This document shows positions 1 through 24,840 of a stretch of 24,840 nucleotides of DNA, one piece after another. This stretch comes from a virus. Position 1 is the first letter of the stretch. Every line of letters begins with the position of its first letter. Below the pieces are notes generated by a model. That model saw nothing but the letters and a program-made list of their open reading frames with translations, made no database searches and was not told where the DNA came from. The position numbers and the translations under genes are program-made. Location: positions 1-24,840 of IMG/VR virus record IMGVR_UViG_3300022888_000037; one strand, 5' to 3'.

Positions 1-14
1 AAAGCCCCTTATGA
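1..14 (+). CDS. 3' end of an upstream gene (partial)
   Basis: Only the last few codons are visible: reading from base 3, the frame ends Ser-Pro-Leu followed by TGA at 12-14, nine bases before the next start. The position just ahead of the head-tail junction genes would suit a capsid-module gene, but nothing in the sequence identifies it. The frame is chosen only because its stop abuts the next SD (GAGG, 14-17). Confidence 0.25.
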
Positions 15-22
15 GGTAAAGC

Positions 23-169
23 ATGGCAATTACAGTTACGAGTCCACAGGCAACGGTAGGGTTTATTAAAAATGCGGTAAGTGCCGATGCTTCAGGGACC
101 GAAGAAATTTTAGCGGGAACAGCCGGTGCAGGAAACATTTGTGTCTTTTGCCAGGGAACCATTGAATAA
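23..169 (+). CDS. Small hypothetical protein, possibly truncated by a frameshift
   Basis: 48 codons from ATG 23, preceded by GAGGTAAA. The product starts MAITVTSPQATVGF and is rich in Ala, Gly, Thr and Ser, like short phage virion-associated proteins, but I do not recognise a family. It lies between the unseen capsid module and the connector gene. Oddly, the TAA at 167-169 is followed by a different frame that stays open from 166 to TGA 268-270 with protein-like composition, so the gene may once have been about 80 codons and been cut by an indel near 160. Real but uncertain; function unknown. Confidence 0.5.
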   Translation: MAITVTSPQATVGFIKNAVSADASGTEEILAGTAGAGNICVFCQGTIE

Positions 170-272
170 TATTAAAACAGAATACTATTTATTTAAGAGA
201 ATTTATATCAGGGACAAACTCAAATTTGGTTAGCTTTCAAAGTTGGTATGAACACACAGACAAGGATTGAAC

Positions 273-1103
273 ATGGCTTTTATAGATAAAACAGACTTAA
301 AAACAGAACTTGGAATATCAGGGGCAACGGATGATGCTTTGTTAACTATATTGGCAACCTCTGTTATGTCTATTTGGGACATGATAACCAATAGGACTTG
401 GGCTTCAACAACTTATGCTGAATATGTTGACGGGTATGGGTTCTCTTTCTTTAGAACAAAGAATTATCCTATAAGTGCTATTTCCAGGGTAGGGGTTGGT
501 ACAACGGGGGTTATGACGATTGAGAACACCGGAACCGAATCCACAGCAACTTGTGAAGTTCTTTCAACAGGTTTAAGCCTTGTATTAGATAGTGGAACAC
601 CGGACGTTACCGTAACCTGGGTTGCCAATACAACAGTGACAGCAGTGGTTGCTGCAGTGAACGCTTTGGGATCGAATTGGGCAGCAACAACAGTATCAGG
701 ATATGGTGATTTTAAATCTTCAGAGATATTAACAATGTTTCCTGCAAGCTGTATTGATTCAGCAGAGATTTATTTAAACATTCCTGAAATTTACTTAAAC
801 AAATACACTTTAGATAAGGAAGCCGGGATTGTTTATCCGAACTTTAAAATAAAGGATTCTTATCAAACTGTTATTATAGATTATACAGCAGGGTACACTG
901 ATGCAAATGTCCCTGCCTGGTTAAAACAATTATTAGTCAGACAAGGATGCTTCTGGTTCACTCAGGCACAAGGAAGGGAATGGGGGACGAGTTCTAAAAA
1001 CTTTGGTCCTGATGGTGGTACAATGGCATTTACAAAATTGACAGATAATCTTTTACCGGAATTCATGGCAATGGCTAAAAGGAACATGAAGCATGGACTT
1101 TAG
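273..1103 (+). CDS. Head-tail connector (gp6-like) with an inserted beta-rich domain
   Basis: 276 aa. ATG 273 is chosen because AAGGA (262-266) sits six bases upstream; an in-frame TTG at 267 would leave almost no spacing. The N-terminal helical part (residues 5-45, ending in ITNRTW), the YAEYVDGYG strand and the C-terminal helices around WLKQLLVRQGCFWFTQ resemble the HK97 gp6 / SPP1 gp15 connector family, which forms a ring at the head-tail junction. Those proteins are usually 100-200 aa. Here residues about 80-160 are an extra Thr/Val-rich stretch (STGLSLVLDSG, then AAVNALGSNWAA), probably a decoration-type insertion. It starts the tail-joining operon and overlaps the next gene by 11 nt. 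The family call is by motif reading. Confidence 0.75.
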   Translation: MAFIDKTDLKTELGISGATDDALLTILATSVMSIWDMITNRTWASTTYAEYVDGYGFSFFRTKNYPISAISRVGVGTTGVMTIENTGTESTATCEVLSTGLSLVLDSGTPDVTVTWVANTTVTAVVAAVNALGSNWAATTVSGYGDFKSSEILTMFPASCIDSAEIYLNIPEIYLNKYTLDKEAGIVYPNFKIKDSYQTVIIDYTAGYTDANVPAWLKQLLVRQGCFWFTQAQGREWGTSSKNFGPDGGTMAFTKLTDNLLPEFMAMAKRNMKHGL

Positions 1104-1485
1104 TTTTAAAATAAAAAAACCTAAGTTGCCGGATAACTTTACAGATATGTTTCTTTCTCCTATGCAAAAGTATATGAAGGAAGCCAGGACCACTACTAAA
1201 AATCGCTTTATGTCAGGCATGAGTGATAAACGCCTTGCAACCAAGACAGGGGCTTTAAAACGAAGCTTAACGTACTCTGTAAAGGAAAGACAAGACTCTC
1301 TTGTGGGGACCATGAAGTCCTCAAGTATTTATGCTCCTGTTCACGAGTTTGGGGGAACCATTCATCCAAGAGGGTATCCAATTAAAATTAAAAAACGATC
1401 TTTCATGTATCCGGGGCTTATTTCAGGAGTTGACCGGTTTGAGAAGCTAATATTTGAATCAGTTCAAAAGGGTTGGGACAAATGA
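1093..1485 (+). CDS. HK97 gp10-like neck/tail completion protein
   Basis: 130 aa, ATG 1093 inside the end of the connector gene, with AGGA at 1080-1083. The basic N-terminal half contains KTGALKRSL and the C-terminal half YAPVHEFGGTIHPRG followed by KKRSFMYPGL. This 'Y-x-x-x-HEFGG-x-I-x-P' pattern is typical of the HK97 gp10 family, small virion proteins between head and tail. Its place between connector and tail terminator matches the conserved siphophage order. The stop shares ATGA with the next start, suggesting translational coupling. Confidence 0.82.
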   Translation: MDFSFKIKKPKLPDNFTDMFLSPMQKYMKEARTTTKNRFMSGMSDKRLATKTGALKRSLTYSVKERQDSLVGTMKSSSIYAPVHEFGGTIHPRGYPIKIKKRSFMYPGLISGVDRFEKLIFESVQKGWDK

Positions 1486-1928
1486 CCATATCATTACAGA
1501 ATACTATTATAAACTCTATTCTTGCCACGCTTGCAAACATTACGGTTGCAAAAGGGTATCAGACAAATATAGATACGATAATGAGGGGCATACGGGACTT
1601 ACAGGATATGCAGGGAAAGATGCCCGGGATTGCTTTATGGAAGGAACGAAATAACAGGGTCGATGATTACCAGACAGGCTCACAAAGTATCCTTGTCCTG
1701 CACGTTTGGGGCTTTGTAAAAGTGGATGCCAGAAATAACGATTATGATGCTTTGGATAAGTTTGCAGCAGATGTTGAAGCTGTTTTGACTAACGCAACAT
1801 ATAATTCTTACAGGAATGATACTTTTATCAGGGACACTGTTTTTTTTGAGGGTGGTGCAGATAATAATCATGGTATCTTTGACATGGTTGTTGACGTAAG
1901 ATATTTTTATGACATGGGGGATATATGA
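1482..1928 (+). CDS. Tail terminator (tail completion) protein
   Basis: 148 aa from ATG 1482, which overlaps the previous stop as ATGA; a TTG nine bases upstream is in frame but less likely. Residues about 5-25 (NTIINSILATLANITVAKGY) are an amphipathic helix, then come beta strands (SILVLHVWGFVKVDA), a helix (YDALDKFAADVEAVLTN) and a last strand pair ending in VVDVRYFYD. This helix-sheet pattern, size and position between the gp10-like gene and the tail tube fit the lambda gpU / gp17-like tail terminators that cap the finished tube. The assignment rests on architecture and order more than on a diagnostic motif. Confidence 0.7.
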   Translation: MTISLQNTIINSILATLANITVAKGYQTNIDTIMRGIRDLQDMQGKMPGIALWKERNNRVDDYQTGSQSILVLHVWGFVKVDARNNDYDALDKFAADVEAVLTNATYNSYRNDTFIRDTVFFEGGADNNHGIFDMVVDVRYFYDMGDI

Positions 1929-2095
1929 AAAGTTATCGTGGTTTATTTAAATTAAGTTGTAGCAAAAAATGTAAAAAGGTAAATGAATGTCAGGCAAGCT
2001 GTATTAATTGCCCTGATGTTCTTTTTAATGTAATTGATCTTAACGGTAAAGTTGTTGCCACAAGGGTCAAGAAAACCAAGAAAAAGGAGAAGTAA
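1925..2095 (+). CDS. Cys-rich 56-aa protein in the tail operon
   Basis: 56 aa starting at ATG 1925, again an ATGA overlap with the gene before. Five cysteines (residues 12, 16, 22, 26, 29) fall in the first half with spacing C-x3-C-x5-C-x3-C-x2-C, followed by a short hydrophobic segment (VLFNVIDLNGKVVATRV) and a lysine-rich tail (KKTKKKEK). The spacing suggests a metal-binding knuckle or disulfide cluster. It sits between tail terminator and tail tube, where siphophages usually encode only virion proteins, and its lysine-coding 3' end also supplies the AAGGAG SD for the tube gene. No family recognised. Confidence 0.65.
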   Translation: MKSYRGLFKLSCSKKCKKVNECQASCINCPDVLFNVIDLNGKVVATRVKKTKKKEK

Positions 2096-2098
2096 AAA

Positions 2099-2512
2099 AT
2101 GGCAGGGAACACAGCACCAATTCACGGCAGAGTTTGCAGGATTGACGATGGTGGGTCATTAATTGATTATTCAGTGGATTGGTCAATTAATGCCAGTATT
2201 GATTTAAGTGATGCTTCAAGACAGGGACAGGCATGGAAAGAGAACGTAGTTGGTCAGGGTGGTTGGAATGGATCAATGACTTTCCATTTTGTTGCCGGTA
2301 ATACTGAACAGAAAGCATTGCTTGATAACATTATCACTGCTTCACCAGGAACAAAAATTACAGACCTTAAATTTATGCTTGAAGATACTGGGGACTATTT
2401 CTCAGGGAATATCTTTTTGAATGGATTTGCCACAAGTGCAAGCGTGGGTGACACTGTTAATTGTTCCTTTGATTTTACAGGTGACGGGGCATTGGCTCTC
2501 ACTGTAGCATAA
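2099..2512 (+). CDS. Major tail tube protein
   Basis: 137 aa with SD AAGGAG at 2084-2089. The sequence alternates beta strands (VDWSINASIDLSD, WNGSMTFHFVAG, GDYFSGNIFLNGFATSASV, VNCSFDFTGDGAL) with one short helix (EQKALLDNII). This is the tail-tube fold shared by siphophage tube proteins, whose hexamer rings stack around the tape measure. Position after the terminator and before the chaperone fits. The next gene is a clear paralogue (shared MA-x-x-T-x-P-x-HGR start and D-W-S-x-N-x-x-x-DL-x-D-x-x-x-x-GQ-x-WK), so either could form the bulk of the tube; this one is the plain, undecorated version. Confidence 0.75.
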   Translation: MAGNTAPIHGRVCRIDDGGSLIDYSVDWSINASIDLSDASRQGQAWKENVVGQGGWNGSMTFHFVAGNTEQKALLDNIITASPGTKITDLKFMLEDTGDYFSGNIFLNGFATSASVGDTVNCSFDFTGDGALALTVA

Positions 2513-2524
2513 GGGGGGTGAATA

Positions 2525-3403
2525 ATGGCTTCACCGACAACACCGCAACATGGCAGACATGGGGCAATATATAGACTCAGACCGAACGGTTTCTCAGGGG
2601 CAGGGCTTAATGATGTTACCTGGGGAACCGCTTATTCTGCTGCTGACTCTGCTTTCTTTGAGGTTGAGATTGATGCAGAGGGAACCCCGGATACTTTTAA
2701 ATGGAGAAAAGACGGGGGTGCGTATACTGCAACGGTTGCGATTACCGGAGCAGCACAAGCCCTTTCCGACACTCAGACAATTACTTTTGCTGCAACAACA
2801 GGTCATACGTTATTGGATGAATGGACGGTTGGGAACTTGTTTGCAGAACCTTGCACTGCTTCCGGTGCTTCGGCTCAGATAACCGACACAACCAAAAGGA
2901 TTCTTGACCCTAATAATCCACCGGTTTTTACTGATGATGGCGGGAAAACAGTTTTAAGAATTGATTATACAACCGGCACTGCTTATTTTACAGGCAATGT
3001 TGGAACTGTAACGGTTGCAGGGAACCTCGGACAAATTGAAACGTCTGGTTTGGAAAAGGTTGGGTATCTTACCGATTGGTCTTTTAATATCACTCTTGAT
3101 TTGGCAGATCAGTCTTACATGGGTCAGAAGTGGAAACACAATACAGTAGGTCAAGGATCAGGAACGGGGAGTGCATCAAGCTTTTTTATCGGTTCTGATT
3201 CAATGATTGACGGCATTACGAATAAAGAGTTCTTCTTTTTGCAACTCTTTAATTACGATCCAGACCAGGACCAGACAGGGGATCATTTTAATTGTTGGGT
3301 TTTGTTTTCTGGTGATGCTGTTGCAGGATCAGTTGGGGATAACGTAAAAGAAACACTTGATTTTACTATTGATGGGACTCCATCATTTACAGCTAATGTT
3401 TAA
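2525..3403 (+). CDS. Second tail tube-like protein with ~150-aa insertion
   Basis: 292 aa, SD AAGGGGGGTGA just upstream. Residues 1-12 and 178-292 match the preceding 137-aa tube protein: TDWSFNITLDLADQ, GQKWKHNTVGQG, and an ending with GSVGDNVKETLDFTIDG. Between them lie about 150 extra residues. Residues 38-108 form a beta module (ADSAFFEVEIDAEG, TFKWRKDGGAY, TTGHTLLDEWTVGNLF) that also occurs in the tail-tip protein at 7473-8534; residues 109-177 are a further linker. The simplest reading is tandem duplication of a tube gene followed by insertion. It may be a decorated minor tube subunit or a surface-exposed tube protein. Confidence 0.7.
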   Translation: MASPTTPQHGRHGAIYRLRPNGFSGAGLNDVTWGTAYSAADSAFFEVEIDAEGTPDTFKWRKDGGAYTATVAITGAAQALSDTQTITFAATTGHTLLDEWTVGNLFAEPCTASGASAQITDTTKRILDPNNPPVFTDDGGKTVLRIDYTTGTAYFTGNVGTVTVAGNLGQIETSGLEKVGYLTDWSFNITLDLADQSYMGQKWKHNTVGQGSGTGSASSFFIGSDSMIDGITNKEFFFLQLFNYDPDQDQTGDHFNCWVLFSGDAVAGSVGDNVKETLDFTIDGTPSFTANV

Positions 3404-3420
3404 TAGCGAAAGGGTTTGAC

Positions 3421-3813
3421 ATGAAGTTACAAATGTCAAGGGAAACGTACAAGGCAAGATGGGTTAAGTATGAAGATTGCGAATTGTTTTTAAGACCTTA
3501 TCCGATAGGCAGGAACGATTTTATCATGTCGGTAGATCAGTCTTTAACAGTTCCAGGGGAACAGCGTAAAAGCATTTTTATGTACTCTGTTGAGAACTGG
3601 CGAAAGATTGTTGATAGCAATGACAAAGAATTAAAATGCACAAAAGAAACAAAAGAAAGGGTCTTTGATTATAATTTGGGTGGTATTGCCGGTTTTGTGT
3701 ATTCATGGAATGTCGGGTTTGAGTCTATTATTAAAGGCGAACTTGAAAATTTGCAGCATGGGCAGGATGGAAGTTCGGCAAAGGAAGTTCATCTTGCCGA
3801 AAATGTAGAATAG
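3421..3813 (+). CDS. Tail assembly chaperone, short form (gpG-like)
   Basis: 130 aa when read without frameshifting. It lies exactly between tail tube and tape measure, where siphophages encode the two-protein chaperone that coats the tape measure during tail assembly. The sequence (RWVKYEDCELFLRPYP, then helical segments) is not strongly conserved, as usual for this family. The strongest evidence is the AAATTTG slippery heptamer at 3747-3753 in the correct phase, with an open -1 frame continuing to 4091. The short form ends HLAENVE at TAG 3811-3813. Confidence 0.72.
   Translation: MKLQMSRETYKARWVKYEDCELFLRPYPIGRNDFIMSVDQSLTVPGEQRKSIFMYSVENWRKIVDSNDKELKCTKETKERVFDYNLGGIAGFVYSWNVGFESIIKGELENLQHGQDGSSAKEVHLAENVE
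3747..3753 (+). promoter_or_regulatory. -1 ribosomal frameshift site AAATTTG
   Basis: In the chaperone frame the codons are GAA AAT TTG, so the heptamer reads A AAT TTG and slips to AAA TTT G, an exact X-XXY-YYZ signal. The -1 frame has a TGA at 3744-3746 and is open from 3747 to TAA 4089-4091, so it opens exactly at the slippery site. Chaperone genes of lambda-like tails (gpG/gpGT) use such a site. I did not identify a convincing downstream pseudoknot by eye. Confidence 0.72.
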
Positions 3814-4091
3814 CGGTTAAAGACGGTTTTGTAAAAGTTAAGTGCAAGGGTGAACCGTATGTTAAAAAGTGTAAAAGGGGGGTGGTGGAATTTCTGGACG
3901 AATCGAATTCTGACTTCTATTATTTATTTGGCAAGATTTTGCCAGGGTTCCACCACCCTTCAAGCGGTTTCAATATGACACTGATTACAAATATTTTAAA
4001 CGACTTTCAAATTGAAGCAGATCAACGTCCCTTGTTTTGGGAAAAAATCAATATCGTTATACTGAAGATAAAAGAGATTCAAAATGGCTAA
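3753..4091 (+). CDS. Tail assembly chaperone C-terminal extension (gpT-like, made by -1 frameshift)
   Basis: After slippage the first new codon is GCA 3753-3755. About 112 residues follow, giving a fusion of roughly 223 aa with the 111 residues before the site. The first part is basic and Cys-containing (CRKC, then KVKCKGEP and KKCKRG), followed by EFLDESNSDFYYLFGKILPG and a helical end. In lambda the T extension binds tape measure and tube subunits. There is no ATG with an SD at the start of this frame (only in-frame GTG codons at 3882 and 3885), supporting expression by frameshift. It overlaps the tape measure start by 8 nt. Confidence 0.68.
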   Translation, partial: AAWAGWKFGKGSSSCRKCRIAVKDGFVKVKCKGEPYVKKCKRGVVEFLDESNSDFYYLFGKILPGFHHPSSGFNMTLITNILNDFQIEADQRPLFWEKINIVILKIKEIQNG

Positions 4092-7000
4092 GACATTAAA
4101 ATTAGAATTAGTTGTTGATGATAAAGGTTCTTTAAAGGTTAAGAAGTTTGGTGATAATATAGACAAGAGTACCACTAAAGCTTCAAAGGGCATGAAAAGC
4201 CTTGCTCTTGACACGGCAAGCGTTAAAAAAGCCCTTGGCATAACGTCAGTTGCTTTGGTTGCTTTTGGTACTACTGCTGCAGTTGGGATGGGCAAAGCCA
4301 TAAAAGCAGCAAGTGACCTGGAAGAAACAACAGGTAAATTCAATGTTGTTTTTGAAAGCAATAGAAAAGAAGCTGAAAAAATGGCAAAAGTCCTTGTTGA
4401 TTCTTATGCAATGTCAACAAAGGAATCAAAACTTTATCTTTCCAGTATTCAAGACTTATTGGTTCCAATGGGCATGGCTTCCGATGAAGCCCTTAAAATG
4501 TCAAATGAAGTTGTAAAGCTTGCTGCTGATTTGGGGTCATTTAATAATTTGCCAACGGCAACGGTAATGCTTGATATTCAGAGTGCTTTGGTTGGTAACT
4601 TTGAAACCATGAAAAAATACGGGGTCGTTTTAAACGAAACTGTAATAAAGCAAGCTGCTTTGGACATGGGTCTTTGGAACGGTAAAGGTATGGTGGATGC
4701 TAACACTAAAGCCTGGGTTGCATTTAAACTTATCTTAAAAGGTTCTGCTGCTGCAATTGGGGATCAAAAGAGAACAATGGGTTCTTTTGCCAACCAGATG
4801 AAGCAGTTGAAAGCTAATATCGAAGACATTTCTGCTGCTATCGGGGTCAAGCTTTTACCTGAAGTAACTGAATGGGTCTTTCAGACCAATGAAATGATAA
4901 AACAGAATCCAACTGTTATAGATCAGCTTGGAGAATTTTCTAAGAATCTTTTGGTTGTCGGGACATCTTTGATTAAAGCCGGTGGGTTCAGTGTTAAATT
5001 CTTTAATGCGATGGTTGATATTTCCAAAGCAATGGGTCTTGCTTCAACCGGTCTTATAAGTTGGAAAACTGCGATACTGGATGGTGTTTCTACTGTTAAG
5101 CTTTTTGAAACTGACTTGGGGTTTTTAGAATTACAGGCTACAAAATTAAGAGATGAGATAGAAGAACTTGATAAGAGGTATGAAAAAACTTTTGGATCAG
5201 CAGCAAAAAAAAGAGTCTTGGATAACCTTCAGGAATCAACCAAAGCTTTAAAAGATACCGAAGCACGAATAAAAGATTTAACGTCAACCACTGAAGCATT
5301 AAGCTTGGCACAAGATGATTCTTATTTAGATTTTGGCAAATGGTCGGATGGTATTAAAGATGCTTCAAAAGATATCATACAACTTACTGATGATGAAAAA
5401 GCGTTAATAAAATTTGAAAAAGATAAACTTGATGAACGTGTTTTAAACTGGAAAAAGAATCATGAAGACATTTATAAAGTTGTCCAGGGATTAAGTAAGG
5501 TTGTAGGCAACGAAACAATTTTAGCGATTGCAGAAGAAAAAAAGTTACTTGAAAAAAAGGCAGCAGATTTTAAATTAATCCATGAAGCTTCTTATAAGGT
5601 TACAAAAGACTTATCTAACCTTACAATAATAGATCAAGAAAAAGTTAATGCTGCTGTAATCAAAGGGCAAAAAGATATGCTCTTGGCAACAGGAACTTTC
5701 TTTGATGGTTTTAAAATCGGCATGAGTGATGCCCAAAAGCAGACTACCACTTGGGCAGAGCATGGTCAAAAAATGGCAGATACTATTTCCAGTGGAATGA
5801 GCAAGGCGTTTTCTGATTCTTTCTTTGCTATTATAAAAGGGGATTTTAAAGACATAGGGGATGCCTGGGAAACCCTTTTAAATAGTATGCTCAAAAACTT
5901 TACTGATATTTTGGGTCAGATGGCTACAGAATGGGCGTTAAAACAAATCTTTGGGTCCAATGGTTCAGGGGGTTTGATCGGAAGCCTTACCGGTGGATTG
6001 ACAGGGGGAAGCGGTAGTGGTGGAGGTTTAAGTGGTTTAATTAAGTCTTTGCTTGGTGGTGGCAGTACTTCTGGTGCTGCAGCAAGTGCTGCAATTGCTG
6101 GCAACACAGCTTATAGTCTTGAAATAGGAAACGCCGGGATTATCGGTGGTGGGGGTTGGGGGGCTGGTGCAAGTGCTTCAGCTTCAGGATCAGGTTTCTT
6201 GTCAAGCGGTCTGGCTTCCGGTTTAGCAACGGCAGGGTTTACAGCTTTCGCCGGTTGGGTTATGAAAGGAATCCTTGAAGGGTTCCAGGCTCCTGGATGG
6301 TCAGAACTTCCTGCTATTGGGTTTGGTAAAAAAGGGTTCACATATCCAAAAGCGGTCGGGACAACTATTTATTCAGACGAATTCGGATTTGTTGCCGGGG
6401 CTGGTAACCTTGGTCTTGCTCCTGAAAAAGAAAACCAGATAACTCAGATGGTAGTTGATTATTTTGACGGGGTTTTTAATGAGCTTAACAAAATACCTGG
6501 GGTTGACTTAGCAAAGACCTTACCTGAAGCTTATTTTAAAAGTATCCAGGTTGATGAGAAGGGTCTTGATGTTGCTTTACAAAAATTATCTGATGAAGTC
6601 TTTGAAGATATAATAGATGCTCTTTTATTGTCCCTTCATCCTGAAGCCGGTAGCACGATTGAAAAGCAAAAGAGAATGACCAGCTTATCAAATTCGGGGT
6701 TGTATGGTTTAGAGGCATACGAGGCAGGGGTTGTGCAGCAGGGAAGCCCTATTTATAAAGAGTTCGATCAAGAGGTAAGCAATCTTGCAGGGGCTTTAAA
6801 TTTAGATTTCTTCAAGCAGTTGGGTGGTGGTAATGTCCTTGCTGGCATTTTGGGATACGCAAAAGAATGGGAAGCACTTCAAGTTGTGGGTGGTTCTACT
6901 GGTGTTCCTTCGGGAAGCACAGGGGGTTCTACTGGAGGAAGCACTGGTGGTTCAACTGGAGGTAGTACAGGGGGTTCAAATGCTGGTCCTTCAGGTGGTG

Positions 7001-7476
7001 GCGCTGCAACGGTTCCAGGGACAGGTTCAGGGGCAGCAAGCAATCAATTATTAAATATAATGTCAAGTTATGGTTTGACAGGGAATACGAGTGCAGAAAT
7101 ATCAGCAGCTTTAGCAAATTGGGATAATTCAGAGATATTTCAAAAAGCTGCATGGTCGGAAGAGTTTGGTATTTCTCCGGCTCAAATAGCGCAAGATGTC
7201 AAGGCGTTACACTCCTACGGGTATGACCAGGGTGGGCTTATAGACAGTCTTATTGCTCCTGCAGATGATGGGTTGGCTTCAGTTCAAATGGGTGAAGGTG
7301 TTGTGTCTAAAAAAGGGATGGCAGCACTGGAAAGAATTAATAAAGGGGAAACAGGATTCCATATAGGTTCTTTGGTAACGATAAACGGAACGCTTGTTGC
7401 TGATGAAGATGTTTTTAATGAGTTTGTTGATAAAATAGAAGATCGGTTAACTCAATTAAGTAGGTGGGGAAGATGA
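4084..7476 (+). CDS. Tail tape measure protein
   Basis: 1130 aa, the longest gene here, directly after the chaperone. The N-terminus (KLELVVDDKGSLKVKKFGDN) is followed by a hydrophobic Ala/Val/Gly segment (about residues 50-78) and long helical stretches with regular charge, as in proteins that set tail length. Around residues 590-620 is a lambda-type tape C-terminal pattern (WETLLNSMLKNFTDILGQ, MATEWALKQIFG), then glycine-rich low complexity, a GGST repeat (6913-6978) and a final YDQGGLIDSLIAPADDG ... MGEGVVSKKG motif common near tape-measure C-termini. At the usual ~0.15 nm per residue the length would suggest a tail near 170 nm (rule of thumb). The stop overlaps the next ATG as ATGA. Confidence 0.93.
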   Translation: MAKTLKLELVVDDKGSLKVKKFGDNIDKSTTKASKGMKSLALDTASVKKALGITSVALVAFGTTAAVGMGKAIKAASDLEETTGKFNVVFESNRKEAEKMAKVLVDSYAMSTKESKLYLSSIQDLLVPMGMASDEALKMSNEVVKLAADLGSFNNLPTATVMLDIQSALVGNFETMKKYGVVLNETVIKQAALDMGLWNGKGMVDANTKAWVAFKLILKGSAAAIGDQKRTMGSFANQMKQLKANIEDISAAIGVKLLPEVTEWVFQTNEMIKQNPTVIDQLGEFSKNLLVVGTSLIKAGGFSVKFFNAMVDISKAMGLASTGLISWKTAILDGVSTVKLFETDLGFLELQATKLRDEIEELDKRYEKTFGSAAKKRVLDNLQESTKALKDTEARIKDLTSTTEALSLAQDDSYLDFGKWSDGIKDASKDIIQLTDDEKALIKFEKDKLDERVLNWKKNHEDIYKVVQGLSKVVGNETILAIAEEKKLLEKKAADFKLIHEASYKVTKDLSNLTIIDQEKVNAAVIKGQKDMLLATGTFFDGFKIGMSDAQKQTTTWAEHGQKMADTISSGMSKAFSDSFFAIIKGDFKDIGDAWETLLNSMLKNFTDILGQMATEWALKQIFGSNGSGGLIGSLTGGLTGGSGSGGGLSGLIKSLLGGGSTSGAAASAAIAGNTAYSLEIGNAGIIGGGGWGAGASASASGSGFLSSGLASGLATAGFTAFAGWVMKGILEGFQAPGWSELPAIGFGKKGFTYPKAVGTTIYSDEFGFVAGAGNLGLAPEKENQITQMVVDYFDGVFNELNKIPGVDLAKTLPEAYFKSIQVDEKGLDVALQKLSDEVFEDIIDALLLSLHPEAGSTIEKQKRMTSLSNSGLYGLEAYEAGVVQQGSPIYKEFDQEVSNLAGALNLDFFKQLGGGNVLAGILGYAKEWEALQVVGGSTGVPSGSTGGSTGGSTGGSTGGSTGGSNAGPSGGGAATVPGTGSGAASNQLLNIMSSYGLTGNTSAEISAALANWDNSEIFQKAAWSEEFGISPAQIAQDVKALHSYGYDQGGLIDSLIAPADDGLASVQMGEGVVSKKGMAALERINKGETGFHIGSLVTINGTLVADEDVFNEFVDKIEDRLTQLSRWGR
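6913..6978 (+). repeat. Gly-Gly-Ser-Thr tandem repeat within the tape measure gene
   Basis: Five and a half copies of Gly-Gly-Ser-Thr in frame. Serine codons strictly alternate between the AGY and TCN families (AGC, TCT, AGC, TCA, AGT, TCA), so the DNA unit is 24 bp (two peptide repeats), not 12. Other third positions vary. It probably forms a flexible linker ahead of the C-terminal motif. Confidence 0.85.
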
Positions 7477-8534
7477 CTTGTCGATTCTTATATAATAACT
7501 TAATATCTGAAAGTATGTTTACTGTTTCTTCTGTCAGGACAGGACTTGTATCTAACGCCTTAAAAGACGGATCTGGTTCTGCAACAATAACAACAGCCGG
7601 CAATTATTTCGGAACGACTGACCTTGAATATCTTGTTCAGATTGATTCTATTGCCGGTGGTGCTGAAGTGGGTCAGGCTACGTTTAAATGGTCGGATGGT
7701 GGGGGTTCGTTCGATGCTTCTGGTGTTACCACTGATTCATCTCCAATCACGCTTAATAATGGTGTTACGATAGCTTTTACTTCAGGGACGGGTGCAGACT
7801 TTGTTGTGGGTGATAAGTGGTATTTTAAGGGCATAAACAATTTTTCTGCCGGTAAAATGGTTGATCTTAATCGGGACACAAGATACCGGAGTTCTGCTTT
7901 AGAAACACCGAACACGATCTTAATTGATTTTGGAACGGCACAGGCTATTGATAGTTTTGTTATTTACGATCATAATTTTACCAGTGGGGTTACCTTGACT
8001 TTAGAGGGGAACGCCACCGATGCCTGGGGTGGTCCTTCTTATAGTGAATCTGTTTCGTATGCTGCCGATAAAATCACTTTTTATCTTTCGTCTGCTCAAA
8101 CTTACAGATACTTTAGATTAGAGGTAATAGATGCTGCAAACAGTGACGGGTATATCGAAATAGGAGAAATGTTTTTAGGGGCATATTTTGAACCGGCTCA
8201 GAACTTTTCTTTCGGGTCAGGCTCCAGGGGGACCAGGGCATTAATAGATAGGAACAAAAGTGCTTACGGTGTTGAGTTTAAACGCTTTTATAATTACCAG
8301 AAAATGTTTAATTATGCTTTTGAGAACATAACAGACATTGCAGATTTTCAGACAATGTTTGATGCTTTGGGTTCACGGTCTGCCGGGACGGTTGATGCTT
8401 TATTTTTTAATGAGGACTCAGAATCTTTAGCGAACACTTGGCTTGTCAGGCTTGAGGACTTACCTTACAGTCTTTCTCAAAACACGGAACGGTCAACCGT
8501 TTTAAGAATGGATGAGGTCTTAAAAAGTGTATAG
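7473..8534 (+). CDS. Tail-tip protein with discoidin-like domain interrupted by a beta module
   Basis: 353 aa from ATG 7473 (ATGA overlap; GGTGGGGA upstream); an in-frame GTG at 7464 is the alternative. Residues about 10-30 and 121-235 look like one jelly-roll (galactose-binding/F5-8C-like) domain: LNRDTRYRS, TILIDFGTAQAIDSFVIYDH, VTLTLEGNATDAW, YRYFRLEVIDAANSDGYIEI. Residues 40-120 are inserted in it and match the module in the second tail tube protein (TFKWSDGGGSF, GADFVVGDKWYFKGI). The C-terminal part (FGSGSRGTRALIDRNKSAYG, then the SAGTVDALFF region) resembles distal tail proteins of siphophages. Immediate position after the tape measure supports a distal-tail role; a sugar-binding function is inferred only. 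Confidence 0.68.
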   Translation: MTCRFLYNNLISESMFTVSSVRTGLVSNALKDGSGSATITTAGNYFGTTDLEYLVQIDSIAGGAEVGQATFKWSDGGGSFDASGVTTDSSPITLNNGVTIAFTSGTGADFVVGDKWYFKGINNFSAGKMVDLNRDTRYRSSALETPNTILIDFGTAQAIDSFVIYDHNFTSGVTLTLEGNATDAWGGPSYSESVSYAADKITFYLSSAQTYRYFRLEVIDAANSDGYIEIGEMFLGAYFEPAQNFSFGSGSRGTRALIDRNKSAYGVEFKRFYNYQKMFNYAFENITDIADFQTMFDALGSRSAGTVDALFFNEDSESLANTWLVRLEDLPYSLSQNTERSTVLRMDEVLKSV

Positions 8535-10212
8535 GACCACTATAAATTTCCATGACAGGATAGAGAGAGGGGAAAAGCCTATTCCTTTTGTCCTTATAGA
8601 AACCGACATGGGAACCAGGGGTTATTCTGAAAGGCAGTTTTCTGATACCTGGGGGGAAACGAATCTTGCAGACGGTTCTGTAACGGCTGATGGATCAGAA
8701 ACAGCAAACCCTGGGCTTGGCTTTTTAGAATACACGGCAAGGCTTCAATCTGTTTCAAGACCGACAAGGACTATTTCACCAAAGAAGTTAGGACTTTTAA
8801 TCGGATACACTCAGAAACAGCAAGCGACTTTAAGGGTTAAACTTGCTAATTATGATCTATATTTTTCAAAGCTTATCGCAAAGGAACCATTTATAACAAA
8901 GACTCTTTCAGTTTATGTCGGGTTCTCTGATCTTCCTTTTTCCGAAAGTCTTTTAGTCTTTAAAGGGAATATTGAAAACTTATCTTTAGATCAGAAAGTA
9001 ATGACCCTTGAGGTTGTAGAAACATCTTTGAATACTGGTGTATTATTTACGTTAAACAGGGCATCAAGATATACTAATCCTTTGAATACTAATGATAGAC
9101 TTCCGATTGTATACGGAGATTTAACGGACGGGACCACCGGTAATTATATTATACCTTGTATAGACACTGTTAATTTCGTTTATTGCTTTGCAGACCATGC
9201 TGTTCTTTCGGTGGCGAACGGGAATTCTGTTTCGGTCTATGCAAATGATGTTCTTGTCGATCCTGGGCAATATGTCTTTGATGAATCAAACGATTATGAA
9301 AGCGAAGGGATTATTGCCACAATAGATTTTACAGCAGATCAAACGAATAATGTTATTTCTATCAGGGGCAAAGGGAAGAATGACGGGGCAAGTTTAGTTG
9401 AAAACATAATTGATATTCTTGACGATTTTATGACAGTCCATAATTCTTATACGAGTGCTGATTTTGACACGACAAAGAAAGCAGCAGCAAGTGACATATT
9501 TTTGACAAAAAGTTATAAAGCAGCAGGGGCAATTGTTGATGACGAAAAGCTTTGGAATATTCTTCAGGACATGATGGCTTCATTTTTAGGCTCAATTTAT
9601 CTTAATAGCCAAGGACTTTTTGCTTTAGACATAGAAAGCGAACCGGCTATATCGAACACTGCTGCAACAGTATCACAAAAAGACTTTAATTTAATGAGTG
9701 TTGAGCAAGAGAAGATTAGCTTAGTCAATCAGATACCGGCAAGCTACGCCTATAATTATAATATGATCGAATTTAATTCTCATACAGATGATACCACTTA
9801 TGCCGATCTTGTATCTCAGTCAATTTACGGTGTTTCTACCACAACGAATTACTGGTTCAGGTGGTGCAGGGACACGACAAGCGTAAACGTCATGCAGGAC
9901 ATTATAACGAGTTTATACGGCAGACCAAAGTATCAGATTATAATTGAAGATTTAAGTTTAAAAAGAATTCATGCTGATGTTGGGGATTATTTAACGGTTT
10001 CGATAGATGAAGTCTTTGACGATTTTGGACGGGCGTATATTAATCAGTTTATGAAAATAGTATCAGTTCAACCGGACTTACAAAAACAAACCATTGTCTT
10101 TAGGTTAGTGGAAACTGATTCGTTTCTTTATGTTGCGTATATTGCAGATGGGACATATTTATCAGACGGTTCAATAACAGCAGGGGCAAACAGGGATTTA
10201 ACGGAGTATTAG
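8527..10212 (+). CDS. Baseplate hub / tail tip structural protein
   Basis: 561 aa. The start is GTG 8527 (GAGG 8514-8517 upstream; the next in-frame ATG is 27 codons later and would remove PIPFVLIETDMGTRGYS, which looks conserved). It overlaps the preceding gene by 8 nt. Repeated beta-strand/turn patterns (ATLRVKLANYDLYFSKL, LVFKGNIENLSLDQ, DRLPIVYGDL, ADVGDYLTVSIDEV) are typical of gp27-like hub proteins and long tail-tip proteins of siphophages. A short DGSVTADGS near the N-terminus is echoed by LSDGSITAG at the C-terminus. Gene order (tape measure, distal tail, hub, fibre) supports the call; the exact family is uncertain. Confidence 0.65.
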   Translation: MYRTTINFHDRIERGEKPIPFVLIETDMGTRGYSERQFSDTWGETNLADGSVTADGSETANPGLGFLEYTARLQSVSRPTRTISPKKLGLLIGYTQKQQATLRVKLANYDLYFSKLIAKEPFITKTLSVYVGFSDLPFSESLLVFKGNIENLSLDQKVMTLEVVETSLNTGVLFTLNRASRYTNPLNTNDRLPIVYGDLTDGTTGNYIIPCIDTVNFVYCFADHAVLSVANGNSVSVYANDVLVDPGQYVFDESNDYESEGIIATIDFTADQTNNVISIRGKGKNDGASLVENIIDILDDFMTVHNSYTSADFDTTKKAAASDIFLTKSYKAAGAIVDDEKLWNILQDMMASFLGSIYLNSQGLFALDIESEPAISNTAATVSQKDFNLMSVEQEKISLVNQIPASYAYNYNMIEFNSHTDDTTYADLVSQSIYGVSTTTNYWFRWCRDTTSVNVMQDIITSLYGRPKYQIIIEDLSLKRIHADVGDYLTVSIDEVFDDFGRAYINQFMKIVSVQPDLQKQTIVFRLVETDSFLYVAYIADGTYLSDGSITAGANRDLTEY

Positions 10213-10221
10213 GGGGTTTAA

Positions 10222-11115
10222 ATGGCAGATCAGAGAATAATTTATACTGAAGAAATGGTTGGGGCTTCTCATCCAACAAAGGACGATACTTTAAACCGTC
10301 ATGCTTTGATTGAACATGATAATGATGGGACGCATAAAGTTGTCAATACTGGATATGTTACGGTGGCTTCTCATGCAACCACAAGTGCGATATGGGCAGC
10401 AGCAGGGAACACTATTAATTTTACCGGAACGGAAACAATAACAGACTTTCCTGCTGCAACAAAAGCCGGTTCTATACGGACTTTAATTTGTGCCGGTGCT
10501 TGTATTTTTACTCATGCAGGGAATATTACGGTTCAGGGTGGGGCAACTTATACTGCCAGTGCAAACGATGAAGTCCAGGTAACGGCAATCACAACAAGCA
10601 CTTTTAAGATAATGATAAAGAAACAAGCCGGTGCTGCTATACCTGGGGCGAATACTGACATCACTTCAATGACTGGCTTGGATGACGATGGGATTCCTTT
10701 AGCCAAAGTGGCTAATGCTGCAAGTGATGGAGCTAATAGTGACATCACTTCTTTAACAGGACTTACAAGTGCGGGAGCTTTACCAAGTCTTACTCCGGTT
10801 ACAGACTCAGCAGCAAATTTCGCAGCTAACTTCACAGGGGCAAATCTTTACGGTGGAACATTCATTTGCAACGTAACCGGCACTTGTCAACTCCCGCTAA
10901 TGGTAGCAGGAATGAACTTCACCATTATAACACTCGGAGCAATAGAAGTTATCGTGGATACAAACGCCAATGACGGTTATCTTATGGACGGAACAACAAA
11001 CGCTGAAGGTAAGAACCTAACGAACTTGTCAACTGCCGGAGATATAGCGGTCTTTCAATACTACACGGCAGATGATTGGCTTATCACAACTAATGGTTGG
11101 ACCCCGGAGGCTTAA
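10222..11115 (+). CDS. Tail fibre-like / receptor-binding region protein
   Basis: 297 aa with SD AGGGGG. The N-terminus (EEMVGASHPTKDDTLNRHAL) is followed by a beta-rich region rich in Thr, Ala and Gly. A 12-residue motif occurs twice, GANTDITSMTGL (142-153) and GANSDITSLTGL (170-181); the same type of repeat is common in trimeric phage tail fibres. The C-terminal half has beta-strand periodicity ending DDWLITTNGW. It lies between the tail-tip proteins and a lectin-like gene, consistent with host-surface recognition. No chaperone gene or enzymatic motif is visible. Confidence 0.62.
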   Translation: MADQRIIYTEEMVGASHPTKDDTLNRHALIEHDNDGTHKVVNTGYVTVASHATTSAIWAAAGNTINFTGTETITDFPAATKAGSIRTLICAGACIFTHAGNITVQGGATYTASANDEVQVTAITTSTFKIMIKKQAGAAIPGANTDITSMTGLDDDGIPLAKVANAASDGANSDITSLTGLTSAGALPSLTPVTDSAANFAANFTGANLYGGTFICNVTGTCQLPLMVAGMNFTIITLGAIEVIVDTNANDGYLMDGTTNAEGKNLTNLSTAGDIAVFQYYTADDWLITTNGWTPEA

Positions 11116-11118
11116 GCT

Positions 11119-11829
11119 ATGACTATTCAATTAGCTCATAAAGCGGTGTTGGCTCGTAAGAATGTTGCGGATGACCCTGTTGACATATTTGGTGATGGCT
11201 CTTGCTTTGCAGCTTATACGTTTGATGACACTATTGCGGAATATAAAGGTAGATACACAAATACTGCGTATAATACGCCAACATATACCACTGAAAATCT
11301 CGGCAAGGCTATAAATTTTAATGGCACTAACCAATATGCTGTTTTAGATTTAAATGCTGCTGGAGAAGATTTTTATGCTATTAGTTTTTGGAGATATTCT
11401 AATCAAGCGTCAGGATATATCGAAACGGCTGAAGCTATAGATTCTGCTTCAGTAGGGTTCGCCCTTGCACCTGATGGCTCTGGATTTACTGGAGCATTTC
11501 CAAATGAGAAAAAAGCTATCGGTGACTCATACTCATCAACAACTCTGGTCAGTTATCAGACATGGCAACACATTGTTTATAATTGGGACGCTGGAAACTC
11601 AAGATATGATCTGTATGTAGATGGTACATTAGACGATAATTATGATTTAAGAGAAAATTCATCTATTGTATTAGCTAATGTATCAAGATACATTGTTTTA
11701 GGCACTTCAATGACAACTTATCCAACACCAGTCTTATATTGGCCTTGTAAGTATGACCAATTAAGGGTTTTTAATCGTGTGTTGACAGGTGGGGAGATTA
11801 CTACTTTATATAATGAAGGTGCTTTATAA
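11119..11829 (+). CDS. LamG/concanavalin-A-like lectin tail protein
   Basis: 236 aa, SD GGAGG ten bases ahead of ATG 11119. Residues about 30-236 follow a laminin-G / ConA-like fold: CFAAYTFDDT, LGKAINFNGTNQYAVLDL, YAISFWRYS, YQTWQHIVYNWDAGNSRYDLYVDG, and the closing YDQLRVFNRVLTGGEITTLYNEG. The last motif ('y-DqlRiFnRaLt-~-Ei~-LyneG') is highly characteristic of phage and bacterial LamG domains that bind surface carbohydrate. It is likely part of the adhesion device with the preceding fibre-like protein. TAATG overlap with the next gene. Confidence 0.85.
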   Translation: MTIQLAHKAVLARKNVADDPVDIFGDGSCFAAYTFDDTIAEYKGRYTNTAYNTPTYTTENLGKAINFNGTNQYAVLDLNAAGEDFYAISFWRYSNQASGYIETAEAIDSASVGFALAPDGSGFTGAFPNEKKAIGDSYSSTTLVSYQTWQHIVYNWDAGNSRYDLYVDGTLDDNYDLRENSSIVLANVSRYIVLGTSMTTYPTPVLYWPCKYDQLRVFNRVLTGGEITTLYNEGAL

Positions 11830-12638
11830 TGACAACAATAAAACAAGCACTAATACAATACTACAGCTCAGGCACAGGTGGTCAGCAGTGGCTAAGTGGA
11901 AAGCTTGCAAGGGATATGCGTGATCCAGATCAGGGATGGCAAAAGAATATCCTGTTAAAAGCCATTGCCAAACTTTGTCTTTGGTATAATCCTCAAGCTG
12001 TCCATCCCGATATGGTTGTTGAAATATGCAACTCAATCAAGATGCCCACAGTTGAAAAACTTCTTGTCCTGATGCAAGGGGCAGAGGATATAGGGTTTGA
12101 TTTATCAGGCTTGTTTGAGTGGATGCATCCTGTCCTGACCAAAAGATATTTCACTGAGGTTATAGACTTCATTGAACTGAAACAATTCATCCACGACACA
12201 ATACCAGGAACATTCAGAGTTTTATTTGGTCCTGCCCAACACGAAAAGGATTTAGTTGAGATTGAAGATCAATTTAATATTCTGATCCCATACGATAAAT
12301 TAGATTATGTAATGGGAAAAGACCCTTCTCCCAGGCATTTATATATTGTTGACTCAACAGATTGTGATGATTTCTCAAGGCGGGGCAAGGTCTGGCTTGC
12401 AAATCAGCAGTTGGGAAACCTAACAATAGGGATTATAAAAGCTAATTTCTACTTCAATAATGGCTATAAAGGCGGTCACTCTTTCAGGATTGCAGTTTGT
12501 GTAAAATCTGATGGGTCAAAGGTTATAAGATTCAGAGATAGCCAAAATACAGCAGTCAAGTGGGATTATGGTGAACCTGTTAATCTTCCCATAATCGGTG
12601 AAGTGGATCGAATGGATATAATTAATATAGTGATGTGA
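11829..12638 (+). CDS. Tail-associated protein with papain/MOA-like cysteine-hydrolase C-terminus
   Basis: 269 aa starting in a TAATG overlap. Residues 1-155 are mostly helical with no motif I recognise. The C-terminal 100 residues contain STDCDDFSRRG (Cys179, Asp180, Asp181), GGHSFRIAV (His217) and IRFRDSQ (Asp237, Gln239). This Cys-Asp-Asp-Phe / His / Asp-x-Gln arrangement matches my recollection of phage proteins related to the Marasmius oreades agglutinin (MOA) papain-like domain, where Cys and His form the active site. It sits between the lectin and the endolysin, suggesting a virion-borne or cell-surface hydrolase. Family placement is inference from motif spacing; a transglutaminase-like or amidase-like Cys hydrolase is the alternative. 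Confidence 0.58.
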   Translation: MTTIKQALIQYYSSGTGGQQWLSGKLARDMRDPDQGWQKNILLKAIAKLCLWYNPQAVHPDMVVEICNSIKMPTVEKLLVLMQGAEDIGFDLSGLFEWMHPVLTKRYFTEVIDFIELKQFIHDTIPGTFRVLFGPAQHEKDLVEIEDQFNILIPYDKLDYVMGKDPSPRHLYIVDSTDCDDFSRRGKVWLANQQLGNLTIGIIKANFYFNNGYKGGHSFRIAVCVKSDGSKVIRFRDSQNTAVKWDYGEPVNLPIIGEVDRMDIINIVM

Positions 12639-12640
12639 TT

Positions 12641-12988
12641 ATGAGATTATCAGAGAAACAGCAAATCTTTACAGCTTGTATAGGTAAACTTATCTTGTTT
12701 GCAAGCAGCAAAGAATACGGGCTTACACAAGGGGACGGATACCGTGATCCAAGAGTCTTTGGTGAAATGGGGGAAAAACGGAGTTACGCTTCAAAGAATT
12801 CTGTCCATAAGATAAGACTTGCACATGACTTTAATTTATTTGTTAAAGGTGAATTTATCTCAGACGGTGGCCATCCTGCCTGGTTAGAACTTGGAGAACA
12901 TTGGGAATGTTTACATAAAGATGCAAGATGGGGTGGAAGGTTCGATGACGCAAATCACTTCAGCTTTGAACATTGGGGTTGCAAATAA
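12641..12988 (+). CDS. Endolysin, M15-family peptidase
   Basis: 115 aa. ATG 12641 gives the family-typical start MRLSEKQQIFT; an in-frame GTG at 12635 overlaps the previous stop and could also serve, and no strong SD is seen for either. Zinc-peptidase motifs are clear: SVHKIRLAHDFNLF (His56, Asp63; S-x-H-x6-D) and FDDANHFSFEHWG (Asp103, His106), plus GGRF. These are the metal ligands and catalytic acid of M15 D-Ala-D-Ala/L-Ala-D-Glu peptidases used as phage endolysins. No signal peptide, so release would rely on a holin, which is encoded nearby. Confidence 0.88.
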   Translation: MRLSEKQQIFTACIGKLILFASSKEYGLTQGDGYRDPRVFGEMGEKRSYASKNSVHKIRLAHDFNLFVKGEFISDGGHPAWLELGEHWECLHKDARWGGRFDDANHFSFEHWGCK

Positions 12989-13098
12989 TGTATTTTGATT
13001 TTATGCCATTAATTCCAATCGGTATTATAATAGGGGTAGGATTCACTTTAGTGTTTTGGGGTGTTATTGAATTGGTCTTATTCATAAAGGAGATTTAA
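12988..13098 (+). CDS. 36-aa single-pass membrane protein in the lysis cassette
   Basis: ATG 12988 overlaps the endolysin stop (TAATG). Nearly the whole 36-residue product is hydrophobic (PLIPIGIIIGVGFTLVFWGV, then IELVLFIKEI), giving one transmembrane segment of about 20-25 residues. It is followed at once by a membrane-anchored coiled-coil protein and a holin-type protein, so a holin, antiholin or pinholin-like role is plausible, but no family is recognised. Its last codons provide the AAAGGAG SD (13086-13092) for the next gene. Confidence 0.6.
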   Translation: MYFDFMPLIPIGIIIGVGFTLVFWGVIELVLFIKEI

Positions 13099-13099
13099 A

Positions 13100-13456
13100 T
13101 TGAGAGAACGTAGGCAGATTTCTAAAGTTGACAGGTTGATTACGTGGGGGTTTAATTTGGCAATTATTGGGCTGTTTTCAGTATGTGGGTTACTGTATGC
13201 TCAACAAAATAAGATCATTGATAAGCAAGATGATAAGATCAATTACAAGTACACGGAACTTTGTGATAAGTTAGATAAAAAGGTTGACAATGCTGTGTTG
13301 CTTGAGATGATTAAAACTATTAATGTTCAACAGGCAGTTGATATGAATAATTGGGAACGGCAAGAAAAGATGAATACTAAGGTTCTTAGCAACTTAGAAG
13401 AGCTTAATATGAATGTTATCTTGCTTAACGATAAATTGGAATTTATCAAAGAATAG
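13100..13456 (+). CDS. Membrane-anchored coiled-coil protein of the lysis cassette (spanin-like candidate)
   Basis: 118 aa. The start is TTG 13100, supported by AAAGGAG seven bases upstream. Residues about 13-35 (LITWGFNLAIIGLFSVCGLL) form an N-terminal membrane anchor after a short basic segment, then roughly 80 polar residues with heptad-like helical pattern (NKIIDKQDDKINYKYTELCD, ... NLEELNMNVILLNDKLEF). This N-in/C-out layout is what inner-membrane spanins show, but many phages encode similar proteins of unknown role, and I see no lipoprotein partner (no lipobox ORF overlapping it). Lies between the small membrane protein and the holin. Confidence 0.65.
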   Translation: MRERRQISKVDRLITWGFNLAIIGLFSVCGLLYAQQNKIIDKQDDKINYKYTELCDKLDKKVDNAVLLEMIKTINVQQAVDMNNWERQEKMNTKVLSNLEELNMNVILLNDKLEFIKE

Positions 13457-13465
13457 GGGTGTCAA

Positions 13466-13882
13466 ATGCTTAATATATTAAGTGCTGTTACAGGTGCAAT
13501 TGATACGGTGGCAGATAAGTTTTTTGTAGATGCAGCAGACAAGGAAAAATTCAAACTCCAGGCTTTAAAGATGGCACAGGACGGGGAGTTTAGATCACAG
13601 GAAAACCAACTTAATGCGATCCTTGCCGAAGCAAAGAGTTCTGACCCTTGGACAAGCAGGGCAAGACCTTCTTTTTTGTATGTGATGTACTTATTAATCC
13701 TTTTCTCTTTGCCTATGGGGGTTCTTTCTGCTTTTAAGCCTGATATAGCAGTCCAGGTTGCCACAGGTATGCAGTCATGGTTAAGTGCGATACCAGATGG
13801 CTTATGGGGTGTATTCGGGGCAGGGTATCTTGGTTATGTTGGTGCAAGGGAGTATGGGAAAAGTAAATTAATAGGTAAATAA
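13466..13882 (+). CDS. 3TM-type holin (GTA-holin family)
   Basis: 138 aa. After an amphipathic N-terminal half (VADKFFVDAADKEKFKLQ), the motif SSDPWTSRARPSFLYVMYLL begins a membrane segment (about 68-90), followed by a second hydrophobic stretch (about 97-126) and the ending GYVGAREYGKSK. The 'W-x-x-RARP' entry and 'GY-x-x-ARE-x-x-K' exit are hallmarks of the 3TM_holin / GTA_holin family. Position as the last gene of the lysis cassette, ahead of a terminator, agrees. It would permeabilise the inner membrane for the M15 endolysin. Confidence 0.82.
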   Translation: MLNILSAVTGAIDTVADKFFVDAADKEKFKLQALKMAQDGEFRSQENQLNAILAEAKSSDPWTSRARPSFLYVMYLLILFSLPMGVLSAFKPDIAVQVATGMQSWLSAIPDGLWGVFGAGYLGYVGAREYGKSKLIGK

Positions 13883-13904
13883 AATATAATATTATAATAA
13901 TAAC

Positions 13905-13933
13905 TTGACAATTTCTAAGAACGTCTATACATA
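13905..13933 (+). promoter_or_regulatory. Candidate sigma70-like promoter overlapping the terminator
   Basis: A perfect TTGACA (13905-13910) is followed 17 bases later by TACATA (13928-13933), or 15 bases later by TATACA. The -10 lies in the left arm and loop of the terminator hairpin. It would drive the tiny zinc-protein genes that begin at 13976. The surroundings are very AT-rich, so a chance match is possible. Confidence 0.35.
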
Positions 13934-13951
13934 AGGTATAGGCGTTTTTTT
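13920..13951 (+). terminator. Rho-independent terminator after the lysis cassette
   Basis: Arms AACGTCTATAC (13920-13930) and GTATAGGCGTT (13936-13946) pair over 11 bp with one G-U, around a 5-base loop ATAAG, followed by a run of T to 13951. It ends the late (tail and lysis) transcription unit. Confidence 0.85.
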
Positions 13952-13975
13952 ATTTTTAGGAAGGGGGTGGGAAAG

Positions 13976-14095
13976 TTGAAGTGTAAAAAGTGCGGTCATA
14001 AGTGGACACCAAGGGTTAAAAATCCGGTTCAATGTCCAAGTTGTAAAGGGATTCTAAAGCGGATGAAAGGAAAGAATAATGAAAAAGTCACATAG
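13976..14095 (+). CDS. 39-aa zinc ribbon protein
   Basis: Start TTG 13976, with AGGAAGGGGG (13958-13967) at good spacing; an in-frame GTG at 13967 would lie inside that SD. The product begins MKCKKCGHKWTPR and later has CPSCKG, i.e. two CxxC knuckles 14 residues apart, the classic four-Cys zinc ribbon, with basic residues after it. Such tiny ribbons in phages are usually of unknown role. First gene after the terminator; overlaps the next gene by 17 nt. Confidence 0.72.
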   Translation: MKCKKCGHKWTPRVKNPVQCPSCKGILKRMKGKNNEKVT

Positions 14096-14243
14096 CTTTA
14101 ATGAATTGTCGGATAAGGTTTGTCAAAGTCCAGGTTGTGAAAAAAAGATAAAGCAAAGGCTTGTATTAAAGAAAGCTGACTTTGATTATTGTTACAAACA
14201 TTGGAGTGAAAAAGAATTTAAAAGGAGAAGGAATCTTGAATAA
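14079..14243 (+). CDS. 54-aa zinc-finger-like protein
   Basis: ATG 14079 with AAAGGAAAG upstream, overlapping the previous gene. Cys15, Cys20, Cys38 and His41 (CQSPGCEKKI, then YCYKHW) make a plausible C-x4-C-x17-C-x2-H zinc site, and the C-terminus is basic (EFKRRRNLE). No family recognised. Part of a run of five very small overlapping genes before the recombination pair. Confidence 0.65.
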   Translation: MKKSHSFNELSDKVCQSPGCEKKIKQRLVLKKADFDYCYKHWSEKEFKRRRNLE

Positions 14244-14379
14244 ATTGTATTGGGCAGAGCATACGACAATAGAGCAGTTTGAAACGATAAGCCCCATAAG
14301 ATGTTTACTTTCAGTTATTGGTATTCTTCTTCTTGGGGTTTTTGGTTTTGTGTTAATTGTAATCGGGTTGGGTTTATAA
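14236..14379 (+). CDS. 47-aa single-pass membrane protein
   Basis: TTG 14236 is preferred because AAGGAGAAGG (14222-14231) is upstream; farther in-frame ATG codons would overlap the previous gene by up to 60 nt. The first half is polar (NKLYWAEHTTIEQFETISPI), the second a strongly hydrophobic segment (CLLSVIGILLLGVFGFVLIV) reaching the C-terminus. Function unknown; coupled to its neighbours by short overlaps (TAATG at its end). Confidence 0.6.
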   Translation: MNKLYWAEHTTIEQFETISPIRCLLSVIGILLLGVFGFVLIVIGLGL

Positions 14380-14534
14380 TGTGTTATGGCAAAATAATAT
14401 TTCATGGTCTTAATTGTCCTTATGAGGTTAAGAGTGGACCAAATTGGGGGGAATGTGAAAAACCAAAATGGGCTGTTTGCCCTGATAGCATACCGGACAC
14501 AGAAGACGAAAGAATATATCCAGAAGAATCCTGA
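14379..14534 (+). CDS. 51-aa Cys-containing hypothetical protein
   Basis: ATG 14379 overlaps the previous stop (TAATG), consistent with translational coupling. Cysteines at 2, 13, 26 and 34 (NCPYEVK, GECEKPKWAVCPD) could bind a metal. The C-terminus is acidic. Not recognised. An alternative overlapping frame (14455-14613) is also open. Confidence 0.55.
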   Translation: MCYGKIIFHGLNCPYEVKSGPNWGECEKPKWAVCPDSIPDTEDERIYPEES

Positions 14535-14613
14535 ACGGTATGATCCAAAAAAGCATGAACATTTGTTTAGTAAGGAAGAAAGAAAAAACTTATCACAATC
14601 AATGAGGGGGTAA
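14455..14613 (+). CDS. Possible 52-aa overlapping ORF before ERF
   Basis: GTG 14455 with GGGGGGAA upstream; the frame runs to TAA 14611-14613, two bases before the ERF start. The last half (NPERYDPKKHEHLFSKEER) has the charged look of a real helical protein, but the first 27 codons overlap the preceding gene. It may be a genuine small gene, or the C-terminal part of the preceding gene shifted out of frame. Unrecognised. Confidence 0.3.
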   Translation: MKNQNGLFALIAYRTQKTKEYIQKNPERYDPKKHEHLFSKEERKNLSQSMRG

Positions 14614-14614
14614 A

Positions 14615-15193
14615 ATGTTGAGGAAAAAATTAATGGGAATTCAGGGGGAGTTAAAAGCCCCTAAGTCACAGGTTAATACTTTTGCTAAGAACAATTATAA
14701 GTATAGGAATCTTGAGGATATTTGCGAAGCATTAAAGCCTTTATTGATTAAACATGATGTTTCAATGACAATATCAGACGAGATTATAAATTTTGGTGAA
14801 CGGTTTTATGTCAAGGCAACGGCAAGGCTTTTTGATGATAAGCACGAGATTATTGCAACAGCTTTTGCAAGGGAATCATTAACCAAGAAAGGGATGGACG
14901 AAAGCCAGATCACGGGGGCAAGTTCATCCTATGCCAGAAAATACTGCCTTAACGGTCTTTTCCTTATAGATGACACGAAGGATGCAGACTCAATGGATAA
15001 CACGAAAAAGACAGGCAAATCTGATCCTTTCCTTGAAGAAATGAAAGGATATGCAACACATGAGAAAGATATATATTGGAAAGTCCTGGGGCAGAACGGG
15101 TTTAGCAAAGCAACAGATATACCAAAAAACAAACGATCTTTGATACTTGAAGAAATGGCAATATCATTGTCAGAAAGGGAAGCCAATGAATAA
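14615..15193 (+). CDS. erf: ERF-family single-strand annealing recombinase
   Basis: 192 aa. Diagnostic ERF features are visible: an N-terminal YKYRNLEDICEALKPLL (residues 28-44), central strands (ISDEIINFGERFYVKATARL), and GASSSYARKYCLNGLFLIDD (101-120) followed by KDAD. ERF proteins form rings that anneal complementary single strands during phage recombination and genome circularisation. A PD-(D/E)XK exonuclease is encoded two genes on (15953), a common recombinase/exonuclease pairing. The variable C-terminal third is typical. SD GAGGGGG lies close to ATG 14615; ATG 14633 is an alternative. Confidence 0.92.
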   Translation: MLRKKLMGIQGELKAPKSQVNTFAKNNYKYRNLEDICEALKPLLIKHDVSMTISDEIINFGERFYVKATARLFDDKHEIIATAFARESLTKKGMDESQITGASSSYARKYCLNGLFLIDDTKDADSMDNTKKTGKSDPFLEEMKGYATHEKDIYWKVLGQNGFSKATDIPKNKRSLILEEMAISLSEREANE

Positions 15194-15623
15194 AAAAATA
15201 GAAGAATATATCGAAGAAAAGTGGGAAAAGTTTGAAGCCTTTAAATTAATGGCACTTGAGCAGGAAGCAGCTTGTTTGCTTTGTGAAAAAGCTATGGACT
15301 ATTGGGGGAAAGAAGGAAGGAGAGCAAGGTTTGAAATAAGTGATAATTTTGAAGGGACTAATCTTAAACTTTTTATGGCAAAAGATGATACCATTGAAAA
15401 AGATGTTCAACTCTTTCTTGAATACTTTGACGTTTTGGTGAAATACAATGAAGGGTTTTTACCGGTAGGGTTTGACGAATATGTTTCTGGCAGATGGATA
15501 CAATATCATTATTCTAACGGCAAGGCTAATATCTGGTTATTCTTTCATTATGATAAAGCAGAGTCCTGCAAGGTTGTCGGCACTGGTAAATTTAAGGAAG
15601 AAATGAAAAGAATTTGCGTTTAA
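15186..15623 (+). CDS. Hypothetical protein between ERF and exonuclease
   Basis: 145 aa from ATG 15186, whose SD (AAAGGGA, 15174-15180) lies in the end of the ERF gene, which it overlaps by 8 nt. The N-terminus is a charged helix (NKKIEEYIEEKWEKFEAFKL) with CLLCEK, followed by mixed alpha/beta sequence (FLPVGFDEYVSGRWIQYHY, NIWLFFHYD). Two cysteines only, so no obvious metal site. I do not recognise the family; position suggests an accessory role in recombination or replication. Confidence 0.75.
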   Translation: MNKKIEEYIEEKWEKFEAFKLMALEQEAACLLCEKAMDYWGKEGRRARFEISDNFEGTNLKLFMAKDDTIEKDVQLFLEYFDVLVKYNEGFLPVGFDEYVSGRWIQYHYSNGKANIWLFFHYDKAESCKVVGTGKFKEEMKRICV

Positions 15624-15632
15624 GGGGGTTTT

Positions 15633-15953
15633 ATGGGTGTTGAATTAACACAAAAACGATTAAAAGAGTTGTTCCTTTATGATCCTGAAACTGGTCTTTT
15701 TACAAGGCGTTATAGAATACTGTCAAGGGGCAGGGCATCAAAGATCGGTGTAACTGGGGTCTTTTATATTGATGCTATTGATAAGTGGGATGCTCAAATT
15801 AAGATAAATTATAAAAAACATAGATTGGGTCAATTTAAATCTAAACTGAAAGCTGTATCTGCAAGATGGGAAGCTGAAAAGAAATACAAATTTCCTGATT
15901 GTAGCACAAAATCAACAGCATATTTATACTTAAAAGAAAGGAATGTGGCATAA
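15633..15953 (+). CDS. AP2-like DNA-binding protein, possibly an HNH endonuclease without its catalytic core
   Basis: 106 aa, SD AAGGGGG. Residues 5-26 (LTQKRLKELFLYDPETGLFT) match the N-terminal module of phage HNH homing endonucleases. Residues 45-85 (WDAQIKINYKKHRLGQFKSK, then AVSARWEAEKKY) match an AP2-type three-strand DNA-binding domain. The HNH motif normally between or beside these modules is missing: there is no His-His pair or CxxC. It could be a regulator derived from a homing endonuclease or a degenerate one. It sits between recombination genes, and TAATG couples it to the exonuclease. Confidence 0.62.
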   Translation: MGVELTQKRLKELFLYDPETGLFTRRYRILSRGRASKIGVTGVFYIDAIDKWDAQIKINYKKHRLGQFKSKLKAVSARWEAEKKYKFPDCSTKSTAYLYLKERNVA

Positions 15954-16699
15954 TGGGAAAACATTGGTATAACGACATAGGGGAACCGGTTTATAGTGTT
16001 GAAAACGTAACTAAGGGGGGTTTAAGACCTACGACTCTAAGGGATGCCAAAAAGCTTAATTTGGTCCCTTCTGTAACGACAGTCATGGACGTATTAAGGA
16101 AACCGGCTTTAGAGATATGGAAAGAGAATCAAGTCCTTGAGTCTGCTCTTAGTTTAAAGCAGAAAAAGAAAGAAACAGACAAGGGGTTTATTAACCGGAT
16201 AAGATACCATGCTAAAGAGATTTCCAGGACTTCAGCACAAGAGGGCAAGAACATTCATAAAGCTGTAGAAAAGAGCTTTTTAAATATCCTGCCTGATGAA
16301 AAATATTCATGGCTTGCTCATAGCACCAAAAGAAAGATACAGAAATACTTTAACAGGTATTCAGGATGGAAAGCTGAAACAACTTTCTATAATAAGCTTG
16401 GCTTTGGTGGCAGGACCGATATTACAAATGACAGGCTTGTTATCGATTTAAAGACAAAAGAAAAGTTCAAGTATACCAAGACGGGAAAGATCGTCAAAAT
16501 GGCTTATGATGAACACGTTATGCAGCTTATAGCTTATGCTCATGGGGTGGATATGCCTGATGCAAGGCTTGTAAATGTTTTTGTTGAGTATTCGGGGGAG
16601 CTTGTCTTTCACGAATGGGACCAAGAGGACATAGAAAGGGGTTGGGAAATGTTCCTATTCTCTCTTAAAATGTGGCAACTTAAAAATAAGGTAAGCTAA
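15953..16699 (+). CDS. PD-(D/E)XK exonuclease (recombination partner of ERF)
   Basis: 248 aa. Motifs in order: AQEGKNIHKAVEK (96-106, the helix before the core), WKAETTFY (Glu142), FGGRTD (Asp156), VIDLKTK (Asp165-x-Lys167) and HVMQLIAYA (Gln191, Tyr195). This is the lambda-exo/Cas4/RecB-like active site with the Q-x3-Y motif. Together with ERF it would resect double-strand ends and anneal the product. The first 40 residues (YSVENVTKGGLRPTTLRDAK, LVPSVTTVMDVL) are also typical of phage exonucleases of this type. Confidence 0.88.
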   Translation: MGKHWYNDIGEPVYSVENVTKGGLRPTTLRDAKKLNLVPSVTTVMDVLRKPALEIWKENQVLESALSLKQKKKETDKGFINRIRYHAKEISRTSAQEGKNIHKAVEKSFLNILPDEKYSWLAHSTKRKIQKYFNRYSGWKAETTFYNKLGFGGRTDITNDRLVIDLKTKEKFKYTKTGKIVKMAYDEHVMQLIAYAHGVDMPDARLVNVFVEYSGELVFHEWDQEDIERGWEMFLFSLKMWQLKNKVS

Positions 16700-16701
16700 A
16701 T

Positions 16702-16734
16702 GATGTATTTAATTGAACTTTAAGGAAAAGGAAA
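16702..16734 (+). repeat. Copy 1 of a duplicated gene junction
   Basis: Bases 16710-16734 are identical (25 of 25) to 20064-20088, and the GATGTAT at 16702-16708 matches 20044-20050. Copy 1 lacks 12 bp present in copy 2. In copy 1 the sequence forms a seven-codon relic (Met-Met-Tyr-Leu-Ile-Glu-Leu-stop from 16700), while in copy 2 it is the real end (Met-Tyr...Val-Ile-Glu-Leu) of the P27-like gene. It also carries the AAGGAAAAGG SD for the next gene. Confidence 0.85.
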
Positions 16735-17294
16735 TGAAAATTTTCAGCGATAAATCAATCATAGAGCAAAATCAATGCACCATCATGGACATTGAGTATC
16801 ATTGTAAATGCGGGTGCATCTTAAAAAAAGAAGATTTGAGGACCGTATCAATGAAAACCCTGGGGTCAGGCAAGAAATACTCAGGCCTGATCTGCAAAGA
16901 GCACTATGAAGATGATGGAGTTGTTGTGAACCGGTATACATTTTGTCTTGATTGCGAAGGAAGGATAAAAAACAAAAGGGACGGATCCCCATCAAAGCGA
17001 TGCAAAAAATGCGGGAAGGAGCATAACGCTAAGAGGGCAAAAAAAAGGAAAAGAAAGCGTATAAAAGAAAGGGAGGAAGCAAAAAAGAACGGAACACCAA
17101 CCCCCAGGAGAAAGAAACGGGTATTGAGAAGAAAGTCAGATAAGAACAGGGCAGAGTATTGTGACTGCTATTATGAGTGCCACATAGGAGGTAAGAGGCC
17201 CAGGTGTGCAACGTGTCAGGAGTACATACCAATATTCAGAGGAGTGGACCCTGCAGCGATGTACCAGGTAATGTGGGGGAGGCCTTATGTCTAA
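16734..17294 (+). CDS. Cys-rich, highly basic protein (probable zinc and nucleic-acid binding)
   Basis: 186 aa from ATG 16734, placed correctly after AAGGAAAAGG (16722-16731); the frame is open further upstream but without support. Fourteen cysteines lie in groups: CKCGC (24-28), CLDC (71-74), CKKC (90-93), CDC...C (143-149) and CATC (158-161). Between the zinc groups, residues 99-135 are almost entirely Lys/Arg (RAKKRKRKRIKERE, PRRKKRVLRRK). This suggests DNA or RNA binding. I recognise no family; a zinc-ribbon-containing relative of HNH-type proteins is possible, but no HNH residues are present. Confidence 0.72.
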   Translation: MKIFSDKSIIEQNQCTIMDIEYHCKCGCILKKEDLRTVSMKTLGSGKKYSGLICKEHYEDDGVVVNRYTFCLDCEGRIKNKRDGSPSKRCKKCGKEHNAKRAKKRKRKRIKEREEAKKNGTPTPRRKKRVLRRKSDKNRAEYCDCYYECHIGGKRPRCATCQEYIPIFRGVDPAAMYQVMWGRPYV

Positions 17295-17574
17295 AAAAAT
17301 TGAGATCAGTGGAAAAGATGATTTATGGCTATGGTTTGGGCTTAGTTATGCCAGTTTTTTAACACTTCCAAGGGTTATGATGCATGCAATGCCTGATCTT
17401 TGGCAAAAACAAATGTCTATTTTATTAAAAGAGTATGATGAGATGTTTCCTAACCAGCCCAGGCTTGGCACAAGAGTTCAAGCCACAAAAGATGGCAAGC
17501 TTACCAAAATGCCAGAGTTTTTAAAAAATTATAGACATCCTCATCATGAAAAAATTGACGAGATGAAAGGATAA
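17287..17574 (+). CDS. Conserved phage hypothetical protein
   Basis: 95 aa, ATG 17287 overlaps the preceding gene by 8 nt with GGGGGAGG upstream. The segment FLTLPRVMMHAMPDLWQKQM followed by LLKEYDEMFP recalls a small phage family ('LPR-x-x-x-x-x-MPDeWQ') of unknown function that I have seen in proteobacterial phages; this is recollection, not a search result. Predicted mostly helical. It precedes the ASCH-like gene by four bases, so they are probably cotranscribed. Confidence 0.72.
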   Translation: MSKKIEISGKDDLWLWFGLSYASFLTLPRVMMHAMPDLWQKQMSILLKEYDEMFPNQPRLGTRVQATKDGKLTKMPEFLKNYRHPHHEKIDEMKG

Positions 17575-17578
17575 AAAA

Positions 17579-18238
17579 ATGAAAGAGCATCCAATTTTAT
17601 TCAAACCGGACATGGTGGCAGCAATCTTGAAAAAGCAGAAATTCCAAACCAGACGGATTATCAAGCCACAACCAACATTAGGGATTGTATTCACTGAAGA
17701 TCTTTTGGGAAAATGTAAATATAAAAAAAATGATCTTCTCTGGGTTAGGGAAAGATTTGCACTTCTTGGTTTTTGGGATAATGATGTGAAAGTGCATAAT
17801 ATAGATGGCATAAATGTCATTTATTATCAGGAGTCTTGTGAATTTGAATGGCAAGATGGTGATGGGTTTGCTGCCTTGAGAAAAGATGGGCAACCAAGAT
17901 CATACTGGAAGCCATCAATTTTTATGCCCAAAAAATTCTGTAGGCTTTGGCTCAAGGTCAAAAGTGTAAAAGTTGAACAGCTGCAAGATATTTCTGAAGA
18001 TGATGCCTTGGCAGAGGGAATCCGTTTTCTTGAACATAGCATAATTACAGGTCAGGATTTTTATGGTGTTAACCAAGGCAATTATGATTTATATGCTCCT
18101 AATGCATATACAAGTTATATGAGGCTATGGGATTCCATAAATGGTCAACCCAGAAAAGATGGAGTTGATATTTCATTTGCTGGAAATCCTTGGGTCTGGG
18201 TGGTTGAATTTGAGATGACCGAAAATCCAAAAATCTAA
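17579..18238 (+). CDS. ASCH/PUA-like phage protein
   Basis: 219 aa. The start PILFKPDMVAAILKKQKFQT followed by RRIIKPQP, then LLWVRERFAL, PSIFMPKKFCRLWLKVKSVK, VEQLQDISEDDALAEGI and the ending GNPWVWVVEFEM, follow the phage ASCH-like family ('pIlF-x-x-x-MV-x-AiL-x-G-x-KtqTRR'). ASCH domains have a PUA-like beta-barrel and are thought to bind RNA or modified bases. Some databases label these proteins 'morphogenesis', without firm evidence. No catalytic site is evident. Confidence 0.8.
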   Translation: MKEHPILFKPDMVAAILKKQKFQTRRIIKPQPTLGIVFTEDLLGKCKYKKNDLLWVRERFALLGFWDNDVKVHNIDGINVIYYQESCEFEWQDGDGFAALRKDGQPRSYWKPSIFMPKKFCRLWLKVKSVKVEQLQDISEDDALAEGIRFLEHSIITGQDFYGVNQGNYDLYAPNAYTSYMRLWDSINGQPRKDGVDISFAGNPWVWVVEFEMTENPKI

Positions 18239-18395
18239 AGGGGAAGGCTTGGATGAGGATGACAAAAAGCTGGCTGGCAAGGTTTTCAGGCTTATAAATA
18301 AAAACTAAATTCATCAAAAATTAAACTTTTTTTAAACTATTTTCTAACATATTGATTTTATTAGATATCTTTTTTAACTTTTTTAAAGAAAAGAC
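18239..18395 (+). other. AT-rich intergenic region
   Basis: No supported gene here. An SD-like AGGGGAAGG (18239-18247) precedes a TTG with 19 codons (to 18308), too short to trust. From 18300 the sequence is very rich in A and T, with T7 and T6 runs at 18326 and 18370, and leads into the promoter at 18396. It separates the ASCH-like gene from the accessory genes that follow. Confidence 0.6.
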
Positions 18396-18424
18396 TTGAC
18401 ATAGTCTCCTGATAGGTGTAATGT
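18396..18424 (+). promoter_or_regulatory. Sigma70-like promoter
   Basis: TTGACA at 18396-18401, a 17-base spacer, then TAATGT at 18419-18424. The context AAAAGACTTGAC and the GGTGTA just before the -10 are shared with the promoter at 21088, which suggests both respond to the same polymerase or regulator. It would start transcription toward the gene at 18471. Confidence 0.6.
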
Positions 18425-18470
18425 AATAACCATGAGTGAGAGAAAAAACATAAAAAAAGGAGACAACAGC

Positions 18471-18707
18471 ATGGAAAAAGCACTTAAAAGAATAGGGAAA
18501 GAATGGGAAGCAAATGGACATCATAGAATATATTTCAATGCTGTGAAATTTGCTGGAGTTGAAATCAATCGCTACAATGCAAATTATTACAATAATAAGA
18601 ACTTTGCTGTTTGGTATGATTGTAATTCTGAGAGATTTGAATTTAGAGCTGATGGTGTTGAGGACGATGCATTGAGAGCAATTGAAAATATTAAAACTGC
18701 CATCTAA
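18471..18707 (+). CDS. Hypothetical protein, first gene after a promoter
   Basis: 78 aa from ATG 18471, eight bases after GGAG (18459-18462). An in-frame ATG at 18432 exists but lacks an SD. The sequence is compact alpha/beta (GHHRIYFNAVKFAGVEINRY, NNKNFAVWYDCNSERFEF), ending in a helix (DDALRAIENIKTAI). Not recognised. Directly downstream of the 18396 promoter. Confidence 0.75.
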   Translation: MEKALKRIGKEWEANGHHRIYFNAVKFAGVEINRYNANYYNNKNFAVWYDCNSERFEFRADGVEDDALRAIENIKTAI

Positions 18708-18718
18708 GGAGAGACGCT

Positions 18719-18952
18719 ATGAAAAAAAGACAATTCGGAATTTTTTACAAAGACGATTCATTCTCAACCACCCCGATCGAAACAGGGACAGAGGGAGAAA
18801 TCGCAAATTTATGGAAACATTATGGAATTCGTCAATTGGAGTTAAAAATCAGGCCTTTGGATGATATTTTTGGAAACAGAGACGAATGGATGCTTGCGTA
18901 TAATTCTAACACCGGAAAACCTTTGAATCAACTTGTTTGTATAGGCTATTAA
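18719..18952 (+). CDS. Hypothetical protein
   Basis: 77 aa, SD AAGGAGAG at 18707-18714. The sequence begins KKRQFGIFYKDDSFSTTPI and includes LWKHYGIRQLELKIRPLDD. Small soluble alpha/beta protein, no motif recognised. It follows its neighbour by 11 bases and precedes the HTH gene by one base, so the three are likely cotranscribed. Confidence 0.72.
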   Translation: MKKRQFGIFYKDDSFSTTPIETGTEGEIANLWKHYGIRQLELKIRPLDDIFGNRDEWMLAYNSNTGKPLNQLVCIGY

Positions 18953-18953
18953 A

Positions 18954-19184
18954 ATGAAACCATCAAAAATCAAACAAGCCCGGCTAACCCTGGGCTTCAC
19001 CCAACAGAAAATATCAGGTATCATGGGAATTCATATCAAACTCTGGCAAAAATGGGAACAGGGAAGTCAAGGTATATCAGCAGCACCCGCAATGTTTTTG
19101 AGACTAATATTGGTTTTGGCTAAAATGGGGATACTTGAGAAATGCTTAAAAAGGATTGAAAATGACAACACCAAAAAGCTTTAA
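18954..19184 (+). CDS. HTH (XRE-like) protein
   Basis: 76 aa. Residues 5-40 form a helix-turn-helix of the Xre/MqsA type (IKQARLTLGFTQQKISGIMG followed by IHIKLWQKWEQGSQG). The LGFTQ and WEQG positions are the usual marks of recognition-helix flanks. The C-terminal half (FLRLILVLAKMGILEKCL) is a dimerisation-type helix. It lies just ahead of, and overlaps, the PLD-like gene by 23 nt, suggesting it regulates or partners that gene. Confidence 0.82.
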   Translation: MKPSKIKQARLTLGFTQQKISGIMGIHIKLWQKWEQGSQGISAAPAMFLRLILVLAKMGILEKCLKRIENDNTKKL

Positions 19185-19836
19185 AAAATCTAACAAAAGA
19201 GGTAGAATAATAAGGGTTTGTAAAAAATCAATAGCATCGGAAGCTATTGGGAAACTTCAAAAAAATACCGATACATTTATTTTGACATTCGGTCAATTTT
19301 CTTTGATTGATACACTCACATCTATTTTAGATCAAACCGGACCGGCCCATGTAACAATAAGCACATGGACGGCTGCCAATGCCGATCTTGAGAGATCGGC
19401 CAGCCTCATGGCCTCATCTGAAATTCTGTCGTTACGAATGATAGTTGATAATTTTTTTAAAACACGCCAGCCCAAGTATTTTTATCACATGATAAATTTA
19501 TTTGGGTCAAATAGTATCAGGCAGATGAAAACACATGCAAAATTTATTATTGTCCAAAATGATCAATGGAATATTGTTGTTCGAACATCCATGAATTTAA
19601 ATAAAAATCCACGCCTCGAAAATATAGAAATATCTGAGAATAAAGATTTTACGGATTTTTTTAATAAAATTGTGGACGAAATTTTTAATGAAATAAAACC
19701 AAATGAGGTAAAAAAAAGTATTCTTGATCTTAAAAATACAGAAGAACAAAGTTTATTTAAAGAAGTTTCAGCAAATTTCATCAAGAGGAGTAGTTTAAAT
19801 GAGCCAAGATTTAGCCACGAAATTAAAGAAAAGTAG
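19162..19836 (+). CDS. Phospholipase D-like (HKD-type) phage protein
   Basis: 224 aa from ATG 19162, six bases after AAAAAGGA; a TTG at 19156 would leave no SD spacing. FILTFGQFSLIDTLTSIL (39-56), VTISTWTAANADLERS (64-79) and LRMIVDNFFKTRQPKYF (91-107) lead to THAKFIIVQND (His125, Lys127) and VVRTSMNLNKNPRLENIEI (139-157; Ser143, Asn145). H-x-K followed by S-x-N is a single PLD half-site, so activity would need a dimer. The Asp normally seven residues after His is not in place (Gln132; Asp134 is the nearest). Substrate unknown; a nuclease role is possible. Confidence 0.72.
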   Translation: MTTPKSFKKSNKRGRIIRVCKKSIASEAIGKLQKNTDTFILTFGQFSLIDTLTSILDQTGPAHVTISTWTAANADLERSASLMASSEILSLRMIVDNFFKTRQPKYFYHMINLFGSNSIRQMKTHAKFIIVQNDQWNIVVRTSMNLNKNPRLENIEISENKDFTDFFNKIVDEIFNEIKPNEVKKSILDLKNTEEQSLFKEVSANFIKRSSLNEPRFSHEIKEK

Positions 19837-20077
19837 CTTATTGAAAGCCGGTAAGATGGTCGATGGTAAAACTCCAAGGGGAATTATAGAGCAATTATCG
19901 AAACAGATCGCAAGGTGTGATGAAGCCTCAAGGAGAATTGAAGAAGAGGGGATTGTTGTCCGGGACATGAAGGGATCTGTAATCGCACACCCCGCTATTA
20001 AGATTGAGATTGCAGCGGGTAAGATTATCGCTGATCTTGTGAGGATGTATGGAAGATCCGGAGTAATTGAACTTTAA
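19799..20077 (+). CDS. P27-like small protein (possible terminase small subunit relative)
   Basis: 92 aa from ATG 19799, with AAGAGGAG (19783-19790) inside the PLD-like gene, overlapping it by 38 nt. After an N-terminal basic part, the segment EEEGIVVRDMKGSVIAHPAI followed by KIEIAAGKIIADLVRMYG resembles the C-terminal half of P27-family small terminase subunits ('G-x-x-a-HPa-x-x-i-x-x-aa-x-x-i-x-x-L-x-x-lG'). It is shorter than usual P27 proteins and no large terminase gene is beside it, so the packaging role is doubtful. Its 3' end is copy 2 of the junction repeat. Confidence 0.55.
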   Translation: MSQDLATKLKKSSLLKAGKMVDGKTPRGIIEQLSKQIARCDEASRRIEEEGIVVRDMKGSVIAHPAIKIEIAAGKIIADLVRMYGRSGVIEL

Positions 20078-20088
20078 GGAAAAGGAAA
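20044..20088 (+). repeat. Copy 2 of the duplicated gene junction
   Basis: Encodes the end of the P27-like protein (Met-Tyr-Gly-Arg-Ser-Gly-Val-Ile-Glu-Leu) and the AAGGAAAAGG SD of the next gene. Bases 20064-20088 equal 16710-16734. The 12-bp difference from copy 1 is a multiple of three, in keeping with an origin as coding sequence. Confidence 0.85.
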
Positions 20089-20094
20089 ATAAAA

Positions 20095-20370
20095 ATGCTT
20101 AATCCTTTTAAAAAAGAACGCTTCATAGTTTGGCACAATGATACTGCTGATCGTGTGATTGTTGAAAGAAATTGGTTCCAACGGTTGTTGTATCCTATTT
20201 GTTTTGCAACATGTACCGAGACCATGAAGTCAAGTCAGATTAAAATAAAAATAGATTCTGCTGAAAAGTTTGTTGAGCATATAAAATCACATCTTGCCGA
20301 TGATGAATATGTCGTTTGTAAGATATGTGGAAAATCCGTTGAAGAAATATATATAGATTCAACTAAATAA
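20095..20370 (+). CDS. Hypothetical protein with one CxxC
   Basis: 91 aa, translated from the SD in the junction repeat. The N-terminal half (NPFKKERFIVWHNDTADRVI) has aromatic and basic residues, and the C-terminal half includes AEKFVEHIKSHLADDEY followed by VVCKICGKSVEEIYI. The CKIC pair could be half of a metal site with Cys36/Cys40 (CFATC). Function unknown. Its last codons form the left copy of the 18-bp repeat at 20357. Confidence 0.7.
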   Translation: MLNPFKKERFIVWHNDTADRVIVERNWFQRLLYPICFATCTETMKSSQIKIKIDSAEKFVEHIKSHLADDEYVVCKICGKSVEEIYIDSTK

Positions 20371-20461
20371 TATAACAAATGGGGAGAAGGATTAGAACGG
20401 ATGACTACTGCAATAAAAGCAGAGGAAGATGAGTTCACTCCCCATTCAACTAACTAATATA
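20357..20461 (+). repeat. 18-bp direct repeats around a hairpin-bearing segment
   Basis: ATTCAACTAAATAATATA (20357-20374) recurs as ATTCAACTAACTAATATA (20444-20461) with a single mismatch, 87 bases apart. The left copy holds the end of the preceding gene; the right copy ends an 18-codon reading frame (20401-20457, ending His-Ser-Thr-Asn). Confidence 0.8.
20378..20446 (+). other. Long-range inverted repeat in an intergenic spacer
   Basis: AATGGGGAG (20378-20386) pairs with CTCCCCATT (20438-20446) over 9 bp. Between them is a small hairpin CTGC/GCAG around 20409-20422. The element is exactly bracketed by the 18-bp direct repeats. It could be an RNA structure near the start of the next gene; no T-run follows, so it is not a standard terminator. 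Confidence 0.5.
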
Positions 20462-20481
20462 TATAATTTAAAGGCATAATA

Positions 20482-20976
20482 ATGGCAGTTGAAATAATAT
20501 TAGATTCAAAGCAAAGGCAAACATACTGCTTAACGCTTATAAACCAGACTAAGATTGACGGGTCAAAGACTCTTGTTCTGAAGAATACCGACAAAAGCCC
20601 TACGGTCAGACAGCAAAGACTATGGTTCCTTTGGTGCAGCGAAATAGCTGTATCAGGCTTGGGTCAGGATGATGATAAGAACTCGGTACATATAAGGGCT
20701 AAATGGCAGTTTGTGATGCCTATATTAAGACGGGATAGTGATATGTTCAGGCAGATATATGACGGCTTTATGGATACTGTAAAGCATTTACCTGACAGGG
20801 CAGAAAAATGTCAGGAGTTTGCCCGGGATTGGATCAGCACCAAGAAACTAAACCGGCTACAAAAGGCAGAGAGCTTGAGAGAATTACAACTGTTTTGGAC
20901 AGGGCAAGGGGCGTGGTTGACTGATCCTTCTTTGCAAGGTCTGGAACATTATGGATTTAAGAAGGGGGAGTTGTGA
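20482..20976 (+). CDS. NinB-like recombination protein (tentative)
   Basis: 164 aa. After an N-terminal beta segment (VEIILDSKQRQTYCLTLINQ), the central part runs SPTVRQQRLWFLWCSEIAVS, IRAKWQFVMPILRRDSDMF and TKKLNRLQKAESLRELQLFW, ending GAWLTDPSLQGL. The pattern R-x-x-QQ-x-x-W...KW-x-x-x-x-PIL...S/T-x-K-L recalls the NinB/Orf-like fold of phage recombination mediators, which bind single-stranded DNA. The match is by shape and a few positions, so confidence is moderate. A GTGA overlap at the end joins it to the next short frame. Confidence 0.55.
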   Translation: MAVEIILDSKQRQTYCLTLINQTKIDGSKTLVLKNTDKSPTVRQQRLWFLWCSEIAVSGLGQDDDKNSVHIRAKWQFVMPILRRDSDMFRQIYDGFMDTVKHLPDRAEKCQEFARDWISTKKLNRLQKAESLRELQLFWTGQGAWLTDPSLQGLEHYGFKKGEL

Positions 20977-21001
20977 AAATAAGCCTTTTGACTGATGCCC
21001 C

Positions 21002-21060
21002 ATTGGCTCTCGACTTCGCAAGGCCAATAATATTGCTGCTACGGACAAGCCGCAGAGCAG
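21002..21060 (+). other. Two consecutive hairpins upstream of a promoter
   Basis: First: ATTGGC (21002-21007) with GCCAAT (21023-21028), inner CTT/AAG. Second: CTGCT (21036-21040) with AGCAG (21056-21060), with inner CGG (21042-21044) and CCG (21050-21052) around ACAAG. The stretch is clearly richer in G+C than its surroundings. Neither is followed by a T-run. Confidence 0.5.
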
Positions 21061-21087
21061 GCCAGAAAAGAGCTTTAGAAAAAAGAC

Positions 21088-21116
21088 TTGACTTTAATCA
21101 AAGGGTGTATTATAGT
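21088..21116 (+). promoter_or_regulatory. Strong sigma70-like promoter
   Basis: TTGACT (21088-21093), spacer of 17, TATAGT (21111-21116), the best full promoter match in the window. It would drive the gene at 21163 and those after it. Upstream AAAAGACTTGAC and GGTGTA before the -10 repeat those of the 18396 promoter. Confidence 0.75.
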
Positions 21117-21162
21117 GTTTTATCTTCAATGGAGAAGATTCTAATCTAAAGAGGTGGTTATT

Positions 21163-21423
21163 ATGACGTTTAGGCAAAAAGTTTTAAAACTTGCAACAGA
21201 GTTAAAAGCTGCGGTGACTGTAGACAAAACAGAAAATGAGTTTGATATAGAAGTTCTCGCACCGGCTGGCTTCTATTGGGCAGAAGGTGGGGATTGTCAT
21301 ATACTCGTAGCAAATAAATACTACACTGAAAGTATTAAAACCGAAAACCTTTGGAAAGACCTTTATTTAAGAATGTCTGAAGGTTTAGAAAATTGTAAAA
21401 ATCATAAATGCGAATGGGCGTAA
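21163..21423 (+). CDS. Hypothetical protein downstream of strong promoter
   Basis: 86 aa from ATG 21163 (SD GAGGTGG, 21151-21157); an in-frame GTG at 21154 lies within that SD. FRQKVLKLATELKAAVTVDK starts a helix, followed by beta segments (NEFDIEVLAPAGFYWAEGG) and a final helix containing LWKDLYLRMSEGLENC. The C-terminus has Cys and His (NCKNHKCEW). Unrecognised; being first after a strong promoter suggests early expression. Confidence 0.75.
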   Translation: MTFRQKVLKLATELKAAVTVDKTENEFDIEVLAPAGFYWAEGGDCHILVANKYYTESIKTENLWKDLYLRMSEGLENCKNHKCEWA

Positions 21424-21426
21424 ACT

Positions 21427-21579
21427 ATGGATGAATCTTTATATGATAAATGGGTAGAAGAAGAAATAGAAGATATGCAAACAGCATTATTGCATCGTGG
21501 TGTTGATGGATTGTTTTTTGAGTTTGAACGATGGGTTAAAGAAAATTATAACGTAACCCAAAAGGATAAAAAAATATGA
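21427..21579 (+). CDS. 50-aa acidic hypothetical protein
   Basis: ATG 21427 starts three bases after the previous stop; no strong SD, so coupling to the gene before is likely. The sequence is acidic and helical (YDKWVEEEIEDMQTALLHRG, GLFFEFERWVKENY). Its stop overlaps the next ATG (ATGA). Unknown function. Confidence 0.65.
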   Translation: MDESLYDKWVEEEIEDMQTALLHRGVDGLFFEFERWVKENYNVTQKDKKI

Positions 21580-21770
21580 CAAGAGGTGGGCAAAGAAAAG
21601 GTGCAGGGCGAAAGCCCTCACCTGACAAAAAGAAAGGCTATTCGACTAAGCTAAGATCAGATCAGATTGAGTGGTTAAAGGCAAACAAACCAGCCGCACA
21701 ACATATTGAAAAAGCACTTGACGAATATATCAAACAGAAAAGCGGCATAACGCCGCCAATAAAAAGATGA
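21576..21770 (+). CDS. Small RHH-like DNA-binding protein
   Basis: 64 aa, ATGA overlap with the gene before. It begins MTRGGQRKGAGRKPSPDKKK, the basic Gly/Arg lead common in phage and plasmid proteins of this kind, then YSTKLRSDQIEWLKANK and AAQHIEKALDEYIKQK, a strand-helix-helix pattern matching ribbon-helix-helix repressors. Likely a dimeric transcriptional regulator or accessory DNA-binding protein. A GC-rich hairpin lies within its last codons. Confidence 0.7.
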   Translation: MTRGGQRKGAGRKPSPDKKKGYSTKLRSDQIEWLKANKPAAQHIEKALDEYIKQKSGITPPIKR

Positions 21771-21802
21771 AGATAGGTATCGCTTCGCTCACTACTTATC
21801 TT
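21742..21802 (+). terminator. Hairpin pair ending in a T-rich tract, probable terminator
   Basis: GCGGC (21742-21746) pairs with GCCGC (21752-21756) inside the end of the RHH gene. Immediately after the stop, AAGATAGGTA (21770-21779) pairs with TACTTATCTT (21793-21802) with one G-U, followed by TGCATTATTTTTC. The second stem with its T-rich tail is a probable factor-independent terminator, or an attenuator before the 21828 gene. Confidence 0.6.
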
Positions 21803-21827
21803 TGCATTATTTTTCTTGGAGGCTTCG

Positions 21828-22004
21828 ATGAAAATTGTAATTCGTATAACCAGAACGAACAAGGCAGAGGCATACACCGAATACACATCAACCGGGGTAA
21901 TGCCATCTATAAAAACCAAAACAACTTTTACCACTGTTGATATTCCTGATGATGATGACCGATTCGTCTTCGACAGCGTTTCAGTAGAGGAGCAGGAAAA
22001 ATAA
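21828..22004 (+). CDS. 58-aa hypothetical protein
   Basis: ATG 21828 with TTGGAGG (21816-21822); a TTG at 21816 is in frame but sits in the SD. Beta-rich start (MKIVIRITRTNKAEAY) and an acidic C-terminal half (DIPDDDDRFVFDSVSVEEQE). No family recognised. Confidence 0.62.
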   Translation: MKIVIRITRTNKAEAYTEYTSTGVMPSIKTKTTFTTVDIPDDDDRFVFDSVSVEEQEK

Positions 22005-22052
22005 TCAGCCAATACACCGGGCAGCTACGCGTATTATATAGGAGCGCAAAGT

Positions 22053-22322
22053 ATGGATAAAATAACAGAGGATTTTTTAAAGCATAGCAATATTAAAACA
22101 TCGCTAAAAGGTATGGACAACAACACAATATGTAAGATGATATTAACTCATGTATGGTGCAGCTTAGACAGTACCTCTATAGAAGCTGCTTTATTAGGCG
22201 AAGCAATTCATAGGCTTAAAGAGGCTGATAAAAAATACGATTGTTCAGCATGGCATGAAGCCAATCAGGATAAAGACGATATATGCTGCTATTGTAATAA
22301 ACCTCTTAACCCAGATTTTTAA
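22053..22322 (+). CDS. Hypothetical protein with C-terminal zinc knuckle
   Basis: 89 aa, SD TAGGAG at 22039-22044. The N-terminal two thirds are helical (ITEDFLKHSNIKTSLKGMDN, ILTHVWCSLDS, EAALLGEAIHRLKEADKK). The end reads YDCSAWHEAN, then DDICCYCNKPLNPDF, giving CxxC plus Cys63/His67 as likely zinc ligands. Unrecognised. Confidence 0.68.
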   Translation: MDKITEDFLKHSNIKTSLKGMDNNTICKMILTHVWCSLDSTSIEAALLGEAIHRLKEADKKYDCSAWHEANQDKDDICCYCNKPLNPDF

Positions 22323-22344
22323 CCTTATGCCGACAGGAGAAAAA

Positions 22345-22509
22345 ATGGATTTTGAACAAGAAAAAAAAGAACACCCAGACGAACAATGGTTCTGTTCTGC
22401 TTGTGGTGCAGAAAATTACGGTCTTGCATATTGGTGCATTAAGTGTGGTGCATTCCCACAAGAGGAAAATAATAAAAAAACGCAACAGAAACGCCACTCT
22501 GATGATTAA
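22345..22509 (+). CDS. RanBP2-type zinc finger protein
   Basis: 54 aa from ATG 22345 (SD ACAGGAG); longer in-frame starts would overlap the previous gene. Residues 15-35 read WFCSACGAENYGLAYWCIKC, an exact W-x-C-x2-C-x3-N-x6-C-x2-C RanBP2-type zinc finger. Flanks are acidic before and basic after. This type of finger binds ubiquitin or single-stranded RNA in eukaryotes; in bacteria and phages its role is not established. It lies just ahead of the HNH nuclease. Confidence 0.72.
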   Translation: MDFEQEKKEHPDEQWFCSACGAENYGLAYWCIKCGAFPQEENNKKTQQKRHSDD

Positions 22510-22541
22510 CATATTACGCTAAATAATATATTAAGGTTAAT

Positions 22542-22745
22542 ATGATACCGAAAAAAATAGTCAACCAAGTATTTGAAAGGGACAACTATTCTTGTCAATT
22601 ATGCCCAAGACAATACCACTTTGACGATCATTCTTTACACTGTCACCATATCAAGCTAAAAAGCCAAGGTGGGAAGGATACAGTAAAGAACCTTTTATCA
22701 GTATGTTGGGAATGTCACAATAAAATACATGAACATAAAATATGA
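22542..22745 (+). CDS. Small HNH endonuclease
   Basis: 67 aa. VFERDNYSCQLCPR (Cys18, Cys21), LHCHHIKLKSQGGKD (His35-His36), NLLSVCWECHNKIH (Asn50, Cys55, Cys58, His59, His63): all parts of the HNH beta-beta-alpha metal nuclease are present, with the CxxC zinc pairs. It is little more than the catalytic domain. In phages such stand-alone HNH proteins serve in DNA packaging (beside terminase) or as homing endonucleases; the neighbours here do not decide. SD TTAAGG ahead of ATG 22542. Confidence 0.88.
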   Translation: MIPKKIVNQVFERDNYSCQLCPRQYHFDDHSLHCHHIKLKSQGGKDTVKNLLSVCWECHNKIHEHKI

Positions 22746-22786
22746 TTTATTTATGGACTTTTTTATTTATAAGTATAAAGTAGTAG

Positions 22787-22792
22787 TATAAT
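22787..22792 (+). promoter_or_regulatory. Candidate -10 element TATAAT
   Basis: Perfect TATAAT 18 bases ahead of the HTH gene start in the AT-rich spacer 22746-22809. The expected -35 position (22764-22769, TATTTA) is weak, so activation or no activity are both possible. Confidence 0.4.
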
Positions 22793-22809
22793 AACAATAA
22801 GGGGGAAAT

Positions 22810-22974
22810 ATGGATTTTAAAAAGGCAAGAGAAAAGTTAGGCATGACACAAATTGATATTTCAAAAGCTGTTGGGGTAAGTGTTGTTTCTTATCGGTTAT
22901 GGGAACAGGGTGGGGGAAAACCGACTCCTGAAAATTTGAAGAAACTCAAAAAAGTTTTACGCATTAAGGATTAG
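22810..22974 (+). CDS. Small XRE-family HTH regulator
   Basis: 54 aa, SD AAGGGGGAAA. Residues 3-40 form a complete Cro/CI-type HTH (FKKAREKLGMTQIDISKAVG followed by VSVVSYRLWEQGGGKPTPEN). It is the length of a single HTH domain. It precedes the replication gene by two bases, so it is probably a Cro-like regulator of the replication operon, with the TATAAT at 22787 as its own promoter. Confidence 0.85.
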   Translation: MDFKKAREKLGMTQIDISKAVGVSVVSYRLWEQGGGKPTPENLKKLKKVLRIKD

Positions 22975-22976
22975 GT

Positions 22977-23684
22977 ATGGATCGGGGATATATCCGGTTA
23001 TGGAGAAAATCATTAGACGGTGGTCTTCTTAAAAACCATAATGTTTGGGTTTTTTGGAGTTGGTGTTTAATGAAAGCTAACCATACAAAAGATAAAAAAT
23101 TTGTAGTTGGTTTCCAAGAGATATATTTACAACCTGGAGAGTTTATTTTTGGTAGAAAAAAGGCAGCGGAAGAAACTGGACTGTCAGAACAGAAAATCAG
23201 AACGTGTTTAACTTTTTTAAAAAAGTCTAAAAATCTAACCATCAAACCAACCAACAAATTTAGTATAGTATCTATAGCAAATTGGAAGACTTACCAGTTT
23301 TGTGATGATGCAATCAACCAGCAATCTAACCAACAACTAACCAGCAAACAACCAGCAAGTAACCAGCAAGTAACCACAAACAAGAACAAGAGAACAAAAG
23401 AACAGAAGAACAAAAGAAGAAAGAAGCCTTTTTTACCACCGACAAAAGACCAAGTTATAAATTATTTTATTGAGAATGGGTTTGATGCTAATAAGGGTTC
23501 TGATGCTTTTGAATTTTATGATTGTGCAGAGTGGTATGATTCCAGGGGCAACAAGGTAAATAGTTGGAAGCAAAAAATGCGGAGTGTTTGGTTTAAAGAA
23601 GATAATAAAGTAAATAACAATAAAGGAATGACCAATGCTGAAAGATGGGTTCAGCAAAGGAAAGGTGAACAAAATGCAAAATGA
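22977..23684 (+). CDS. Replication initiator / replisome organiser with internal iterons
   Basis: 235 aa. Residues 3-105 (YIRLWRKSLDGGLLKNHNVW, PGEFIFGRKKAAEETGLSEQ, KIRTCLTFLKK, FSIVSIANWKTYQ) form the winged-helix domain found at the N-terminus of many phage replication proteins. A Gln/Asn/Lys-rich linker (about 112-150) is encoded by 11-bp-period repeats, the usual place for phage origins. The C-terminal part (TKDQVINYFIENGFDANK, DCAEWYDSRGNKVNSWKQK, MRSVWF) matches replication-protein C-termini. It would bind the origin and help load helicase. AAGGA ahead of ATG 22977; overlaps the next gene by 11 nt. Confidence 0.84.
   Translation: MDRGYIRLWRKSLDGGLLKNHNVWVFWSWCLMKANHTKDKKFVVGFQEIYLQPGEFIFGRKKAAEETGLSEQKIRTCLTFLKKSKNLTIKPTNKFSIVSIANWKTYQFCDDAINQQSNQQLTSKQPASNQQVTTNKNKRTKEQKNKRRKKPFLPPTKDQVINYFIENGFDANKGSDAFEFYDCAEWYDSRGNKVNSWKQKMRSVWFKEDNKVNNNKGMTNAERWVQQRKGEQNAK
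23316..23380 (+). repeat. Iteron array, probable replication origin
   Basis: AACCAGCAA occurs at 23316, 23339, 23350 and 23361; AACCAACAA at 23328 and degenerate AACCACAAA at 23372. Starts are 12, 11, 11, 11 and 11 bases apart, close to one helical turn. Weaker relatives (AACCATCAA at 23237, AACCAACCA at 23245) lie upstream in the same gene. The array is inside the initiator-like gene, as in lambda O and many other phages. Confidence 0.8.
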
Positions 23685-24600
23685 TTTTATAAAAGAGTTC
23701 GCAACTTTATATCTTGCAACATATTCTATTTATAAACGTCCAAGAGATTCAGACCCTAACCCTGTTGTATATGAGCTTTTCTATGAAGCTGTAAAGAAGT
23801 TTGGACATGATGCTGTTAAAGCTGCTTTTTCTGTCCATATTCAAAGCCCTGATAATGGTCAGTGGATGCCTAAACCAGCAGATATTGTAAGGATCATTGA
23901 AGGGACTTCAAAAGACAATGCTTTGGTTGCATGGTCAAAACTTAAAAAAACAATCAGTGCTGTTGGTTCTTATGAAACAGTTGTTTTTAATGATCCAATT
24001 ATTCATGCTGTAGTTCAGGATATGGGTGGTTGGATTTTCTTATGTTCAACAACTGAAAAAGAATTACCATTTAAAAAGAATGAATTCCAATCAAGATATT
24101 ACGATTATAAAAGCAAAAGTGATGTTCCGGTTTATCCTGCTAAATTGTATGGGACCCATGAATCAGAAAACTTACAAAAAGGATACCTGGAACATATATC
24201 AGAACCTAATTTAATCGGAAATCCTGTAAAGGCAGAGGAAGTTTTAAGGCTTGGGTCCAATAAACCTTCTTTAATGATTACAAAAGGGGAAAATAAAGGT
24301 CTTAAAAAGATAGGGCTAAATATCGGTGACGTAAGCTGTAATTTATTTAATACCAAAGGGGGGAATATGACCTGGATAAGAGTTGAGGACAAGTTACCAG
24401 AAGAAGGGCAAAGGGTCATTTATTATTTTGAGCATACCGGAATAGATATTGGCAGATATAGCAAGGTTAAATATCTAAAAGAATTTATTGGGTCTGATAA
24501 GGTTATCTATGGTGATTGTTTCCACGGGAATGGTGGGTGGTTAATAGACGATGTAACTCATTGGATGCCAGTACCAGATAAACCTGGAAAGGTTAAATAA
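23674..24600 (+). CDS. DUF6475-like replication-region protein fused to a DUF551-like domain
   Basis: 308 aa from ATG 23674 (AAAGGTGA upstream), overlapping the preceding gene. Residues about 1-200 (FIKEFATLYLATYSIYKRPR, GQWMPKPADIVRIIEG, FNDPIIHAVVQDMGGWIFLC, LPFKKNEFQSRYYDY) follow a phage family I know as DUF6475, often located beside replication genes. Residues 232-308 (TWIRVEDKLPEEGQRVIYYF ... DDVTHWMPVPDKPGK) match the small DUF551 family. They are in one frame with no stop between, and a start codon with an SD lies at the boundary, so both a fusion and a separate short product are possible. Function of either domain is unknown. Confidence 0.75.
   Translation: MQNDFIKEFATLYLATYSIYKRPRDSDPNPVVYELFYEAVKKFGHDAVKAAFSVHIQSPDNGQWMPKPADIVRIIEGTSKDNALVAWSKLKKTISAVGSYETVVFNDPIIHAVVQDMGGWIFLCSTTEKELPFKKNEFQSRYYDYKSKSDVPVYPAKLYGTHESENLQKGYLEHISEPNLIGNPVKAEEVLRLGSNKPSLMITKGENKGLKKIGLNIGDVSCNLFNTKGGNMTWIRVEDKLPEEGQRVIYYFEHTGIDIGRYSKVKYLKEFIGSDKVIYGDCFHGNGGWLIDDVTHWMPVPDKPGKVK
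24367..24600 (+). CDS. DUF551-like protein from an internal start (possible)
   Basis: ATG 24367 is preceded by AAAGGGGGGAAT, a strong SD. The 77-residue product begins MTWIRVEDKLPEEGQRVIYY and ends THWMPVPDKPGKVK, the full usual length and start of a stand-alone DUF551 protein. It lies in frame within the larger gene above. Whether the short form is made cannot be seen from sequence alone. Confidence 0.5.
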   Translation: MTWIRVEDKLPEEGQRVIYYFEHTGIDIGRYSKVKYLKEFIGSDKVIYGDCFHGNGGWLIDDVTHWMPVPDKPGKVK

Positions 24601-24629
24601 CCAAAGGAATATAAATAGGAGAATTAGAA

Positions 24630-24840
24630 ATGAGAAGCGTAAAGACAGACAAATTATTTAAGGTCAACCTAAAAGGTACATATGGGACCGGATGTGGAGT
24701 TAAATATCATCGGTCTTATGTGGTAGCAAAGACGATGGATGGGGCTTATAAAAAAGTTAGAGATTATCTTGATGGTGCGGATATTGGTTTTTCATCTGAT
24801 CGTGAATTAGATTCTATTGAACTGGTTGCAGAGGATTATG
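24630..24840 (+). CDS. Hypothetical protein, truncated by the window end
   Basis: ATG 24630 after TAGGAG (24617-24622). 70 codons are visible and the frame is still open at 24840. The start reads MRSVKTDKLFKVNLKGTYGT, followed by HRSYVVAKTMDGAYKKVRDY and DRELDSIELVAEDY, an alpha/beta pattern seen in short phage proteins of unknown function. Not recognised. Confidence 0.68.
   Translation, partial: MRSVKTDKLFKVNLKGTYGTGCGVKYHRSYVVAKTMDGAYKKVRDYLDGADIGFSSDRELDSIELVAEDY

Follow-up and report, generated by a model that had tools for sequence, protein, structure and literature searches.

Our results indicate that a gene from an uncultured phage (virus record IMGVR_UViG_3300022888_000037) probably encodes a papain-type protease of the MOA (Agglutinin_C) kind, in the form of a distant variant, as judged from sequence comparison and a predicted structure. 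The window, that is, the whole stretch of DNA analyzed (24,840 nucleotides), harbors this gene (P0001) between a lectin gene and an endolysin gene. The best explanation of the window protein, to which we assign a probability of about 0.6, is that it is a calcium-switched, MOA-type papain-like cysteine peptidase that is made late and acts at the envelope or surface. The fold class, the kinship, the conservation of the site, and the gene order are the established part of this explanation.

The protease of MOA has been called a fungal-specific subfamily (excerpts of PMC4764322). We found no study of phage members of the MOA type in the open-license literature, which omits most subscription papers, and the phage family of such proteins appears to have gone unstudied. 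An MOA-type protease that is a stand-alone protein at the junction of tail and lysis genes in a phage is a new setting with a testable role for this family, and the phage members offer a bridge for the annotation of other unnamed phage genes. A tentative and broader possibility is that MOA-type proteases with a calcium switch form a wide family in prokaryote viruses, often beside a lectin or carbohydrate-binding gene, that the fused lectin-protease pair of mushrooms corresponds to two coupled phage genes acting on the bacterial envelope, and that the protease of the fungal chimerolectins may derive from a microbial or viral stand-alone enzyme.

Relatives of the window protein and kinship to MOA

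The gene and its two parts are as follows.

11829..12638, + strand: window protein gene (P0001), ATG-to-stop open frame, 269 amino acids plus stop
11829..12203, + strand: N-terminal region (residues 1 to about 125), predicted with low confidence to consist mainly of helices
12204..12635, + strand: papain-like catalytic domain, residues about 126 to 269, from the AlphaFold2 model and the MOA/PSL1a fold match

The initial annotation had located CDDF (Cys179), GGHSF (His217), and RDSQ (Asp237) in this gene, and all three are present at these places in the open 269-residue frame; the opposite (minus) strand of 11829-12638 is packed with stops. The gene is nucleotide identical in two IMG/VR contigs, L001 and L002, which seem to be of the same virus group; over 10.7 kb, L001 and the window have 99.0% identity. 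One other close version is present in IMG/VR (P0002, in L003 and L004) and is 82% identical to the window protein.

By itself, the window protein has no usable match in Pfam, NCBIfam, PHROGs, PADLOC, or PDB. The whole protein matched 0 Pfam families at an E value of ≤1, and residues 151 to 269 matched 0 at ≤10. The direct match to PF18021 (Agglutinin_C) is thus missing, which marks the protein as a distant variant outside Pfam membership, and the window's own record, searched with PF18021, gave no match. Matches to phrog_11712 and similar families were dropped (E value of 0.05 or worse). A tblastn search of 50,697 annotated phages returned three records of one kind of Haloarcula virus at an E value of 0.9, which we take as chance. 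A megablast search of the same phages with the whole window was negative, and two scans of genome contigs found no relative.

Relatives were sought in IMG/VR with a degenerate pattern consisting of DCDDF and a glycine-histidine pair at the right distance, which was rerun with EPQ added; two protein searches supplemented these scans. The earlier pattern scans gave 27 loci, comprising 2 from the window's own virus group (L010 and L019), 6 MOA-like loci (L012, L015, L027, L029, L030, and L034), 18 short LapG-like frames that were excluded as a different family, and a long frame (L035) that reads as an RNA-phage replicase and in which the pattern is due to chance. Later pattern scans added 24 loci (L043 to L066). 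The proteins of the family come from uncultured viruses and are mostly 140 to 250 amino acids long. After near-duplicates (L029, L043, L053, L054, and L062) were kept out, the alignment had 29 rows; the alignment used for folding had 28, with L046 also left out. The window protein is 34% identical over 71 residues to the protein of L027 (P0003), the most informative relative, with a BLASTP E value of 7e-9 that applies to a set of 33 sequences only. Among the 50,697 annotated phages, L012, L027, L065, L052, L047, L038, and L060 have no match, and L015 has a single match at 0.6.

A second, unnamed phage family of about 125 to 147 amino acids carries GDCDDFA and GGGHAVL motifs. It is represented by 18 loci (L011, L013, L014, L016 to L018, L020 to L026, L028, L031 to L033, and L036), and the two members tested are weakly like Peptidase C93 (E values of 0.15 to 0.16).

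Because most relatives were found via the motif, the search itself accounts in part for the conservation of DCDD, the His, and EPQ. For this reason, the kinship was judged with a profile of 26 relatives that lacks the window protein, P0002, and L027, and with 2,000 shuffles that hold the DCDDF and GGH of the window protein in place. The profile scores the window protein at 28.9 bits, a value reached by none of the 2,000 shuffles (mean, 7.5; standard deviation, 3.1; maximum, 23.6 bits); among the 113 frames of the window that span 60 codons or more, the runner-up has 4.5 bits. L027 scores 56.2 bits (0 of 2,000 shuffles). P0002, the closest relative of the window protein, scores only 16.4 bits, which 1 of 2,000 motif-fixed shuffles reaches. 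An hhalign comparison likewise joins the window protein to the family (probability, 88; E value, 3.4e-6).

Against 177,635 PDB sequences, the same profile found PSL1a (9.9e-16) and MOA (1.4e-13, and variants of MOA), with no credible match beyond these (the next row has an E value of 3). Eighteen of the 26 members match PF18021 at an E value of ≤0.1 (best, 2.9e-11) and 17 match PF18022 at the same threshold; both families are classed as papain-like (excerpts of PMC10318531). The link to MOA, tentative in the initial annotation, is now backed by this profile and by the fold match described below. The spacing of Cys and His alone was considered as proof of this kinship and was not accepted.

Predicted fold and active site

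A first AlphaFold2 model, built from two sequences, had a pLDDT of 37 and was discarded. The model of residues 100 to 269 built from the 28 rows has a pLDDT of 80.2 and a pTM of 0.77, and it superposes on MOA, which bears out the papain-like fold proposed at the outset. With this model, the top eight rows of a Foldseek search are all MOA/PSL1a (E values of 3.6e-4 to 2.8e-3), and VIA-align gives MOA/PSL1a Z scores of 10.0 to 10.4. The top row, at 10.4, is PSL1a (Polyporus squamosus lectin; 3phz and 5mua), a fungal chimerolectin that the family profile also matches best in PDB and that is about 14% identical to the window protein in the fold alignment. In BFVD, Foldseek matched uncharacterized virus proteins, among them A0A140F3M5 of Pyrobaculum filamentous virus 1 (E value, 1.7e-4; probability, 1.00), which is listed with no function. 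This fold match comes from an archaeal filamentous virus, and the protein is already titled "Agglutinin C-terminal domain-containing protein"; the domain is therefore not wholly unannotated in viruses.

The residues of the proposed site are as follows.

12267..12269, + strand: Asp147, invariant Asp upstream of the Cys, D in 29 of 29 aligned rows
12342..12344, + strand: Tyr172, 7 residues before the Cys, at the place of MOA Trp208 (oxyanion hole), from the alignment column
12360..12371, + strand: Asp178-Cys179-Asp180-Asp181, nucleophile with adjoining acids that are proposed to bind calcium, 29 of 29, partly by selection
12477..12479, + strand: His217, proposed general base, at the place of MOA His257, 29 of 29, partly by selection
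12537..12545, + strand: Asp237-Ser-Gln239, at the place of MOA Glu274 and Gln276, from the alignment

The relatives keep both the Cys and the His (29 of 29 aligned), although most were found by a DNA pattern demanding both. Asp147 was not in the pattern and is still D in every row. The column of Tyr172 holds Y in 21, W in 6, F in 1, and H in 1 of the 29 rows and is thus aromatic (Y, W, or F) in 28. The column of Gln239 holds Q in 28 rows, partly by selection. The third catalytic place, also partly by selection, is E in 27 rows and D in two, the window protein and P0002. The Glu-Pro of the family is replaced by Asp-Ser in the window protein; P0002 has the D without the Gln two residues further on.

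In MOA, the catalytic residues are Cys215, His257, and Glu274, with spacings of 42 and 17; Glu274 anchors His257, Trp208 lies in the oxyanion hole, and Gln276 lies at the substrate (excerpts of PMC8244254 and PMC4764322). Through the family profile, Cys179 and His217 align with Cys215 and His257, and Asp237, Tyr172, and Gln239 are the other counterparts in the alignment. The Cys/His/Asp set, spaced by 38 and 20 residues, is thus in the catalytic register of a papain-like site, as the initial annotation had supposed. Its structural reading (papain-like, MOA kin) was right, and its interpretation as a whole is partly supported.

The C-terminal protease domain of MOA (PF18021) and the window protein therefore have in common the fold (Z score of about 10), the register of Cys, His, and acid, the aromatic residue at Cys-7, the Gln two residues after the acid, and the acids around the Cys. 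They differ in the third catalytic residue, which is Asp in the window protein and Glu in MOA, and in the helical N-terminal region, which lies outside the alignable core of the family and whose end, at about residue 125, was set by judgement. They also differ in their lectins: the chain of MOA also includes a beta-trefoil lectin, whereas the window encodes a ConA-like lectin as a separate gene. Family searches found no lectin domain within P0001, which is accordingly not a chimerolectin. Further traits of the MOA family are a dependence on calcium or manganese and a dimeric L-domain.

Gene setting, mechanism, and alternative explanations

The order of genes in the window is tail genes, a lectin, the window protein gene, an endolysin, a small protein, and a holin, so that the initial placement of the gene between lectin and endolysin holds.

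11119..11829, + strand: Laminin_G_3 (ConA-like) lectin gene (PF13385, 1.9e-13)
12635..12988, + strand: M15-like endolysin gene (phrog_1768 endolysin, 6.8e-8; PF13539, 0.0015, below the cutoff)
13100..13456, + strand: small protein, N-terminal segment hydrophobic by eye, open frame, with no PHROG match below 0.02
13466..13882, + strand: holin (PF11351, 4e-23; phrog_3427, 1.8e-26)

The final base of the TAA stop of the lectin gene is also the first base of the ATG of the window protein gene, whose TGA stop is overlapped by 4 bases by the GTG start of the endolysin; an in-frame ATG at 12641 is an alternative endolysin start. Comparable settings are found among the relatives. L027 has a tail protein (phrog_5939) two genes upstream and an endolysin (phrog_181) and an Rz-like spanin downstream, and L065 and L055 have an endolysin-type gene downstream, for which a tail-lysozyme family scores slightly better in L065. 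Upstream of the family gene are a Laminin_G_3 lectin in L059 (5.7e-13), a CBM96 gene in L047 (4e-16), a pectate-lyase-like gene in L051 (1.3e-7), and a tail fiber gene in L003 (phrog_4492, 5.4e-67). Exceptions, by eye, are L038, where the gene lies among ParB-like and methylase genes, L052, L058, L060, and L063, where it adjoins terminase or portal genes, and L048. In 11 of the 26 loci tested, the family gene adjoins a small gene that encodes a hydrophobic segment; for the other genes of these loci, the count is 35 of 230 (Fisher P = 0.002); this test of hydropathy and neighbors is crude, its loci are not independent, and it was run without L034, L045, L056, and L061 and with L062 included.

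An export signal is absent from the window protein (before the Cys, hydropathy over 15 residues peaks at 1.04), which would therefore depend on the holin or the virion for its exit from the cytoplasm. One member of the family, encoded on a viral contig of 137 kb (L048:2899-3435), has a lipoprotein-like signal at its start; the signal was read by eye and was not flagged by a lipobox pattern scan, and it suggests export in at least one relative. The gene neighborhoods and this signal favor action at the envelope; we consider lysis only slightly likelier than entry.

MOA is activated by calcium or manganese (excerpts of PMC8244254 and PMC4764322). In DvhG, a relative of LapG that binds calcium at the acids around its Cys, D316 and E318 flank C317 and are required for calcium-dependent activity (excerpts of PMC13090378). 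Asp178 and Asp180 occupy the places of these two residues, and from this analogy we infer a calcium switch that would keep the window protein inactive in the cytoplasm. We likewise infer that it is a protease and is expressed late, as well as its substrate and where and at which stage it acts. Cys179 would attack the peptide bond, with His217 as the base, Asp237 orienting His217, and Tyr172 and the backbone NH of Cys179 forming the oxyanion hole; Asp178 and Asp180 would help to bind calcium, which would open the active site. The protein would be made late, together with the receptor-type lectin and the endolysin, would be off in the calcium-poor cytoplasm and on after reaching the periplasm or the outside, and would there cut envelope or surface proteins, aiding lysis and release (somewhat likelier) or entry. 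Such a calcium switch, if true, would be a neat means of silencing a lytic protease until the membrane opens.

It is possible, though far from the expected outcome, that the window protein is a virion protein, a peptidase carried on the tail beside the lectin that would cleave a surface protein or remove a layer of adhesin at adsorption, in line with the initial annotation. The one-base overlap with the lectin gene speaks for this, as do the tail-fiber or carbohydrate-related genes upstream in L003, L027, L047, L051, and L059; however, no domain fusion to a recognized tail protein was seen among the relatives, and the group of L049, L057, L058, L060, and L062 adjoins small hydrophobic-segment proteins, not fibers. 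Papain folds also carry out deamidation and transamidation, and the protein might be a deamidase, a transglutaminase, or a host-takeover effector that acts on a cytoplasmic host protein. Protein-glutaminase is indeed the next solved fold after MOA/PSL1a in VIA-align (Z scores of 5.4 to 6.0), and 4 of the 26 relatives touch Gln_amidase (PF15644; best, 3.8e-4). MOA and PSL1a, both active proteases, are nevertheless far better matches in sequence and fold, a DCD motif of the calcium type is a poor fit for action in the cytoplasm, and the neighbors are lysis genes, all of which make such a role unlikely.

The overlap with the endolysin gene would also suit an accessory peptidoglycan endopeptidase working alongside the M15 endolysin, and CHAP and NlpC papain-fold domains are common as endolysins (excerpts of PMC10318531). 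The window protein, however, matches no CHAP or NlpC family and no peptidoglycan-hydrolase family in Pfam, NCBIfam, or PHROGs, and the known activity of the MOA family is on proteins (excerpts of PMC8244254); we regard this role as quite improbable. Least of all do we expect a member of the LapG/DvhG family (BTLCP, Peptidase C93) in place of MOA's. These adhesin-cutting enzymes, which are under the control of c-di-GMP receptors, resemble the window protein in the Cys between two acids (DCD/E), in the Asp of the C-H-D triad (excerpts of PMC13090378), in the Tyr of the oxyanion hole (excerpts of PMC4764322), and in a calcium dependence that would be common to both. Their sequence and fold matches are far weaker than those of MOA: PF06035 (Peptidase C93) matches neither P0001 nor its residues 151 to 269 and is matched by 1 of the 26 relatives (0.038), versus 18 for PF18021, and the LapD-LapG entry (4u65 chain E) has a VIA Z score of 4.4, versus about 10 for MOA.

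The catalytic half of the gene in contig L003 and other window frames

L003:5001-6513 and window positions 11829-12638 have the gene in common and otherwise, at the blastn level, only an 89-bp piece. Over codons 1 to 100, the two genes differ by 7 silent changes and 0 amino acid changes; over codons 151 to 254, 72 codons differ. In L003, the family gene is followed by an HNH gene (PF13392, 2.7e-10) and, directly behind it, by the final 28 bases of the window gene in an exact copy. From the sequences, this looks like a replacement of the catalytic half linked to a homing endonuclease, with the old 3' end left behind.

A frame of 106 amino acids at window positions 15633-15953 has no Pfam match, and the end of its DNA resembles the 3' end of the HNH gene of L003 (78.7% over 89 bp); the frame is perhaps an HNH/AP2 remnant. 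Positions 19156-19836 of the window encode a protein of 226 amino acids with a HAKF...N pattern, which we take to resemble that of phospholipase-D-type nucleases.
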